In this document: one piece after another, positions 1 through 64,000 of the stretch
How positions within the stretch are numbered: the first letter of the stretch is position 1
Layout: every line of letters starts with the position of its first letter
NCBI GenBank assembly: GCA_902767845.1
Contig: CACXIV010000010.1
Span: forward strand, 22,239-86,238
Reading direction: 5' to 3'
Length of the DNA: 64,000 nucleotides
Origin: an uncultured Ruminococcus sp.
Lineage (GTDB): Bacteria; Bacillota; Clostridia; Oscillospirales; Acutalibacteraceae
The notes under the pieces: generated by a model
What the model saw: only the letters and a program-made list of their open reading frames with translations
Database searches by the model: none
Told to the model about the DNA's origin: nothing
Program-made: the position numbers and the translations under genes

Positions 1-695
1 GGGCGTACGACCAGCTTATCCACGACGCGGCGCTGGGCGGACTCCATCTCGTGCTGGCGATCGACCGCGCCGGTATAGTCGGCGCGGACGGCGAGACCCA
101 TCAGGGAGTTTTCGACGTCTCCATGCTAAATTCGATCCCGCGCACTACCATATATTCACCTACCTACTTCGAGGGGCTCAGGAGCACGCTTTACGACGCG
201 CTCTATGTCGACGACGGGCTCGCCGCGGTGCGCTATCCGCGCGGAGGCGAGCTGTTCAGACCCGACGACCTCGGAGAGGAAAGCACCGGCTACAATATCT
301 GCGGCGACGCAGGCGCCGACTGCCTTATCGTCACCTACGGCAGGACGTTCTCCTACGCCGCGGCGGCGAGGGAGCTGTTGAGGCGGCAGGGAGTCGAGGT
401 CTGCCTGCTGAAGCTCTGCAAAATAAAACCGATCGACCCGTCCACCGTCGAGTTCGCCGGGAATTTCAAAGACGTATGGTTCTTTGAGGAGGGCATCAAA
501 AACGGCGGCATAGCGCGCACCTTCTCCGACAAGCTGACGCACGTGGGCTTTACAGGAAGATATCACCTAAAGGCGATACACGACCGTTTTGTAAAGCAGA
601 TGTCGGTAAACGACGCGCTCGGCATGCTCAAGCTCGACAGCGAGGGCATAAGGGATGTAGTTATTAAGGATCTGACCGATGAAAAAAAGACTTGA
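1..695 (+). CDS. dxs: 1-deoxy-D-xylulose-5-phosphate synthase, C-terminal part (partial at window edge)
   Basis: This is the 3' part of a gene that begins before the window; the frame is open from base 3, giving about 230 residues. The enzyme condenses pyruvate and glyceraldehyde 3-phosphate with thiamine diphosphate, the first step of the MEP isoprenoid pathway. Visible near the left edge is the transketolase pyrimidine-domain motif DRAGIVGADGETHQG, followed by AVRYPRGG, both characteristic of Dxs, and then the C-terminal transketolase domain. The stop codon overlaps the next gene by 17 bases, so tlyA is translationally coupled. The GTG at 51 is internal and is not a start. Confidence 0.95.
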   Translation, partial: AYDQLIHDAALGGLHLVLAIDRAGIVGADGETHQGVFDVSMLNSIPRTTIYSPTYFEGLRSTLYDALYVDDGLAAVRYPRGGELFRPDDLGEESTGYNICGDAGADCLIVTYGRTFSYAAAARELLRRQGVEVCLLKLCKIKPIDPSTVEFAGNFKDVWFFEEGIKNGGIARTFSDKLTHVGFTGRYHLKAIHDRFVKQMSVNDALGMLKLDSEGIRDVVIKDLTDEKKT

Positions 696-1482
696 CATAC
701 TTGTATACGAAAAGGGCTTTGCCGAAAGCAGAGAAAAGGCGAAAGCCGTGATAATGGCGGGACTGGTGTACGTCGACAATCAAAAGGCGGACAAGTGCGG
801 AACGTCGTACGACGAGAACGCGAATATCGAGGTTCGCGGCAGCGCGCTCAAATACGTGAGCCGCGGAGGCTTGAAGCTCGAAAAAGCCATCAGAAATTTC
901 GGGCTTGACTTAAACGGAAAGACCGCCATGGACATAGGCGCCTCAACGGGCGGCTTCACCGACTGCATGCTCCAAAACGGCGCAAAAAAGGTGTATTCCA
1001 TCGACGTCGGCTACGGTCAGCTTGCGTGGAAGCTCAGGACGGACGAACGCGTTGTTAACCTAGAGCGCACCAATATGCGCAAGGTCACGCGCGAGCAGGT
1101 GCCCGAGGAGATCGACTTCTTCTCGGTGGATGTTTCGTTTATCTCGCTCAGGCTCATTCTGCCGGCGGCGAGGGCGCTTACCGCCGAAAACGGCGAGGCG
1201 GTCTGCCTGATAAAGCCCCAGTTCGAGGCAGGCAGGGAAAAGGTCGGCAAAAAGGGCGTCGTCCGCGATCCTGCCGTGCATGTCGAGGTGGTGGATAATA
1301 TCCGCGCCTTCGCGCTGAGCGGCGGCTTCGACATTCTTCACCTCGATTTCTCTCCGATAAAGGGTCCCGAGGGCAATATTGAGTACCTTATCCACCTGAG
1401 AAAATCGGACGATCCCGCGGATCACACCGACATCACTACGGACGAGCTCGTAAAAAGCTCGCACGATTTGCTCGATAAATAG
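679..1482 (+). CDS. tlyA: TlyA-type rRNA 2'-O-methyltransferase (S4 + FtsJ-like)
   Basis: A 267-residue protein with an N-terminal S4 RNA-binding domain (about residues 3-60) and an FtsJ-like SAM methyltransferase domain. The linker SRGGLKLEKA and the SAM-binding motif DIGASTGGFT (residues 85-94) are typical of the TlyA/hemolysin A family, which methylates ribose in 16S or 23S rRNA. Length is normal for the family. The start overlaps the dxs stop by 17 bases and the gene lies eight bases before nadK. The order dxs-tlyA-nadK-argR-recN is common in Firmicutes, which supports the call. Confidence 0.93.
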   Translation: MKKRLDILVYEKGFAESREKAKAVIMAGLVYVDNQKADKCGTSYDENANIEVRGSALKYVSRGGLKLEKAIRNFGLDLNGKTAMDIGASTGGFTDCMLQNGAKKVYSIDVGYGQLAWKLRTDERVVNLERTNMRKVTREQVPEEIDFFSVDVSFISLRLILPAARALTAENGEAVCLIKPQFEAGREKVGKKGVVRDPAVHVEVVDNIRAFALSGGFDILHLDFSPIKGPEGNIEYLIHLRKSDDPADHTDITTDELVKSSHDLLDK

Positions 1483-1490
1483 GAGATCAT

Positions 1491-2351
1491 ATGAAAATCG
1501 CGATCATTGTCAACCTGTCAAAGCCTAAGGCGATTTCCTGCGCTGACGCGATCTGCGCCCTGCTCTCGGAACACGGCGCCCGTATCTGCGCGCTTTCCGA
1601 ATCCGCGGAATACCTCGCCTTTGACTCCGTAAAATACTTCGATGACATCAGCGCGCTGTTCGGCTACTGCGACGTAGCGGTCACCGTCGGAGGCGACGGC
1701 ACCATAATCCACGCCGCAAAGCACGCCGCCTGCGCCGACACTCCGCTGATCGGCGTCAACGTCGGCAGACTGGGCTTCGCCGCCGATCTGGAGGCGGAGG
1801 ACATAGGGGCGCTCACAAGGCTTTTGACGGGCGAATACGCCACCGAAAACCGCATCCTGCTCGATATCGAGGTGCAAAACGGCGGTCCCGCCAAGCATTA
1901 TCTCGCCGTGAACGACGCCGTTGTCGCCCACGGTCAGCTTTCAAAGATAGTCGATCTCTCGCTCAGTCTAAACGGCGAGGAGATCTCAAAATACCGCGCC
2001 GACGGACTGCTTTTCGCGACCCCAACGGGCTCTACCGCGTACTCGCTCTCCGCCGGAGGTCCCATAATCTCTCCGCAGATGGACTGCATTTTGATGACCC
2101 CGGTATGTCCGCACTCGCTGTTTTCGCGCTCGGTGCTGTTCGAGGGCGAATCCACGCTGTCGGTATCGGCAAAAATACCCGACGGCTGCAGCTGCGTTTT
2201 GACCGTCGACGGCGAGGTCAATATAAATATCGCGGAGACCGACAGGGTAATAGTAAGAAAATCCGTTCAGCAGTTAAAGCTGATTTCCATAAATAAACTC
2301 AATTTCTACCGCAAGCTCAACCGCAAGCTCAAAGAGAGGGAAATACAATGA
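1491..2351 (+). CDS. nadK: NAD kinase
   Basis: A 286-residue protein that phosphorylates NAD to NADP in the cytoplasm. The diagnostic GGDGT motif is at residues 67-71. The family block around DGLLFATPTGSTAYS is intact, as is the NDAVV segment. An AGGAGA ribosome-binding site lies just after the tlyA stop. The last four bases overlap the argR start (ATGA), so the two are probably translated together. The length matches Firmicutes NAD kinases and nothing is missing. Confidence 0.95.
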   Translation: MKIAIIVNLSKPKAISCADAICALLSEHGARICALSESAEYLAFDSVKYFDDISALFGYCDVAVTVGGDGTIIHAAKHAACADTPLIGVNVGRLGFAADLEAEDIGALTRLLTGEYATENRILLDIEVQNGGPAKHYLAVNDAVVAHGQLSKIVDLSLSLNGEEISKYRADGLLFATPTGSTAYSLSAGGPIISPQMDCILMTPVCPHSLFSRSVLFEGESTLSVSAKIPDGCSCVLTVDGEVNINIAETDRVIVRKSVQQLKLISINKLNFYRKLNRKLKEREIQ

Positions 2352-2800
2352 AAAGCAGCAGACATTCAAAAATTCTTGAAATAATCAGCGAACAGCCGAT
2401 CGAAACTCAGGACGAGCTTCTCTCGCGCCTCAAGACCGAGGGCTACAGGGTCACTCAGGCGACCATCTCGCGCGATATCAAGGATCTGCGGCTTGTAAAG
2501 ACCCTCGGCGGCGACGGCAAGTACCGCTATGCCGAGGCTCAGGCAGGTTCGTCGGATATCCGCTCGAACTTTGACCAGCTCTTTGTTTCGTCGGTCGTCT
2601 CAATGGATATCGCTCAGAATATCGTTGTGATAAAGACCCTCAGCGGCATGGCTAACGCCGTCTGCGCCGCGCTCGACTCCACCGGCAACAGCTCGATCGT
2701 GGGCACCATCGCCGGCGACGACACTATCTTTGTCGCCTGCCGCTCAAACGAGCACGCGCAGTCGCTCGCGTCCACGCTCAAGCAGTATAAGATAAAGTAG
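2348..2800 (+). CDS. argR: Arginine repressor ArgR/AhrC
   Basis: A 150-residue transcription factor. The first 70 or so residues form the winged helix (ending around QATISRDIKDLRLVKT), and the C-terminal half carries the oligomerization and arginine-binding domain with the conserved GTIAGDDTIFVA block. In Bacilli and Clostridia this family represses arginine biosynthesis, and its placement between nadK and recN is a conserved arrangement rather than a functional link. It overlaps nadK by four bases. No arginine genes lie in this window, so targets must be elsewhere. Confidence 0.94.
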   Translation: MKSSRHSKILEIISEQPIETQDELLSRLKTEGYRVTQATISRDIKDLRLVKTLGGDGKYRYAEAQAGSSDIRSNFDQLFVSSVVSMDIAQNIVVIKTLSGMANAVCAALDSTGNSSIVGTIAGDDTIFVACRSNEHAQSLASTLKQYKIK

Positions 2801-2810
2801 GAAAGATAAA

Positions 2811-4460
2811 ATGATCTCAACTTTGTATATAGAGAATATCGCGGTCATCGAAAAATGCTCGATCGACTTCGGCGGCGGACTGAACGTCCTGACCGGCGAG
2901 ACCGGCGCCGGAAAAAGCATAATAATCGACGCAATCAACGCCATCATGGGGCAGCGCACCTCAAAGGATATGATCCGCACCGGCGCGGCGTCTGCCTTTG
3001 TCAGCATTTGCTTTGAGAACATCAACGGCGTTATCAGGCAAAAGCTTTCCGATCTCGGCTTTGACGACGCCGACGGCGAGCTTATTTTGCAGCGCACGCT
3101 GAGCGCTTCCGGCAGGAACACCTGCAAGATCAACGGCAGACCTGCCACGCTGTCAATGCTCAGGGAGCTTTCCGTTAACCTGATAAACATTCACGGTCAG
3201 CACGAGAGCTACGAGCTGTTTTCTCCCGAAACGCACATTGATTATATAGACAGCTTCGGCGGCTGCGCCGGGCTGCTGGAGGATTATAAGGCAAAATACT
3301 CCGAGTACAGGATACTTCAAAAAAAATCGGACGAGGCAGGCTTTGACGAGAGCGAGCGCCTCCGCGAGATCGACCTGCTCTCCTTCCAGACCAACGAGCT
3401 TTACGAGGCTGACGTTCGCCCCGGAGAAGAGGAGGCGCTTGAAACCGAGCGCACCGCGCTCATGAATTATGAAAAGATCTTCTCTCTGCTAAACAGGGCG
3501 AGGGAAGCGCTTTCCGGCGAGGAGAGCGGCGGACTCGAGGCGGTCGATATAGCCTCCTCCGCGCTGAGGAGCGCCGCCGGCTACGATCCTGAATACGAGG
3601 AGCTCGGCTCGGCTCTCACCGATATATACTATGATCTTCAGGACTGCTCCGAGAGGGTGGCGGATCTTATCGACAGCCTCGAAAGCGATCCCCAAAGACT
3701 TGAGGAGATCGAGGAGAGGCTCGACCTGATTAACCGCCTTTGCAGAAAATACAACTGCCGCGGCGACGAGCTCGCCTCGGTCGCGGACGGGCTCCAGGCA
3801 AGACTCGACGAGCTTGTCAATTACGATAAAAACCGCGGCGAGCTTATCGCCGCCTGCGAAAGCGCGAGGCTCGCGGCTCTGGAAGCCGCCGAAAAGCTTA
3901 GCGAAAAAAGAAAGTCCGCCGCGGCGGATTTCTCGTCAAGGGTCAAAAAGGAAATGGAATTTCTCAACATGCCCAACGTGGAGCTTGTGCCGATGTTTGA
4001 GCAGGCCGGGCTGTCGGCGAAGGGGATCGACAAAATGGAGCTTTTGATCTCCGCGAACCCCGGCGAAAAGCCGAGACCCGTGGCAAAGATCGCCTCGGGC
4101 GGCGAGCTGTCGCGTATGATGCTCGCCATCAAGACCGTGCTCGCCTCGACCGACACCGTCGACACCCTTATCTTTGACGAGGTAGACACGGGAATATCCG
4201 GCTCCGCTGCCGAAAAGGTCGGCATGAAGCTCAGGGAGGTCTCGGCGTCAAGACAGGTTCTCTGCGTTACCCATCAGGCGCAGATCGCGGCGCTCGCGGA
4301 CTCGCATTACCTGATCAAAAAGCAGTTTGAAAACGACAGGACGTTCACCGACGTCACCCTGCTCGACCGTCCCGGCAGAGTAAGCGAGCTCGCCAGGATA
4401 ATCGGAGGAGTCAATATCACTCAGGCGGCGCTCAGCCACGCCGAGGATATGTTAAAATAA
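2811..4460 (+). CDS. recN: DNA repair protein RecN
   Basis: A 549-residue SMC-like ATPase acting in double-strand break repair. The Walker A motif GETGAGKS is at residues 29-36. A long coiled-coil-prone middle (about residues 150-380) is followed by the ABC signature ASGGELSRM near residue 428 and the Walker B LIFDEVDTGISG near residue 451. Domain order and length are standard. The start is ten bases after the argR stop with an AGGAAAG ribosome-binding site. Confidence 0.96.
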   Translation: MISTLYIENIAVIEKCSIDFGGGLNVLTGETGAGKSIIIDAINAIMGQRTSKDMIRTGAASAFVSICFENINGVIRQKLSDLGFDDADGELILQRTLSASGRNTCKINGRPATLSMLRELSVNLINIHGQHESYELFSPETHIDYIDSFGGCAGLLEDYKAKYSEYRILQKKSDEAGFDESERLREIDLLSFQTNELYEADVRPGEEEALETERTALMNYEKIFSLLNRAREALSGEESGGLEAVDIASSALRSAAGYDPEYEELGSALTDIYYDLQDCSERVADLIDSLESDPQRLEEIEERLDLINRLCRKYNCRGDELASVADGLQARLDELVNYDKNRGELIAACESARLAALEAAEKLSEKRKSAAADFSSRVKKEMEFLNMPNVELVPMFEQAGLSAKGIDKMELLISANPGEKPRPVAKIASGGELSRMMLAIKTVLASTDTVDTLIFDEVDTGISGSAAEKVGMKLREVSASRQVLCVTHQAQIAALADSHYLIKKQFENDRTFTDVTLLDRPGRVSELARIIGGVNITQAALSHAEDMLK

Positions 4461-4501
4461 TTCTGTAAAAGAATCATAATCTATAGAAAGGACGCGACAT
4501 A

Positions 4502-6544
4502 ATGAAGCTTTGGAATATTGCCGACTTCGATCGACAGCAGGCAAACTCCATTCAAACAGAATACGATCTGCCGGCAATAATCGCTATGTTGCTCCAGACA
4601 AGAGGCATCACCTCGCGAGAGGAGATCGAGGATTTCCTCAATAACGAGAGCGTTATCGCCTCTCCCTTTGAGATTAAGGACATGGACAAGGCCGCCGAAA
4701 GGGTGCGCTCCGCCGTCGACAGCGGCGAGCTTATCTGCGTTTACGGCGACTACGACGCCGACGGCGTCACCTCTACCGCGCTGCTGTATTCCTACCTCGA
4801 AACGGTCGGTGCCAACGTGATCTACTACATCCCCTCGCGCGAATCCGAGGGCTACGGAATGAATATCGGCGCGGTCGAATCGCTTGCCGAAAAGGGTGTA
4901 AAGCTGATCGTCACGGTCGACAACGGGATCGCCGCAACTAAGGAGATCGAGCACGCCAAGTCGCTCGGTATCGACACCGTCGTCACCGATCACCACATGC
5001 CGATCGACCGCCTTCCCGACGCCTGCGCGGTCGTCGATCTTCACCGTCCCGACTGCCCGAGCAGGTTCAAGCAGCTTTCGGGAGTCGGCGTGGCGTTCAA
5101 GCTGATAATGGCGCTCGAGGGCGAGTTCTGCGATACGGATATGCTGCTCGACAACTACGCCGACCTGCTCAGTATCGGCACGATAGGCGACATAGTCGAG
5201 CTAAGGGGAGAGAACCGCGTGTTCGTAAAGCGCGGACTCCAAAGCATAATGAACTCCGACCGTCCCGGTATCGCCGCGCTTATGGAGAACGCCGGTCTTA
5301 CCGGCAAGCCGCTGACCGCGGGCAAGGTGTCGTTCACGCTTGTGCCGAGGATCAACGCGGTGGGCAGGCTGGGGCTTTCGGGCAAATCTGTGGAGCTTCT
5401 GCTCACCGATGACTTCGGGGAGGCTCGCGCTATCGCTCAGGCAATGGGCGACGACAACGCCGAAAGGCGTCAGATCGAAACCGAGATCCTGCAAAAGATC
5501 GACCTCGAGATCCGCCGCAATCCCATGCTCGTGATGGACAAGGTCATCGTCATCGACGGAGAAAACTGGCATCAGGGCGTTATCGGCATAGTTGCCTCGC
5601 GCGTTAAGGAGACCTACGGCAAGCCTGCCATAATCATCTCCCGCGACGGCGAAAACGCCAAGGCTTCCGGCAGGAGCGTTGAGGGCTTCGCGCTCTGCGA
5701 CGCCGTAGCCGCCTGCTCGGAGCTGCTGACTCACTTCGGAGGTCATCCGATGGCGGTGGGTCTTTCGCTCGCCTCGGAGAATATCGGATCATTCAGAAAA
5801 AAAATAAACGAGTACGCGGATTCGGCTGATATGCCGTTTGACGCGCTTAAAATAGATTTTAAGCTGAACCCCGCGGGGGTATCGCTCGGCATCGCCGAGG
5901 AAATAGCTCATTTGCAGCCCTTCGGCTCAGGGAACCCGACTCCCGTTTTCGGGCTGTTCAACATGACCGTGAGCAGTATAATCCCGTTGTCGAACAACAA
6001 GCATCTAAGGCTTGTGCTGACGCGCGCCAACACCACGCTCAGCGCGATGATGTTCTTCACCTCGACCGAGGAGCTGCCGTACCGCAAGGGCGACGTCGTC
6101 GATTTGGCGGCGACGCTCGACGTCAACGAATACAACGGCGCCAAGAGCGTATCTATAATAGTGAAGGATATAAAGGCGGCCTCGGACGATACCTCAATGA
6201 TCTTAAAAAGTCAGCGCGTTTTTGAGGACTTCTGCCGCGGCGTTCCGCTCGAAAGGGAAAAGCTTGCGGACATCACGCCCGCACGCGAGGACTTCGCCCT
6301 TGTTTACCGCTTCCTAAAGTCGAACGGGGGCTACAGCCACGCGGCATCAACCCTTGTTCACAGGCTCGGCGGAAAGCTCTCTATGGGCAGGATCCGCGTT
6401 ATTTTGGAGGCGATGAACGAGCTGGGGCTGATCACCATCCGCGAGGGTATGACAGGTTGTTTTATCGGAGTTAATCAGGTCAGCGGCAAGGTTAGCCTTG
6501 AGTCGGCTGATATCATCAAAAGACTTACAGAGGTGACACTATGA
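4502..6544 (+). CDS. recJ: Single-stranded-DNA-specific exonuclease RecJ
   Basis: A 680-residue DHH-superfamily 5'-3' exonuclease for recombination and mismatch repair. Motif I DYDADGVTST is at residues 83-92, the DHH triad sits in VTDHHMP near residue 162, and the DHHA1 glycine motif GGHPMAVG is near residue 414. The C-terminal extension after about residue 560 is typical of Firmicutes RecJ. An AAAGGACG ribosome-binding site precedes the ATG. The final four bases overlap relA (ATGA). Confidence 0.94.
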   Translation: MKLWNIADFDRQQANSIQTEYDLPAIIAMLLQTRGITSREEIEDFLNNESVIASPFEIKDMDKAAERVRSAVDSGELICVYGDYDADGVTSTALLYSYLETVGANVIYYIPSRESEGYGMNIGAVESLAEKGVKLIVTVDNGIAATKEIEHAKSLGIDTVVTDHHMPIDRLPDACAVVDLHRPDCPSRFKQLSGVGVAFKLIMALEGEFCDTDMLLDNYADLLSIGTIGDIVELRGENRVFVKRGLQSIMNSDRPGIAALMENAGLTGKPLTAGKVSFTLVPRINAVGRLGLSGKSVELLLTDDFGEARAIAQAMGDDNAERRQIETEILQKIDLEIRRNPMLVMDKVIVIDGENWHQGVIGIVASRVKETYGKPAIIISRDGENAKASGRSVEGFALCDAVAACSELLTHFGGHPMAVGLSLASENIGSFRKKINEYADSADMPFDALKIDFKLNPAGVSLGIAEEIAHLQPFGSGNPTPVFGLFNMTVSSIIPLSNNKHLRLVLTRANTTLSAMMFFTSTEELPYRKGDVVDLAATLDVNEYNGAKSVSIIVKDIKAASDDTSMILKSQRVFEDFCRGVPLEREKLADITPAREDFALVYRFLKSNGGYSHAASTLVHRLGGKLSMGRIRVILEAMNELGLITIREGMTGCFIGVNQVSGKVSLESADIIKRLTEVTL

Positions 6545-8736
6545 GCAAATATTCAAATGTCGCGCACTATCAGGATTTTTCCGAGCTCGAAAAGATAATT
6601 TCGGTCTCGAACAACGAATATGATATGGAAAAGATCCGCTCGGCGTATGAATTTGCGGAAAAATCCCACGGCGATCAGCGCAGGGTGTCGGGAATACCGT
6701 ATATCCTCCACCCGACCTCGGTGGCGTGTATCGTAGCCGAGCTCGGAATGGACGGCGATTCTGTCTGCGCCGCTCTGCTTCACGACGTGGTCGAGGACAC
6801 TCCCGTGTCGCTGGCGGAGATAACAAGGCTTTTCGGCGGCGACGTGGCAAAGCTATGCGACGGCGTTACAAAGATCTCTAAGATCCCGTATTCCAGCAAG
6901 GAGGAGCAGCAGGCGGAGAATATCCGCAAAATGCTTATCGCCATGGCGGACGACATCCGCGTTATCATCATCAAGCTCGCCGACAGGCTCCACAATATGC
7001 GCACCATGGACTGTATGCCCGAGCAGAAGCGCAGGGACAAATCGGTAGAGAACATGCAGGTTTTCGCGCCGATCGCCCACCGGCTCGGTATCAAAACCAT
7101 CAAGGAGGAGCTTGAGGACCGTTCGCTGGAGTACCTCGACCCGATCGGCTACAAGGAGATCGAGGAGGCGATAATGCTCAAGGAGGGCGAGCGCGAGCGC
7201 TTTATAGAGACCATAAAGGAGCTTATCCTCGACAGGACAAAGGACACTATCAAAAACGTGTATATCAGCGGCAGGGTAAAGAGCATAAACAGCATATACC
7301 GCAAGACCTTTATGCGCAATCAGAATATCGACCAGATATTTGACGTTTTCGCGGTCAGGGTAATCGTCGACACCGTGCCGGACTGCTACAACGTGCTCGG
7401 AGTCGTCCACGATATATTCAAGCCGATCCCCAACCGCTTCAAGGACTACATCTCGATGCCCAAGCCCAACATGTACCAGAGCCTCCACACCACCGTGCTC
7501 GATAAAAACGCCATACCCTTCGAGGTGCAGATCCGCACCTGGGATATGCACTACACCGCCGAGTACGGAATCGCGGCGCACTGGAAATACAAGCTCGGAA
7601 TGGGCTCAAACGGCAAGGCAGGCGACAAGGTCAGCCGAAATATAGAAAACCTCAAGAGCATGATCCTCGATCAGCTCGAGACCGAGGACGCCACCGACCT
7701 CGCGCGCAATATCCGCAACGACTTCGCGGAAAACGACGTTTACGTGTTCACCCCCAAGGGCGACGTAATGAGCCTCCCGAGGGGTTCGACCCCGATCGAC
7801 CTCGCTTACCTCATCCACACCCAGGTAGGCCACAGGATGGTCGGCGCCAAGATAAACAACAAAATAGTGCCGATCGACTACATCCTCAAAACCGGCGATA
7901 TCTGCGAGATCATCACCCACAAGGAGGAGCATCCCAACCGCGCGTGGATCGAGATCTGCAAGACCGCCTCGGCAAAGTCGAAGATAAGGTCGTGGTTCAA
8001 GCACGAAAAGCGCGACGAGAACATCGTCGAGGGCAAGGCCATGATCGAGCGCGAGCTCAGGCGCCAGGGAATGAATCTGACCGAGGACGAGTACCCCGAG
8101 TTTTTCAGGAGCATATCGGTCAAAAAGCAGTACAACACCCTCGACGACTTTTACGCGGCGGTGGGCTACGGCGGAATCCAGCTTTGGAAGATAATGCCGA
8201 GGCTCAAGGAGGAGTTCCAAAAGACCTACGCCAAGGATATTGAGAACATCACCGTGCCGCAGGCTCCCGTTAAGCGCACAAAGGCGAGCTCCGGCGTTGT
8301 TATAGAGGGCAACGACGACGTGCTCGTCAAGTTCTCGAACTGCTGCAATCCGCTGCCCGGAGACGAGATAATCGGCTACATCACACGCGGCTACGGCGTT
8401 TCCATCCACAAGCGCAACTGCACCAACGTCCCGAAGGACACCTCCAAGTGCGAGGAGCCCGAGCGCTGGATCAATTGCTACTGGGAGGACGAAACCGGCG
8501 AGGCGTTCCGCAGCACGCTGCAAATTACCGCAGCCGACCGCACTGGACTGCTCGCGGACGTAACGATAAAGCTGTCGAATATGCACATCTTTATTCACAG
8601 CCTTAATTCACGCGAGCTAAAGTCGGGCAGGGCGGTCGTCACCGTCACGATCGACGTCATGGGCAAAAATCATCTGCGCGGAGTGATCTCAAAGCTCTCC
8701 GACATCAACGGAATAGAAGAAATAAAGAGGCTGTAA
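6541..8736 (+). CDS. relA: Bifunctional (p)ppGpp synthetase/hydrolase RelA/SpoT
   Basis: A 731-residue long RSH enzyme that makes and degrades the stringent-response alarmone. Domain order is HD hydrolase with HDVVEDT near residues 81-87, synthetase with NRFKDYISMPK and YQSLHTTV around residues 298-320, TGS domain starting at VYVFTPKGDVM near residue 400, a linker helix/zinc-finger region containing a CC pair, and a C-terminal ACT domain. Both catalytic halves look intact, so both activities are expected. It overlaps recJ by four bases and shares one base with dtd (TAATG), indicating coupled translation. Confidence 0.95.
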   Translation: MSKYSNVAHYQDFSELEKIISVSNNEYDMEKIRSAYEFAEKSHGDQRRVSGIPYILHPTSVACIVAELGMDGDSVCAALLHDVVEDTPVSLAEITRLFGGDVAKLCDGVTKISKIPYSSKEEQQAENIRKMLIAMADDIRVIIIKLADRLHNMRTMDCMPEQKRRDKSVENMQVFAPIAHRLGIKTIKEELEDRSLEYLDPIGYKEIEEAIMLKEGERERFIETIKELILDRTKDTIKNVYISGRVKSINSIYRKTFMRNQNIDQIFDVFAVRVIVDTVPDCYNVLGVVHDIFKPIPNRFKDYISMPKPNMYQSLHTTVLDKNAIPFEVQIRTWDMHYTAEYGIAAHWKYKLGMGSNGKAGDKVSRNIENLKSMILDQLETEDATDLARNIRNDFAENDVYVFTPKGDVMSLPRGSTPIDLAYLIHTQVGHRMVGAKINNKIVPIDYILKTGDICEIITHKEEHPNRAWIEICKTASAKSKIRSWFKHEKRDENIVEGKAMIERELRRQGMNLTEDEYPEFFRSISVKKQYNTLDDFYAAVGYGGIQLWKIMPRLKEEFQKTYAKDIENITVPQAPVKRTKASSGVVIEGNDDVLVKFSNCCNPLPGDEIIGYITRGYGVSIHKRNCTNVPKDTSKCEEPERWINCYWEDETGEAFRSTLQITAADRTGLLADVTIKLSNMHIFIHSLNSRELKSGRAVVTVTIDVMGKNHLRGVISKLSDINGIEEIKRL

Positions 8737-9188
8737 TGAAAGCGATAATCCAAAGAGTAAGCTCCGCTTATGTTCAAACAGAGGGAAAAACCGTCGGCAG
8801 CATCGGCGCCGGCTTCCTTGTATTGCTGGGGGTCGAGCATGACGACGACGAGCGCCACGCAAGGGCTCTCGCCGAAAAAATATCGGGACTTCGCGTGTTC
8901 ACCGACGAAAACGACAAAATGAACCTCTCGCTCGGCGATATAGACGGCTCGGTGCTCGTGATCTCGAACTTCACGCTCTGCGCCGACTGCTCCCACGGCA
9001 GACGTCCGAGCTTTATCGCCGCCGCCCGTCCCGAAAAGGCGGAGCCGCTCTACGAGTATTTCTGCGGCATCATCCGCGGCAAAGGCATACGCGTGGAAAA
9101 CGGCGTTTTCGGCGCGGATATGCAGGTTTCGCTCGTCAACGACGGCCCCGTTACAATAGACATCAACTCAAAGGACTTAAAAATATGA
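8736..9188 (+). CDS. dtd: D-aminoacyl-tRNA deacylase
   Basis: A 150-residue enzyme that removes D-amino acids mischarged onto tRNA. The N-terminus MKAIIQRVSSA, the GRRPSF segment and the C-terminal NDGPVTI cross-dimer Gly-Pro motif identify the Dtd family. The usual SQFTL active-site motif reads SNFTL here (about residue 76), a conservative but uncommon change. It follows relA with a one-base overlap, a pairing that is very common in Firmicutes, and overlaps the next gene by four bases. Confidence 0.94.
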   Translation: MKAIIQRVSSAYVQTEGKTVGSIGAGFLVLLGVEHDDDERHARALAEKISGLRVFTDENDKMNLSLGDIDGSVLVISNFTLCADCSHGRRPSFIAAARPEKAEPLYEYFCGIIRGKGIRVENGVFGADMQVSLVNDGPVTIDINSKDLKI

Positions 9189-9811
9189 TAAATGTTAAGG
9201 TTTATCCCGTCACCGAGATAATGACCAACTGCTCGTATCTCGTTGACGAGGCGACAGGCAAGGCCGCCGTGGCCGATCCCGGCGGAATATCGGCAAAGCT
9301 GACCGAACAGATCGAAAGGGACGGCGGAAGGCTTGAGTATATTTTGCTCACCCACGGCCACTACGACCATATCGCCTGCGCCGGACAGCTCGCCGAAAAA
9401 TACGGTGCAAAGATCGTCACGGGCAGGGAGAACGACCGCTTTTTGAGCGATCCCTCGCTCAATCTGACCGCGAAGCACTTTATTGACATGCCGCCGTTTT
9501 CCGCAGATATCCTGCTTGACGACGGCGACGAGTTTTCGCTCGGCGATACGCGTATCAAATACTACTTCACCCCCGGCCACACAAGCGGCTGCGGAGTGTT
9601 CGTTTTCGACGATATCATCATCTGCGGCGACGTGCTTTTCAGGGAGTCCTACGGCAGAACCGATCTGCCCACGGGCGACGACCTGACAATAATGCGCTCG
9701 CTAAAGCGCCTAAAGGAGCTCGAAGGCGATTATACCGTGATCCCCGGTCACGGTCCGCTTACCACCCTCGGGCACGAGCGCAGGTACAATCCTCTTATGA
9801 GGAGACTGTAA
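9185..9811 (+). CDS. Glyoxalase II-like metallo-beta-lactamase-fold hydrolase
   Basis: A 208-residue cytoplasmic hydrolase of the metallo-beta-lactamase fold. The metal-binding motif THGHYDHI is followed by PGHTSG, GDVLF and the C-terminal PGHGPLTTLGHER, so all expected metal ligands are present. Such short family members are often annotated as hydroxyacylglutathione hydrolases, but the real substrate is unknown; a thioester or phosphoester is possible. The gene overlaps dtd by four bases and abuts hemZ, and this relA-dtd-MBL-hemZ order is widespread in Clostridia. Confidence 0.85.
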   Translation: MINVKVYPVTEIMTNCSYLVDEATGKAAVADPGGISAKLTEQIERDGGRLEYILLTHGHYDHIACAGQLAEKYGAKIVTGRENDRFLSDPSLNLTAKHFIDMPPFSADILLDDGDEFSLGDTRIKYYFTPGHTSGCGVFVFDDIIICGDVLFRESYGRTDLPTGDDLTIMRSLKRLKELEGDYTVIPGHGPLTTLGHERRYNPLMRRL

Positions 9812-9812
9812 G

Positions 9813-11252
9813 ATGAATCTGTACGTAAAAAACAACCGCTTTTGGTTCGAGCTCGAAAACCTCACGAGGCTCTTTTTCCCGAACGAGAAGATAATCGTTC
9901 ACAGGGATTTTTCCGAAGCGGAGCCGCCGTATGTTTTCTCTGAGCTCTCCGACAAAATCACCGTCAGCGTGAGGATCGGGGAGTATTTCAGGGAGGAAAC
10001 GGCTCGGCTCGGAACGGACGACGACCAAAACGAGCTGTCCGCCGTATCGCTTCTGTACAAAATACTCAGCGACTTCACCGGCATATCACAGCCGTGGGGT
10101 CTGCTAACCGGCGTAAGACCGGTAAAGCTGTTCAGAAAGCTGAGCGCGGAGGGCGGAACGGAAAGCGCCGAAAGGCGGTTTACCGACGACTTTTTCGTAA
10201 GCCCCGAAAAGACCTTGCTCGCCCGGACTACCGAGGAAAACGAGCGGAGGATACTGGAGCTGTCGGCGCCGGAATCGTTCAGCCTGTACGTCGGCATACC
10301 GTTTTGCCCGTCAAGGTGCAGCTACTGCTCCTTTGTAATGGCTTCGGTCGAGCGCGCCAAAAAGCTGATCGAGCCCTACGTCGACCTGCTCTGCGAGGAG
10401 CTAAGGGTCACGGCGAGGGCGGCAAGGGAGCTCGGGCTGCGGCTTGAAAGCGTGTATTTCGGCGGAGGAACGCCCACAACGCTCAGCGCGGGTCAGCTCG
10501 ACAGGGTGCTGTCGGTCGTCAATTCCGAGTTCGATATGAGCACCTGCCGCGAGTTCACCGTCGAGGCAGGGCGGCCGGACACGATAACAAGGGATAAACT
10601 TATTTCTTTAAAAGAAAATAACGTAGACAGGATCAGCATAAATCCCCAGACCGTCAGCGACGAAATACTCAGGGCGATAGGCAGAAAACACACCGCCGCG
10701 CAGTTCTTCGACGCGTTTGACCTCGCGCGCGGCTGCGGCTTCAAAAACATAAATACGGATCTGATCGCCGGTCTTCCGGGCGACACCCCGGAGGGCTTCA
10801 TGCGCTCGCTCGACTCAATGCTCGGGCTGGGCGCCGAGTGCGTCACCGTGCACACGCTCTGCATGAAGCGCGCCTCAACGCTCACTCTCGACGGCAAAAC
10901 GCTCGACAGGGAGGAGGCGCTCGCCGCGCGGAAAATGCTCGATTACGCCGGCGAGAGGCTTACCGCGGAGGATTACATCCCGTACTACCTCTACCGCCAG
11001 ACAAGGATGGTCGGCAACCTCGAGAACGTCGGCTGGTCAAAGCGCGGCTATGAGAGCCTCTACAATGTTTTTGTGATGGACGAGACCCACACCATCCTCG
11101 CGTGCGGCTCGGGAGGAGTCACAAAGCTGAAGGACAGCCGCACCGATCTGCTCAGGCGCGTGTTCAACTTCAAGTACCCCTACGAATATATAGGCAAATT
11201 CGACGATATACTCAAAAGAAAAGCCGAAATATACGCGTTTTATGCGCAATAA
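9813..11252 (+). CDS. hemZ: HemZ-type radical SAM protein (coproporphyrinogen III dehydrogenase-like)
   Basis: A 479-residue radical SAM enzyme. The cluster-binding motif CPSRCSYC (CxxxCxxC) is near residues 165-172, preceded by YVGIPF as in HemN/HemZ enzymes, and FGGGTPTTL follows. About 160 residues precede the radical SAM core, which distinguishes HemZ from HemN and HemW. HemZ is named as an oxygen-independent coproporphyrinogen oxidase, but many anaerobes that carry it lack a full haem pathway, so the physiological substrate here is uncertain. The start lies two bases after the preceding stop. Confidence 0.87.
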   Translation: MNLYVKNNRFWFELENLTRLFFPNEKIIVHRDFSEAEPPYVFSELSDKITVSVRIGEYFREETARLGTDDDQNELSAVSLLYKILSDFTGISQPWGLLTGVRPVKLFRKLSAEGGTESAERRFTDDFFVSPEKTLLARTTEENERRILELSAPESFSLYVGIPFCPSRCSYCSFVMASVERAKKLIEPYVDLLCEELRVTARAARELGLRLESVYFGGGTPTTLSAGQLDRVLSVVNSEFDMSTCREFTVEAGRPDTITRDKLISLKENNVDRISINPQTVSDEILRAIGRKHTAAQFFDAFDLARGCGFKNINTDLIAGLPGDTPEGFMRSLDSMLGLGAECVTVHTLCMKRASTLTLDGKTLDREEALAARKMLDYAGERLTAEDYIPYYLYRQTRMVGNLENVGWSKRGYESLYNVFVMDETHTILACGSGGVTKLKDSRTDLLRRVFNFKYPYEYIGKFDDILKRKAEIYAFYAQ

Positions 11253-11257
11253 TTCGG

Positions 11258-11286
11258 TTGATTAACGGCTTAAATAGTGCTATACT
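11258..11286 (+). promoter_or_regulatory. Predicted sigma-A promoter of the zinc-ribbon gene
   Basis: TTGATT at 11258-11263 and TATACT at 11281-11286 are separated by 17 bases. They sit in the 120-base gap after hemZ and about 90 bases before the next start, so this probably begins a new transcript. Confidence 0.55.
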
Positions 11287-11373
11287 ATTCAATATCAAAT
11301 CCGTACGCGCCCGATATCACGGCGCGTCCCAAAATCAGGAACGCTGTTCCGCAAAAAAGAAAGGTTGGTAATT

Positions 11374-11853
11374 ATGGGAAAATTTGACGAAATTCTTGAC
11401 GACGTTGTTGTTAACGCCAAAACCGCCGCTTCGGCAGTTTCAAAGAAGGCCGTGAACGTCTACGACGCCTCAAGGCACAAGATCACCGCCGCTGAGATCA
11501 GGGGCGAGATCAACAAAAAGCTCAGGGATCTGGGTAAATTCACCTACAAGGCAAGGGTATACAACATTGATATGGACGCTCAGATCGACGCCACGGTAGC
11601 CGAGATCACCGAGCTCAAGGATAACCTCGAGATCATCAACGCGCATATCGACGAGATCAGAAATCAGAAGAAGTGTCCGCAGTGCGAGGCAAAGATCCCC
11701 AGAAATTCCGTATACTGCAATATCTGCGGAGCAAAGATCGACGAGGCAGACGAGATCATCGGCGCCGTCGATACTCCCGAGGAGACCGTTGAGGCGGATG
11801 CCGAAAAAGCTGTTGAGGCCGAGCCCGAAAACGCCGGTGAAGCCGCCGAATAA
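11374..11853 (+). CDS. Zinc-ribbon protein with coiled-coil, function unknown
   Basis: A 159-residue soluble protein. The start is ATG 11374, preceded by AAGAAAGG at normal spacing; an in-frame TTG nine bases upstream lacks a ribosome-binding site. Residues 1-100 are rich in Lys, Glu and Asp and look alpha-helical. Then comes a zinc ribbon, CPQCEAKIP followed by CNICGAKI, and a very acidic tail rich in Glu and Ala. Small proteins of this build are common in Clostridia but have no established role. It has its own promoter and sits just ahead of the sporulation-linked flippase gene. Confidence 0.75.
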   Translation: MGKFDEILDDVVVNAKTAASAVSKKAVNVYDASRHKITAAEIRGEINKKLRDLGKFTYKARVYNIDMDAQIDATVAEITELKDNLEIINAHIDEIRNQKKCPQCEAKIPRNSVYCNICGAKIDEADEIIGAVDTPEETVEADAEKAVEAEPENAGEAAE

Positions 11854-11894
11854 CTGCTTTACCCGCGAACAATTCTGTGATAAGGTGATATAAT

Positions 11895-13703
11895 TTGTCT
11901 AAAAAATATAACGCGGTGGCAAACTCCGAGCAAAGCGTATCGCAAACCTTTGTAAAGGGCGCCGCCATACTTACCGTCAGCATGGTCATAGTCAAGGTGT
12001 TCGGACTTCTTGACAAGGTCATTTTAGCGGATATCTACTCAATGTTCGGCAGCAGCCTCGCCTCAATGGGCGTGGGACTGTACAACAACGCCTACGAGGT
12101 GTTCGTGGTTATTTTCACGGTCGCCACGGGCGGCCTGCCGATCGTCATCTCAAGGCTCATATCCCAGAATATGACCCAAAAGCGCTACAAGGACGTAAAG
12201 CTGGTGCACAGCATATCGGTTCCGCTGTTCACCATCGTCGGACTTGTATGCATGCTCGCCATGCTCGCGGTAAGCTTTCCTTACGCGTTTTATTTCATCA
12301 AATCCCCGTATTCGATCTACGCTATGATAGCCCTCGCGCCGGTCATCCTCTTCGGATGCCTGACCTCGATCTACCGCGGCTATTTCGAGGGACAGAGAAA
12401 CATGTTCCCGACCGCCGTTTCCGAGGTTATCGAGGCTGTCGTAAAGCTCGTTTTGGGCGCGCTGTTCGCATTTCTCATCATGAAATTCGGCATGGAGCAC
12501 TATCGCGATACGGGCAGCTTTCTGTTCTTCACCTTCAAGGATCATATCGAGGCGGAGAACACCATCCTAGCGTTCTCGGTTGCAGGCAATATCTGCGGTA
12601 TCTCGATCGCGAGCTTCTGCTCCTTTTTGTTCCTTGTGCTCAAGTACAAGATCGGCGGCGACGGAATCCCGAGGGAATACCTCGAAAGCTCCGTCGACGC
12701 GCTCCAAAAGCGCGAGACCTTCGGCATAATCGTAAGGACAGCCCTGCCGATCGTGGGCGGAGCGCTCGTAATGAGCATCGGCTCGCTGATCGACGCGGTA
12801 ATAATCCAGAACGTGCTGTTCAACCTCGCCGGAAGCAACGCTCAGGCGCTGTTTGACCAGTATCACGACTATTATCCCAAAGAGGTTTTCTTCGGCGGAA
12901 AGGACGTTCCGTTCACGATCCACACAAGGCTCTGGGGCTGCTACGGCTCGTCGCTGACGCTGATGCAGCTCGTTACCGCGGTGACTCAGGTGTTCGGCTC
13001 AAGCGCCATGCCTAACGTCACCAGCGCCTATACAAAGGGCAACAAGGCGGAGCTGAAGACCTCGATCGAGACCGTGCTGAAGATGACCATGATGTTCACT
13101 CTGCCAATGGCGCTCGGACTGAGCGTGCTCGCTCACCCGATAATGAACTTCATCTACTCAAGCCCCGATATCATAAATATCGGCGGCAACGTGCTTACCC
13201 TAATGGGTATCACCACCATCTTTACCGGTATAATCACGCCCATATGCAGCATGCTAAACGGCATCGGCAGGGTAAAGCTCCCCATGCTCCTGTACTCTCT
13301 CTGCATGGTGGTCAAGATCGGAACCTCGTGGATATTCGTCAGCATGCCCGATATCAATATCCAGGGCGCCACGGCAGGTTCGCTGATCTCCTACGCGCTT
13401 ATCTGCGTGCTGGGAACCTACCTGCTCGTCAGGTATTCAAAGATCGTCCCGAACTTCTTTTCGACCACGATCAAGCCGCTTGTCGGCGCGCTCGGAAGCT
13501 CTTTGGTTGCCTTTTTTGTCAACAGGCTTTGCGAGGGACACATGAATCACAGGCTGTCTACCGTCATCGCGATAATCGCCGCGGCAGTGATTTATATTGC
13601 AATTTTACTAATATTACGCACTTTTTCAGCCCAAGAGGTGAGAATTTTACCAAAAGGTGAAAAAATCGCAAAAATACTTGAAAAAATGCGGCTGATTGGT
13701 TAA
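11895..13703 (+). CDS. MurJ/SpoVB-family polysaccharide or lipid flippase (YabM-like)
   Basis: A 602-residue integral membrane protein with about 14 predicted membrane segments, of the MATE-like MVF family that includes MurJ, SpoVB and Bacillus YabM. It starts with TTG at 11895, supported by AAGGTGA eleven bases upstream. The following mazG, S4 protein, yabP, yabQ, divIC and S1 genes match the Bacillus yabM-yabR block, so this is most likely the YabM/SpoVB counterpart, which would move lipid-linked glycan precursors across the membrane, perhaps during spore cortex or envelope assembly. The exact substrate cannot be read from the sequence. Confidence 0.85.
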   Translation: MSKKYNAVANSEQSVSQTFVKGAAILTVSMVIVKVFGLLDKVILADIYSMFGSSLASMGVGLYNNAYEVFVVIFTVATGGLPIVISRLISQNMTQKRYKDVKLVHSISVPLFTIVGLVCMLAMLAVSFPYAFYFIKSPYSIYAMIALAPVILFGCLTSIYRGYFEGQRNMFPTAVSEVIEAVVKLVLGALFAFLIMKFGMEHYRDTGSFLFFTFKDHIEAENTILAFSVAGNICGISIASFCSFLFLVLKYKIGGDGIPREYLESSVDALQKRETFGIIVRTALPIVGGALVMSIGSLIDAVIIQNVLFNLAGSNAQALFDQYHDYYPKEVFFGGKDVPFTIHTRLWGCYGSSLTLMQLVTAVTQVFGSSAMPNVTSAYTKGNKAELKTSIETVLKMTMMFTLPMALGLSVLAHPIMNFIYSSPDIINIGGNVLTLMGITTIFTGIITPICSMLNGIGRVKLPMLLYSLCMVVKIGTSWIFVSMPDINIQGATAGSLISYALICVLGTYLLVRYSKIVPNFFSTTIKPLVGALGSSLVAFFVNRLCEGHMNHRLSTVIAIIAAAVIYIAILLILRTFSAQEVRILPKGEKIAKILEKMRLIG

Positions 13704-13753
13704 AATAGTATATCGTGGGCTGCATAAAGAGCCCCGTAACCGGAGATGTGATT

Positions 13754-14560
13754 ATGGATCTGCTGAACAAGGAAAAATATGATTTTGACGACCTTATCGA
13801 GATCGTCAGGATACTGCGCGCCCCCGGCGGATGTCCGTGGGACAGGGCGCAGACGCACAGCTCCATCCGCTCCAATTTTATCGAGGAGACCTACGAGGCT
13901 GTCGAGGCGATCGACACCGGCGACAAAGAGCTGCTCAAGGAGGAACTCGGAGACGTGCTTCTCCAGGTGGCGCTTCACGCTGAGATGGAGCGCGAGGCGA
14001 ACAGCTTTGATATCGGCGATATCTGCGACGGTATCTGCAAAAAGCTGATCGTTCGCCATCCGCATGTGTTCGGTGACAAAAGCGCCGACAACGCCGACCA
14101 GGCTCTCACCAACTGGGACGCAGTCAAAATGCAGACAAAATCCCAGACAACGCAGACGCAGGCAATGCAAAGCGTATCAAAAGCCCTTCCGTCGCTCATG
14201 AGGGCGGAGAAGATCCAGAAAAAGGCGGCAAAGGTCGGCTTTGACTGGGACAAAGCGGAAGGCGCGCTTGAAAGCCTGACTCAGGAGTGTCTGGAGCTCG
14301 AAGCCGCGGTAAAGAGCGGCGACTCCGGCAATCAGTACGAGGAGCTCGGCGACGTGCTGTTTTCAGCGGTCAACGTCTCGCGGTTTCTCGGGATCGACAG
14401 CGAAAAAGCTCTCTACGACGCCTGCGACAAATTCATAAACCGCTTTTCAGGGGTCGAAGCCCTCGCCTCAGAGCGCGGTATCGACATGAAAACGGCTTCA
14501 ATCGAGCAACTTAATTCCCTTTGGGATGAAGTTAAAAAATATAATTACGGAGGAAAATAA
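13754..14560 (+). CDS. mazG: Nucleoside triphosphate pyrophosphohydrolase MazG
   Basis: A 268-residue house-cleaning NTPase with two tandem MazG domains. The first contains GGCPWDRAQTH and EETYEA...EELGDVLLQ, the second QECLELEAAV and YEELGDVLF, giving two sets of acidic metal ligands. The start is ATG 13754 with GGAG eight bases upstream; a GTG at 13715 is less likely. The fused N-terminal methylase domain of Bacillus YabN is absent. The last codons contain the GGAGG ribosome-binding site of the following hup gene, so the two are coupled. Confidence 0.93.
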   Translation: MDLLNKEKYDFDDLIEIVRILRAPGGCPWDRAQTHSSIRSNFIEETYEAVEAIDTGDKELLKEELGDVLLQVALHAEMEREANSFDIGDICDGICKKLIVRHPHVFGDKSADNADQALTNWDAVKMQTKSQTTQTQAMQSVSKALPSLMRAEKIQKKAAKVGFDWDKAEGALESLTQECLELEAAVKSGDSGNQYEELGDVLFSAVNVSRFLGIDSEKALYDACDKFINRFSGVEALASERGIDMKTASIEQLNSLWDEVKKYNYGGK

Positions 14561-14561
14561 G

Positions 14562-14837
14562 ATGAAAAAAACAGAACTCATCGCCGCTGTTGCTGAGCAG
14601 AGCGGTCTTTCAAAGAAAGACGCCGAGAAGGCTCTTTCCGCTACACTTGATACTATCATTAAGGCAGTTGCCGAGGGCGACAAGATCCAGCTTACAGGCT
14701 TCGGCACCTTTGAGCAGCGTCAGAGAAACGCGAGAACAGGCGTAGATCCCAGAACAGGCAACTCCATCGAGATCCCCGCTTCAAAGGTTCCCGCTTTCAA
14801 GGCAGGCAAGGCTTTCAAGGATATCGTAAACAAGTAA
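14562..14837 (+). CDS. hup: HU-type DNA-binding protein
   Basis: A 91-residue histone-like nucleoid protein that bends and compacts DNA. The start MKKTELIAAVAEQSGLSKKD, the GFGTFE turn and the DNA-wrapping arm around RTGVDPRTGNSIEIPAS are all typical. Codon use is that of a highly expressed gene (many AAG, CTT and GCT codons). It is one base after the mazG stop, with its ribosome-binding site inside mazG. HU between MazG and the S4 protein is a known arrangement in Clostridia. Confidence 0.96.
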   Translation: MKKTELIAAVAEQSGLSKKDAEKALSATLDTIIKAVAEGDKIQLTGFGTFEQRQRNARTGVDPRTGNSIEIPASKVPAFKAGKAFKDIVNK

Positions 14838-14851
14838 TTTTATTTACATTA

Positions 14852-14887
14852 CGGACTGTCTCTTTCGGGGCAGTCCGCTGTATTTTA
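14852..14887 (+). terminator. Hairpin after hup (weak terminator or attenuator)
   Basis: CGGACTG at 14852-14858 pairs with CAGTCCG at 14871-14877, followed by a short T-rich stretch. It could trim the abundant hup transcript and allow partial readthrough into the S4 gene. Confidence 0.5.
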
Positions 14888-14897
14888 AGGATTTATC

Positions 14898-15140
14898 ATG
14901 AGACTCGACAAGTATTTAAAAGTTTCGCGCCTTATTAAGCGCAGAACGGTCGCGAACGAGGCTTGCGACGCCGGAAGGGTCGTTGTCAACGGCAAGCAGG
15001 CGCGCGCCTCTTACGACGTAAAACAGGGCGATATAATCGAGATCACCCTCGGCGCCCGAGCGGTAAAGGTGAGGGTGACAGAGGTAAAAGAGGTCGTCCG
15101 CAAGGAGGACGCCGCGGCTATGTACGAGGCGGTCGTCTGA
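14898..15140 (+). CDS. rqcP: S4-domain RNA-binding protein RqcP (YabO)
   Basis: An 80-residue protein that is almost wholly one S4 domain, beginning MRLDKYLKVSRLIKRRTVANE with the GRVVVNGK loop. In Bacillus subtilis the homologue YabO, renamed RqcP, works in ribosome-associated quality control, helping RqcH add alanine tails to nascent chains stalled on 50S subunits; it is related to Hsp15. Position between hup/mazG and yabP matches the Bacillus order. Confidence 0.9.
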   Translation: MRLDKYLKVSRLIKRRTVANEACDAGRVVVNGKQARASYDVKQGDIIEITLGARAVKVRVTEVKEVVRKEDAAAMYEAVV

Positions 15141-15162
15141 CAATAGAATATTTTTTATCATG

Positions 15163-15202
15163 CCTCCGTATATTTTAAGGAAAGAATATACGGAGGTTTT
15201 TT
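15163..15202 (+). promoter_or_regulatory. 12-bp perfect inverted repeat overlapping the yabP ribosome-binding site
   Basis: CCTCCGTATATT (15163-15174) and AATATACGGAGG (15185-15196) are perfect reverse complements around a 10-base loop, followed directly by TTTTTT. The right arm is itself the strong CGGAGG ribosome-binding site of yabP. The element could act as an intrinsic terminator for rqcP and could also hide the yabP ribosome-binding site in longer transcripts. Confidence 0.7.
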
Positions 15203-15204
15203 AT

Positions 15205-15474
15205 ATGGCGGAATTTACAGGATCAAAAAAGCACACCCTTATGCTCGACGACCGCTCGAGGCTGGTGATAACGGGAGCCGAGGACGTAAACGGCTTCAAC
15301 GAGGAGACCGTGTCGGTCAAAACGGCGGACGGCGCCCTTGTAGTCAGGGGCAGCGGCCTGCATATCGGCAAGCTCAACCTCGAGACCGGCGACGTTGTGA
15401 TCGACGGCAGGATCAACGCCCTGCAGTACGTCGGCGGCGCGTCAAAATCAAAGCTTTCAAGGCTGTTCAGGTAA
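15205..15474 (+). CDS. yabP: Sporulation protein YabP
   Basis: An 89-residue protein of the YabP/YqfC family, conserved in endospore formers. The start is ATG 15205 with CGGAGG eight bases upstream. The middle carries the typical RSRLVITGAEDVNGFNE-like segment and short beta-rich repeats. In Bacillus, yabP and yabQ are expressed under the mother-cell factor sigma-E, and YabQ is needed for cortex formation. The gene is four bases ahead of yabQ. Confidence 0.9.
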   Translation: MAEFTGSKKHTLMLDDRSRLVITGAEDVNGFNEETVSVKTADGALVVRGSGLHIGKLNLETGDVVIDGRINALQYVGGASKSKLSRLFR

Positions 15475-15478
15475 GCGT

Positions 15479-16003
15479 ATGGAGCTCGATTTCGCAAGGC
15501 AGTCCGCCGCTTTTTTGTACTCGATACCGCTCGGAGCCGCTCTGGGGATCGTCTACGGCGCGCTAAAGCTGATTCGCTCGGCGTTCACGCCGAAAAAGGG
15601 CGCGGTGATCGCCCTCGATATCGCCTACATGCTGTTTTGCTCGCTGTGCGTGTTTTATTTTTCGCTCGGATATCTCGACGGATACGTCAGGGTTTACGTG
15701 ATACTCGGCGCGCTGATCGGCTTTTTTATATACAGACTGACCCTCGGAGGCGTTCTGCAGCGAATACTTGATCCCATAATTTCTTTTTTGAAGCGGATAA
15801 TTGGGGCAATTTTGACAAAAATAAAAATAATTGCAAAAAAGCTATTGAAAAACGGTTGTGATATATTGTATAATGTAGGTGGTAGAATAGTATTGTTAAT
15901 GAGTGCGAATCTATATATTGGGAAAAAAAGTGATAAATATGGCAAAAAAAGTAAAGGAAAAGGATCCGCGGGAGCTGACGGACGAGCCGAAGATCGTTCT
16001 TGA
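15479..16003 (+). CDS. yabQ: Spore cortex protein YabQ
   Basis: A 174-residue membrane protein with about five hydrophobic segments in the first 120 residues, followed by a basic, Lys/Gly-rich tail. It lies directly after yabP, and YabQ is a polytopic protein needed for spore cortex synthesis in Bacillus. The tail overlaps the divIC start by 65 bases in another frame, and the A/T-rich stretch there has many adenine runs, so the true stop could differ slightly if a sequencing error were present. Confidence 0.85.
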   Translation: MELDFARQSAAFLYSIPLGAALGIVYGALKLIRSAFTPKKGAVIALDIAYMLFCSLCVFYFSLGYLDGYVRVYVILGALIGFFIYRLTLGGVLQRILDPIISFLKRIIGAILTKIKIIAKKLLKNGCDILYNVGGRIVLLMSANLYIGKKSDKYGKKSKGKGSAGADGRAEDRS

Positions 16004-16328
16004 CTCGGACGGACCCAAGGAAGTCAAGCCTGTCAAAAAGAGGCGCAAAAAAAGGTATCTTTTGCTTTACCTCGCGGCGATCGGCTTCGCGTTCTACGCG
16101 GTGATAACCATTATCAACCAAAACGTGCAGATCGCTCAGAAAAAGGCTGAGCTTAGCGAGCTCCAGCAGGAGATAAACGTTGTTGAGATCCAGTCTCAGT
16201 ATCTCGAAAAGGTGCGCGGCTATACGGGCGAGCAGCTTTCGGATTACATAGAAAAAATCGCCAAGGAGGATCTTGGCTATGTCGGCGAGGGAGAGAGAAT
16301 ATTCATCAACGTCGCCGGCGAACAATAG
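15939..16328 (+). CDS. divIC: Septum formation initiator DivIC/FtsB family
   Basis: A 129-residue bitopic division protein. A basic, Lys/Arg-rich cytoplasmic N-terminus of about 45 residues is followed by one membrane segment (YLLLYLAAIGFAFYAVITII), a short coiled coil (residues about 68-95) and the conserved KIAKEDLGYVGEGE-like end. DivIC acts with FtsL and DivIB in the divisome. The chosen ATG 15939 gives a normal N-terminus; a GTG at 15903 would add 12 residues. Its place after yabQ is conserved. Confidence 0.88.
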   Translation: MAKKVKEKDPRELTDEPKIVLDSDGPKEVKPVKKRRKKRYLLLYLAAIGFAFYAVITIINQNVQIAQKKAELSELQQEINVVEIQSQYLEKVRGYTGEQLSDYIEKIAKEDLGYVGEGERIFINVAGEQ

Positions 16329-16380
16329 GGCAGAAAGGTTAAAGGCTAACCTCGGTTAGCGCAAGGGGTACAATTTATTT

Positions 16381-16863
16381 ATGGCACTTGAAGTCGGAAT
16401 GATTTTGGAAGGCAAGGTTTCGGGAGTAACAAAATTCGGCGCGTTCGTCGACCTTCCCGATTCAAAAACAGGCATGGTACATATTTCGGAGGTAGCGCCG
16501 ACGTTTATCAGCGAAATATCCGATTACGTCAAGGTCGGGCAGACCGTCAGCGTAAAGATACTCGCCGTGGATAACGGCAAGATAAAGCTGTCTATGAAGC
16601 AGGCGCTCCCAAAGGAGCAGCAAAAGCGAGCCAAGCCTTCTAACAAAAAGAGCGAACGCCCTAAAAGAGAGCCTTACAAGCCCGCTCCGCCGGTTACTTC
16701 ACCGGGGAATTTTGAGTGGCAGAGCAGCCGCAAAAGCGCTCCGTCTACCTTTGAGGACATGATGTCGAGGTTCAAGCAGACAAGCGAGGACAAGATGTCC
16801 GACCTTAAACGCGGAGAAAGCAGGGGCTACAGCCGCCGCGGAAACGGAAACGGCAGAAGATGA
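16381..16863 (+). CDS. yabR: S1-domain RNA-binding protein (YabR/GSP13-like)
   Basis: A 160-residue protein with one N-terminal S1 domain (residues 1-78: VGMILEGKVSGVTKFGAFVDL ... VHISEV ... VKVGQTVSVKIL). The rest is basic, Lys/Arg/Pro-rich and probably disordered, ending in an arginine- and glycine-rich tail. It is the equivalent of Bacillus YabR and the stress protein GSP13, thought to bind ribosomes or RNA. AAGGGG precedes the start; a small perfect hairpin (GCTAACC/GGTTAGC, 16345-16360) lies upstream. Confidence 0.87.
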   Translation: MALEVGMILEGKVSGVTKFGAFVDLPDSKTGMVHISEVAPTFISEISDYVKVGQTVSVKILAVDNGKIKLSMKQALPKEQQKRAKPSNKKSERPKREPYKPAPPVTSPGNFEWQSSRKSAPSTFEDMMSRFKQTSEDKMSDLKRGESRGYSRRGNGNGRR

Positions 16864-16985
16864 TCCGAGCCGTTTAATCAGCCGCGTTATATCGCGGCGC
16901 ACAATACATTTCCCCGTTCGGGAACGCTTGTTTTTCGGCGCAAAACCGAGCCGGGGAGCGATCAAAAAGCAGGGAGGCAATTTTT

Positions 16986-17522
16986 ATGAAGATCACCTAC
17001 ACAGCAAGAAAAGTTAACCTCAGGGATAATTTCAAGGAAAGAGTGGAGAAAAAGCTCGCGAAATTCAAAAAGCTCTTTTCGGAGGACGCTGCCGCGAATG
17101 TCGTTGTCACCCTTGAAAAGAACCGCCAGACAGTAGAGATCACGATCCGCGATCACTCGATGGTATACCGCGCCGAGAGCACTATGCCCGAGATGAACGA
17201 CGCGCTCGACCGCGATATCGAGATACTCAAGCGCCAGATCCGCAAGAACAAAACAAAGCTTGAAAAGCGCATCAAGTCCGGCAATATCGAGACTATCATA
17301 GCCGATCTTCCCGCCGGGGACGAGCCCGAGGAAGAGGTTTACAATGTCGTCCGCAAAAAGCAGGTGCTCGTCAAGCCCGTTACGGTCGACGAGGCTATCC
17401 TCGAGATGAATATGGTCAACCACGATTTTTACATGTTTGTCAACGCCGAGACCTCGGAGGTCAACGTTGTCTACAAGCGCGCCGACGGAAACTACGGCCT
17501 GCTTGAGCCCACAAACGACTGA
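16986..17522 (+). CDS. hpf: Long-form ribosome hibernation promoting factor
   Basis: A 178-residue protein with the HPF/YfiA N-terminal domain (residues 1-100, MKITYTARKVNLRDNFKERV) and the C-terminal dimerization domain (residues about 122-178, VVRKKQVLVKPVTVDEAILEM). The long form joins two 70S ribosomes into inactive 100S dimers in stationary phase. AGGGAGG lies ten bases upstream. It is probably in its own unit after a 120-base gap that contains a GCCGCG/CGCGGC hairpin (about 16881-16898). Confidence 0.95.
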   Translation: MKITYTARKVNLRDNFKERVEKKLAKFKKLFSEDAAANVVVTLEKNRQTVEITIRDHSMVYRAESTMPEMNDALDRDIEILKRQIRKNKTKLEKRIKSGNIETIIADLPAGDEPEEEVYNVVRKKQVLVKPVTVDEAILEMNMVNHDFYMFVNAETSEVNVVYKRADGNYGLLEPTND

Positions 17523-17554
17523 TGATACAAACGGGGGCTGTCGCATTAAGCCAA

Positions 17555-17641
17555 AAACTACCACTGTCATTCCGAGCGTAGCCGAGGAATCTCCTCAATT
17601 CTGCTGACTTTTGGAGATTTCTCCACGCGCTTCTTAAATTT
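17555..17641 (+). repeat. Fragment of a dispersed intergenic repeat
   Basis: The segment beginning CTGTCATTCCGAGCGTAGCC, with GGAATCTCC and GGAGATTTCTCC inside, resembles the short REP/MITE-like repeats found in many copies between genes of Clostridia and other bacteria. Only one end is present; the expected mirror-image end (GAATGACA) is missing, and the element runs straight into coding sequence of the truncated methyltransferase. Confidence 0.6.
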
Positions 17642-18688
17642 CTCGGATTAAAAAACGTCCGCGCCGAAAACGGCAGGGTGCTGTTCGACGGCGGCTATCC
17701 CGACCTCGCGAGGGCAAGCATAAATTCGCGCTACGCCGAGCGGATCCAGATCCTGCTCGCGGAGTTCGAGGCGCGCACCTTCGACGAGCTTTTTGAGAAC
17801 GTCAAGGCGATCGAGTGGGAGAGGTTCATCGGTATCTCCGACGCATTTCCGGTAAAGGGAAGCTGCGTCAGCTCTCAGCTTATGAGCATGCCCGACTGCC
17901 AGAAGATAATCAAAAAGGCGGCGGTCGACCGCCTGTCGCAAAAATACATGCTGTCGTGGTTCGAGGAGACGGGACCCGTCCGCCAGATTCAGTTTTTGAT
18001 ATTGAAGGACAAGGTCAGCATAATGCTCGACACCTCGGGCGCTGGGCTTCACAAAAGGGGCTACAGAGCCGAGGCGAACGACGCTCCGCTTAAAGAGACC
18101 CTTGCCGCGGCCATGGCGGAGCTCGCCATGGTCAGACCGAATCACTTTGTCGTCGATCCCATGTGCGGCAGCGGCACCATACTGATCGAGGCGGCCATGA
18201 AGGCGCTCAGGATCGCTCCGGGTCTGAACCGCTGCTTTGCCTGCGAAAAATGGAGCTGCGTGCCCGAAGGCGTGTTTGATGAGGAAAGGGAGCTCGCGCG
18301 CTCAAGAATAAACCGCGACTGCTCGTTTAGAGCCGAGGGCTTTGATATCGACGAAAGCGCGCTTATAACGGCGTGCAAAAACGCCGGGATCGCCGGAGTC
18401 GGCGACAGGATCACCTTTACCCGCCGCGATATCAGGGACTACGTTCCGCCCGAGGGCTACGCGACGCTCATCACAAATCCGCCCTACGGCGAAAGGATGC
18501 TCAGCGTGTCCGAGGCGGAAAGGCTGTACGCCGTGATGGGTGAAAAATTTGTCCGCGAGCGCGGCAAAAGCTACACCGTGATCACTCCCGACGACGACTT
18601 TGAAGCGGTGTTCGGCAGGAAGGCAGACAAGCGCCGAAAGGTCTACAACGGCATGCTGAAATGCCAGATATACATGTATTTTAAGTGA
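17642..18688 (+). pseudogene. 5'-truncated THUMP/SAM RNA methyltransferase (RlmL/YpsC-like)
   Basis: An open frame of 348 codons encodes most of a class I SAM-dependent RNA methyltransferase that modifies guanine N2 in 23S rRNA in related proteins. Homology seems to begin at LGLKNVRAENGRVLFDG, which is normally about 20-25 residues into the protein. Upstream in the same frame there is only the repeat fragment, with a TAG at 17579-17581 and no ATG, GTG or TTG before the internal GTG at 17678. SAM motif DPMCGSGTILIEA and catalytic NPPYGERM are intact. The gene is probably inactive, or made as a short form from GTG 17678 lacking part of the N-terminal THUMP region. Confidence 0.7.
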
Positions 18689-18694
18689 GTCATA

Positions 18695-18740
18695 CGCCTG
18701 ACAAAAAACGGTTCTATCCGTTTGTGTTAGGCGTTTTATC
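18695..18740 (+). terminator. Intrinsic terminator after the methyltransferase remnant
   Basis: CGCCTGACA...ACGG (from 18695) pairs with CCGTTTGTGTTAGGCG (to 18733) through a long, slightly bulged stem, followed by TTTTATC. Confidence 0.75.
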
Positions 18741-18810
18741 TATATATGAATCATCCGAAATAAAAGCTTTAAGTAAATTGTCAATTTTTCTTAAAAATAC
18801 GTGATTAAAC

Positions 18811-18838
18811 TTGACTTTGATCTTATTTTTATTATAAT
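18811..18838 (+). promoter_or_regulatory. Predicted promoter of the dlt-like operon
   Basis: TTGACT at 18811-18816 and a perfect TATAAT at 18833-18838 with 16-base spacing, about 50 bases before the first gene of the operon and after a terminator. Confidence 0.75.
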
Positions 18839-18888
18839 TGTAGGTGAATAATTACAGTGATAAACCATGCTTTGATACAAGGTGAATT

Positions 18889-20394
18889 ATGGAAAAATCA
18901 GTTTTATGCAGACTAAATTCCGTATCGGAAAAATACCCCGGTAAGACCGCCTTCAGGGATACCGAAAACAGCCTGACCTTCGGCGAGTTCAACGAGCTGA
19001 CAAGGTCGGTGGGAACTTACCTTTCGGGCATAGTTTCGCCCGGAAGCCCCGTCGCGGTAATGTCCGGCAGACATGTCTACACCCCGGCGTGCTTCCTCGG
19101 AGCGGTAAGAGCCGGCTGCTTTTACGCGCCGATGGACGGCGATATGCCCGTTGCGAGGCTCAATCAGATATTGGGCGTTATAAAAGCCGGCGTGATGCTT
19201 GTCGACAGGGCTCATCTCGAGACCGCCGAAAGCCTTGATTTTGACGGAACGATCGTCGTGACGGAGGATATCATCAACACCCCTGCCGACGACGAACTGT
19301 TAAAAAGCAGGGAGGACGGCATTGTTTGCACCTCTCCGCTTTACGTCATCTTTACCTCAGGCTCAACGGGCGTCCCCAAGGGCGTCATCACCTCGCACCA
19401 GTCGCTCATGACCTACATAGATTCGGTCGGAAAGGTGCTCTCGATAGACGATACCGACGTTTTAGGCAACCAGTCTCCGCTCGATTATATCGCGGCTGTA
19501 CGCGACATTTACCTGCCGCTCAGCTTCGGAGCCTCGACCTTCATCATCCCTAAGAACGAGTTTGCCGTTCCCGCTCAGCTTTTCGACACCCTCAACCGCG
19601 AGAGGATCACCACCCTCTGCTGGAGCGTTGCCGGCGTTGAATTGCCTGCCAAGCTCGGCGCCTTTGACGTCAGCAAGCCCGAATACCTCAAAAAGCTCTG
19701 CTTCTCGGGCTCGGTAATGCCCTGCAAATATCTCAAGCTCTGGCAGGAGAACCTGCCCGACGTTTTGTATGTCAACCAGTACGGTCCCACCGAGGCGACT
19801 GCCTCGTGCACCTACTACGTCGTTGATGAAAAGGTCGACGACGACACCGTGCTGCCGATCGGCAAACCGTACGACAACTACCGCGTGTTCCTGCTTAACG
19901 AGGACAACACCCCCACCGAGCAGGGAAAAATCGGCGAGATCTGCGTCAGCGGACCCATCCTCGCCCTCGGCTACTACGGCAACGCGGAATATACGCAGAA
20001 GTCGTTTGTGCAAAATCCGCTCAATCCCAACTACCGCGAGCTCATCTATAAGACGGGCGACCTCGGAAGCATGGATCCCGACGGCACACTCAGGTTCCAC
20101 GGCAGAAAGGACAGGCAGATCAAGCACCTCGGCCACCGTATCGAGCTCGGAGAGATCGAGGAGGCGGCCAAGAAGATCGAAGGCGTGCTCGACTGCTGCT
20201 CGCTCTACAACAAGCCGAAGGAGCACCTTTACCTGTTTTACACCGGCAGCGCGACCTCAAAGGACATCGTTATCAGTTTCAGAAAGAACATGCCGGCGTT
20301 CATGGTTCCGCGCAAGCTAGTCAATCTCGACAAGCTGCCGACCCTGCCCAACGGCAAGATTGATATGCAGACATTAAAATCATATTTCAAATAA
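18889..20394 (+). CDS. DltA-like amino acid adenylation enzyme (carrier-protein ligase)
   Basis: A 501-residue stand-alone member of the adenylate-forming family, the size of DltA. Core motifs are FTSGSTGVPKGV near residues 154-165, NQYGPTEAT near 297, YKTGDLG near 388, and the C-terminal NGKID lysine motif near residue 492. DltA activates D-alanine with ATP and loads it onto the carrier protein DltC. Here the next gene encodes a small carrier protein, but a decarboxylase follows, so the amino acid may not be alanine. It is the first gene of a five-gene unit that also holds MBOAT and SGNH proteins. Substrate cannot be read by eye. Confidence 0.85.
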   Translation: MEKSVLCRLNSVSEKYPGKTAFRDTENSLTFGEFNELTRSVGTYLSGIVSPGSPVAVMSGRHVYTPACFLGAVRAGCFYAPMDGDMPVARLNQILGVIKAGVMLVDRAHLETAESLDFDGTIVVTEDIINTPADDELLKSREDGIVCTSPLYVIFTSGSTGVPKGVITSHQSLMTYIDSVGKVLSIDDTDVLGNQSPLDYIAAVRDIYLPLSFGASTFIIPKNEFAVPAQLFDTLNRERITTLCWSVAGVELPAKLGAFDVSKPEYLKKLCFSGSVMPCKYLKLWQENLPDVLYVNQYGPTEATASCTYYVVDEKVDDDTVLPIGKPYDNYRVFLLNEDNTPTEQGKIGEICVSGPILALGYYGNAEYTQKSFVQNPLNPNYRELIYKTGDLGSMDPDGTLRFHGRKDRQIKHLGHRIELGEIEEAAKKIEGVLDCCSLYNKPKEHLYLFYTGSATSKDIVISFRKNMPAFMVPRKLVNLDKLPTLPNGKIDMQTLKSYFK

Positions 20395-20417
20395 AGAATT
20401 AAAAAGGAGATATTATC

Positions 20418-20645
20418 ATGGATGAATTAATGGAAATCTTGGAAGAACTCAGACCCGACGTAGATTTTGAAAACGAGACAGCCCTCATCACCGACGGCGT
20501 TCTCGACTCCTTCGATATAGTCGCGCTCGTTGGCGAACTCAACGACGCGTTTGACATCGAGATCAAGCCCAACAACCTTGTGCCCGAGAACTTCAACTCG
20601 GCAAAGGCTATGTACGCTCTTATCGAGCAGCTTCAGGACGAATAA
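20418..20645 (+). CDS. DltC-like acyl/peptidyl carrier protein
   Basis: A 75-residue acidic four-helix carrier protein. The phosphopantetheine attachment serine lies in GVLDSFDIVAL (Ser31), matching the DSL/DSM pattern of DltC and ACPs with Phe in the third place. AAAGGAGA precedes the start. It stands 23 bases after the adenylation enzyme and one base before the decarboxylase, so it is presumably loaded by the first and serves the second as a tethered substrate. It is not next to fatty acid genes, which argues against a role as general ACP. Confidence 0.88.
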   Translation: MDELMEILEELRPDVDFENETALITDGVLDSFDIVALVGELNDAFDIEIKPNNLVPENFNSAKAMYALIEQLQDE

Positions 20646-20646
20646 T

Positions 20647-21834
20647 ATGAACGATCAAAAATTAAGGGAGCTCCTTTCGCGGGTGTCAACTCCCTCGTAC
20701 ATCTTTGACCTCGACCTGTTTAACGAGCGCGCCGGGCTTGTTCACGAGTATTTCGGCGACAAGGTCGGGATGTGCTTTTCGATAAAGGCAAACCCGTTTC
20801 TGCTCGGCAGGCTTCCCGAATGCTTCGACAAGATCGAGGTGTGCAGCCCCGGCGAGCTGACGATCTGCGAAAAGACCGGCGTAGATATGAAAAAGATCAT
20901 ATTCTCCGGCGTGAACAAGACGTTTGAGGACGTAGAGCGCGCCGCGGACGACGGAGTCGGCACCTTCACGGCGGAGAGCTTTCTCCACCTCGACCTTATC
21001 AACGACGCCGCGCTCAGGCGGAACACCGTTTTCCCGGTGCTGCTGCGCGTTACCGACGTAAAGGGCGGAAGCCAGTTCGGAATGGACGAGTCCGACGTGC
21101 TCGGTATCATCAAAAACCGCGCGGACTACAAGGGCGTCGATATCGTCGGCATCCACTATTTTACCGGCACTCAAAAGCGCAAGGCAAAGCCGGTCATCCG
21201 CGAGCTTGACTACATCGCCGACCTGATCAAAAGGATCGGGGAAGAGTATGATTTCACCGTTCGCCGCGTAGAGTACGGCACCGGTCTGGCGGTAGATTAC
21301 TTCGCCGACAACGCCGACGAGCTCGAGCGCGAGCGCCTTGCCGAGATCAGCGAAAAGCTCCGCGAGACCGCCGAGCTGTGCGAGCTGACAGTGGAGATGG
21401 GCAGGTTCTTTGCCGCTCCCTGCGGCTATTACCTGACAAGGGTGATGGACGTTAAGACCAATCAGGGAGTTAATTACGCTGTCGTTGACGGCGGAATGAA
21501 CCAGCTCAAGTACGACGGCCAGCTCCAGGGCATGCAGATCCCGAAAATAATTCACTTAAAGAATAATGACGTCACGGGCGACGTTCAGCCGTGGACTCTC
21601 TGCGGAAGTCTTTGCACCACAGCGGACGTTTTAACCCGCGCCGTTGAGCTCGACTCGCTCAAGATCGGCGACGTTCTGGTATTTTGCAGAACGGGAGCCT
21701 ATTCCTCAATGGAGGGCATGGCGGTATTTTTGAGCAGGGAAATGCCCGTTATCTCGGAGTATTCCGAGCGCGACGGACTGACCGTACTGCGCGAAAAGCT
21801 GTATACCGACGTCTTTAACACACCAAACAGATAA
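20647..21834 (+). CDS. Fold-type III PLP-dependent decarboxylase (LysA/ODC/BtrK-like)
   Basis: A 395-residue enzyme starting at ATG 20647, one base after the carrier protein stop. The PLP lysine sits in FSIKANP (residue about 42) at the start of an alanine-racemase-like barrel, and CGSLCTTADVL (residues about 318-328) supplies the cysteine and aspartate of the second active-site half, in the CTxxD form seen in decarboxylases that are not standard LysA. BtrK of butirosin synthesis, a relative, decarboxylates glutamate tethered to a carrier protein. Given the neighbouring ligase and carrier, a similar job is inferred here. A racemase or free amino acid decarboxylase is the alternative. Confidence 0.82.
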   Translation: MNDQKLRELLSRVSTPSYIFDLDLFNERAGLVHEYFGDKVGMCFSIKANPFLLGRLPECFDKIEVCSPGELTICEKTGVDMKKIIFSGVNKTFEDVERAADDGVGTFTAESFLHLDLINDAALRRNTVFPVLLRVTDVKGGSQFGMDESDVLGIIKNRADYKGVDIVGIHYFTGTQKRKAKPVIRELDYIADLIKRIGEEYDFTVRRVEYGTGLAVDYFADNADELERERLAEISEKLRETAELCELTVEMGRFFAAPCGYYLTRVMDVKTNQGVNYAVVDGGMNQLKYDGQLQGMQIPKIIHLKNNDVTGDVQPWTLCGSLCTTADVLTRAVELDSLKIGDVLVFCRTGAYSSMEGMAVFLSREMPVISEYSERDGLTVLREKLYTDVFNTPNR

Positions 21835-21852
21835 TGATATGGGGATGTAATC

Positions 21853-23475
21853 TTGACCTATACCTCAGTTAACTTTATATTTTTTGTACTGGTAACGGCG
21901 CTGCTCTACTTCGCCTTGCCTCTTAAAAAGCATAAATGGACGGTACTTCTCGCGGCGAGCGTGTTTTTCTATCTTGTCGCGGGCTACAGGTACGCCGTTT
22001 TCATACTGTTCACCGCGGTCAGCACATATCTGATCGGTCTTTGGGTGGACAAAATCTCCAAGAGCTCAAAGGCTGTCCTTAAAAAGAACAAGTCCGAATG
22101 GGGCAGGGAAGAAAAGAAGAAATACAAAAACAGTATCAAGGTGAAAAAGCGCCTTGTAATGAGCCTCGCGCTCGTGCTCAACTTCGGCATACTGGCGTTT
22201 TTAAAGTATTTCAACTTCTTTTCCGGCAGCCTTAACGACATTTTGGGCAACTTCGGCATCGACTTCTCGGCGCCGACACTGGCGCTGTTTTTACCGCTGG
22301 GTATCTCGTTCTACACCTTCCAGTCAATGGGATATATCGTAGACGTCTACCGCGAAAAGACCCCTGCCGAGAAAAATCCGCTCAAATTCATGCTGTTCGT
22401 ATCGTTCTTTCCGCAGATCGTGCAGGGACCCATCAGCATTTACGACCAGCTTGCCCATCAGCTTTACGAGCCTCACAGCTTTGACTTCACGCGCTTCAAG
22501 CACGGAATGATGCTTATCCTCTGGGGCTTCTTCAAAAAGCTGATTATCGCCGACCGCGCGGTGACAGCCATCACCGCCGTCACGGATGATTACAACGCCT
22601 ACGGCGGCTCCACGCTGCTGTTCACTATCCTGCTGTATTCCGTGCAGCTCTACGCCGATTTCTCGGGCGGTATCGACATCTCCCGAGGCGTAGCGCAGAT
22701 CTTCGGAATAGATATGATAGAGAATTTCAGGCGCCCGTATTTCTCAAGATCTATCAGCGAATACTGGCGCAGATGGCACATCTCGCTCGGAGCGTGGCTC
22801 AAGAATTACCTGTTCTACCCCGTGGCGATGTCAAATCTGTTCATTAACGCCGGCAAAAAGATGAAGGCTTCAAGGTTCGGCAAGACCGCCGCCGGAGCGC
22901 ATGTTTCAAAGGTGCTGCCCACCAGCGTAGCTTCTCTGATCGTGTTCCTCGTAGTAGGTATCTGGCACGGTGCCGACTGGAAGTACGTCGGCTTCGGCGT
23001 GTGGAACGGAGCCATCATCATGGTGAGCATACTGCTCCAGCCGCTGTTTGACTCTATCCTCAAAAAGCTGCATATCAATCCCAACGCGGTCTGGTACTCC
23101 GTGTTCCAAATGCTCCGCACGTTCATAATCGTGCTTGTCGGCTACGTGTTCGACGTAGCGCCCGGGTTCTCTCAGGCGATGCGCACATTCCGGCTGATAC
23201 TCACCAACCAGAGCCTTACCGCCGCGCGCGCCGAGATAAGCGAGCTCGGACTCGGCAAAAAGGACATGCTCGTTATCCTCGCAGGTATCGCAGTGATCTT
23301 CATCGTAAGCGTTATCCAGGAGCGCCACCCCTCGACAACGATCAGGGAAATGCTCGACCGCAAGCCGTTTTTACTCAGGTTCGCGGTGATCTTTATTGGT
23401 ATCATGGCGGTTATCGTATACGGCGTCTACGGCTCGGGCTACAATCCTGCCGACTTTGTATACATGCAGTTCTAA
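21853..23475 (+). CDS. MBOAT-family membrane O-acyltransferase (DltB/AlgI-like)
   Basis: A 540-residue membrane protein with 10-12 hydrophobic segments. It begins with TTG 21853, preceded by GGGGATG. Family signatures include FYTFQSMGYIVDVYR near residue 155, EYWRRWHISLGAWLKNYLFYP near residue 300, and GIWHGADW with the presumed catalytic histidine near residue 372. In the Dlt system DltB takes D-alanine from DltC and passes it across the membrane to teichoic acid; AlgI does the like with acetate. Here it would accept the aminoacyl group from the carrier protein made in the same operon. Confidence 0.92.
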   Translation: MTYTSVNFIFFVLVTALLYFALPLKKHKWTVLLAASVFFYLVAGYRYAVFILFTAVSTYLIGLWVDKISKSSKAVLKKNKSEWGREEKKKYKNSIKVKKRLVMSLALVLNFGILAFLKYFNFFSGSLNDILGNFGIDFSAPTLALFLPLGISFYTFQSMGYIVDVYREKTPAEKNPLKFMLFVSFFPQIVQGPISIYDQLAHQLYEPHSFDFTRFKHGMMLILWGFFKKLIIADRAVTAITAVTDDYNAYGGSTLLFTILLYSVQLYADFSGGIDISRGVAQIFGIDMIENFRRPYFSRSISEYWRRWHISLGAWLKNYLFYPVAMSNLFINAGKKMKASRFGKTAAGAHVSKVLPTSVASLIVFLVVGIWHGADWKYVGFGVWNGAIIMVSILLQPLFDSILKKLHINPNAVWYSVFQMLRTFIIVLVGYVFDVAPGFSQAMRTFRLILTNQSLTAARAEISELGLGKKDMLVILAGIAVIFIVSVIQERHPSTTIREMLDRKPFLLRFAVIFIGIMAVIVYGVYGSGYNPADFVYMQF

Positions 23476-23539
23476 ATACGAATTTTTGCCCGGATCGGCC
23501 GTAACTGCCGGGGCAAAAGCAGAGGCGATATAATAAACT

Positions 23540-24772
23540 ATGAAGAAAAAGCTATACATAACAAGGGCGATAAAGATATTCGCGCTGATCATGGCGGTTC
23601 TGGTGTGCTCGATGATGCTGCAGCATTATTTTCTGCTTCACTACGACGCCAACAAGATGAGGCTCGACGGATTCTATATTGAGGAAAAGGATTCCCTCGA
23701 CGTTGTCCTGGTCGGAGCCAGCGACTGCTATGCGGACTTCATTCCGGGCTTAGCGTATGAAAAGTACGGAATAACAAGCTATTCCTACGCCACCGCCTCG
23801 TGTACCGCCGGAGCCGCAAAGACAATGATAAAAGAGGTAATGCGAACTCAAAATCCGCAGAAGATTTTGATCGAGATCAATTCCTTCCTCTACGGCTTTG
23901 ACAACGAGAGCAGAACCTCAAGCGTGCGCAGTTATATCGACAACGTGCCGTATAATCAAAACAAAATCGAATATCTCGGGAGCGGAGCCATCCCCGCGAC
24001 CGAGGACGAGATCGAGTATTACATTCCGCTGATCAAATATCACGGCACATGGAACGACTATCCCGAGCCCTCGGGCAAGTATATCACCCAGATATTCAGG
24101 CAGCATACCGACGGCACCACAAAGCTAAAGGGCTACCGCACCTCGACCTCGATATGCGTTCCGGATCCCCAATATCCGTGTATCAACGATACTCTCGCTC
24201 AAAACGGCAAGACGCTCGCGCTGATGCCGGATTATGAAGAAAAGCTCCGCGACCTGATCGGCTTTATCAAGGACGAGGGATATGCCGACAAGGTTTTGTT
24301 TGTGCGCATGCCTCATCTCGTCAACGCTTCGTTCTACGCTCGTTTCAAGCGCGGAAACGCGGCAGGGGAGATAATAAAGAGCAGCGGCATGGAGTTTATC
24401 AACTTCGAGCGCGATCCCGAAACCCTCGCGTATTCGTACGGCGACTACTATAACGTCGATCACCTCAATGTATACGGCGCCGCCAAGTTTACCGACTACC
24501 TGTGCGGCATACTCACCCAAAAGTACGGAGTAACAAGCCGCGACCTGACTCAAAAGCAAAAACAGAGCTGGGACACCGCCGCGGAGTATTACCACAAGCT
24601 GCACGACTACTGCGACAGCTTTATTAAGAACGAGACCGCTAAAACCGGCTATGTTCAGACGATCGAGGAAAACTCCAACGTAATGAAGTATATCGACGAT
24701 TATGCCGAAACCGGCAAATTGCCCGAGAACAAGCCCGACCCCTCAGCCCCGACCGAGGAGCCGGAGATATAG
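23540..24772 (+). CDS. DltD/AlgJ-like SGNH-fold extracytoplasmic transferase
   Basis: A 410-residue protein with one N-terminal membrane anchor (residues about 11-30) and an extracellular SGNH-hydrolase-like domain. The nucleophile block VLVGASDCYADF places Ser at residue 61, and VDHLNVYGA (Asp307, His308) supplies the C-terminal Asp/His block. Such proteins partner MBOAT proteins: DltD with DltB, AlgJ/AlgX with AlgI. It should complete the transfer of the acyl group to the surface acceptor. The C-terminus is Pro/Glu-rich. It is the last gene before a strong terminator. Confidence 0.85.
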   Translation: MKKKLYITRAIKIFALIMAVLVCSMMLQHYFLLHYDANKMRLDGFYIEEKDSLDVVLVGASDCYADFIPGLAYEKYGITSYSYATASCTAGAAKTMIKEVMRTQNPQKILIEINSFLYGFDNESRTSSVRSYIDNVPYNQNKIEYLGSGAIPATEDEIEYYIPLIKYHGTWNDYPEPSGKYITQIFRQHTDGTTKLKGYRTSTSICVPDPQYPCINDTLAQNGKTLALMPDYEEKLRDLIGFIKDEGYADKVLFVRMPHLVNASFYARFKRGNAAGEIIKSSGMEFINFERDPETLAYSYGDYYNVDHLNVYGAAKFTDYLCGILTQKYGVTSRDLTQKQKQSWDTAAEYYHKLHDYCDSFIKNETAKTGYVQTIEENSNVMKYIDDYAETGKLPENKPDPSAPTEEPEI

Positions 24773-24792
24773 AAACAAATTCAATAACGCAA

Positions 24793-24830
24793 CAAAGACT
24801 TCTCCATAGCGGAGAGGTCTTTTTTGTTTT
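24793..24830 (+). terminator. Intrinsic terminator of the dlt-like operon
   Basis: AAAGACTTCTCC pairs with GGAGAGGTCTTT around ATAGC, followed by TTTTTGTTTT. Confidence 0.88.
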
Positions 24831-24980
24831 AAAAGAATTATGGTTCGTCAAACTGTACACATTCCGCCTTTGATTTTTATCCATAATAACGGATGAATTT
24901 TTCGCTATCGGCATAAATATTCCGTAAAAGAACCAAAAGCAATAATTTAAACAAATAATAAAAAATAGACAAAAAAAGTA

Positions 24981-25009
24981 TTGAAAATATACTATTTTAA
25001 TGTTATAAT
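24981..25009 (+). promoter_or_regulatory. Predicted strong promoter of the giant surface-protein gene
   Basis: TTGAAA at 24981-24986 and TATAAT at 25004-25009 are spaced by exactly 17 bases in an AT-rich region. Transcription from here would give a leader of about 310 bases. Confidence 0.75.
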
Positions 25010-25015
25010 TAATCT

Positions 25016-25327
25016 AACTAAATGTGGGTTGTTATACCCTTTTTCAGCCGATATCATTGGCATATATAGTTTTTGCGCAAAAATTTACGCGTGATCGGGC
25101 TGTGATATCACTGAGGGTCAGGCAGTAAAAGCTGAACGTCCGAGACGAAGTTATTGTATAGTCGTTAGTCGTGAGCCGTTAGAAACGGTAATCCAACTGA
25201 CGGCTGACGACTGACGACTGACGGCACACCGGCAAAGGGAAAGTAAACCGCATTTTTTTACACAAACTTTTCAACGGCAATTAACTGTTAACCGTTAATT
25301 GTTAATTTGAAAAAAGGAGGAAAAAAT
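25016..25327 (+). promoter_or_regulatory. Long structured 5' leader, class unknown
   Basis: The 534-base gap between the dlt-like operon and the giant gene holds no credible gene. After the promoter it contains a small GGGT/ACCC hairpin followed by TTTTT (about 25026-25045), a segment with two GATATC-containing arms (25049-25110), and a large imperfect inverted repeat: GTCGTTAGTCGTGAGCCGTTAG (about 25160-25182, given here in two blocks GTCGTTAGTCG and TGAGCCGTTAG) facing CTGACGGCTGACGACTGACG (about 25196-25215). A TTAAC-rich near-palindrome lies at 25279-25307, just before AAGGAGG. It matches no riboswitch class I recognise. Confidence 0.5.
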
Positions 25328-28300
25328 ATGAAAACACAAATAAAGCGGCTTTCAAAATCTACCCTCGCGGTTCTTTTGTCGGTTTGCTTGCTCATTTCAT
25401 GCATGACCGTCGGCATTATCGCCACAGACGCGGCGAAAACTACAGAAGAGCGTGTCGGTGCTGTTGATAACAGCGAGAGCGTGGGGGCGTCAACCTATTA
25501 TTATCGCGGCGGCTTGAATTCTTGGGGATTGACCGCTATGACTCAGATTTCCGACACCAACCTATGGTATTATCAGGCTTCGGGTTCCAGTGCTTTTAAA
25601 ATATGCGATACTACTGATTGGTCTGGAAACAACTATGGGTATAGTTCCAGCAATGTAGTTGATGGTGAGTTATCGTTATCAGATGCCGGAGGAAATGATC
25701 ATAATATTAATGACGAAACCACTTCATCTCATTATATAGTATTCGATTCCTCAAATGTGAAAATTTGGGCTCAAACGACTAACCCGACAACAACAAAAAC
25801 CTTTTATGTATGTAACAGTGACAGTTGGTCGAGTGTGTATGCACACGTTTATTCAGGAGTTTTGTCTAAGTCTAATTGGCCGGGCGAACAATGCACGGAC
25901 AGCAATAAAATCGGCACGATAAACGGTAATCCGGTTTATAGCTTTACTGTTTCGTCGTATTACACTCGAATTATGTTGAATAATAATAATAATATTCAAT
26001 ATAATCCCAGCGCTGTGTTAGAGGATGGTGCACTGTATTATACACGCGGCAGTACAGGTGATGGAGCACCTTGTAAGTCAACATACAATTCTTCTAGTCT
26101 AGACAAATGGCAATTGGGATACAATGACGGTTCGGAGCATTATGTAGATTTTTCCAGCAATTCTGCTACGCTGAGCTTTTCTGCCAACACAACCTATTCT
26201 TATTGGATAAAGTACGGCGATACTTATTACAAAAACAACGGTACAATGACTCGTGCAGACTGCACGAATTGGACATTTACCGAAGACGCGAGTAACGCAC
26301 ATATCACCGCTGATGTAGCTGGTACTTATGTATTTAACTTGGATACATCAAGTGGAGTAAAGGTCAGCGTTACTTATCCTGCTTTGACTCAAAAGACCGT
26401 CACCTTTGGCGTGGACAGCGGCACCTCGTCGAACGGCGGCGCTTTAACAGCTGAAATCGGCGGTACTCCTATCACAAGCGGTCAGTCATATGATCATGGC
26501 TCATCCGTAACCTTTACTGCCACGCCTAATTCGGGTTACAAGACCAAATGGTACAGCGACTCGGCTTGCACAACCGAGATCAACGGCGCTTCGGGCAACA
26601 CCTACACCGCGAGCTTGACTGATAACATGACCGTTTACGTCAAATATGTGGCACAAACCTTCATCACTATCTATGTGTGTGATAATCAGCCGCTTACCCA
26701 AACAGCCAATCACCTTTGCTTCTACACCTTCCACGGCAATACACAGGGCGGAACAGGTGCTTGGCCGGGAAAAAAGGTTGCTACTGCTCAGGATTCAACC
26801 TACAGGGTAACAACTGTCGGCACCATCGACAGCAAAACTGTTTATAAGCTGGAGCTCGATACCGACAATTACGGAAACGATACGGGCATTATCATTGACG
26901 CAGATGGAAATCAGACCGGTGACCTCACCCTTTCCGACGGCGCGATCTACTTTACAAAGACCGAAAACAATATTGCGGGCTCTCAGGATATCTTTGATCA
27001 GTCCATGCTTGACAACAGCAATGTAAAGAGTTACGTTATCGCCGGTACAAAGAGCTTGGTTGGCTCCGATCCGTGGAGTACAACCGCTCACCGCATGAAG
27101 TATAACTCTAACGGTACGTACACAATTACCTTTAACAACGTAGCGGCTGCTCCCGAATACGGCACCCTCGCGTTTAAGGTTATTGAATACAATACCAATT
27201 GGGTCGCGGCAGATAATACAAACAGCGCGGATAATGTTAACATTGAAAACAACGTTGTTCAGAAAAAGATCGACAGTGAAGGAAACATCGCGTTTACAAC
27301 CGGCAAAAAATCAAATATCACGATCACATACGATCCTAATGCTGCTACAAATAGCTTTGTGACGATCTCAGCGGCGGATATTCCCTCTACCACTCTGACA
27401 ACGACCATTTATGTAAATAAAAATAATGTAAACGGCTTGTATGTATGGACTGATACCGATGCAGAGCCTTTGGGCACATGGAATGCAACAGAAACAAATG
27501 TAAGCAGCGTCCAGACGACCGAAACACTCGATGGTTATAGCGGAAGCGCATTTGTAAAGCATACCTTTGAAAGCTCTGATTCAACCTTTAAATACATTGT
27601 TAGAAAAGGTTCGAGTCAATCCAGCGATTCATCTTCATATCCTATCGGCGGCACTTATGTCATTGATACTCTTACCAATGTTCCCGATATCCTCGGCGGC
27701 GGCGGCGGCGGAAACGATACCGACTCAAAATGGGATCCTATATTTGTTGACGGGAATAAGGTGCCGGCTAAAGACAGAAATAAATTCCTGCTAAGGAGTA
27801 ATAACCAGGAACCCACAGCAGCCAACTTTACTTCAACCGGTCTTGACGCGTATACTTCCGACGGCAAGATCTACTTCAAGATCCCCTATGCCACAATAAG
27901 CTCATACAAATATTTTATGCTTGCAGGCACAGATGGCGATTACACCAGCGACTGGTATCAGATCACAAACAGCTCGGGTAATTCCATTACCAATGTATTT
28001 GTTGACAACAGCGCTTCCGACTATCTGTCCGCGACAAAGAAGGAGTATTACGGTCAGGAAGACGGACATAGAGATACAAACTACTTCTATTCACAGGTCA
28101 CTATTCAGGAAGGCGCTGAGAATACGTTTAAATATGTCGTTCTGGAGATCGACCCGGCGCAGAGCAAGCGTACCTTTACCTACTACACCTACGGCGCGAC
28201 GCCTATTGCAAAGAAGCCAAAGATCGTTGTTGAGAACGGCTCATACGGTTATCAGTCCAAGTATGGTACTGCGACAGTTACAACACCCGCAGGTTTGACA

Positions 28301-31300
28301 GGAACCAACGGCGATTGGTGGACGACTTACCGTGTGGAAGAAGGCACACAGCTTTATGTCACTACAACCATCAAAGCAGAGTGCAGAGGAGATAGCTCAA
28401 CCACCGGTATGTATGTATACGCTTACGCGGTCAACGGCGTTAAGTACGAGGTTGAATCAAACAACGGATATACATTTGTAAACACCAAGCCCATCACTGT
28501 AGGCACAGAGGATATCGAGATCACTCCTGTTTACTACAGCCGCTCGATCGAAAACGCAAATGATTACATTTCGGTCTATGTTGAGGCTGACAGCGATCTG
28601 ATTGATCACTGGGGTGACCAGATCTACGTTTATTCATATTACTACGGTGCCGATCCCAACAGCGGAACAACTGAGCATGAGGGCAGAATGGACGGTAACT
28701 ATCCCGGTCAGACTCTTGTTCTCGATGGTTCCGGTTACTACTACGGTAAAATCGCAAAGTGCTTCTACTCCGGAGAGTATCTGCAAACCAAGGACGCGGC
28801 ACATCCCGTTTCAGGCGTAACCTTCAGCGGAGGCTACGAAAACAACGCTCCGCATCATAACTTTATTGATTATGCGCAGAACCGTCAGACCTACGACTAT
28901 GATGACTTTAAGTACATCGCTAACTTAGGCTATGACACCGTTCGTCTGGATCTGAAGTATGAGCCTCAGACCTCTGACTCCAACCAGCATATGCTCATAA
29001 ACAACGCTACAGACCAACCTTCAACCGATAAGACACCCGCTTCAGTTGACGTTTCTAAGGTTCAGGGCTGGCAATACCTGTACGATTACGACTATAATCC
29101 GTGCAGTGTGCTCGGTCTCAGCGGAAAGGTCGCAAGAGATTTCGGCGAAACATTCCACTACGCTGACGACGGAGCCTATGGTTACAGCGGCAACCAGAAT
29201 GTTAAGATCATTTCAGTCGGCAACCAGCATGTTGAGAACAAGGGTGATTGGGCGACTTATTGGTACGTATATAAGAATACCGGTACAGAGGAATCTCCGG
29301 AATGGACCTTTGTTACCAAGGGTCTTCCCTCAGACTTCATCTGCCGCACCGATCCAAACGGCACCCCCTATAGATTTGATGACTTGACTGAAGGTCACCA
29401 GACAAATCAGTGGAGAGCTGTTTACAATGCAGGAATAGCGTTTACTGCTGCGTCTATCGCTTATGAAGCCGAAATGGGCGCCGAAACCTCGGTCTCTACC
29501 AAAAATACGGGTCACCGTATTGACGCAAGATGGCTTTATACAACTTCACAGAGCCGTTATGAGGTTCACGCCGGTGTAGCGATTTATGATGCTTCAACAG
29601 GAAGCTACACACTTGACACCAACAACTTCGGCGCCGCCTCTCCCACAGGTACTGCAAAGGCGTCCGCCTATATCGACAATTCAACAAACCATAACAGAAA
29701 CGACAACGTTTCATCCAAGAAATTCGATAAACGTAACGTTGACGCCTACCTCACTACAAATTCACCAAGCAGCGATTACTATTTTGCTTATTGGGCGGTA
29801 GTAAAGGGCAGCCAGCCTGATGATGCTAACTTGAGTTCCGGCGGCAACATGCTCTTATCGGATGTTGAAAGACTTGCCGGCGGCGAGGATACGACTCACA
29901 AGATCTTGGCGAATACCAACCAGTTCTTCGTAGCTGTTTACAAGCCTATTACAGGCGGCAAGCTCATCCTTAAGCACGACGCCTATACGGGCGGAGGCCT
30001 TACCGGCACAGGTAACCGCTATATTCAGGCGGATATTGTCCAGTCGGACGGTACAACGGTTGTTTCTTCATTCAAAAAGAGCAAGGATCAGATTACCGTT
30101 ACCGGTATTACTAACCAGATGTCCGACAGAGGATATCTCCTTAGAATCAAGCTTTATACCGCTTCGCTTGATTCATCTGTCTTTAATAAATTCTGGTTGC
30201 CGGGAAGTAATGCTGTAGTATCCACCAATCCTACGTATAGTCAAGCGGCTTCGGCAAACTCAAAGGATGGCAAGGTATGCACCGAGGATGATCCCGCGGC
30301 TTACACCGTAACCGTAGCGGTCAGTGATATTTATTCTGCCATTACTGCTTCCGAGGCTCAAAATGCTAATGTAAATGATTATACCATTAATTACAAATCT
30401 GCCCTCGATACAGGATATAAGTATGAAATCAAATATACTTATAACAGCCGTTTTTGGAATTCCCAGACTTACACCGTAAAGGGTACCTTTACTACAGAGG
30501 AATTTAATACTTATGTGACCGATGACGCGGGAACATTATCATTTAACTCGGCTCTTAAGGAAGATTTCCTTGCTGTTCATTCTCCTTACGAGGATAACTT
30601 TAAGGAAACTGTTAAGTGGAAATTCTCTCTTGCCAACAACCTTGTTTATAATTCCACAACAAAGACATTTACCACTTCAGTCGCTTCAGATGAGCAGTCC
30701 GACAGAACTATTAATATCAAGTTCATATTCCCGTTTGCTTACAATGACAGTACACAGACTGCCGAAGGCTCAGGAAGGATCGGAGAAACAGTATCAGGAC
30801 ATATTGTCGGACTTGTTCCCACAAAGGATCAAAACGAAGGCAATAGGATCATGAAGATCGATACTGAAAATAATATTGACTTTACAGATACACTTCAGTA
30901 TCTTGACTGGTATTCTCTCAATGCTTGCAAGAATTCGCATGATCAGGAAGACGAACAAAAGCCTGACGAGCCGTTCCTTCTTGAAACTCCCGGAAAGATC
31001 TACACAAAGGATGTTGTTGCTCAGGGTGCAGAGCAGACATATACTGAGTATACTTTCCAGTACTGGTCGCTTAAGACTTATCCTACGGACGATTCAGTTT
31101 CTGCTGTTGAGTATAAGAGATGCTACTCAAGGCACTTTAACCTCGGACTCTATCAGTCAACAATAGCTGAGCCTATTTATAAGGTCGTAACGGCACAGGA
31201 TCCTCAGGTAACGCCGTCAGGCGGCGAGTCCGCAACGATCAACTTCCTTGAGAACTCACGTAACCAGTGGAATTACGGTGGCGGCGGTGACGTCGGAACT

Positions 31301-31882
31301 AAAGTAAAAGCTTCATGGATGAATCGCGGCGACAGAATATTCTCTGACTTTGTAATTTCGTTTGAGTATAACGGAAAGCTGCTCAAAGCTCAGGATGATA
31401 ATAATTATAAAGCCGGAGTAGTTCTTGAGTCGGTCGGCACTCTCCAATCCGACGCTTACGGCGACGTCACAATAAAGACTCCCGAGGAGTATAAGACTCA
31501 ATATGAACCTGACGCTAATGCAACCGAAGCAGCTAAAACAGCCGCGGTTACAGAAATCAAGAAATTAACTAACGCGCAGCTTCAAAATTCTGAGGTTAAT
31601 AAAACCGGAACCGATTACAGCTATCTCTTTGCCGGAGTCAGCAATATTGCTAACCTCGACAATAAGAACTCGATCGAGTTTGCTTACAGCTTTGCGAATA
31701 TCAGCCACACCACCGGATCCTCTGATGATCCTACACCTACTTTACGTAAGAATAAGATTTACAGAGCATTCTCATATGTGTATGATAGAGATTTTGATAA
31801 GGTTGTTATAAGTGATCCGATCTACTTCACGATTTATGATATCGCTTCTATCCAGTCAGGCGATGCTTATACAGCGTCGTAA
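25328..31882 (+). CDS. Giant secreted multi-domain protein with starch-binding-like modules
   Basis: A 2184-residue protein starting at ATG 25328, with AAGGAGG nine bases upstream, and a clear signal peptide (residues 1-36 or so). It is a chain of beta-sandwich modules. The region at residues 55-115 starts YYYRGGLNSWG; residues about 157-240 and 443-545 each show the WPG pattern of CBM25/26-like starch-binding modules (NWPGEQ, AWPGKK); residues about 353-445 look like an InlB/Flg_new-type repeat; residues about 560-660 resemble the X25 module of pullulanases; residues about 690-775 are again CBM-like; then a GGGGGG linker. No catalytic domain, dockerin or sortase motif is evident. It probably binds glucans or serves as a large adhesin. 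The gene is AT-richer than its surroundings. Confidence 0.75.
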   Translation: MKTQIKRLSKSTLAVLLSVCLLISCMTVGIIATDAAKTTEERVGAVDNSESVGASTYYYRGGLNSWGLTAMTQISDTNLWYYQASGSSAFKICDTTDWSGNNYGYSSSNVVDGELSLSDAGGNDHNINDETTSSHYIVFDSSNVKIWAQTTNPTTTKTFYVCNSDSWSSVYAHVYSGVLSKSNWPGEQCTDSNKIGTINGNPVYSFTVSSYYTRIMLNNNNNIQYNPSAVLEDGALYYTRGSTGDGAPCKSTYNSSSLDKWQLGYNDGSEHYVDFSSNSATLSFSANTTYSYWIKYGDTYYKNNGTMTRADCTNWTFTEDASNAHITADVAGTYVFNLDTSSGVKVSVTYPALTQKTVTFGVDSGTSSNGGALTAEIGGTPITSGQSYDHGSSVTFTATPNSGYKTKWYSDSACTTEINGASGNTYTASLTDNMTVYVKYVAQTFITIYVCDNQPLTQTANHLCFYTFHGNTQGGTGAWPGKKVATAQDSTYRVTTVGTIDSKTVYKLELDTDNYGNDTGIIIDADGNQTGDLTLSDGAIYFTKTENNIAGSQDIFDQSMLDNSNVKSYVIAGTKSLVGSDPWSTTAHRMKYNSNGTYTITFNNVAAAPEYGTLAFKVIEYNTNWVAADNTNSADNVNIENNVVQKKIDSEGNIAFTTGKKSNITITYDPNAATNSFVTISAADIPSTTLTTTIYVNKNNVNGLYVWTDTDAEPLGTWNATETNVSSVQTTETLDGYSGSAFVKHTFESSDSTFKYIVRKGSSQSSDSSSYPIGGTYVIDTLTNVPDILGGGGGGNDTDSKWDPIFVDGNKVPAKDRNKFLLRSNNQEPTAANFTSTGLDAYTSDGKIYFKIPYATISSYKYFMLAGTDGDYTSDWYQITNSSGNSITNVFVDNSASDYLSATKKEYYGQEDGHRDTNYFYSQVTIQEGAENTFKYVVLEIDPAQSKRTFTYYTYGATPIAKKPKIVVENGSYGYQSKYGTATVTTPAGLTGTNGDWWTTYRVEEGTQLYVTTTIKAECRGDSSTTGMYVYAYAVNGVKYEVESNNGYTFVNTKPITVGTEDIEITPVYYSRSIENANDYISVYVEADSDLIDHWGDQIYVYSYYYGADPNSGTTEHEGRMDGNYPGQTLVLDGSGYYYGKIAKCFYSGEYLQTKDAAHPVSGVTFSGGYENNAPHHNFIDYAQNRQTYDYDDFKYIANLGYDTVRLDLKYEPQTSDSNQHMLINNATDQPSTDKTPASVDVSKVQGWQYLYDYDYNPCSVLGLSGKVARDFGETFHYADDGAYGYSGNQNVKIISVGNQHVENKGDWATYWYVYKNTGTEESPEWTFVTKGLPSDFICRTDPNGTPYRFDDLTEGHQTNQWRAVYNAGIAFTAASIAYEAEMGAETSVSTKNTGHRIDARWLYTTSQSRYEVHAGVAIYDASTGSYTLDTNNFGAASPTGTAKASAYIDNSTNHNRNDNVSSKKFDKRNVDAYLTTNSPSSDYYFAYWAVVKGSQPDDANLSSGGNMLLSDVERLAGGEDTTHKILANTNQFFVAVYKPITGGKLILKHDAYTGGGLTGTGNRYIQADIVQSDGTTVVSSFKKSKDQITVTGITNQMSDRGYLLRIKLYTASLDSSVFNKFWLPGSNAVVSTNPTYSQAASANSKDGKVCTEDDPAAYTVTVAVSDIYSAITASEAQNANVNDYTINYKSALDTGYKYEIKYTYNSRFWNSQTYTVKGTFTTEEFNTYVTDDAGTLSFNSALKEDFLAVHSPYEDNFKETVKWKFSLANNLVYNSTTKTFTTSVASDEQSDRTINIKFIFPFAYNDSTQTAEGSGRIGETVSGHIVGLVPTKDQNEGNRIMKIDTENNIDFTDTLQYLDWYSLNACKNSHDQEDEQKPDEPFLLETPGKIYTKDVVAQGAEQTYTEYTFQYWSLKTYPTDDSVSAVEYKRCYSRHFNLGLYQSTIAEPIYKVVTAQDPQVTPSGGESATINFLENSRNQWNYGGGGDVGTKVKASWMNRGDRIFSDFVISFEYNGKLLKAQDDNNYKAGVVLESVGTLQSDAYGDVTIKTPEEYKTQYEPDANATEAAKTAAVTEIKKLTNAQLQNSEVNKTGTDYSYLFAGVSNIANLDNKNSIEFAYSFANISHTTGSSDDPTPTLRKNKIYRAFSYVYDRDFDKVVISDPIYFTIYDIASIQSGDAYTAS

Positions 31883-31898
31883 TAAAGGAGGTATATAA

Positions 31899-32039
31899 AT
31901 GAAAAAGGATTATAATACTCCCGAAATTGATTTAATAAGGTTTTCTTTCGAGAAAATGATGGAGAGCGATGATGTAAATTTTGATCCAAGCTCAAACAAC
32001 AAGCCTACGGAAGAATTTAACCCCGGTCTTGATTATTAA
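31899..32039 (+). CDS. 46-residue acidic peptide with YxxP motif (possible precursor peptide)
   Basis: A short gene with a perfect AAAGGAGG ribosome-binding site, sixteen bases after the giant gene and therefore co-transcribed. The peptide begins MKKDYNTPEIDLIRFSFEKM and ends in EEFNPGLDY; the middle is rich in Ser, Asn, Pro and Asp. It has no signal peptide and no cysteine, and is strongly acidic. Peptides beginning MKKxYxxPEI are frequent but uncharacterized in gut Clostridia. The Y-x-x-P motif near the N-terminus matches the leader motif of lasso-peptide precursors, some of which are phosphorylated by HPr-kinase-like enzymes; such an enzyme is encoded 1 kb downstream. A maturation role is inference only. 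Confidence 0.75.
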   Translation: MKKDYNTPEIDLIRFSFEKMMESDDVNFDPSSNNKPTEEFNPGLDY

Positions 32040-32049
32040 CACCAAAAAT

Positions 32050-32090
32050 ATTACAGGCAGTGCAGCTTTGTGCTGCCTGTAATTCTTCAA
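32050..32090 (+). terminator. Intrinsic terminator after the peptide gene
   Basis: ATTACAGGCAG (32050-32060) pairs with CTGCCTGTAAT (to 32083) around a pyrimidine/GU-rich loop; the following T-run is weak, so partial readthrough to the next gene is possible. Confidence 0.7.
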
Positions 32091-32118
32091 ATCATTAAAA
32101 GTTATTTGAGGTATTCAA

Positions 32119-33009
32119 ATGAAAAAGCTAATTAAAAGGATTTCGTTAGTATTGATCTCGGTATTGCTAATACTGAATATTACGATTTCAGTCAACGCGG
32201 ACGCCGTATATGTGGTCAACGGTTTTGCCTACAACATCCGTACAAATACTACTATTGCTATTTGCGGCTGGGAGGGAGAGTCAACCGATCCGGTTATTCC
32301 GAAAAGTATTGCGGAACGTAATGTCGTTGCGATCGCCTCAAAAGCATTTATGGGTAATGAATCGCTTACTTCGGTTGATTTTTCCGGCGCTTCTTACTTA
32401 AATTCAATTGAAATGGAAGCGTTCAGCGGTTGTACTTCGCTTTCAACAGTTGATATTCCGTATAGTGTTACCGCTTTAGGAGAATCTGTTTTTGCAAACT
32501 GTTCATCTTTACAGTCGGTACATCTCTATGCCAATATATCAAATATCCCTCAAATGTTTTTTTACAATTGTCAGTCGCTTAAAGAGGTTTATTTGCCGCC
32601 TTATCTCAAAACAATTCAAAAATTCGCTTTTGGTAACTGCGCGTCATTGGAATATATTGAGATCCCCCAAAGCGTGACTTCAATAGCAACCAGCGCGTTT
32701 TACAATGATAATGTTGTATTGGGCGTTTATAAAGATACCTACGCGCATCAGTTCGCGGCAGATAACATGCTCTCTTACATCATCATCGACGGTCCCAAGA
32801 CCGGCGACGTGAACGGCGACGGAGTCGTTGATATTTTTGACGCTACCGATATTCAGAAGTTCGCCGCGGAAAAGATCATATTTACCGACGAGCAGTTTGA
32901 GCTTGCGGACATCAACAAGGACGGCTATGTTGACGTAATGGACGCGCTGCTTGTTCAAAAGCACGTTATCGGAAAATACGACATCCCGGAAATAATTTAT
33001 AATTCTTAA
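32119..33009 (+). CDS. Secreted BspA-type leucine-rich-repeat protein with C-terminal dockerin
   Basis: A 296-residue protein with a signal peptide (about 1-28), four or five BspA-like leucine-rich repeats (residues about 45-215, of the FxxCxSLxxVxIPxSVTxI type) and a type I dockerin. The two dockerin calcium loops are GDVNGDGVVDIFDATDIQK and ADINKDGYVDVMDALLVQK (residues about 230-285). Dockerins bind cohesins on scaffoldins or on the cell wall, so the protein likely displays its repeats in a cellulosome- or amylosome-like complex. It lies 80 bases after the peptide gene. Confidence 0.92.
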   Translation: MKKLIKRISLVLISVLLILNITISVNADAVYVVNGFAYNIRTNTTIAICGWEGESTDPVIPKSIAERNVVAIASKAFMGNESLTSVDFSGASYLNSIEMEAFSGCTSLSTVDIPYSVTALGESVFANCSSLQSVHLYANISNIPQMFFYNCQSLKEVYLPPYLKTIQKFAFGNCASLEYIEIPQSVTSIATSAFYNDNVVLGVYKDTYAHQFAADNMLSYIIIDGPKTGDVNGDGVVDIFDATDIQKFAAEKIIFTDEQFELADINKDGYVDVMDALLVQKHVIGKYDIPEIIYNS

Positions 33010-33014
33010 AACAT

Positions 33015-33045
33015 TACAGGCTCACAAACGTGAGCCTGTACTTTT
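33015..33045 (+). terminator. Intrinsic terminator/attenuator between dockerin protein and HPr-kinase-like gene
   Basis: TACAGGCTCAC (33015-33025) and GTGAGCCTGTA (33030-33040) form a perfect 11-bp stem with an AAAC loop, followed by CTTTT. It ends just before the CGGAGG site of the next gene. Confidence 0.75.
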
Positions 33046-33056
33046 CGGAGGACGAA

Positions 33057-33770
33057 TTGAAATACAAAATCGCGGATATAATCGTAGAATACACAGCTAA
33101 ATATGAAGAGCTAAAGCGGCTTTCGGAGCCGTTTGGCTATAACGGAGCCAAACCGGCGCAGCTTTTTCTCTCGGTGAAAGACGAATATCTTAACAGTCTG
33201 CTGTCGAGGGCGGTCGAGGGTACTACCATCGGCGAGATAGAGGACTACGCGATCGCCACTCAGTTCAACCGCGCCGCTATTAACTACGGTACCATGCTCG
33301 TCCACTCGTCTGCGCTGATCTGTGACGGCGGAGCGTACCTTTTTTCAGCCGATTCGGGCGTTGGAAAATCCACTCACACTAAACTCTGGCTAAAAGCCTT
33401 CGGCGATAAAGTCCACATCATGAACGACGACAAGCCTGTCGTAAAGCTCTATGACGACCGCGCCGTCGCATTCGGCACGCCGTTTGACGGCGGAAGCGGG
33501 ATCGCGCTCAACGAATCATATCCGCTCAGGGCGATAATCTTTGTGGAGAGGGGAGAGCAAAACTCCGTCCGTATCCCCGACAGCAGGGAGATAATCCAAA
33601 AGCTCTACTTCCAGACCGCGCGGATGGTCGACCGAGAGACCGCTGAAAAAATGCTCGTGAATATGGAAAAGCTGATATCGCTGACGCGGTTCTACGTTTT
33701 GACCTGTAACATGGACATCTCCGCGGCTTACGCGGCATATAATTCTATAATAGAAAAAAGCGAGGCTTAA
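33057..33770 (+). CDS. HPr kinase/phosphorylase-like ATPase (possible peptide kinase)
   Basis: A 237-residue protein resembling the C-terminal kinase domain of HPrK but without the normal HPrK N-terminal domain. The best start is TTG 33057, with CGGAGG five bases upstream; an in-frame GTG at 33030 lies inside the terminator stem and lacks a ribosome-binding site. The P-loop DSGVGKSTH is at residues 99-107, and HIMNDDKPVV (Asp124, Asp125) matches the second metal/catalytic block of the family. Known stand-alone relatives occur in lasso-peptide clusters, where they phosphorylate precursor peptides. The nearby YxxP peptide is a candidate substrate. Confidence 0.8.
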   Translation: MKYKIADIIVEYTAKYEELKRLSEPFGYNGAKPAQLFLSVKDEYLNSLLSRAVEGTTIGEIEDYAIATQFNRAAINYGTMLVHSSALICDGGAYLFSADSGVGKSTHTKLWLKAFGDKVHIMNDDKPVVKLYDDRAVAFGTPFDGGSGIALNESYPLRAIIFVERGEQNSVRIPDSREIIQKLYFQTARMVDRETAEKMLVNMEKLISLTRFYVLTCNMDISAAYAAYNSIIEKSEA

Positions 33771-33784
33771 AACCTCGCTTTTTT
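33754..33784. terminator. Bidirectional terminator between convergent genes
   Basis: AAAAAAGCGAGG and CCTCGCTTTTTT form a perfect 12-bp stem around the end of the HPr-kinase-like gene, with A and T runs on both sides, serving also comEC on the other strand. Confidence 0.88.
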
Positions 33785-35967
33785 TATATTTCAGTTTCGC
33801 CGTCCCCGGTCAAGACCGTTATGCTTTTGCCCTGAGACCGCAGCTCTTCGAGCTTTTCCGTGTAAAATGAATTGCTCGCCCCGGTGTAGATCAGATCGTC
33901 GCAGTCGATCAGCCCGATATTCTTCGGAATACCGTCGAGTATCACGCGATCCGCACACCTGTATTCCTCGGGCAGCTTGTCGATATTCGCTCTCCTCGGG
34001 ATCAGCAGCACCGCCGAGCCTTCGTTTTCGATATACTGATATACCGCGCCGCCGGCGCCGATGACCGTGACTTCCGCGGAGGCGTTCAGCCTTATCCTTT
34101 GTATCGTGCCGTCACCTATCACGAACGGCTCCTTTGAGGCGCTGAACCCGACCAAATCCGCCGAGCCTTCGCCGGTTATCAGGTTTATGATATTGAAATC
34201 GTCGCTGATCTCCGGCAGCAGCGAGGAGTAGTTATCGGCGTTCGGAATAATAAGGTTGTCGATCTCGCCGCCGCAGTCGATAATATCCTCGTTTATCCGC
34301 TTTGCGTTTGACCTTCTGCCGCCGGCGCAGAGCAGGGAGATATTGTTTTCCTTCCTGACCTCAACGCCGATCTCGCCGCCCGACCTGTAGACCCTGATAC
34401 GGCTCGAAGCGTCGGCTGTCAGGTATGAGAACGCGGTCAGGATCAGAGTCAGCGCGAACATTATGTTGATCGAAATGACAGCGTACCTCTTTTTTGCCTT
34501 TATCGCGCAGCCGATAATCACGAGGATGGCTGCCGCCGCAAGCCAAATGTATATTATCCTGCCGTTTATTCTGATGAAGGTAACGGGCTGTTTGGCGAAA
34601 AAGTCGTTGATAACTATGATCAGCCGGCACATCAGGTCGTCGATATACGCCAGGAGATAGGTGATGACCGGTGTGAGCTGAAAAAGATATGTCACCGCGC
34701 ACACAAGCGACAGCACGAGTATCAGCGAGGCGATCGGCTCCGTGAAAAATGAGATCAATACCACGAGAGGGGATATCCTGCCGAACGCGATAACGCTGAT
34801 CGGCATTATCCACAGCGAAGCGGAGACCGACACCGCCGCGGCGTTTATAATAAAGTATGCCGCTTTATTGATCCGCTTTGGCAGTCTGTGTTTTTTGAGC
34901 GGTTTTGTCGTATATATTACTATCTTATCCGCCCAAAGGATTATACCCATAGTCGCGCTGAATGACATTATCAGCCCGAGATCGCCGACCGCGCACGGAT
35001 TGGTGATCGTGATCGCCAGCGCCGCGAAGCCGAGCGAATTGAGCGGATCGCTGTTGCGCAGGATTATCCTGCCGATCTGGTAGATTATTACGGCGATCGC
35101 CGCGCGCAGTACCGAGTAGTTGAACCCCGTCAGCGCCGAAAAGCAGATTATCACCGCGATCGAGCCGATACAAAGCGGGATCCTTCGCCGGGTGAATTTG
35201 TTGATGATCCCGGTGACGAGCGCGAGCGCGACCGACAAGTGCAGACCCGACACGACTATCAGGTAAGAGGTGCCGGTTTTTGTAAAGCTGTCCCTTACCG
35301 AACCGCTCAGCGCGTACTTGTCGCCGAGCAAAACAGCTCTGCTTATCGACGCGCTGTCGTGCGTCATCAGCCTGCCGATAGCTTTGCGCATAGCTTTTCG
35401 CGCCCAAATAGCGTATTTGTACGGCGAAAACCGGCTTTCGCCTGTAGCTTTGATACAGTCCGGAGAGCTCTCGACAGCGCAGAGAAATACCCTGTGGCCG
35501 ATGTTCTTGCTGCTCGTTTCAGCCCGGACTTTTACGTTAAGCTCAACGCAGTCAAATTCATTGACGTCGGTTTCGCTCTTGCCGATATACCTGATTTTCG
35601 CGCGGACGGGTTTGCCGTTTATCGCGGTCGTCTGTATCAGGTACTCGACCGAATTTTCTTTGACCGTCTTTTCCTCGCAAAGATAACCCTCTGCGGATAT
35701 TTCTTTATCGGAATAATTATTTACTATGGGCGAGATATAATAATTCTGATAAAGAAATATACTCACCAGCGCGAGCGCGACGCTCACACCCGCGGTCAAA
35801 AAGGTCTTGAACATATACCTGTCGCTTCTGAACCTTTTGTAAATACCGAGCGCGCCAAGCGCCGCCGCGGTGATCGCCGCCGCGATAAACGCCGGTGATT
35901 CAAAATAGAAAACGGCTGTAAGGGTAGCGAGGTATGTAATACCGATCAAACCAAACAGCCGTTTCAT
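33784..35967 (-). CDS. comEC: ComEC/Rec2-family membrane protein with degenerate C-terminal domain
   Basis: A 727-residue membrane protein of the DNA-uptake channel family. It has N-terminal membrane segments, an OB-like extracellular domain (residues about 60-170) and the Competence domain with SGLHLSVALALV and further membrane helices (about 225-510). The C-terminal 200 residues correspond in position to the usual metallo-beta-lactamase domain, but I see no HxHxDH motif, so any nuclease function there is probably lost. AGGAG precedes the start, nine bases after rex. A role in DNA uptake is not certain since no other com genes are nearby. Confidence 0.87.
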   Translation of the reverse strand: MKRLFGLIGITYLATLTAVFYFESPAFIAAAITAAALGALGIYKRFRSDRYMFKTFLTAGVSVALALVSIFLYQNYYISPIVNNYSDKEISAEGYLCEEKTVKENSVEYLIQTTAINGKPVRAKIRYIGKSETDVNEFDCVELNVKVRAETSSKNIGHRVFLCAVESSPDCIKATGESRFSPYKYAIWARKAMRKAIGRLMTHDSASISRAVLLGDKYALSGSVRDSFTKTGTSYLIVVSGLHLSVALALVTGIINKFTRRRIPLCIGSIAVIICFSALTGFNYSVLRAAIAVIIYQIGRIILRNSDPLNSLGFAALAITITNPCAVGDLGLIMSFSATMGIILWADKIVIYTTKPLKKHRLPKRINKAAYFIINAAAVSVSASLWIMPISVIAFGRISPLVVLISFFTEPIASLILVLSLVCAVTYLFQLTPVITYLLAYIDDLMCRLIIVINDFFAKQPVTFIRINGRIIYIWLAAAAILVIIGCAIKAKKRYAVISINIMFALTLILTAFSYLTADASSRIRVYRSGGEIGVEVRKENNISLLCAGGRRSNAKRINEDIIDCGGEIDNLIIPNADNYSSLLPEISDDFNIINLITGEGSADLVGFSASKEPFVIGDGTIQRIRLNASAEVTVIGAGGAVYQYIENEGSAVLLIPRRANIDKLPEEYRCADRVILDGIPKNIGLIDCDDLIYTGASNSFYTEKLEELRSQGKSITVLTGDGETEI

Positions 35968-35976
35968 GATATTCTC

Positions 35977-36609
35977 CTATAAATTGTTCATGCGGTAGCC
36001 CAGCGTCATAAGGCTGTCGCTCAGGTGGACGTTCTCGACCACGACGTCGCTGTATCTTGAGGCGATGTCGTAGTGGCTGAAATTCCAAAAGTTCCTGACT
36101 CCCAGGCTGTACAGCCTGTCGAGAATACGCCCGACGTTTTCCTTAGGGACGCATAGCACAGCCGCGTCGACGCGGTTTTCGGCGCAGAAGCCTTCAAGCT
36201 CGGAATCGTCCCTGACGGTCAGCCCTCCGAGCGGAGCGCCGAGCTTTTCTTTATCGTTGTCAAAGCAGGCGACAAGCCGAAAGCCGAGCTTTTCAAAGTC
36301 GAGGTGATTAACAATCGCCGCGCCGAAATTACCGGCGCCGATCAAAATCGCCCTGTTGTCGCGGTCAAGACCGAGTATCTTTTTTATCTCGTCCCTGAGC
36401 CCCTTTACGCTGTAGCCGTAGCCCTGCTGACCGAAGCCGCCGAAGCAGTTTAGATCCTGCCTTACCTGCGAAGCGGTGGAGTGCATTATCTGCGCGAGCT
36501 TTGTGGAGGATATCCTCTCTACGTTACGCTCGTCCAGCTCGCATAAAAACCGGTAATACCTCGGCAGCCGCCTTATAACCGACATCGAGATGCCGTCGTT
36601 TTTAGACAT
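35977..36609 (-). CDS. rex: Redox-sensing transcriptional repressor Rex
   Basis: A 210-residue repressor. The N-terminal winged helix (about 1-80) contains VIRRLPRYYRFL and a DLNCFGGFGQQGYGY-like segment, and the Rossmann domain has IGAGNFGAAIVNHL near residue 90. Rex senses the NADH/NAD ratio and represses fermentation and respiration genes when NADH is low. Here it is the third gene of acn-icd-rex-comEC, and a near-consensus Rex site overlaps the promoter of that operon, so autoregulation is likely. AAGGGG lies twelve bases upstream of the start. Confidence 0.94.
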   Translation of the reverse strand: MSKNDGISMSVIRRLPRYYRFLCELDERNVERISSTKLAQIMHSTASQVRQDLNCFGGFGQQGYGYSVKGLRDEIKKILGLDRDNRAILIGAGNFGAAIVNHLDFEKLGFRLVACFDNDKEKLGAPLGGLTVRDDSELEGFCAENRVDAAVLCVPKENVGRILDRLYSLGVRNFWNFSHYDIASRYSDVVVENVHLSDSLMTLGYRMNNL

Positions 36610-36627
36610 TTATTACTGCGCCCCTTC

Positions 36628-37836
36628 TCAAAACGATCCGGCAAGGCGCTCGTTAACGGCGTTAAGGAACTCCTCGGTGCTGACCTTTTTCTTGTTTTCA
36701 AGGGTAGAGATCAGGTAAAGGTCGCCGGTCATGATGCCGTCCTCGATCGTTTTGACGGTCGCCGCCTCGAGCTTGTCGGCAAAGCTCATCAGCTCCGGAA
36801 GCTCGTCAAGCTCTCCGCGCTTTCTCAGCGCGCCCGACCAAGCGAACAGGGTGGCGACAGAGTTTGTGGAGGTCTCCTCGCCCTTGAGGTACTTGTAATA
36901 GTGGCGCTGAACGGTGCCGTGAGCCGCCTCGTACTCGTAAACTCCGTCGGGAGATACAAGCACGCTTGTCATCATGGCGAGCGAGCCGAAGGCGGTGGCG
37001 ATCATGTCGCTCATAACGTCTCCGTCGTAGTTCTTGCAAGCCCACATATAGCCGCCCTCGCTGCGGATAACGCGCGCAACGGCGTCGTCGATCAGGGTGT
37101 AGAAGTATGTGATACCGGCTTTTTCAAACTTATCCTTGTACTCGTTCTCAAAGATCTCGGCAAAGATGTCCTTAAAGCGGTGGTCGTAGGTCTTGCTGAT
37201 GGTGTCCTTGGTGGCGAACCATACGTCGAGCTTCTGGTCGAGGGCGTAGTTGAAGCAGCTTCTCGAGAACGAAGCTATGCTCTTGTCGATGTTGTGCATG
37301 CCCTGGATAACGCCGTCGCTCGTAAAGTCGAAGATAGTCGATCTTTCCTCGGTGCCGTCGGGCTTTGTAACGCAAAGCTCCGCCTTGCTGCCTGCCTCAA
37401 CGCGCATTTCGGTGTTCTTGTAAACGTCGCCGTAAGCGTGACGCGCGATGCAGATCGGCTTTTTCCATGTGGGGATGTAGGGGACGATACCCTTTACGAG
37501 AATCGGGCTGCGGAACACGGTGCCGTCGAGGATCGCCCTGATGGTGCCGTTGGGAGATTTCCACATGCTTTTAAGGTCATACTCGGTCATTCTCGCGGCG
37601 TTGGGGGTGATGGTAGCGCACTTTACCGCCACGCCGTATTTTTTGGTGGCGTTGGCAGAGTCTATCGTTACCTGATCGTCGGTCTCGTTCCTGTGTTTTA
37701 GCCCGAGATCGTAATACTCGGTTTTTAAATCAATATAGGGAAGGAGCAGCTTGTCCTTGATCATCTTCCAGATGATCCTTGTCATTTCGTCGCCGTCCAT
37801 CTCAACGATGGGCGTAATCATTTTTATCTTGTCCAT
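36628..37836 (-). CDS. icd: NADP-type isocitrate dehydrogenase (homodimeric, eukaryote-like subfamily)
   Basis: A 402-residue enzyme converting isocitrate to 2-oxoglutarate and CO2. The N-terminus [15 protein letters not shown], the substrate-binding [10 protein letters not shown] and the [10 protein letters not shown] segment are those of the IDH1/IDH2-like subfamily rather than the E. coli type. Length is normal. It shares one base with the acn stop (TGATG), so the two are coupled. Citrate synthase is not in the window; aconitase plus this enzyme would run the oxidative branch to 2-oxoglutarate for glutamate synthesis. Confidence 0.94.
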
Positions 37837-39767
37837 CAGCTGTTCTCCTTTGTGTAGTCAAGCAGTCCGCCTGCTATGATGATCGCCCTTGTGCGGTCGG
37901 AAAGCTCGCAGTCCGCCTTGAAGGTCTCGCCGGTAGTCTTGTTTACTACGGTGACGTCGGCGCCGGAGGCGATCTCCTGCTTGATATCGGGAAGCTCAAG
38001 CATATCGCCGAGCTTGATCTTGTCGTAATCCGCGGCGTCCTTGAAGGTGAGCGGAAGGATACCGGCGTTGATGAGGTTGCTCTTGTGGATCCTCGCGAAG
38101 CTCTTTACGAGCACCGCCTTAACGCCGAGGTAAAGGGGAGCAAGAGCCGCGTGCTCGCGCGACGAGCCCTGTCCGTAGTTCTCGCCGCCTACAATAATGC
38201 TCTTGCCGAGCGTCTTGGCGCGCTCGGGGAAGTCCTTGTCGCATACCGTGAAGCAGTGCTGAGAGATCTTCGGGATATTTGAGCGGAGCGGAAGTATCTT
38301 CGCGCCCGCGGGCATGATGTGGTCGGTGGTGATGTTGTCGCCGACCTTGAGCGAGCAGGAAGCCTCGATAGAATCGGTGAGGGGGCTTGTTTTGGGATAT
38401 TCCTTGATGTTGGGACCTCTGAGGATCTCGACGTTATCCATCTCCTCAACGGGAGCGGGCTCGATGACCATGTTGTCGTTTATGAGGAACTTCTCGGGAA
38501 GCTCGATCTCAGCCGCCTCGCCGAGACATCTGGGATCGGTGAATACTCCGCTGACAGCCGATACCGCCGCGGTCTCGGGCGATACAAGGTAGATCTGTCC
38601 GTCGGCTGTGCCGCTTCTGCCCTCAAAGTTGCGGTTAAAGGTTCTGAGCGAAACGCCCTTGCTGTTGGGCGACTGACCCATGCCTATGCAGGGACCGCAT
38701 GCGCTCTCCAAAATCCTCGCGCCTGCCGCGATCATATCGCCGAGCGCGCCGTTGAGCGCGAGCATGTTGAACACCTGCTTGCTTCCGGGAGCGATCGCGA
38801 GCGATACGTTGTCGGCGACCTTTTTGCCCTTGAGGATACGCGCGACTCTCATCAGGTCAAGATAGCTGGAGTTCGTGCAGGAGCCGATACATACCTGATC
38901 GACCTTTTTGCCCTCGAGCTCCCTGATAGTCTTGATGTTGTCGGGGGAGTGGGGACATGCCGCCAGAGGCTCGAGCTCGGAAAGATCTATGTCGATGACC
39001 TCGTCGTAAACGGCGTCGGCGTCAGCCGAAAGCTCCCTGTAATCTTCCTCTCTGCCCTGAGCCTTGAGGAACTCCCTTGTGGTCTCGTCAGAGGGGAATA
39101 CCGAGGTGGTGGCTCCAAGCTCAGCGCCCATGTTTGTGATGGTCGCTCTCTCGGGCACGGTCAGGGTCTTAACGCCCTCGCCGCCGTATTCGACGATCTT
39201 GCCTACGCCGCCCTTTACGCTCATTACCTCGAGCACCTTTAGGATGATATCCTTTGCCGATACCCACGGGCTGAGCTTGCCGGTGAGGTTCACCCTTACC
39301 ATTTTGGGCATGGTGATGTAGTACGCGCCGCCGCCCATAGCTACCGCTACGTCGAGTCCGCCGGCTCCGATAGCCAGCATGCCGATGCCGCCGCCGGTGG
39401 GGGTGTGGCTGTCGGAACCGATCAGGGTCTTGCCGGGCTTGCCGAAGCGTTCAAGGTGAACCTGATGGCAGATTCCGTTGCCGGGACGTGAAAAATAAAT
39501 GCCGTGCTTTTTGCAAACCGACTGGATAAACCTGTGGTCGTCGGCGTTTTCAAAGCCTGTTTGCAGTGTGTTGTGGTCGATATACGCCACGCTTTTTTCC
39601 GTTTTAACTCTGGGGATACCCATAGCCTCGTACTCGATATAAGCCATGGTGCCCGTAGCGTCCTGGGTAAGCGTCTGGTCGATTTTAAGACCTATGTCGG
39701 TGCCGACAGTCATTTCGCCGCTTACAAGATGCTCTTTGATTATTTTTTGTGCGATCGTGTAGCCCAT
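37836..39767 (-). CDS. acn: Aconitate hydratase (short, monomeric AcnA/LeuC-like type)
   Basis: A 643-residue iron-sulfur enzyme that isomerizes citrate and isocitrate. Family features are [19 protein letters not shown] in the substrate region, the cluster cysteine in [10 protein letters not shown] and the later [11 protein letters not shown] pair, and the C-terminal swivel domain with [16 protein letters not shown]. The length is shorter than E. coli AcnA and fits the clostridial/mitochondrial-like class. CGGAGG lies upstream of the start. It heads the acn-icd-rex-comEC operon under a promoter with a Rex site. Confidence 0.94.
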
Positions 39768-39815
39768 AATTATTACCTCCGATTATTTGAAATCAGCTTA
39801 TTTAAAAATACAGCC

Positions 39816-39850
39816 ATGTTAATTATATAACAATCTCCGGTCATTGTAAA
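39816..39850 (-). promoter_or_regulatory. acn promoter with overlapping Rex operator
   Basis: On the minus strand TTTACA (39850-39845) and TATAAT (39827-39822) are 17 bases apart. The 18-base site TTGTTATATAATTAACAT (39833-39816) covers the -10 box and agrees with the clostridial Rex consensus TTGTTAAnnnnTTAACAA at 12 of 14 defined positions. Binding there would block RNA polymerase. Confidence 0.7.
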
Positions 39851-39946
39851 GCGAAAAATCCAACTAAATACACAAAACGACGGGTAATTGGGAAAATGTT
39901 TCAAAATATACGGCTCAATATTCAAAAAGGTGATGAAAAATTTAAG

Positions 39947-39975
39947 TTGAAATTGAATTAACCGAGTGGTATAAT
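39947..39975 (+). promoter_or_regulatory. Predicted typA promoter
   Basis: TTGAAA at 39947-39952 and TATAAT at 39970-39975 with 17-base spacing, about 40 bases before the typA start. Confidence 0.75.
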
Positions 39976-40012
39976 TAATATGTATAATTATGGAGTAAAC
40001 GGAGTAATATTT

Positions 40013-41833
40013 ATGGATGTAAGAGAAGATTTAAGAAATATCGCGATAATCGCGCACGTTGACCACGGCAAGACCACGCTTGTGGATCAGCTTTTGAAGC
40101 AGAGCGGCATTTTCAGGGAAAATGAAAACGTCGAGGAAAGGGTGATGGATTCAAACGACCTCGAAAGGGAGAGGGGTATCACCATCCTTTCAAAGCCCAC
40201 CGCCGTGCTTTACAACGGAATCAAGATCAACATTGTCGACACACCCGGTCACGCCGACTTCGGCGGAGAGGTGGAGCGCATTTTGCAGATGGTAGACGGC
40301 GTAGTTCTGCTTGTGGACGCGTTCGAGGGCTGCATGCCCCAGACCAGATTCGTTCTCAAAAAGGCGCTCGGACTCGGCAAAAAGCCGCTCGTTGTGCTCA
40401 ACAAGATCGACCGTCCCGGCGCTCGTCCCGAGGAAGTAGTGGACGAGGTGCTCGACCTCTTTATCGAGCTCGGAGCGGACGAGGATCAGCTCGATTTCCC
40501 GGTAATCTACGCCTCCGCGCGCGACGGCTTCGCAAGCGAGGATTACAATGAGCCGGGCACCGACATGAAGCCGCTGTTCGACGCCGTAATAAGGGAGATC
40601 CCCGCGCCGAGGGGCGAGCTTGACGGCGGACTGCAGATCCTTATCTCCAATATCGACGCCGACAACTTTGTCGGAAGGATCGGCGTCGGCAGGGTAGAGA
40701 GAGGAAGAGTCAAAAACGGCCAGTCCGTGACCCTCTGCCACACCGACGGCACCGTAAAGCAGGTTAAGATCGGCAAGCTGTATCAGTTCGAGGGACTGAA
40801 AAGGACAGAGTGCGACGAGGCTAAGCTCGGCGACCTTGTCTGCATAAGCGGCATACAGGACATCAATATCGGCGAGACCATTTGCTCGAACGACTGCGTC
40901 GAGCCGCTTCCCTTTGTAAAGATCGACGAGCCGACCGTTACAATGAACTTTATCGTAAACAATTCCCCGTTCGCGGGGCGCGAGGGCAAGTATGTCACCT
41001 CCAGAAATATCCGCGACAGGCTTTTTAAGGAGATAGAGACAAACATCGCCCTCAGGGTAGAGGAGACCGACAGCGCCGATACCTTCAAGGTTTCGGGCAG
41101 AGGCGAGCTCCATCTTTCAATACTTATAGAAACCATGCGCAGACAGAACTATGAGTTCCAGGTCTCGCGCCCCGAGGTAATCACAAAGACCATCGACGGC
41201 AAGCTTCACGAGCCAATGGAGTATCTAATCGTCGAGGTTCCCGACAGCTATGTCGGAGCGGTGATGGAAAAGCTCGGCTCGCGCAAGGCGGAGCTTGTGA
41301 ATATGGGCACGCGCGACGGCGGCGTTACCCACATCGAGTTCAGGATCCCGGCGCGCGGACTCATGGGCTACCGTCCCGAATTTCTGACCGACACGAACGG
41401 CAACGGTATCATGAACCACGTTTTCGACGGCTACGAGCCGTGGAAGGGCGAGATCGTCACCCGTCACCAGGGCTCGCTCATAGCGTTTGAAACAGGCGAC
41501 ACCGTGACCTACGGCCTGTACGCCGCTCAGGAGCGCGGAAGGCTCTTTGTCGGAGCCGGCGTTCCCGTTTACGAGGGAATGATCGTAGGCGCGAGCCCCA
41601 AGGCTGAGGACATCACGGTAAATGTCTGCAAAAAGAAGCATATAACAAACACAAGAGCTTCGGGCTCGGACGACGCGCTAAAGCTCACTCCGCCCACGAT
41701 AATGTCGCTCGAGCAGTGCCTTGAGTTTATCGCGGACGACGAGCTTGTCGAGGTAACGCCCGAAAGCATAAGAATGAGAAAGCGTATACTGTCTAAGGAA
41801 CAGCGTATGAAGCAGGCATTTCGCAAAAAATGA
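40013..41833 (+). CDS. typA: Ribosome-associated GTPase TypA/BipA
   Basis: A 606-residue translational GTPase. The start is ATG 40013 with GGAG upstream; the in-frame ATG at 39980 would sit at the transcription start. The G1 motif AHVDHGKT is near residue 16, DTPGHADFGGEVER near 73, and NKIDRPGARP near 130, followed by EF-G-like domains III and V and the TypA-specific C-terminal region. BipA helps 50S assembly and translation under stress or cold. The stop overlaps the next start by four bases. Confidence 0.96.
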   Translation: MDVREDLRNIAIIAHVDHGKTTLVDQLLKQSGIFRENENVEERVMDSNDLERERGITILSKPTAVLYNGIKINIVDTPGHADFGGEVERILQMVDGVVLLVDAFEGCMPQTRFVLKKALGLGKKPLVVLNKIDRPGARPEEVVDEVLDLFIELGADEDQLDFPVIYASARDGFASEDYNEPGTDMKPLFDAVIREIPAPRGELDGGLQILISNIDADNFVGRIGVGRVERGRVKNGQSVTLCHTDGTVKQVKIGKLYQFEGLKRTECDEAKLGDLVCISGIQDINIGETICSNDCVEPLPFVKIDEPTVTMNFIVNNSPFAGREGKYVTSRNIRDRLFKEIETNIALRVEETDSADTFKVSGRGELHLSILIETMRRQNYEFQVSRPEVITKTIDGKLHEPMEYLIVEVPDSYVGAVMEKLGSRKAELVNMGTRDGGVTHIEFRIPARGLMGYRPEFLTDTNGNGIMNHVFDGYEPWKGEIVTRHQGSLIAFETGDTVTYGLYAAQERGRLFVGAGVPVYEGMIVGASPKAEDITVNVCKKKHITNTRASGSDDALKLTPPTIMSLEQCLEFIADDELVEVTPESIRMRKRILSKEQRMKQAFRKK

Positions 41834-42729
41834 GTTACGTAATTCTTGATTTGGAGTGGAACGGAGCTTTCAGCAGATCCGCGCAAAAGTTTGTAAATGA
41901 AATAATCGAGTTCGGAGCGGTAAAGCTTGACGACGAGCTGAACGTGATCGGCACCTTCTCGTCGCTTATCGCGCCTAAGATCGGCAAAAAGCTCTCGGGA
42001 AAGGTAAAGCAGCTCACAAAGATAAACTTTGAGGAGCTTGTTGACGACGGGGTGGATTTCTTTACCGCCGCCGACAGCTTCGCGGAGTTTTTGGGCGACA
42101 GCGTGCTGATGACGTGGGGAACCTCGGATATCCACGCGCTGATCGAAAACTACCTTTTCTACACGCGCGACTACCATATCCCGTTCTTGCACAGCTACTG
42201 CGACCTGCAGGAGTTTTGCCAGCGCGCGCTCGACCGCTACGACGCCGCCAATCAGATGGGGCTCGGAGTATGCGCCGAGCTTTTGGGCGTTGAGTTTTCC
42301 GAGGACGACCAGCACCGCGCCGAGGCCGACGCGCTTTTGAGCCGCGAGTGCTTTGTAAGGCTGTACCGCAAATACCCGGTCAGCAGTTGTCTGCTAAAGG
42401 CGGACTGCGAGGAGTTCTACGGCAGGATGATGTTCAAAAATTACTTCATCACCGACCTCGGCTTCCCGGGGATAGACAAAAACGACCTCAAATTCAACTG
42501 CGATCTCTGCGGAAAAAGGGCGAGGCGGATCAAAAAATGGAAGCTCCACAACAAAAACTTCACCGCTGACTTTTACTGCAAAAACTGCGACCACAGGTTC
42601 ACCGCGCGCGTGTCCTTCAAGCGCAGGTACGACGGCATAAAGGTCAACAGAAGGATAATAGAGAAAAAGTCCGGGCAGACGGATGATGAAAAAAAGCAGA
42701 CCGCCCCGGAGGATAAAACCCGGGCATAG
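41830..42729 (+). CDS. DEDDh 3'-5' exonuclease with C-terminal zinc ribbon
   Basis: A 299-residue protein. The N-terminal exonuclease fold shows YVILDLEWNG (Asp/Glu of motif I), IIEFGAVKL, and HRAEADA (motif III with His and Asp), as in DnaQ and KapD-type RNases. After about residue 215 there is a four-cysteine zinc ribbon, CDLCG...CKNCD, and a basic tail. It may trim RNA or DNA; the coupling to typA (four-base overlap) hints at ribosome-linked RNA processing, which is an inference. Confidence 0.82.
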   Translation: MSYVILDLEWNGAFSRSAQKFVNEIIEFGAVKLDDELNVIGTFSSLIAPKIGKKLSGKVKQLTKINFEELVDDGVDFFTAADSFAEFLGDSVLMTWGTSDIHALIENYLFYTRDYHIPFLHSYCDLQEFCQRALDRYDAANQMGLGVCAELLGVEFSEDDQHRAEADALLSRECFVRLYRKYPVSSCLLKADCEEFYGRMMFKNYFITDLGFPGIDKNDLKFNCDLCGKRARRIKKWKLHNKNFTADFYCKNCDHRFTARVSFKRRYDGIKVNRRIIEKKSGQTDDEKKQTAPEDKTRA

Positions 42730-42741
42730 ACCGGGTTTTTA
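42714..42741 (+). terminator. Intrinsic terminator after the exonuclease gene
   Basis: AAAACCCGG pairs with CCGGGTTTT around GCATAGA; the stem contains the stop codon of the gene and is followed by a T-run. Confidence 0.85.
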
Positions 42742-42886
42742 TGCTTTGTGATGATTTTTCCGATAAAATGCATAATAAAAACAAAAATATTTCAACCTTA
42801 TTTCATATAGTTTTCACTTTCGGGAATTATTATTATACCATCGAAAACAAAAACAGCTTCAAGCTGATCTTACGGAGGTATTGATC

Positions 42887-44530
42887 ATGACAGACTACAA
42901 TAACGATTATAATGATTTCAGCGGGACTCCGGCCGGGAATGATCCCGAAAACGAGGAACGCGAGGATATTTTCAGCTCCTCGGAGGCGGAAAAAGCCGAA
43001 AGCGAATACGAAAGCTCGTACGAGTGGAACGGCGATCCGGACGAAAAGAGCTCGGGCGAATACCATTATTCATATATAAACGGAAACAACAGGGACGCCG
43101 ATCACAACCCGAACAATTACGATTCGGTTTACGCCGACAATTACTCCGGCTATTCCGATACCGGCAGCGGCTATGACGGCCGGAACACCGCCTACGGCTC
43201 CGGCGCCGGACAGTCAAACCCCTATTCCTCGGGCTATGCTGCCGGCGGCTATTCGGGAACGCCCGAATATTCTCCCCGTCAGGCTTCGTACACGGCTGCC
43301 CAACCCGGTAAACCGGCTAAAAAGAAAAAGGAAAAAAAGCCTGCTTCACGCGGATTCATCGCCGCGATGCTCGTGATCACAATGCTCTGCTCGGCGGCGC
43401 TCGGATTCGGCGGCGGACTGATCGCCAAGAACCTCAACACCACGACCTCGGGCAATCTCACGATCAATCAGGTCAATTCCTCGGGAGTCAGGAATGCGAG
43501 CACCTCGGGCGCCTCAGCCACCTCGGAAATAGTAAAAAAGACTGCCGACAGTGTTGTTGAGATCGCCACCGAGGGCGTTGTCACCGGCAACTTTGCCCAG
43601 CAGTACGTCACCAAGGGCGCCGGCTCGGGCGTTATAATCTCAGACGACGGCTACATCGTTACCAATCACCACGTTATCGAGAACGCCAACAATATCACGG
43701 TGACTCTCCGCGACGGCACGACCTCCTACGACGCTACCCTTATCGGCAGCGACGAGGACAACGACATAGCGCTCCTCAAGGTCAATGCGGAAGGACTTTC
43801 ACCCGCGACCTTCGGCGACAGCTCGTCGCTCGCGGTAGGCGACTATGTTGTAGCTATAGGCAATCCGCTCGGAACGCTCGGCGGAACCGTGACCGACGGT
43901 ATAATCTCGGCGCTCGCCCGTGAGGTGACGATCGAGAACAAGAACATGACCCTTCTCCAGACAAACGCTCAGATCAGCCCCGGCAACTCCGGCGGCGGAC
44001 TCTTTAACGCGAACGGAGAGCTTGTCGGAATCGTTAACGCCAAGGACAGCGCTACAGAGGTAGAGGGCATAGCCTTCGCGATCCCCGTGAACAATGTCAT
44101 CGACATCATCAAGGATCTCCAGAACTACGGCTACGTTACGGGCAAGATCGACCTCGGCATGGAATTTGTTGACATCAACTCTGCCGACACCGCCTTCTAT
44201 TACGGCGTAAACAAGCTCGGCTGCTATGTTCTCTCGGTAACAGACGGCTCCAACGCAGAAAAGGCAGGCTTTACCCGCGGCGACCTTATCACAGCCGTTA
44301 ACGGAACCGAGATCTCGGCGTCCTCCGACATCAGCAAGGCGCTCGAGAACAACAAGGTCGGAGACAAGGTGACGCTCACCGTAACGCGCTCCGGCAGGTC
44401 GTTCGATATCGACCTCGTGCTCGAGGAGTACGTTCCCTCGGCAAAGCTCAACAACAATACCGATAACGGTTCCCGTCAGCAGGCGCCCCAGGGCGGCAGC
44501 GACCTCTGGGATCAGATCTTCGGATGGTAA
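42887..44530 (+). CDS. htrA: HtrA/DegP-type membrane-anchored serine protease
   Basis: A 547-residue protease. ATG 42887 is chosen because ACGGAGG lies nine bases upstream. About 150 cytoplasmic residues are rich in Tyr, Ser, Gly, Asn and acidic residues and probably disordered; one membrane segment follows (about 154-180), then a trypsin-like domain with NHHVIE (His), DNDIALLKV (Asp) and GNSGGGL (Ser, about 368), and a C-terminal PDZ domain (about 420-515). It should degrade misfolded proteins at the outer face of the membrane. The long N-terminal tail is unusual in its tyrosine content. Confidence 0.93.
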   Translation: MTDYNNDYNDFSGTPAGNDPENEEREDIFSSSEAEKAESEYESSYEWNGDPDEKSSGEYHYSYINGNNRDADHNPNNYDSVYADNYSGYSDTGSGYDGRNTAYGSGAGQSNPYSSGYAAGGYSGTPEYSPRQASYTAAQPGKPAKKKKEKKPASRGFIAAMLVITMLCSAALGFGGGLIAKNLNTTTSGNLTINQVNSSGVRNASTSGASATSEIVKKTADSVVEIATEGVVTGNFAQQYVTKGAGSGVIISDDGYIVTNHHVIENANNITVTLRDGTTSYDATLIGSDEDNDIALLKVNAEGLSPATFGDSSSLAVGDYVVAIGNPLGTLGGTVTDGIISALAREVTIENKNMTLLQTNAQISPGNSGGGLFNANGELVGIVNAKDSATEVEGIAFAIPVNNVIDIIKDLQNYGYVTGKIDLGMEFVDINSADTAFYYGVNKLGCYVLSVTDGSNAEKAGFTRGDLITAVNGTEISASSDISKALENNKVGDKVTLTVTRSGRSFDIDLVLEEYVPSAKLNNNTDNGSRQQAPQGGSDLWDQIFGW

Positions 44531-44569
44531 GCCAAAAGCAGACCTCCGGTTGACATACTCCTTTATTTC

Positions 44570-44606
44570 AGGACTGTGATTTTCATCACAGTCCTGTCAT
44601 TTTTAC
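44570..44606 (+). terminator. Intrinsic terminator after htrA
   Basis: AGGACTGTGA (44570-44579) and TCACAGTCCT (44586-44595) form a 10-bp stem followed by GTCATTTTT. Confidence 0.85.
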
Positions 44607-44615
44607 AATATTTCA

Positions 44616-44643
44616 TTGACTTATTCCCCTACTATGATAAAAT
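44616..44643 (+). promoter_or_regulatory. Predicted promoter of the HdeD-like gene
   Basis: TTGACT at 44616-44621 and TAAAAT at 44638-44643, spaced by 16 bases, directly after the htrA terminator. Confidence 0.6.
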
Positions 44644-44667
44644 AGAATCAAAAGGGGAGGCGTAGCT

Positions 44668-45240
44668 ATGGATAAAGAAATCATTAAATCCGAGAAAAAA
44701 GCTTATTTCAGAAACTATATCTTTGACGGCATCATACTCGCACTGCTGGGCATTGTAATGCTGATCTGGCCGGGTCAGGCGCTAAAGGTGCTCTGCGTGG
44801 TCGCCGGAGGCTCGCTTGCGGTAATGGGCTTTATAAAACTGGCGTTTTTCCTGATGGCGCCCAAGGAGGAGAAAAAGGCTTCAAGCCTGATAATCTCCAT
44901 TGTTCAGCTCGCGGCGGGACTGGCGCTTATTCTGGCGTCGGATCTGTTCGTAAGCGTGTTCTTTGTCATTACCGGTCTTATTCTGGCGTACGGAGCATTT
45001 ATGATGTTCGTCAGGGCTATCCAGCTCCGCAGGATCAAAGGCGTGATGTTTATAATGTCGCTCGCCTTCGCGGTGATCTCGCTGGCGTTCGCCGTTATCA
45101 TCTTCATCAATCCCGCGGCTTTCGCGAGCGTGCTTATGCGCATCCAGGGCGCGTCGCTTGTGATCGAGGGTATCGGAATGATAATCGTTTTGCGGAATAT
45201 GGAGTTTACCCTTAAAGTAAGCGAGGAATCGGTCATCTGA
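44668..45240 (+). CDS. HdeD/DUF308-family membrane protein
   Basis: A 190-residue protein with six hydrophobic segments arranged as three hairpins, each of the form GIxMLIWPGxxL...GGxLAxxGxxxL, as in the DUF308/HdeD family (acid-resistance membrane proteins in E. coli). AGGGGAGG precedes the ATG. It is monocistronic between two terminators. The function in Firmicutes is unknown; an envelope stress role would fit the HtrA neighbour, but that is only suggestive. Confidence 0.82.
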   Translation: MDKEIIKSEKKAYFRNYIFDGIILALLGIVMLIWPGQALKVLCVVAGGSLAVMGFIKLAFFLMAPKEEKKASSLIISIVQLAAGLALILASDLFVSVFFVITGLILAYGAFMMFVRAIQLRRIKGVMFIMSLAFAVISLAFAVIIFINPAAFASVLMRIQGASLVIEGIGMIIVLRNMEFTLKVSEESVI

Positions 45241-45257
45241 TTTTCGGATACCGACAG

Positions 45258-45290
45258 AAAAAAGCCGAATGTTTGCGTTCGGTTTTTTTC
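45258..45290 (+). terminator. Intrinsic terminator after the HdeD-like gene
   Basis: AAAAAGCCGAA pairs with TTCGGTTTTTT around TGTTTGCG. Confidence 0.85.
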
Positions 45291-45439
45291 GTTTCTTTAG
45301 ATAATCTTCAGATTGAGCATATATAATATGATCATAATCCCGATCCGCGGCGGAAAGCGGTTTCCGCTAAGCCGTTCAGCGGTCGGCGACAGATCGTTCG
45401 GATATAGCAAAATTGCAACATCATCAGGAGGGATAAACT

Positions 45440-47422
45440 ATGATCAAAAAAACAGCGGCTGTCATGCTCGCGGCAATAATGGGCTTGTCGGCGGTCTCGG
45501 CAACGGGAGTTTACGCCGCGGAAGGTAACGCGGAGCTTCCGTCAAAGATAGACCTGCGCGATTATAACGGAATGAACTATGTAACGCCCGTAAAGCTTCA
45601 AAGCCCCAACGGGACATGCTGGGCGTTCGGAGCGGCGACCGCAGCCGAAACGTCTTATCTGTACGCGAACGGCCTCGGAGTTCCGGCAGGCACGGACAAC
45701 AACTACGTGAATTATTCCGAGAAGTATATAGCGTGGTATCTGTACCACGCGATCACCGAGGACGACGTCCAGAAGGGCAGGATAAGGGCTTCCCAGGTAG
45801 GCGAGGGTAGCGATATGAGCTCCTTGGAGCAGGAGGAGAGAAACGTCGCCTATCAAATCGGCGGAAACGGCGCGTCGTGCATGAATTTCTTTGCCTCGGG
45901 CTTCGGTCCGGTCGACGAAAGCGTGACCGTTAACGGAGACACCCCGTATTATTACAGCGGAAAGGACAGGATCCGCTCCGAATGGGGAGCGGGATATTCC
46001 GAAAAAGACGACTGGACCCTTCCGCTCAACGCCGAATACCGCAACGTGCCGGTCAATACGGCTCTCAAAAGCTGCAACATGCTGTCTTCTCCCGCGGCAT
46101 ATGACAAGGACGAAAAATATCACCTTGACGAGCAGGCGCTCAATACGATGAAGTCGGAGCTCAGCCAAGGCCGCGCGATCGGGGTCGGTGTTTGCTTCGG
46201 CTCCAACATGCACCCCACTAACTGGGCGATGTACAATTACGGCAGCGGTCAGGCGAATCACGAGGTAACTATCGTCGGATACGACGACAACTACTCAAAG
46301 GACAATTTCACCAGAAGCCTCAGCAGCGGCAAGCCGCTCACGAGAACTACTCCTCCGGCGGACGGCGCGTTTATCGTAAAGAACACCGAGGGCTCGCTCA
46401 CCGAGGAGGACAAGGCTACCGCCGTGACCGACGCAAACGGTATCACGCACTATCAGCGTCCCGACGCCGGTAAGTTCGGTGTCGACGACAGCGGATATTT
46501 TTACCTTTCATACTACGATCACAGCATTTCAGGCCCCGTGACCTACACCTTTGGCGATAGCGACAGCGAGAAATACTCGAGCCATAATATAGATCAGTAT
46601 GATTTTGTTTTCTCGGGACTGCTCGAAAGCGGCGAGTACGAGACCGAAACAAAAATGGCGAACGTATTTGACGCGGAGGAGGACGAGTATCTCTACAGGA
46701 TCACCTACGGCGTAAACGACCCGAACACAAAGGTCGGTTATGAGATATACAAGAACGTCGGCGCCGACCCGACGGACGGCGTATTGCTCGAAAAGGGCGA
46801 GACCCGCAACGCTTTCAGCGGATATCACACGCTCGACCTAAAGGGCGAGTATTTCCTGAAACAGGGAGAAAAGTATTCGGTCGTCCTGACAATGGAGCGC
46901 GAAACCGACGACGGAAGGAGCGTATATTCCGACGCCCTGCCGTTCGCGATAAACGTGGCAGTCAACGGCTCCGGAACAACTAACACCGGCATAGTGAACA
47001 GCGGCGAAAGCTTTTTCTGTTCCGACGGAGTCTGGAGCGACATGGCTGATATAAAGGAAAGCCTTGTTGACAGGGTGTATCAGAAGGCTATGGAGTACAC
47101 CGGAGAAAAAGCCTCGCTTATCGCCATGAACCCCGACGGCAGAGACGGCTTTTCGGTAGACAATTATCCGATAAAGGCGGAGCTGGTTCCGGCGAGCGAG
47201 CATAAGGACGAAATAATGATCGGCGACGTCAACAGAGACGGAACCGTCAATGTCCTCGACGCTGCCGAGATCCAGAAGTACACCGCTAACAAAGCGGTAT
47301 TTGACGAGGCTCAGAAGTCAGCCGCCGACGTGAACGACGACGGCACGGTGGATGTGCTCGACGCCTTGGATATCCAAAAATTCGCGGTTGAAAAAATAAC
47401 CGGGTTCGCTAAAAAAGCATAA
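45440..47422 (+). CDS. Secreted papain-like (C1) cysteine peptidase with dockerin
   Basis: A 660-residue protein with a signal peptide (about 1-27). The papain-like domain has the nucleophile in GTCWAFGA (Cys60), the histidine in NHEVTIVGYDD (about 274) and the asparagine in IVKNTEGS (about 315; usually NSWG). A beta-rich domain of about 200 residues follows, as in clostridial C1 peptidases with a lectin-like module. The C-terminus is a type I dockerin with loops GDVNRDGTVNVLDAAEIQK and ADVNDDGTVDVLDALDIQK. It is probably docked on a scaffold outside the cell and degrades protein there. CAGGAGGG lies upstream. Confidence 0.9.
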   Translation: MIKKTAAVMLAAIMGLSAVSATGVYAAEGNAELPSKIDLRDYNGMNYVTPVKLQSPNGTCWAFGAATAAETSYLYANGLGVPAGTDNNYVNYSEKYIAWYLYHAITEDDVQKGRIRASQVGEGSDMSSLEQEERNVAYQIGGNGASCMNFFASGFGPVDESVTVNGDTPYYYSGKDRIRSEWGAGYSEKDDWTLPLNAEYRNVPVNTALKSCNMLSSPAAYDKDEKYHLDEQALNTMKSELSQGRAIGVGVCFGSNMHPTNWAMYNYGSGQANHEVTIVGYDDNYSKDNFTRSLSSGKPLTRTTPPADGAFIVKNTEGSLTEEDKATAVTDANGITHYQRPDAGKFGVDDSGYFYLSYYDHSISGPVTYTFGDSDSEKYSSHNIDQYDFVFSGLLESGEYETETKMANVFDAEEDEYLYRITYGVNDPNTKVGYEIYKNVGADPTDGVLLEKGETRNAFSGYHTLDLKGEYFLKQGEKYSVVLTMERETDDGRSVYSDALPFAINVAVNGSGTTNTGIVNSGESFFCSDGVWSDMADIKESLVDRVYQKAMEYTGEKASLIAMNPDGRDGFSVDNYPIKAELVPASEHKDEIMIGDVNRDGTVNVLDAAEIQKYTANKAVFDEAQKSAADVNDDGTVDVLDALDIQKFAVEKITGFAKKA

Positions 47423-47427
47423 GAATA

Positions 47428-47457
47428 AACGCCCGGGAGTCCCGGGCGTTTTGTTTT
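47428..47457 (+). terminator. Intrinsic terminator after the peptidase gene
   Basis: AACGCCCGGG and CCCGGGCGTT form a 10-bp GC-rich stem with an AGT loop, followed by TTGTTTT. Confidence 0.9.
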
Positions 47458-47477
47458 GCGGTCTTGACGCACCGCCG

Positions 47478-48338
47478 TTATTTTGAACCCCTGTAGCCTT
47501 CGCCGTAGCTGTCGGCGTAGTAATCCACGCGGACGCTGTTGTTGAAAACCGGGGGATACAGGTTGTCCTTCGGCTCAATACCGGCAAGGCGGCAGACCGC
47601 CTCGTGGCTGCGGATCGTCAGATCCTTTTTCATCTCTTTTTTAGAAAGGCTCTTGTCGGCGAATATCGGCTCGCCGATGTTCAGAGTCAGGCAGGCTATC
47701 TGCCTGAAAACATGCTTTCTTATCCAATTCGGCTCGCGGTAAGAGAAAGCGAGCGGCAAAATAGGCTTGTCAAACTCGCACGCGAGGTACGCCGCGCCGT
47801 GCTTGAACGGTCTGATCGGCCGGTAATACTCCCACATGCTGCCCTCGGAATAAACGTGCAGCCAGCCTCCGCCGCCGAGCAGTCCGCGCAGAGCCCTGAG
47901 ATACGCCCTTGTGCCGGCGCTCTGATCGGGGATGGGGACTCCGCCGACGAGCCGTACGGTCTTGCCGTTCTCTCCGCGGATGTTCGGAGCCCATACCAGC
48001 AGGTAAGGTCTGCGCGGCTTGACCGCGTTCATTATGGCTATGTAGTCCCACATGTGGACGTGGTTGCAGACCGAGATAACGCCGCCGCTGATCACATCGC
48101 GGTGCTTTTTCAGGTTTTCTCTGCCGTTTATCCTCAGTCCGAGCCGCACGCGCGAGGCAGGGAATACTATCGCGTACAGCAGCGCCCTGACGACCCCCTG
48201 CATAAAGCGGAAGCCGCGGCTGTTGTCGATATACGGATAATCGCCGTCAAAGACGGTTTTGTCGTCTTTTTTTATAATGATGTAATGCCCGTCCGTGTTT
48301 TTCGGATACGGGTATTTTTTTGTTTTCGGATCAAACAT
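47478..48338 (-). CDS. PlsC-like lysophospholipid/1-acylglycerol-3-phosphate acyltransferase
   Basis: A 286-residue protein of the PlsC/LPLAT family. The acyltransferase box NHVHMWDY gives the HxxxxD motif near residue 92, and YSEGSMWEY near residue 160 corresponds to the EGTR-like block. About 60 extra N-terminal residues precede a short hydrophobic segment. It would acylate a glycerophospholipid or glycolipid at the membrane. It follows the acyltransferase-3 gene with a two-base gap, so the pair is one operon; a joint role in lipid or glycan modification is inferred. Confidence 0.85.
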   Translation of the reverse strand: MFDPKTKKYPYPKNTDGHYIIIKKDDKTVFDGDYPYIDNSRGFRFMQGVVRALLYAIVFPASRVRLGLRINGRENLKKHRDVISGGVISVCNHVHMWDYIAIMNAVKPRRPYLLVWAPNIRGENGKTVRLVGGVPIPDQSAGTRAYLRALRGLLGGGGWLHVYSEGSMWEYYRPIRPFKHGAAYLACEFDKPILPLAFSYREPNWIRKHVFRQIACLTLNIGEPIFADKSLSKKEMKKDLTIRSHEAVCRLAGIEPKDNLYPPVFNNSVRVDYYADSYGEGYRGSK

Positions 48339-48340
48339 AT

Positions 48341-49366
48341 CTAACCTCTTTTTGCTTTAACAAAGCAAAGCAGCCTGTGAACGCCGATCGCCGCCGCGAA
48401 TGATATCGCGATAACGAGCAGATAATTCCTCGCGTAATAGGTCGGCAGACCGATCGCCTTAAATATCGCCCTCACCATGACATGGCTCAGGTACAGCTCA
48501 AGCGATATCTCCCCAAGCCGCCTGAGCGCTTTGTTTATCGCTTTTCCGTCAAACAGGGATATTATCCCGGTGGCGATAATGATTATCAAAACGGGGTAGA
48601 ACACGCTTTGCAGCCTTAGCCCGAATATCCCCCAAAGGAAGTCTTTGTTCAGAGAGGTAACGTATGTCAGCGCTATAAAAACAAGGCTGAGCGATACGAG
48701 CAGGTAAAACTCATATGTGAGCTTTTCGCCGTTGAACACCGTCCTGCCGAACCACGCGCCGATCACAAAAATAATTATCCTCCACAGCGCGATCTCGAGG
48801 TTATCGTAGACCTGATAGTTGATAAAGCTCAGCGCGGCGCTGCCGCCGATCACGCACAAAATCAGTATAACGGTCAGCGCGTTGGAGAGCGCGCGGTTTT
48901 TCAGCGTGAGCATTTTGTAGATCAGCGGAAACAGAAGGTACATCACCATGATAAAAGATATGTACCACACGAGCACGACTCCCTCAGTCCAGAACGAAAC
49001 CGTCGTAAAATCGCTCAGGAAAACCAAAAAGCTCTTTTTGCCGACGACAAGGTCGAGTATAAACCAGCCGATACCGCCGATCAGCGCGTAAGCCGGAAGT
49101 ATCCGCGATATCCGTCTTTTCAAAAACGGTATCGCACCGCCGGGCTTTGACATGGAGTAAAACAGCCCCATTCCCGAGAGAAAGAGGAAAATGTCAACCC
49201 CCATGCTGTAGAAAACGGAAAGGTAAAATTCCGCGGCGCCGGTGAACGGGGTCGTCGTTCCGGAATTGACCACGTCCTCGAAAAAGTGGAATATTATGAT
49301 CGTTATGATCGAAAAACCGAAAAGCTCGTTTCTGAACCTCGGTATTGATAAAGCTATCCTGTTCAT
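48341..49366 (-). CDS. Acyltransferase-3 (OafA/YrhL-type) membrane protein
   Basis: A 341-residue membrane protein with about ten hydrophobic segments, of the acyltransferase-3 family that O-acetylates or otherwise acylates sugars and other surface molecules. The N-terminal segment RFRNELFGFSIITIIIFHFFEDV carries the histidine expected early in the family, and FLSGMGLFYSMSK with the helix pattern after it fits. There is no SGNH domain. It is the first gene of a two-gene minus-strand operon with the PlsC-like enzyme. Confidence 0.85.
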   Translation of the reverse strand: MNRIALSIPRFRNELFGFSIITIIIFHFFEDVVNSGTTTPFTGAAEFYLSVFYSMGVDIFLFLSGMGLFYSMSKPGGAIPFLKRRISRILPAYALIGGIGWFILDLVVGKKSFLVFLSDFTTVSFWTEGVVLVWYISFIMVMYLLFPLIYKMLTLKNRALSNALTVILILCVIGGSAALSFINYQVYDNLEIALWRIIIFVIGAWFGRTVFNGEKLTYEFYLLVSLSLVFIALTYVTSLNKDFLWGIFGLRLQSVFYPVLIIIIATGIISLFDGKAINKALRRLGEISLELYLSHVMVRAIFKAIGLPTYYARNYLLVIAISFAAAIGVHRLLCFVKAKRG

Positions 49367-49735
49367 TTTTCCGTACCGACCGCCTTAATGATAATCGTGT
49401 ATAAACGCTGAAATATTGTTGTACGACACTATTATAAATAATAATCAAAAAAATTACAATAGCTTTTGATGATCTTTTTTGCCTCAAAAAAATATCAGTT
49501 TGCGTTGACCGCGCCCGATAACAAATTCCGATATCTTAAAAATATTTTAATTCGGATATCTGTTCGTTGTGAAATGTTGTGTACTATTGCCATTGACTTG
49601 CTTGACAAATCGGACTATAATTATAAGGTAAAAAACTATGTAAAATCCCTGTTCTTGAATAAACGTCAAGCGGTTTTCTGCCACACTGTCAGGGAAACGA
49701 CCGGGATGATGGTGAAGAGAATATAGGAGGATAAT
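49367..49735 (+). promoter_or_regulatory. Intergenic region with promoter for the short dockerin gene
   Basis: This 369-base gap separates two divergent genes and holds no credible ORF. On the plus strand TTGACT (49593-49598) and TATAAT (49616-49621) lie 17 bases apart; a second TTGACA at 49602 overlaps the spacer. The transcript would have a leader of about 108 bases ending in AGGAGG. The left half is very AT-rich and probably holds the promoter of the acyltransferase operon on the other strand, which I could not place. Confidence 0.65.
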
Positions 49736-50101
49736 GTGAGAATTGTCAAATCGATCGTTTGTTTAATTTTATCATTATCGCTGCTTGCCGGCGGCGCGGC
49801 GGTCGCTTACGCGCGCGAAAACAGTATCAGGTACTTCATTACAAACAATGATTATTATTTGGGCGACGCCGACTGTGACGAAAACGTAACGGTAAGCGAC
49901 GTCACCGCGATCCAGCAGGAGCTCGCGGGATTTGACCTCCCTGTATTTAACGATAGGGCGGCTAACGTTGACGGAGGGGATCTGGATATCTCCGACGCGC
50001 TGAATATCCAGCGCTATGTCGCGCGGTTCGACGATCAGCTTGGTATCGGCAGCCTGATAAAAGTCGGCTCCGATGAATACGAAAGTGAGCTGATCCCGTA
50101 A
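49736..50101 (+). CDS. Minimal secreted dockerin protein
   Basis: A 121-residue protein starting with GTG 49736, five bases after AGGAGG. It has a signal peptide (about 1-26) and then little except a dockerin: GDADCDENVTVSDVTAIQQ, whose first loop departs from the ideal pattern, and ANVDGGDLDISDALNIQRY. About 25 residues follow. With no catalytic or binding module it may act as an adaptor or a competitor for cohesins. It has its own promoter and terminator. Confidence 0.82.
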   Translation: MRIVKSIVCLILSLSLLAGGAAVAYARENSIRYFITNNDYYLGDADCDENVTVSDVTAIQQELAGFDLPVFNDRAANVDGGDLDISDALNIQRYVARFDDQLGIGSLIKVGSDEYESELIP

Positions 50102-50113
50102 AAGAATATACAG

Positions 50114-50150
50114 CAAAGCCCGCGGCGTTTTGCCGCGGGCTGATTTTTGC
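50114..50150. terminator. Terminator after the short dockerin gene (probably bidirectional)
   Basis: AGCCCGCGGC and GCCGCGGGCT form a 10-bp stem, followed by GATTTTTGC; an A-rich flank also suits the convergent acetyltransferase gene. Confidence 0.85.
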
Positions 50151-50166
50151 TTAAAAAAATATATCC

Positions 50167-50694
50167 TCAGACGGAACGATCTGTCAATATTCTTTCCGCA
50201 ACTATCACTCGTCCGTATTTAGCGTGGTCAACTTCTTTAACGGTCTTAAATTGATTCTTTTGCCAAAAGCCGCTCGACTGAGGGTTAGATTTTCCGTATG
50301 CCAGACGGATCGAGCGAAACCCTGTTTTTGACAAATATCCGCATAATTCGGTGATAATGCCCGAGCCGATACCGCGACCGCCCGAGTTGGCGTCTGTCAT
50401 AAAGAATCCGATATACGCGGTATCCTCTGTCGGATATCCGTCGATCAGGTCGAGTATGGCGATCAGCCGTTTATCTCCGTCAAAATAGCCGACATAATAC
50501 TTATCGTCCGAAGATTTGCCGGGAGGACATAATGTCATATCCTCAACGATCAGCTCCTCGTCCAACGACAGTGAATGGCTTTTATAATACTGCGGATTGG
50601 TTTTACATAATCGGTATACAAGAGGTATATCGTCTTTCGTCAATGCCCTGATAAAATATCGCGACGAAAGAAGCTCAAAATTTATTCTTCTCAT
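50167..50694 (-). CDS. GNAT-family N-acetyltransferase
   Basis: A 175-residue acetyl-CoA-dependent acetyltransferase. The acetyl-CoA-binding loop reads GGRGIGSGII (Q/RxxGxG/A type) near residue 110, preceded by a beta strand AYIGFFM and followed by a LAYGKSNPQSSGFW segment typical of the fold. The substrate is unknown; small molecules, antibiotics or protein N-termini are all possible. It stands alone between the short dockerin gene and the toxin-antitoxin pair. Confidence 0.82.
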   Translation of the reverse strand: MRRINFELLSSRYFIRALTKDDIPLVYRLCKTNPQYYKSHSLSLDEELIVEDMTLCPPGKSSDDKYYVGYFDGDKRLIAILDLIDGYPTEDTAYIGFFMTDANSGGRGIGSGIITELCGYLSKTGFRSIRLAYGKSNPQSSGFWQKNQFKTVKEVDHAKYGRVIVAERILTDRSV

Positions 50695-50832
50695 TTTTTA
50701 TGATCCGCCTGTTTCGTAAATCGTGCAGTCCCTCGATCGGGATATCGGGCAAAAGCCCGCGATATGGCTCGAGGCAACGGAAATGACGTCAAATGCCTGC
50801 CTGTTCAAGAAAATATGTTTATTTATATACTC

Positions 50833-50871
50833 ATTGACAAGATGATAATATTATGATAATATTATGATAAA
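50833..50871 (+). promoter_or_regulatory. Toxin-antitoxin promoter with tandem 11-bp repeats
   Basis: TTGACA (50833-50838) and TAATAT (50856-50861) are 17 bases apart. The sequence ATGATAATATT occurs twice in tandem (50841-50851 and 50852-50862) with a third partial copy ATGATAA from 50863, covering the spacer and -10 box. Such repeats fit an operator for the antitoxin. Confidence 0.65.
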
Positions 50872-50892
50872 GTAACGTAGAGGTGAAATACT

Positions 50893-51150
50893 ATGCTGAA
50901 TATCAGACCTGTTTCGGATTTAAGAAACAAATATCCCGAGATCGAAAAGCTCGTCATGGGTGGAGAAGAAGTCTATCTGACCAAGAACGGTTACGGTTCC
51001 ATGGTAGTCATGAGTATCGAGCAGTATTCCAAGCTGAAAGACGCGCTGGAAATAAAGCTGGACGAGGCGGATTATCAGGCGGAGAATACGACCGAGCGGT
51101 TGACCCACGAAGAAGTCTTTTCAAAGCTGAGAGGTCGCGTCAATGGATGA
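50893..51150 (+). CDS. Phd/YefM-family antitoxin
   Basis: An 85-residue protein with the Phd/YefM N-terminal DNA-binding half (MLNIRPVSDLRNKYPEIEKLV, then GGEEVYLTKNGYGSMVVMSIEQY) and an acidic, flexible C-terminal tail that would neutralize the toxin. AGAGGTG lies upstream. It overlaps the toxin gene by eight bases. The pair would also repress its own promoter, whose -10 region carries tandem repeats. Confidence 0.92.
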   Translation: MLNIRPVSDLRNKYPEIEKLVMGGEEVYLTKNGYGSMVVMSIEQYSKLKDALEIKLDEADYQAENTTERLTHEEVFSKLRGRVNG

Positions 51151-51457
51151 CAAAAAGTATCAGCTGAGATACCTGCCTCTGTTTTATGAGGATATGGCAG
51201 AAGTCGTCGATTATATATCCAATGATCTTCAAAATCCCGAAGCCGCGTTGAAGCTGATCAACTTAACGGAACAGGCGATCCTCAAGCGATTGGATCGTCC
51301 GCTGAGCTTTCAGCCGATTCGTTCCAAAAGGGAACGCAAGTATCCGTATTATCGAATCAATGTCAATAACTACGCGGTGTTCTATGTCGTCATTGATGAC
51401 GTCATGGAAGTAAGACGATTCCTTTACAGCAGAAGAGATATACAATCAATCATTTAA
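51143..51457 (+). CDS. RelE/ParE-family toxin
   Basis: A 104-residue toxin of the RelE/ParE superfamily. The LPLFYEDMAEVVDYIS helix at the start and the C-terminal RKYPYYRINVNNYAVFYVV and VRRFLYSRRD strands are characteristic. RelE members cut mRNA on the ribosome, whereas ParE members poison gyrase; the sequence is closer to the YoeB/RelE style by eye but this is not certain. It is translated by overlap with the antitoxin and ends before a terminator. Confidence 0.9.
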   Translation: MDDKKYQLRYLPLFYEDMAEVVDYISNDLQNPEAALKLINLTEQAILKRLDRPLSFQPIRSKRERKYPYYRINVNNYAVFYVVIDDVMEVRRFLYSRRDIQSII

Positions 51458-51462
51458 GTATC

Positions 51463-51490
51463 AAAGCGGTTCGCAAGAGCCGCTTTTTGT
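51463..51490 (+). terminator. Intrinsic terminator after the toxin gene
   Basis: AAAGCGGTTC pairs with GAGCCGCTTT (one G-U pair) around a GCAA tetraloop, followed by TTG. Confidence 0.8.
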
Positions 51491-51662
51491 ATTATAAAAA
51501 AACGGCGCCTGATTCCTGCCCGTTCACGGGAATGTATCTGTCCGCTGCAAAGGTCTTTGATATTTTGACAAGTTGATTTTCTTTCAAACTTTCTTCTCCG
51601 TATTGATGATTTGAATTGCTCATTATCATGCCGAAGGCAAATCATGCGACGACAGGAGCGAT

Positions 51663-53021
51663 TCATTGCCGTGATATCGACACGACACTCTCGACATGGG
51701 CTGTCCTCGGGAACATGTCTACGGGGGTGATCTCATTTGTTTTGTAGCCGAGGCGATCGAAGTATTTTAGATCCCTCGCGAGGGTCGCGGGGTCGCAGGA
51801 TACGTAAACCACCCTGTCGGGCTCCATTTTTGCTATCGTGTTCACAAGCGCCTCTCCGCAGCCCTTGCGCGGAGGATCGACGATCACGACGTCGGGCTTC
51901 AAGCCGTTTTTCTCAAGCTGAGCGGCGGCGTTTTCCGCGTCCGAACAGATAAACTCGGCGTTGGTTATCCCGTTTAAGGCGGCGTTTTTCTCCGCGTCTT
52001 TGACCGCGTCGCCGATTATTTCAACGCCGATCAGCTTTTTGCAGTCCCTCGCCATAGTCAGTCCGATCGTGCCGGTGCCGCAGTATAGGTCGAGCAGGAT
52101 TTCGTTGCCCGACAGCCCGGCGTATTCCTTCGCCTTGCCGTAAAGCCTTTCCGCCTGAGCGCGGTTGACCTGCCAGAATGAGAACGGCGATATCCTGAAT
52201 TTCAGTCCGCACAGCATATCGGTGATGTAACCGTTGCCGTATGCGGTGCGGTTTTTGCCGCCCAAAATGACATTTGTATTTTCTCTGTTAGAATTAAAAA
52301 CCACGGTTTTAAGGTTCGGTATACGCTCTTTAAGCATACCGATAAGCATATCCTCGCGCTTTAGCCCGTTGCCGTTCACAACATAGCAGACCATCAGCTC
52401 GTTTGTGACCTCTCCCAGCCGCATGTACAGGTGCCTCAGCCTTCCCTTGCCGCTTTGCTCGTCATAGACGGTGTTGTCGGTGAGCGCCATAAACTCCCTT
52501 GTAACATCCGTGACCTCGCTGAATATCTTAGGTTGAAGGGCGCAGTCGCCGCAGTCGATTATCCTGTGGCTGTGAAAGGCGTAAAAGCCGGTCAGCAGCC
52601 TGCCGTCGCTGTCCCTGCCGACGGGGAGCTGAGCCTTGTTGCGGTAGCGCTCGGTTTTTTCGCTCGGGATAATCGGCATGATCTCGGCGCTTATTCCGCC
52701 GATCCGCTCCGCCGCGTCGATCACCTTTTGGCGTTTTATCCTGCATTCCTCGGCGTAGTTGATATGCCTCCACACGCAGCCGCCGCATTTTGAGTATACC
52801 GGGCAGTCGGGCCCGAGCCTCTCTTTTGAGGGCGAGATTATCTCCTCAAGCCTGCCGAAGGCGTAGGTCTTTTTCACTTTTAATATCCTGACCCTAAGCC
52901 TGTCGCCGACCGCCGAAAGCGGCACGAATACCGCAAGCCCGTCGCCGGTTCTGCCGACTCCGCTGCCCTCGGCGGAAGCGGAGGTGATATCCAGTTCGAT
53001 AATATCGTTTTTCTTCAACAT
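51663..53021 (-). CDS. rlmD: 23S rRNA (uracil-5)-methyltransferase RlmD/RumA-like
   Basis: A 452-residue SAM enzyme. It has an N-terminal TRAM domain (about 1-60), cysteines for an iron-sulfur cluster in CPVYSKCGGCVW (about 75-86) plus a fourth near CGDCALQPK, the SAM motif DLYCGTGTIGL, and the catalytic VSCDPATLARDLK. Bacillus homologues (RlmCD) methylate U747 and U1939 of 23S rRNA. The length is normal. It lies convergent to the toxin gene and divergent from murC. Confidence 0.93.
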   Translation of the reverse strand: MLKKNDIIELDITSASAEGSGVGRTGDGLAVFVPLSAVGDRLRVRILKVKKTYAFGRLEEIISPSKERLGPDCPVYSKCGGCVWRHINYAEECRIKRQKVIDAAERIGGISAEIMPIIPSEKTERYRNKAQLPVGRDSDGRLLTGFYAFHSHRIIDCGDCALQPKIFSEVTDVTREFMALTDNTVYDEQSGKGRLRHLYMRLGEVTNELMVCYVVNGNGLKREDMLIGMLKERIPNLKTVVFNSNRENTNVILGGKNRTAYGNGYITDMLCGLKFRISPFSFWQVNRAQAERLYGKAKEYAGLSGNEILLDLYCGTGTIGLTMARDCKKLIGVEIIGDAVKDAEKNAALNGITNAEFICSDAENAAAQLEKNGLKPDVVIVDPPRKGCGEALVNTIAKMEPDRVVYVSCDPATLARDLKYFDRLGYKTNEITPVDMFPRTAHVESVVSISRQ

Positions 53022-53182
53022 AATATTCCGTCGATCCTTATTTTATGATAATAATATTTTAGCATTTTCGGGCTTATTTGGCAACAATTTATGAAAATTG
53101 TAATTAGGTATTTATTTTTTTCGATTAATGGCTTATAATGGTAAAGTAAACTGCACAAAACATATTGAACGGAGTTGTACTT

Positions 53183-54568
53183 ATGGATTACGATAAATTA
53201 CTTAACGAGATCAAAAGGATCCACTTTATCGGAATCGGCGGCAGCGGAATGTGCCCGATCGCCGAGATACTTATGAGCGAGGGCTTTGAGATATCGGGCT
53301 CGGATATGAACGAGGGCGAGACCCTCGACAAGATGAAGGGCTACGGCATACCCGTGTATATGGGTCACGCGGCTGAGAATATCAGGGGAGCTGAGCTCGT
53401 TGTATATTCCGCGGCGGTAAAGCCCGAAAATCCCGAGCGCAAGGCGGCTGACGAGCAGGGAATACCCTGTATCGAGCGAAGCGTGATGCTCGGCGTGGTG
53501 TGCAGAAGGTACAACCGCTCGATCGCCGTATCGGGAACCCACGGAAAGACCTCGACCACCGCCATGCTGTCTCAGATCTTGATCGGCAGCGGCTTTGATC
53601 CCTCCGCGATAATCGGCGGAAAGCTCCCGTTCATCGGCGGCAACAGCTACGTCGGCCAGAGCGATATCATTGTGTGCGAGGCGTGCGAGTATGTCGATAC
53701 GTTCTTGCAGCTCAACCCGTTTATTTCTATAATCCTCAATATCGACGCCGATCACCTCGATTACTTCAAGAACCTCGACAACATCAAAAGGTCGTTTAAT
53801 AAATTCGCGAAGCAGACAACCGGTCTGCTCGTCATCAACGGCGACGACCAAAACACACTCGACGCGGTCGCGGACGTCGATATCCCGAAGCTCACCTTCG
53901 GCTTTAACGACGGAAACGATTATCAGGCTGTCAATATCAGCGCGGACAAGGGCGTTCACGAGCAGTACGACCTGCTTTACAGGGGAGAAAAGCTCACGAG
54001 CGTTAAGCTGATCGTCCCCGGCAGACACAATATCTACAACTCGCTCGCTGCCGCGGCAACAGCTCATTACCTCGGCGCGACCCCGAACGAGATATCAGAG
54101 AACCTGCACAAGTTCGGCGGCGTTCACAGGCGCTTTGAGATCCTTGGAACTCCCTGCGGCATTACCGTTGCGGACGACTTCGCGCATCATCCCACAGAGC
54201 TCAAGGCTACACTCAACGCGGCTATGCAGATGGGCTTCAACAAGGTCTGGGCGGTGTTCCAGCCGCACACCTTCTCGCGTACCGCCATGCTCCTCGACGA
54301 CTTCGCCGAGGCGCTCAAGATCCCCGACGTCGCGATAGTTTCCGAGATACTCCCCGTCAGGGAGACGAACACCTACAATATCTACGCGACCGACCTCACC
54401 GCGAAGATCCCCGGCAGCGTGTACCGCAAGACCTTCGAGGAGATCACCGATTACGTCTGCGAGCACGCCAAGGAGGGCGACCTCATCCTCACAATGGGCG
54501 GCGGCAACGTCTACATGTGCGCGAATATGATAAACAAACAGCTCAAATATATGGAAGAGAATAATTGA
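53183..54568 (+). CDS. murC: UDP-N-acetylmuramate--L-alanine ligase
   Basis: A 461-residue Mur ligase adding the first amino acid of the peptidoglycan stem peptide. ATG 53183 is preferred, with ACGGAG eight bases upstream; an in-frame TTG lies at 53165. The N-terminal HFIGIGGSGMCPIAEIL Rossmann motif is near residue 12, the ATP loop VSGTHGKTSTTAML near residue 117, and DDFAHHPTELKATL near residue 333. A TATAAT at 53134-53139 may be its -10 box. It is alone rather than in a dcw cluster. Confidence 0.96.
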   Translation: MDYDKLLNEIKRIHFIGIGGSGMCPIAEILMSEGFEISGSDMNEGETLDKMKGYGIPVYMGHAAENIRGAELVVYSAAVKPENPERKAADEQGIPCIERSVMLGVVCRRYNRSIAVSGTHGKTSTTAMLSQILIGSGFDPSAIIGGKLPFIGGNSYVGQSDIIVCEACEYVDTFLQLNPFISIILNIDADHLDYFKNLDNIKRSFNKFAKQTTGLLVINGDDQNTLDAVADVDIPKLTFGFNDGNDYQAVNISADKGVHEQYDLLYRGEKLTSVKLIVPGRHNIYNSLAAAATAHYLGATPNEISENLHKFGGVHRRFEILGTPCGITVADDFAHHPTELKATLNAAMQMGFNKVWAVFQPHTFSRTAMLLDDFAEALKIPDVAIVSEILPVRETNTYNIYATDLTAKIPGSVYRKTFEEITDYVCEHAKEGDLILTMGGGNVYMCANMINKQLKYMEENN

Positions 54569-54576
54569 AGAATTTG

Positions 54577-54657
54577 CAGGGGCGGTCATTGACCGCCCGC
54601 GGATAACAGCAAACGTTGTATAAATCCCGCGGGCGAGCAATGCTCGCCCCTACTTTT
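54577..54657. repeat. Palindromic intergenic repeat (REP/MITE-like)
   Basis: Two hairpins face each other: GGGCGGTCATTGACCGCCC (about 54580-54597) and GGGCGAGCAATGCTCGCCC (54631-54649), enclosed by CCGCGG/CCCGCGGG arms and bounded by CAGGGG and CCCCTAC. The form is that of dispersed palindromic repeats in gut Clostridia. A T-run after it lets it work as the murC terminator. Confidence 0.7.
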
Positions 54658-54669
54658 TGTGTTTTATAC

Positions 54670-54722
54670 TTGACAATCGTACAAACCTATGATATCCTAT
54701 ATACATAGAAATACTATGTATA
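54670..54722 (+). promoter_or_regulatory. Promoter with dyad operator for the HAAS/PadR operon
   Basis: TTGACA (54670-54675) and TATCCT (54693-54698) are 17 bases apart. Just downstream, TATACATAG (54700-54708) and CTATGTATA (54714-54722) form a perfect 9-bp dyad with a 5-base centre over the likely start of transcription. The ATAC/GTAT and ACAT/ATGT elements suit a PadR-family repressor. Confidence 0.7.
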
Positions 54723-54743
54723 AACAATCACAAGGTATGCGCT

Positions 54744-56084
54744 ATGAAATATGATTATCTAAACGCCGTTGAACAGCGGCTGAAAAAAGAAAAATCAAAA
54801 AAGCTCATCATCGCCGAGCTTGAGGCTCATATCAGCGATAAGATCGACTATTATCTCGATTTGGGATATTCAAAGGAAGAAGCCGAAAAGCGCGCGATAG
54901 AGGAGATGGGCGATCCCGACGATACCGCTCTGCCGCTCAATAAGCTGTACAGCAGCGCCGCACAAGACTGGACGACGCTGATTGGATATGTTTTTCTTAT
55001 CCTGACGGTCGTTATGCCGTTTTTCTTTGAAAAATTCGATTACGCGGGAGGATATTACCGCGAGGTTTACCACCTTGTTTCCGTAGATTTCATATCACTC
55101 GGAGTCGTTTTTGGTTATGTGTGTTTTCTGGCTTTCGCTTATAAGTCAAAGGATAAAATATTGACGATCTCCGCCGCGATAGCCCTGCTGATATCAAATC
55201 TAAGCGGTATGACCATTTTCCGACCCGCGGTATATTCTTTTATAAAGCTCGCGTTATCAGGCGTCAACGGTTATATCGACAGTGTTTTTGCCTATTCTTA
55301 TTTTGCCCAAAGCTATAAATTACCGCTGACGATCGGATCGTATATCATATTTGCGGTCTTGCTGATATGGGCGATAGTCCAGTTTATTGCGATCTATCGT
55401 CAGGAACGCCTGCTCAATTCAAAAAAGCTGAATTTGATAATCCGCGTGATAAAAAGAGCAATAATTGTCCTGCTCTGTGTCAATGTGACGGTTATGTCCG
55501 CGGCAACCATAACCGCCGCGTTCAGGCTTCCCGAAAAGCGCGAACAGCTGCACACTGAGCGTGTAAAAATGATAGACGATATAATCAATACTCCGCTCGA
55601 TTACCTGACAGGGCTATACTTTCATGATAACGGCTGCAAAAAATTAGGAATGATGCCGCCGCTGAATATGGATAAAAAAGAATTTGATGAATTAAATTAT
55701 CTCAGCGACCAATTTGTTTATTACTACTCGGCAGGGAACAACTATTTTGTGACCGACAGAGACGTAGCATTTTACGCCAGATCGGATTATAATTTGCCCT
55801 TTGACGCGCTCGAAAAATATGAGATCGACTCTGAGCTTTTGTATAGCAACGATTACGGTAATTTGCAGGAGTTTCTTGATGAAGCCCGGTACGACAAGGC
55901 ATATCAGGTGTTGAAGAAAAACGGTGATAACGGAGAGATGATCATATTAAGTTTTTACACAAGCGCGCATAAAACAGGAAACATATACTTTGAAAATATG
56001 GAAGGCGGTCATTCGTCGGATCTGAGTAAATATATTTTCCGTGGAACAGACTTTGACATTTACGATATATATAGGGGGATTTAA
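54744..56084 (+). CDS. HAAS-domain (DUF1700-like) polytopic membrane protein
   Basis: A 446-residue protein. The N-terminal domain (residues 1-70: YLNAVEQRLKKEKSKKLIIAELEAHISDKI ... RAIEEMGDPDD, split here by dots) is the HAAS signalling domain found on many membrane proteins paired with PadR regulators. About seven hydrophobic segments follow (residues 75-260), then an extracellular or peripheral region of about 190 residues with no family I recognise. PadR-HAAS pairs often respond to envelope conditions; the role here is unknown. The stop is one base before padR. Confidence 0.82.
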   Translation: MKYDYLNAVEQRLKKEKSKKLIIAELEAHISDKIDYYLDLGYSKEEAEKRAIEEMGDPDDTALPLNKLYSSAAQDWTTLIGYVFLILTVVMPFFFEKFDYAGGYYREVYHLVSVDFISLGVVFGYVCFLAFAYKSKDKILTISAAIALLISNLSGMTIFRPAVYSFIKLALSGVNGYIDSVFAYSYFAQSYKLPLTIGSYIIFAVLLIWAIVQFIAIYRQERLLNSKKLNLIIRVIKRAIIVLLCVNVTVMSAATITAAFRLPEKREQLHTERVKMIDDIINTPLDYLTGLYFHDNGCKKLGMMPPLNMDKKEFDELNYLSDQFVYYYSAGNNYFVTDRDVAFYARSDYNLPFDALEKYEIDSELLYSNDYGNLQEFLDEARYDKAYQVLKKNGDNGEMIILSFYTSAHKTGNIYFENMEGGHSSDLSKYIFRGTDFDIYDIYRGI

Positions 56085-56085
56085 A

Positions 56086-56412
56086 ATGAAAATCAGCAAG
56101 GAATTGATAAAGGGAAGCACATCCATCCTCGTGCTCAGCGTGCTAAAGGACAACGACCTGTACGGCTACAAGATCATCAAGGAAATTCAGTTAAGGAGCG
56201 AAAAGGTCTTTGATTTCAAGGAGGGCACGCTCTATCCCGTGCTACACGCGCTCGAAAAAGAGGGATATCTGGAAAGCTACTGGGACGAGTTTGACAACCG
56301 CAAACGCAAATACTACCACATAACCCGCAAGGGCAAAAAATGTCTTGTCGAAAAGCAGGAGGAGTGGAAGCTGTTTACAAATACGGTCAACAAGGTATTG
56401 GAGTTCGCGTGA
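56086..56412 (+). CDS. PadR-family transcriptional repressor
   Basis: A 108-residue winged-helix regulator beginning MKISKELIKGSTSILVLSVL, with the family segment YGYKIIKEIQ and the recognition region FKEGTLYPVLHALEKEGYL. The long C-terminal helix used for dimerization is short, as in subfamily 2. AGGGGG precedes the ATG. It is co-transcribed with the HAAS membrane protein and is the natural candidate to bind the dyad at 54700-54722. Confidence 0.92.
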   Translation: MKISKELIKGSTSILVLSVLKDNDLYGYKIIKEIQLRSEKVFDFKEGTLYPVLHALEKEGYLESYWDEFDNRKRKYYHITRKGKKCLVEKQEEWKLFTNTVNKVLEFA

Positions 56413-56431
56413 CGGTTTTTTTAATTTCAAT

Positions 56432-56520
56432 CGCAGGGGCGGACACCTGTGTGCGCTCCCGAGGACGGTCAATCAAACGTTTGCCATGAGGCGGAGGCAA
56501 GCCCTGCCGCTGCAAAAAAT
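56432..56520. repeat. Degenerate copy of the GGGGCGG-type intergenic repeat
   Basis: CGCAGGGGCGGACACCTGTGTGCGC resembles the left end of the palindromic repeat after murC (CAGGGGCGG). The rest of the 240-base gap has no gene. Only the shared end makes this a repeat, so the call is tentative. Confidence 0.35.
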
Positions 56521-56538
56521 CTTTAATCAGCATTACAG

Positions 56539-56570
56539 CGGCGACCCTTGCGGTCGCCGTTCTTTTTTTC
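56539..56570 (+). terminator. Intrinsic terminator after padR
   Basis: CGGCGACC (56539-56546) and GGTCGCCG (56552-56559) form the stem, followed by TTCTTTTTTT. Confidence 0.9.
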
Positions 56571-56593
56571 TAAAATCAACAGCCATATTTTAC

Positions 56594-56623
56594 TTGACTG
56601 TACCCCTGTTCGGGTTATATAAT
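56594..56623 (+). promoter_or_regulatory. Predicted promoter of the methyltransferase-SDR-yihY unit
   Basis: TTGACT (56594-56599) and TATAAT (56618-56623), 18 bases apart, just after the padR terminator and about 30 bases before the gene. Confidence 0.7.
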
Positions 56624-56655
56624 ATACTCGTATAAATATATCCGGGAGTGAAAGT

Positions 56656-57285
56656 ATGAAATACCATAAGCTCGTAGAAAACGCCCAAAAGCCCGAGGGG
56701 TTTTGGGGAAAACTCATGATACGTTCTATGAACAGAGGTCATTCGGAACTGACCGACTGGGCTCTGTGCCATATTGATATAAAGAGCGGAGATCACGTTC
56801 TCGACGTCGGCTGCGGCGGCGGAAAAACCGTCGGCAAGCTTTGCGAAAAGGTCGGCGGAGGCAAGGTCTACGGGGTCGATTACTCCGAGCTCTGCATAAA
56901 AAAGGCGGAAAAGCTAAACCATAAGAATGTGATCTGCGGCAAGGCAAAGCTAAAAAAGGCGTCGGTGTCGGCGCTGCCGTTTGAGTCCGATAAATTCGAC
57001 TTTGTCACCGCGGTGGAGACCTACTATTTTTGGCCGGATAAGCTAAACGACCTAAAGGAGATCGCAAGGGTGCTAAAGCCCGGCGGAAAGCTTTTGCTCG
57101 TGTTTGAGATGCTCAAGGACAAAAACGACCCCGACAAGTGGACAAAGGTAGAGAAAAGGCTTAATATCGAGGCGGTATCAAGGGAATATATCGACGATAT
57201 GCTCGAACGCGCGGGATATCAGAACATCCGCACCTACATAAAAAGCGGCACAAGCTGGCTCTGCGCGGTTGCCGAAAAGGAGTAA
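56656..57285 (+). CDS. Class I SAM-dependent methyltransferase (Methyltransf_11-like)
   Basis: A 209-residue soluble methyltransferase. Motif I is VLDVGCGGGKTVGKL near residue 50, an acidic residue follows at GVDYSE, and KFDFVTAVETYYFW and VLKPGGKLLLVFEM are the later family blocks. Substrate unknown; small molecules are most likely. GGGAG lies upstream. The gene is three bases before the SDR gene, so they are co-transcribed, but the functions have no clear connection. Confidence 0.87.
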   Translation: MKYHKLVENAQKPEGFWGKLMIRSMNRGHSELTDWALCHIDIKSGDHVLDVGCGGGKTVGKLCEKVGGGKVYGVDYSELCIKKAEKLNHKNVICGKAKLKKASVSALPFESDKFDFVTAVETYYFWPDKLNDLKEIARVLKPGGKLLLVFEMLKDKNDPDKWTKVEKRLNIEAVSREYIDDMLERAGYQNIRTYIKSGTSWLCAVAEKE

Positions 57286-57288
57286 ACT

Positions 57289-58053
57289 ATGAAGGCGTTA
57301 ATAACCGGAGCAAGCTCGGGTATCGGCAGGGAATTTGCCCTGTACCTCGCCGAGCTTGGATATGACCTGATAATCTGCGCGCGCAGCACCGATAAGCTGA
57401 ACGCGCTTAAAGACGAGATAAAAAACGTCAGCGTGCGCGTGATAACGATCGACCTTTCGCGCGAGGCGGACGCGTTCGATCTTTACGAGCATTTAAGGGA
57501 AGAAAATATCGACGTGCTGATCAACAACGCCGGCTTCGGAGCGTACGGAAAATTCCTCGACGTCCCCGTAGAGCGCGAGATGGAGCTTATCCACACGAAC
57601 GTCAGCTCCGTCCATATCCTGACAAAGTGCTTCTTAAAGGATATGGCTGAGAAAAACAGCGGACTGATCCTCAACGTCGGCTCAATGGCAGGCTTTTCCG
57701 CGGGACCCAAGCTGTCAAGCTACTACGCCTCAAAGAACTACGTCGTCCGGCTGACTCAGGCGGTCAGCGAGGAGCTGAGGCGCGACGGCAGCAAGGTCAA
57801 AATATCCGTGCTCTGTCCCGGACCCGTCAACACCAACTTCAACAACGTCGCCGACGTCAGCTTTTCTGCCAAGGGACTCGAGCCGAGGAACGTCGCCAGG
57901 TACGCCTTCGACAAGGCGAGGCAGGGCAAGACCGTGATCATCCCCGGCTTCGGAATGAAGGCGGTCAAGTTCTTTGAGCGGTTTTTGTCAGAAAACGCGC
58001 TTACGAGGCTTTCGTACAACGTCCAGTCAAAAAAAGACGGTAACGGAAAATGA
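57289..58053 (+). CDS. Short-chain dehydrogenase/reductase
   Basis: A 254-residue classical SDR. The cofactor loop ITGASSGIG is at residues 4-12, NNAGFG near residue 80, the catalytic serine in NVGSMAGFSA near residue 130 and the YxxxK motif in SSYYASKNYV near residue 143. The ICARS sequence after the second strand suggests NADP preference. Members of this DltE/YqjQ-like group have unknown substrates. It overlaps the yihY gene by four bases. Confidence 0.9.
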   Translation: MKALITGASSGIGREFALYLAELGYDLIICARSTDKLNALKDEIKNVSVRVITIDLSREADAFDLYEHLREENIDVLINNAGFGAYGKFLDVPVEREMELIHTNVSSVHILTKCFLKDMAEKNSGLILNVGSMAGFSAGPKLSSYYASKNYVVRLTQAVSEELRRDGSKVKISVLCPGPVNTNFNNVADVSFSAKGLEPRNVARYAFDKARQGKTVIIPGFGMKAVKFFERFLSENALTRLSYNVQSKKDGNGK

Positions 58054-58940
58054 TAAAGCTTGTCAGACGAATCTACGATATTTTTTCGCCGTTTATAAAA
58101 AAGCTCAACGACGACAATATTTTCGCGATCTCGGGTCAGTCGGCGTTCTATCTGCTGCTGACCCTGATCCCGTTTACCATGTTCGCGGTGTCTATCCTTC
58201 AAAACCTGCATATCCCCGTGAGCAAGTTCGACAGCTTTTTCAGCGTTGTCTTTAACGAACGCGCGTCAAGCTACATCTCAAATTACCTCGGCAACGTCAA
58301 CGGCGGCACGGTCAGCGTTTCGCTCATTACTATGATAGTCACGCTCTGGTCTGCGGCAAAGGGCATCCACGCCATTATGAACGGCCTTAACCGTATCCAC
58401 CATACCTACGAGAACCGCAACTGGTTTTTGGTGCGCCTCAGGGCGATGTTCTACACGGTGGTTTTTGTGTTCATCCTGTTCGCCACGGCGTTTTTAACGG
58501 TGCTCGGTCAGGCGGTAAACAACGCGCTCACGCCCTCGCTGCCCAGTCTGCCGGTGATCGTCGCTGTCGTTTACGAGTTCAGGTTCATCATAATATTCTT
58601 TTATTTGGTTATCCTGTTCGCGTTCATCTACCGCAATATCCCCAACCTCACCCACGAAACAAGAAAGAACTACGGCTTTGTATATCAGCTTCCGGGAGCG
58701 CTTTTGTGCGCCGCGGCGTGGATACTGCTGTCGCTGGGGATTTCCGTCTACGTCGGCGATTTCAACGGCTTTTCCATCTACGGCGGACTCGCTAAGGTCG
58801 CGGTAATGATGGTGTGGCTGTACTTCTGCATACTCTGTCTGATGTTCGGCGCGGAGGTCAACTGCTACTACCATATCCAGATAAAATACTTCATAGACAA
58901 TAAAATTCTCAGAAAGAATAAAAGAAAGAAAAGACGTTAA
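58050..58940 (+). CDS. YihY/BrkB (UPF0761) family inner membrane protein
   Basis: A 296-residue protein with six hydrophobic segments and the family's GQSAFYLLLTLIPFTMF at residues about 28-44, and GGLAKVAVMMVWLYFCILCLMFGAE near the end, shown here as one stretch of membrane helix (LAKVAVMMVWLYF). The C-terminus is strongly basic. The family was once misnamed RNase BN; its function is unknown, with transport suspected. It is coupled to the SDR gene by an ATGA overlap. Confidence 0.88.
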   Translation: MIKLVRRIYDIFSPFIKKLNDDNIFAISGQSAFYLLLTLIPFTMFAVSILQNLHIPVSKFDSFFSVVFNERASSYISNYLGNVNGGTVSVSLITMIVTLWSAAKGIHAIMNGLNRIHHTYENRNWFLVRLRAMFYTVVFVFILFATAFLTVLGQAVNNALTPSLPSLPVIVAVVYEFRFIIIFFYLVILFAFIYRNIPNLTHETRKNYGFVYQLPGALLCAAAWILLSLGISVYVGDFNGFSIYGGLAKVAVMMVWLYFCILCLMFGAEVNCYYHIQIKYFIDNKILRKNKRKKRR

Positions 58941-59007
58941 TTATAAGAAATAATACGCAAGCAAGGCGCGCCGCGGATCATACGGCGCCGCCTTAAGGAG
59001 AGATAAT

Positions 59008-60756
59008 ATGATAAAAACCTTGGCGGTACATATCAAGGGCTATATCAGGGAGTCGGTGATGACTCCGCTGTTTATGATCCTTGAGGTAGTTATGGAAACA
59101 ATAATCCCGTGGCTCATGGCGTCGATGATCGACGAGGGCGTGTCGAAGGGGAACCTGAACCATGTCGTCACCACGGGACTCTTAATGGGTCTGTGCGCAC
59201 TTGTCGCGCTTTTCGCGGGATATATGGGCGGCGTTTTCGGGGCCAAGGCGTCTGCCGGTTTCGCAAAAAACCTCAGGGAAGCCATGTTTATCAATATTCA
59301 GAGCTTTTCGTTCGCGAATATCGACAAATACTCCACCGCCGGTCTTGTCACCAGAATGACGACCGACGTCACCAACCTGCAAAACGCCTATCAGATGATA
59401 CTCAGGATCTGCTTCCGCGCGCCGATCAACCTGATCGCAGCCATGACCATGACGCTGATAATCAACGCAAAGCTCGCTACGGTATACCTTGTGGCGATAG
59501 CGTTCCTCGCGCTCGTGCTCATATTTGTCGTCAGCAGGACGTACAAGCTGTTTTCGGAGGTTTTCGAGCGTTACGACGACCTCAACGCCAACGTGCAGGA
59601 GAACGTGTCCTCTATCCGCGTGGTAAAGGCTTTTGTCCGCGAGGAGCACGAGGTCGGAAAGTTCAACAAGGCGGCTTATAACCTCTACAGGCTGTTCGTT
59701 AAGGCGGAGAACATGATGGTTTCCGTTTCGCCGGTAATGACCCTTACGGTTTACGGCTCCATGATCGCGATAAGCTGGTTCGGAGCCAATATGATCGTCG
59801 GCGGCGAGCTCTCCACCGGCGAGCTTACAAGCATGCTGACCTTCTGCATGCAGATATTGATGAGCCTTATGATGCTCGCGCTGATCTTTGTGATGCTGAC
59901 GATGAGCATGGCGAGCGCAAAGCGTATTTCGGGCGTGCTCAGCGAGAGATCGACCCTGACAAATCCCGAGGATCCCGATTACGACGTCCCCGACGGCAGC
60001 ATAGATTTTGAAAACGTATTTTTCAGCTACAGCAAAAAAAGCGAGCGCCCGGTGCTTAACAATATCAACCTCAGCATAAGCTCCGGCGAGACCATCGGGA
60101 TCATCGGCGGCACCGGCAGCTCCAAAACAAGCCTTGTCAACCTGATCGGCAGGCTTTACGACGTAAACGAGGGCTCGGTAAAGGTAGGCGGCAAGGACGT
60201 CCGCTCATACGACCTCGAGACCCTGCGCGACAAGGTCTCGGTGGTTCTCCAGAAAAACGTGCTTTTCAGCGGCACCATCCTCGACAATCTCCGCTGGGGC
60301 AACGAGAACGCGACCGAGGAGGAGTGCGTAAAAGCGTGCAGGCTCGCCTGCGCGGATGATTTTATTCAGACCTTCCCCGAAAAATACAATACAAAGATCG
60401 AACAGGGCGGCACCAACGTATCCGGCGGTCAAAAGCAGAGGCTTTGTATCGCGCGCGCTCTGCTCAAAAAACCTAAGATCCTCATTCTCGACGATTCCAC
60501 CAGCGCGGTCGATACCGCGACCGACGCCAAGATCCGCAGGGCGTTCGCCGAGGAGATCCCCGATACCACCAAGCTGATAATCTCTCAGCGCGTGTCGAGC
60601 GTAGAAAACGCCGACAGGATAGTGGTTATGGATAACGGCGAGATCAATGCCGTCGGAACTCACGAACAGCTTTTGGAGAGCTGTGAGATATACAGGGAGA
60701 TCTATGTCGCCCAGACGGTCGGCAACGGAGATTTTGACAAGAAGGGGGAGATGTAA
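59008..60756 (+). CDS. ABC exporter subunit 1 (degenerate-site half of heterodimer)
   Basis: A 582-residue half-transporter: six membrane segments (about 1-310) and an ATPase domain with Walker A GGTGSSKTSL near residue 372, signature VSGGQKQRL near 474 and Walker B ILILDDSTSAVD near 495, in which Asp replaces the catalytic Glu. That change is characteristic of one half of heterodimeric exporters such as TM287/288, BmrCD and LmrCD. AAGGAGA precedes the ATG. The partner follows after one base. Substrates may be drugs, lipids or peptides. Confidence 0.92.
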   Translation: MIKTLAVHIKGYIRESVMTPLFMILEVVMETIIPWLMASMIDEGVSKGNLNHVVTTGLLMGLCALVALFAGYMGGVFGAKASAGFAKNLREAMFINIQSFSFANIDKYSTAGLVTRMTTDVTNLQNAYQMILRICFRAPINLIAAMTMTLIINAKLATVYLVAIAFLALVLIFVVSRTYKLFSEVFERYDDLNANVQENVSSIRVVKAFVREEHEVGKFNKAAYNLYRLFVKAENMMVSVSPVMTLTVYGSMIAISWFGANMIVGGELSTGELTSMLTFCMQILMSLMMLALIFVMLTMSMASAKRISGVLSERSTLTNPEDPDYDVPDGSIDFENVFFSYSKKSERPVLNNINLSISSGETIGIIGGTGSSKTSLVNLIGRLYDVNEGSVKVGGKDVRSYDLETLRDKVSVVLQKNVLFSGTILDNLRWGNENATEEECVKACRLACADDFIQTFPEKYNTKIEQGGTNVSGGQKQRLCIARALLKKPKILILDDSTSAVDTATDAKIRRAFAEEIPDTTKLIISQRVSSVENADRIVVMDNGEINAVGTHEQLLESCEIYREIYVAQTVGNGDFDKKGEM

Positions 60757-60757
60757 G

Positions 60758-62671
60758 GTGGCAGGTCCTCACGGAAGAAGAAATATGCAGCCGAGACCGA
60801 AGGTAAAGGATCCCAAAAAGACCTTTAAGCGGCTGTTCGGCGTCATTCTCGAAAAATATACCATTCACCTGATCGCCGTTTTTGTCTGCATAATAGTCAG
60901 CGTTTTGGCAAATGTCCAGGGCACGATGTTTATCCAGAAGCTGATCGACGACTACATCATACCGATGGTTCAGACGGTCACGGCAGGCGGCGTCGCGGAC
61001 TTTACTCCGCTCCTTCTCGCCATAACAAGGGTGGCGGCGTTCTATCTGGTCGGAGCGGCGGCGACCTACGCGTATTCGCGGATCATGGTCTACGTCACCC
61101 AGGGAACCATGCTTAATCTCAGGCGGCGGATTTTTGAGCATATGGAAAGCCTGCCGGTCAAGTATTTCGACACACATCCTCACGGCGACATAATGAGCGT
61201 CTACACCAACGACGTCGACACCCTCAGGCAGATGATAAGCCAGAGTATGCCACAGATGTTCTCGAGCCTGATCACTATCGTGTCGGTGCTCGTCAGCATG
61301 GTGATGCTCAGCATACCGCTTACGCTCGTTTCGGTGGGAATGGTATTCGTAATGATGTTCGCGACCAAAACGATCGCCTCAAAAAGCGGCAAGTTCTTCC
61401 TTGCCCAGCAGCAGGATCTCGGTAAGGAAAACGGCTATATCGAGGAGATGATGAAGGGTCAGAAGGTCGTCAAGGTATTCAATCACGAGAAAAAGAGCGT
61501 CGAGGAGTTCAAAGAGCTGAACGAAAAGCTCTTCCACAGCTCCTACAACGCAAATAAGTTCGCAAATATCCTCATGCCCGTCAACGCCCAGCTCGGCAAC
61601 GTCAGCTACGTGCTCTGCGCTATCACCGGCTGCCTGCTGTTCGTCATATCGGGCGGTGCGTGGATAACCGTCGGCAGGATAGTCAGCTTTTTGTCGTTCA
61701 ACAAGAGCTTCAGCCAGCCGATCAACCAGCTCAGCCAGCAGATCAACAGCATAGTTATGGCGCTCGCCGGAGCGGAGAGGGTGTTTGAGCTGCTTGATGA
61801 GGAGAGCGAGCAGGACAACGGCTACGTCACCCTTGTCAACGCCGAGAAAAAGGACGGCAGGCTTTGCGAGAGCGATAAGCGCACCGGAGTCTGGGCGTGG
61901 AAGCACGTTCACCAGGCGACCGGCGAGGTCGAGTACAAGCCGCTCGAGGGAGCGCTCGTGATGGACGACGTTGACTTCGGCTACACCGACGACAAAATCG
62001 TTCTCCACAACATCGACCTATACGCCAAGCCCGGTCAGAAGATCGCCTTTGTCGGCTCCACGGGCGCCGGAAAAACGACGATCACCAACCTGATCAATCG
62101 CTTTTATGATATCCAGGACGGCAAGATCCGTTACGACGGTATCAATATAAACAAGATCAAAAAATCCGACCTCCGCCGTTCGCTCGGCATAGTCCTGCAG
62201 GAAACAAGCCTGTTCAGCGACACTATAATGGAGAATATCCGCTACGGAAGGCTCGACGCGACTGACGAAGAGGTGATCGCGGCGGCTAAGCTCGCAAACG
62301 CCGACAGCTTTATCCGCCAGCTTCCGAACGGCTATCAGACCGTTATCAAGGCGGACGGAGGCAATCTCAGCCAGGGACAGCGCCAGATGCTCGCTATCGC
62401 GAGAGCCGCGGTAGCCGATCCGCCGGCGCTGATACTCGACGAGGCGACCAGCTCGATCGACACCCGTACCGAAAAAATGGTTCAGGAGAGCATGGATAAG
62501 CTGATGAAGGGAAGGACTACCTTCGTTATCGCCCACAGGCTGTCTACCGTCAAAAACTCCGACTGCATAATCGTTTTGGAGAAGGGCAGGATCATCGAGC
62601 GCGGAACTCACGACCAGCTCCTTGAGCAAAAAGGAAAATACTATCAGCTTTACACGGGTAAGGCTTCTTAA
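60758..62671 (+). CDS. ABC exporter subunit 2 (catalytic half of heterodimer)
   Basis: A 637-residue half-transporter. GTG 60758, one base after the partner's stop and following GGGGGAG, gives the N-terminus MAGPHGRRNMQPRP, typical of this family; longer frames upstream would overlap subunit 1. After six membrane segments (about 30-350) the ATPase domain has Walker A GSTGAGKTT near residue 430, signature LSQGQRQML near 532 and Walker B ALILDEATSSID with the catalytic Glu intact. About 30 extra residues precede the ATPase domain (around 370-400). Confidence 0.93.
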   Translation: MAGPHGRRNMQPRPKVKDPKKTFKRLFGVILEKYTIHLIAVFVCIIVSVLANVQGTMFIQKLIDDYIIPMVQTVTAGGVADFTPLLLAITRVAAFYLVGAAATYAYSRIMVYVTQGTMLNLRRRIFEHMESLPVKYFDTHPHGDIMSVYTNDVDTLRQMISQSMPQMFSSLITIVSVLVSMVMLSIPLTLVSVGMVFVMMFATKTIASKSGKFFLAQQQDLGKENGYIEEMMKGQKVVKVFNHEKKSVEEFKELNEKLFHSSYNANKFANILMPVNAQLGNVSYVLCAITGCLLFVISGGAWITVGRIVSFLSFNKSFSQPINQLSQQINSIVMALAGAERVFELLDEESEQDNGYVTLVNAEKKDGRLCESDKRTGVWAWKHVHQATGEVEYKPLEGALVMDDVDFGYTDDKIVLHNIDLYAKPGQKIAFVGSTGAGKTTITNLINRFYDIQDGKIRYDGININKIKKSDLRRSLGIVLQETSLFSDTIMENIRYGRLDATDEEVIAAAKLANADSFIRQLPNGYQTVIKADGGNLSQGQRQMLAIARAAVADPPALILDEATSSIDTRTEKMVQESMDKLMKGRTTFVIAHRLSTVKNSDCIIVLEKGRIIERGTHDQLLEQKGKYYQLYTGKAS

Positions 62672-62688
62672 AAAAGGGGATGACATGC

Positions 62689-63582
62689 TTGAAAATCAAA
62701 AAACTGCTTTCGGCGATCGCGATCGCCATTTCAGTGATTTTCGCCATGTCATCCTGCGATCTGTCGATCTACGCAGACATCCCGAAAAGCTTTGTCAGTG
62801 GCGGCGGAACGCTCGTGGCGCATTATCTCGACGTGGGGCAGGGGGACTCGATCTTTATCGAGCTTCCGAATAACGAGACCATGCTGATCGACGCCGGCGA
62901 AAACTACCACGGCGCCTCGATCATAGAATACATCCGGGACTGCGGCCGCGACAGGATAGATTACCTTATCGGCACCCATCCGCATACCGACCATATCGGC
63001 TCGATGGCGTATATCGTAAGGAACTTCGACATCGGCTCGGTGTACCTGCCGAATGTCAGCACCAATACATACACATATCAAAAGCTGCTCGAGGCGGTCA
63101 AAAAGAAGGGACTAAAGGTAAAAACAGGCAAATCGGGCGTTAAGCTGATCGACGACAGCGACGACGATCTGCGAATAACGATCCTCGGTCCGGTCAAGAC
63201 TGATGTCAAGAACCTCAACAACGCCTCGATCGTCCTCAAAATTGAGTACGGAGAAACGAGCTTTCTGTTTATGGGCGACGCCGAAAAAGCCGAGCTCAAG
63301 ACGATAAAGGCGGATCTTTCCGCGGATGTTTTAAAGGTCGGCCATCACGGCAGCGATACCTCGACCCCTCAGTCCCTGCTCGATTCCGTCGACCCTAAGA
63401 TCGCGGTGATCTCGGTCGGCAAGGACAACGATTACGGCCATCCGAACCCCAAAACGCTTAAACGGCTCGAGGATATCGGCTGCGAGATCTACCGCACCGA
63501 CGAGGAGCAGACGATCGCCGTGACCTCGGACGGACAAAACATTGACGTTCAAACAGGTTTCAGAACGATAGAAAGAGAATGA
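62689..63582 (+). CDS. ComEC-like metallo-beta-lactamase-fold lipoprotein
   Basis: A 297-residue protein. TTG 62689 is preferred because GGGG lies nine bases upstream; ATG 62680 would touch the ribosome-binding site. The signal peptide ends in a lipobox-like AMSSC (Cys about residue 22), suggesting a lipoprotein. The domain LDVGQGDSIFIEL ... GTHPHTDHIG ... VGHHGSDTSTP (in order) is that of the ComEC C-terminal hydrolase, with metal ligands intact. It may be an extracellular nuclease or phosphodiesterase. It overlaps the DUF3006 gene region and follows the ABC genes by 17 bases. Confidence 0.87.
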   Translation: MKIKKLLSAIAIAISVIFAMSSCDLSIYADIPKSFVSGGGTLVAHYLDVGQGDSIFIELPNNETMLIDAGENYHGASIIEYIRDCGRDRIDYLIGTHPHTDHIGSMAYIVRNFDIGSVYLPNVSTNTYTYQKLLEAVKKKGLKVKTGKSGVKLIDDSDDDLRITILGPVKTDVKNLNNASIVLKIEYGETSFLFMGDAEKAELKTIKADLSADVLKVGHHGSDTSTPQSLLDSVDPKIAVISVGKDNDYGHPNPKTLKRLEDIGCEIYRTDEEQTIAVTSDGQNIDVQTGFRTIERE

Positions 63583-63584
63583 TC

Positions 63585-63818
63585 ATGAAAAAATTTACCG
63601 TGGACAGGATAGAAAACGGCAGAGCTGTGCTCGAGTGCGAAAACGGCGACTTTGTCAGCCTCGACGTAAAATCCCTGCCGAAGAACATAAAGGACGGCGA
63701 CATACTCAACTTCGAGGGCGGAAGCTGTTTTTTCAACGCCGAGGAGACTGAGCGCAGGAGCAAAAAAATCAAAAAGCTAATGAGCGAATTGTTTGTTGAC
63801 GAGCAAAATAATAACTAA
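63585..63818 (+). CDS. DUF3006 small protein
   Basis: A 77-residue protein, MKKFTVDRIENGRAVLECEN at the start, with GDFVSLDVKSLPKNIKDGD following; this matches the DUF3006 family, which is frequently encoded beside ComEC-like metallo-hydrolases. A start at ATG 63579, overlapping the previous stop, would add two residues. It is a short beta-barrel-like protein with a basic, helical tail. It may bind or modulate the hydrolase encoded before it; this is inferred only from the constant neighbourhood. Confidence 0.85.
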   Translation: MKKFTVDRIENGRAVLECENGDFVSLDVKSLPKNIKDGDILNFEGGSCFFNAEETERRSKKIKKLMSELFVDEQNNN

Positions 63819-63838
63819 AATTTTTCTTGATATTTCTA

Positions 63839-63867
63839 TTGACAATTATCGCGTACTGTGATATAAT
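63839..63867 (+). promoter_or_regulatory. tRNA-Leu promoter
   Basis: Perfect TTGACA (63839-63844) and TATAAT (63862-63867) with 17-base spacing, 34 bases before the tRNA. Confidence 0.9.
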
Positions 63868-63901
63868 ATCGACTGTTGAGCAAAAAGCCAACCTAATAAT
63901 C

Positions 63902-63985
63902 GCGAGTGTGCTGGAATAGGCAGACAGGCACGTTTGAGGGGCGTGTGTCTTTGACGTACGGGTTCAAGTCCCGTCACTCGCACCA
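63902..63985 (+). tRNA. tRNA-Leu (anticodon GAG), CCA encoded
   Basis: A type II tRNA. The acceptor strands GCGAGTG and CACTCGC pair fully; the anticodon stem CACGT/GCGTG encloses TTGAGGG with anticodon GAG, reading CUC and CUU leucine codons. A long variable arm with a GTC/GAC stem marks it as a leucine-type tRNA, and the T arm ACGGG-TTCAAGT-CCCGT is regular. The discriminator A and CCA are encoded. Confidence 0.95.
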
Positions 63986-64000
63986 TTTTGAGGCAGTTTT

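Follow-up and report, generated by a model that had tools for sequence, protein, structure and literature searches.

A dlt-like operon of an uncultured Ruminococcus with a putative carrier-acting decarboxylase

Five genes at 18889-24772 of the window (the whole 64,000-nucleotide stretch of DNA that was analyzed) encode an amino-acid adenylating enzyme (A), a carrier protein (C), a PLP decarboxylase (DC), an MBOAT protein (B), and an SGNH-like protein (D), all on the + strand. We think it probable that they provide a carrier-tethered decarboxylation line that supplies a surface acyltransferase, such that an acidic amino acid would be loaded, decarboxylated on C, and exported to a surface polymer. 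A sequence-only reading of the same DNA had interpreted the operon along similar lines. Its core, Dlt-like parts joined to a carrier-acting decarboxylase, is retained here, whilst its use of BtrJ as a yardstick for the adenylating enzyme and its choice of lipoteichoic acid as an acceptor are not. We also lean, if only slightly, towards a wider view, in which the operon represents a class of surface aminoacylation that is spread among Clostridia, where an acidic amino acid loaded by its side chain would be decarboxylated on the carrier so that a wall or capsular polymer would bear an ω-amino acyl (GABA or β-alanyl) ester. Such a system would be an MBOAT machine of a third type, fed by a carrier as in Dlt and with a fused shuttle as in acetyltransferases, and its loader-carrier-decarboxylase set would be a portable module that also serves hexapeptide and AT3 acyltransferases. 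The open-licence literature, judged mainly from titles and the openings of abstracts, yielded no publication that describes a decarboxylase within a dlt-like operon.

Layout and occurrence of the operon

The features of the operon are collected in Table 1. The first four genes belong to the families that the sequence-only reading had named, the fifth resembles DltD weakly, and the ORF coordinates agree with its observation that the decarboxylase gene begins one base after the carrier gene, the ATG of DC being one base past the carrier stop codon. At the ends of the operon, where it had placed a promoter and a terminator, there are promoter-like and terminator-like sequences, as matches in consensus scans only, which returned 14 promoter-like sites (6.1 in shuffles) and 8 terminator-like sites (8.6 in shuffles). 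The gaps among the five genes are 1 to 64 bases, and are therefore too small for a DltX gene. The next large gene downstream of the operon encodes a protein of 2191 aa.

Table 1. Coordinates of the operon features within the window
Feature	Position	Strand	Basis
Sigma-70-like promoter, TTGACT-16-TATAAT	18811..18838	+	Consensus scan alone; 11/12 positions agree
A, stand-alone amino-acid adenylating enzyme, 501 aa	18889..20394	+	ORF list, families, pocket alignment, model
C, phosphopantetheine carrier protein, 75 aa, LDSF motif	20418..20645	+	ORF list, profile matches
DC, fold-type III PLP decarboxylase, 395 aa, putative carrier-acting type	20647..21834	+	Profiles, tree, signatures
B, MBOAT acyltransferase, 540 aa, GIWHGA histidine motif, TTG start as listed	21853..23475	+	Profiles
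Codons for FVYMQF at the C-terminus of B, an FxYxxF acyl-shuttle motif	23455..23472	+	Sequence; definition from PMC12148441
D, SGNH/DltD-like protein, 410 aa, one N-terminal hydrophobic stretch	23540..24772	+	ORF, predicted model, fold match
Intrinsic-terminator-like hairpin with T run	24794..24822	+	Consensus match only

DC was found in 13 of 150 genomes of the same family, the genome of the window included (E<=1e-40). In these 13 genomes, DC is accompanied by A in every case, by B in 12 (the remaining one lies at a contig end), and by C in 11; one locus (L013) reads A-DC-B, with no carrier found between. In a second collection, at least 565 relatives were reduced to 80 loci. The sequence-only reading had suggested searching for the same gene order; in these loci A lies near DC in 78, C in 79, B in 68, and B and D together in 61. 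Since A adjoins DC in 13/13 genomes of the family and in 78/80 of the other loci, the association of the two is not due to chance. However, the search with LysA gave a second DC-like match in only 6 of the 12 other genomes of the same genus (170-193 bits; candidate matches), so that DC is no fixed component of the genus. Elsewhere, an A enzyme, a carrier, and a PLP decarboxylase occur together beside hexapeptide acyltransferases (L095, L099, and L144 of Paracoccus) and, in a polysaccharide cluster, beside an AT3 acyltransferase (L092), as would be expected if such sets produce an activated acyl group. This spread among relatives, and the FxYxxF motif of the MBOAT protein described below, go beyond the sequence-only reading.

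The carrier, the decarboxylase, and the adenylating enzyme

C matches the carrier domain PF00550 (21.8, cut-off 20.8) and scores 33.4 with the DltC model NF003464, against a cut-off of 68. It is of DltC size and has the Ser of the DS motif, a pattern matched by 75 of 78 carriers. DC consists of PF02784 (72.0, cut-off 23.4) and PF00278 (58.8, cut-off 23). The alanine racemase domain PF01168 was not found in DC by Pfam, which sets DC apart from the alanine racemase family, and the three PF01168 matches of the genome are other genes on other contigs. The best NCBIfam model for DC is TIGR03099, at 182 against a cut-off of 478.45, and it reaches 179 of the 297.9 required by the LysA model. The protein carries the signatures QFG, LCT, and EG..VFLSR and lacks the CES/CEN and NYN of LysA; the operon decarboxylases in general have QFG with CT or CS, where LysA has KFG or KYG with CES or CEN. 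Lys47 is invariant and, by homology, is the PLP lysine. The best solved relative of DC is BtrK.

In a phylogenetic tree built after one wrong-frame row was dropped, and with neither BtrK nor VinO among its sequences, the 27 operon decarboxylases form one clade (100/100), and a branch supported at 100/99 separates them from 16 LysA proteins. VinO-like and other carrier-linked enzymes fall on the operon side of that branch; the VinO-like enzymes join the operon clade at 88/84, where the program warns of long branches. By sequence, DC groups with the carrier-acting PLP decarboxylases and apart from LysA, as the sequence-only reading had supposed. It also has a carrier and a loader as its neighbors, as such enzymes do, and a separate LysA-like gene is found in the same genome (262.2 bits, cut-off 297.9).

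A is recognized by TIGR01733 at 318.9 bits (cut-off 317.4), but scores 240.2 with the DltA equivalog model TIGR01734, whose cut-off is 559.85, and 177.2 of 592.35 with TIGR03098. In PheA numbering, we take pocket positions 233, 235, and 239 to be Asp199, Ile201, and Arg205 of A, respectively. In an ungapped alignment to the solved DltA (QAPFSFDLSVMDIY versus QSPLDYIAAVRDIY), the Asp (235) of DltA that holds the α-amino group is replaced by Ile and a pocket Met by Arg; Cys301 of DltA is also replaced. Judged from this alignment, the adenylation pocket of A, which the sequence-only reading had proposed to compare with that of DltA, differs from it, and argues against D-alanine as the loaded residue. 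Asp199 may do no more than cap a helix, which begins at residue 200 in the predicted model.

For the pocket we took 88 A enzymes from DC loci, namely that of the window, 12 from genomes of the same family, and 75 from the 80 loci; two loci without A (L048, L072) and three below 200 bits (L083, L103, L105) were left out. Position 239 is Arg or Lys in 87 of the 87 readable enzymes, and position 235 is Ile in 71 of the 86 that could be read there, the window included, and Asp in the other 15. For the comparison with DC-less operons, 24 of 30 loci were used, as six A domains in frames of at least 700 aa were dropped (L113, L117, L118, L134, L135, L136). The 24 comprise ten DC loci, ten operons without DC, and four set apart (L109, L110, L119, L120). 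None of the ten A enzymes of the sister operons without DC has Arg or Lys at 239. However, L119 carries Lys239 with a GNAT gene where DC would be, and the code at 239 thus does not demand decarboxylation. Similarly, loss of Asp235 is no rule for DC-linked enzymes, as the type II and type III enzymes retain it. We dismissed the idea that VinN has its key Asp at 233, like the enzyme of the window, because the VinN-like enzyme of L143 has Ser233 and Asp235, with its pocket Arg at 330 and not at 239. A single origin of the DC-linked A enzymes could not be shown, the types not being firmly grouped in the tree (48/90).

The acyltransferase pair, related systems, and a proposed route

B matches PF03062 (56.2, cut-off 27) and falls under the cut-off of the DltB equivalog TIGR04091 (139.6 of 375). 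Its C-terminus, FVYMQF, fits the FxYxxF acyl-shuttle motif that is described at the C-terminus of MBOAT proteins or on DltX (PMC12148441). All 65 full-length MBOAT proteins of L029-L108 have FxYxxF (7 cut ones were uncounted), and in type II operons the ending is PxYxxF in the four that were read. B thus combines a fused shuttle motif with a carrier gene in its operon, whereas Dlt has the motif on a separate peptide. At E<=0.001, neither Pfam nor NCBIfam gave a match for D. The top Foldseek match of its predicted model (pLDDT 88.6) is DltD (7dxm), a weak one (E 3.5e-4, TM ~0.3), and the model also matches SGNH enzymes such as TesA; the motifs GASD (Ser61) and DYYNVDH (His308) are present.

The operon resembles Dlt (DltA-DltC-DltX-DltB-DltD, for D-alanylation of teichoic acid) in that an adenylating enzyme, a small carrier, an MBOAT protein, and a protein weakly matched to the DltD fold are encoded together. 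It differs in that A, C, and B are far under the cut-offs of the DltA, DltC, and DltB models, in the extra decarboxylase, in the replaced Asp235 and Cys301, and in the shuttle motif being on the MBOAT protein, with no room for DltX between the five genes. The location of that motif is shared with the PatA/PatB type of MBOAT-SGNH pair, which PMC12148441 describes as using acyl-CoA without a carrier, unlike the present operon with its carrier and loader genes. As in butirosin synthesis, there is a fold-type III PLP decarboxylase, and BtrK converts glutamyl-BtrI to γ-aminobutyryl-BtrI (PMC7857480). However, BtrJ is classed as an ATP-grasp enzyme (PMC4431377) and was rejected as a yardstick for the pocket, and the pathway there ends in the side chain of an antibiotic. 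VinN-VinL-VinO of vicenistatin and FlvN, as described in PMC11284099, offer an adenylating enzyme, a stand-alone carrier, and a PLP decarboxylase acting on a loaded acidic amino acid, and the Vin set is the closer precedent than BtrJ-BtrI-BtrK. It differs in its pocket code, as read on the VinN-like L143, and in feeding a polyketide synthase. The exosortase A-associated ligase and decarboxylase (TIGR03098/TIGR03099) are of the same two superfamilies, but A and DC are far under both cut-offs, and that identity was rejected.

From these resemblances we infer the substrate, order of steps, product, and acceptor. Going by its pocket and family, A would activate an acidic amino acid through the side-chain carboxyl and load it onto C, most likely L-glutamate (γ) and next L-aspartate (β). 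DC, given its family placement and its adjacency, would strip the free α-carboxyl on the carrier to leave 4-aminobutyryl-C or β-alanyl-C. Following the published MBOAT/SGNH mechanism, the group would move from C to the Tyr of B's own FVYMQF, and the serine of D would then accept it and esterify a surface polymer, which would gain a primary amine. The 4-aminobutyryl group from glutamate, as first suggested, is still our first choice, although the sequence does not settle Glu versus Asp.

Alternative readings and the acceptor

The case for aspartate, loaded by its β-carboxyl and decarboxylated to β-alanyl-carrier, is a possible if doubtful variant of the same route, as suggested by VinN/VinO (3-methylaspartate). 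The studied adenylating enzymes are of that kind, including FlvN for Asp (PMC11284099), L143 and L149 both have an adenylating enzyme, a PLP enzyme, and methylaspartate mutase adjoining a polyketide synthase, and Asp235 is shared by types II and III with the VinN-like enzyme of L143. However, the window type is without Asp235 and has Arg239 rather than Arg330, and BtrK works on a glutamyl-carrier (PMC7857480). It is quite unlikely that the order is swapped, with DC turning free Glu or Asp into GABA or β-alanine and A loading the product to give the same surface decoration. Loss of Asp235 would also suit a substrate without an α-amino group, and the decarboxylated acid retains one loadable carboxyl, but the basic residue at 239, constant with DC and absent from sister operons without it, would face no second carboxylate. 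Moreover, DC clusters with carrier-acting enzymes, and VinN accepts 3-methylaspartate and not the decarboxylated acid (PMC11284099).

Were DC instead a LysA- or ornithine-decarboxylase-like enzyme outside the loading chemistry, the operon would serve plain D-alanylation. The LysA score, which is near that of TIGR03099, and the irregular presence of DC-like candidate matches in the genus would fit, but we consider this very unlikely in view of the lost Asp and Cys of the DltA pocket, the 100/99 branch, the missing CES/CEN and NYN, the separate LysA-like gene, and the persistence of A with DC across loci. Less probable still is the loading of diaminopimelate or a similar diamino dicarboxylic acid through one of its ends, with decarboxylation at the opposite end, to give a lysyl-type decoration; BtrK-type enzymes and diaminopimelate decarboxylase have a common ancestry (PMC7857480), but Ile235 of the window type argues against an α-amino group beside the activated carboxyl, and the LysA signatures are lost in DC. 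As for the acceptor, the operon encodes none, and with the gene for the 2191-aa protein downstream one might consider a secreted lipid, peptide, or protein in place of a wall or capsular polymer. This seems unlikely, as the MBOAT/SGNH pairs described in PMC12148441 act on envelope polymers and related sets elsewhere sit in polysaccharide clusters. Lipoteichoic acid, one of the acceptors considered in the sequence-only reading, is also unlikely, because PF00884 has no match in the genome (86.85% complete). A TarI/TarL-like locus is present, in which the TarL-like protein reaches 315 of the 1000 bits set as the cut-off.

D-alanylation is the textbook route to positive wall charge in Gram-positive bacteria. 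If the carrier-tethered route is true, a group of clostridia uses a different charged group, racemase-free and with a more distant amine, and the ester of an ω-amino acid may outlast that of an α-amino acid. The operon would also cross the divide drawn in PMC12148441 between carrier-fed MBOAT proteins with a separate DltX and acyl-CoA-fed ones with a fused shuttle. Its occurrence makes the reading testable in named species, such as Ruminococcus albus, which carries the operon (L086, L088). By their record titles, many of the clostridia that bear the operon are of rumen and gut origin.

The operon and the conservation of its gene set

As the sequence-only reading had described, five consecutive genes of the window encode an adenylating enzyme (A), a carrier (C), a fold-type III PLP decarboxylase (DC), an MBOAT protein (B) and an SGNH-like protein (D). 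The window is from contig 10 of a draft genome of 1.70 Mb (86.85% complete). The 2191-aa protein encoded downstream of the operon has only weak matches, to CBM26 and InlB repeats.

Coordinates of the operon and of the other features discussed (L-numbers denote comparison loci)
Feature	Location	Strand	Basis
Operon A, C, DC, B, D	window 18889-24772	+	ORF calling
Promoter-like site	window 18811-18838		consensus scan
Terminator-like hairpin with T run	window 24794-24822		consensus scan
FVYMQF, C-terminal end of B	window 23455-23472	+	
2191-aa protein	window 25307-31882		
Possible polyol-phosphate cluster, own genome, contig 15	L182:239-4460		profile matches
Paracoccus cluster	L144:5634-9215		
Plasmid cluster, Rhizobium gallicum	L147:5914-9861		
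Plasmid cluster, Streptomyces sp. S501	L150:5938-10329		
Orphan DC copy	L072:7055-8074		

DC has a match in 13 of 150 same-family genomes at E<=1e-40 (the window's own counted). A adjoins DC at all 13 loci, B is present at 12 (the remaining locus is cut by a contig end) and C at 11; L013 has no C between DC and B, and L016, which is cut, is counted as lacking C. The gene order is A-C-DC-B (type I) in the window, L005 and L006, and the other order is A-DC-C-B (type II). Although identity to the window DC is just 34-49% across these loci, the gene set is kept together.

Named genomes hold at least 565 DC relatives, of which the best 80 were analysed, including records named Ruminococcus albus, Pseudobutyrivibrio, Mogibacterium, Eubacterium and Hungatella; neighbours had to lie on the same strand and <=5.5 kb away, centre to centre. 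Within these best 80 of at least 565, A is near DC at 78 loci, C at 79, B at 68, and B and D together at 61, counts that are biased toward the window's type since these loci are the closest to the query. The two loci without A are L048, at a contig start, and L072, an orphan DC without its N-terminus. Across the phylum, sampled more broadly, DC turns up rarely: at E<=1e-70 it matches in 4 of 398 genomes, own included. Searches of an open-licence library brought up no published operon of such makeup. At L075 and L080, two MBOAT-SGNH pairs lie close to a single A-C-DC set. A same-genus DC-like match, L168, carries an in-frame TGA and, with the L072 orphan, points to possible decay of the decarboxylase.

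The decarboxylase and the adenylation pocket

The best solved-structure relative of DC is BtrK. In a tree of 51 rows, the 27 operon DCs form a single clade (100/100), which a 100/99 branch separates from 16 LysA. The operon side also holds one Geobacillus row and plasmid rows (VinO-like, Paracoccus, Streptomyces, Agrobacterium and Rhizobium), the latter with carrier or adenylating genes close by; the VinO-like rows are closest to the operon DCs, with support of just 88/84 and long branches. At two signature sites the operon DCs read QFG and then CT or CS, signatures that the plasmid rows share (Paracoccus reads PFG), and LysA reads KFG or KYG and then CES or CEN. Moreover, a separate LysA-like gene with CEN and NYN is present on contig 3 of the same genome (262.2 bits; cut-off, 297.9). 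Given this gene, the tree placement and the signatures, a housekeeping LysA role for DC is unlikely. Action of DC on the loaded carrier, rather than on the free acid, is favoured by where it falls among its relatives and by the basic residue in the pocket of A.

The window A scores above the cut-off for the amino-acid adenylation model and below that for DltA. The best structural match of its predicted model (pLDDT 90.4) is PheA (1amu), and the two top-placed DltA structures come 11th and 14th. In PheA numbering, alignment gives I235, R239 and S301 for the window A and D235, M239 and C301 for DltA. We surveyed 88 A enzymes from decarboxylase loci: all 87 readable at 239 have Arg or Lys there, and position 235 is Ile in 71 and Asp in 15 of the 86 readable there. 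A further comparison covered 24 of 30 loci, including ten of the same family with a stand-alone A beside C or B (no DC in the stretch examined, and no DC match in the genome at E<=1e-40); all ten have Ser235 and none has Arg or Lys at 239.

The basic residue at 239 would suit a substrate bearing a second carboxylate, and the loss of Asp235 would suit an activated carboxyl without an adjacent amino group; both changes would fit Glu loaded through its gamma-carboxyl. Among NRPS codes, Lys239 is part of one for Glu and Lys278 of one for Asp. If decarboxylation is carrier-tethered, Glu ranks ahead of Asp as the substrate. In the VinN-like A of L143, Asp235 is retained and position 330 is Arg, and its pocket thus differs from that of the window A. 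One A, that of L119, has the Lys239 code, yet DC is absent; in this operon (L119 and L179, G003) a 279-aa GNAT-type gene takes the decarboxylase's place. In the Dlt-like, decarboxylase-less loci L111, L112, L114, L115, L121, L122 and L125-L128 of the same family, A has Asp at 330 and Ser replacing the alpha-amino Asp, and may load a hydroxy acid or omega-amino acid directly.

Export and the acceptor

The sequence-only reading combined Dlt-like export to the wall or lipoteichoic acid (LTA) with loading and decarboxylation on a carrier, as in BtrJ-BtrI-BtrK. Its outline holds, and decarboxylation on the carrier followed by export of the product is, in our judgement, somewhat the likelier account; the BtrJ part was wrong, and PMC4431377 classes BtrJ as ATP-grasp.

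Sets of A, carrier and DC are found next to other acyltransferases too: one of the hexapeptide type at L095, L099 and, within a polysaccharide cluster and with a VinN-like code in A, Paracoccus L144; and, at L092, two AT3 proteins that adjoin a polysaccharide flippase. Such varied partners would be expected of a set whose product is an activated acyl group. At L144, the hexapeptide acyltransferase, A, carrier and PLP decarboxylase genes are preceded by GDP-sugar and aminotransferase genes, and scores on the exosortase A models are below cut-offs (ligase, 504.6; decarboxylase, 370.7). L147 and L150 encode a PLP fold III enzyme, an adenylating enzyme, a carrier and ectoine synthase, possibly for carrier-bound synthesis of an ectoine-like product.

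All 65 full-length MBOATs from the DC loci have a fused FxYxxF (seven cut ones were left out of the count); in type II, each of the four MBOATs examined has PxYxxF at its end instead. According to PMC12148441, FxYxxF is an acyl-shuttle motif, which Dlt carries on a peptide of its own, DltX, whereas non-Dlt pairs have it fused to the MBOAT, lack a carrier and use acyl-CoA. Measured against that description, the operon shares a carrier gene with Dlt but has the motif on its MBOAT, and it shares the fused motif with the other pairs but has a carrier gene; judged by its genes, this combination is a hybrid. D has a single N-terminal hydrophobic stretch, and its Ser61 and His308 are invariant across 24 aligned rows; DltD is the best, though weak, structural match of its predicted model.

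The genome has one MBOAT gene and no PF00884 match, an absence that is weak evidence at 86.85% completeness. LtaS-type LTA is not supported as the acceptor, which leaves this part of the earlier proposal unsupported. One candidate for the acceptor is a wall polymer of the polyol-phosphate kind, as suggested by contig 15, where a ribitol-5-phosphate cytidylyltransferase (185.9 bits against a cut-off of 166; 177 on the IspD model, under its cut-off of 181.3) is encoded together with a Zn-dehydrogenase, an epimerase and a TarL-like protein (315 bits; cut-off, 1000).
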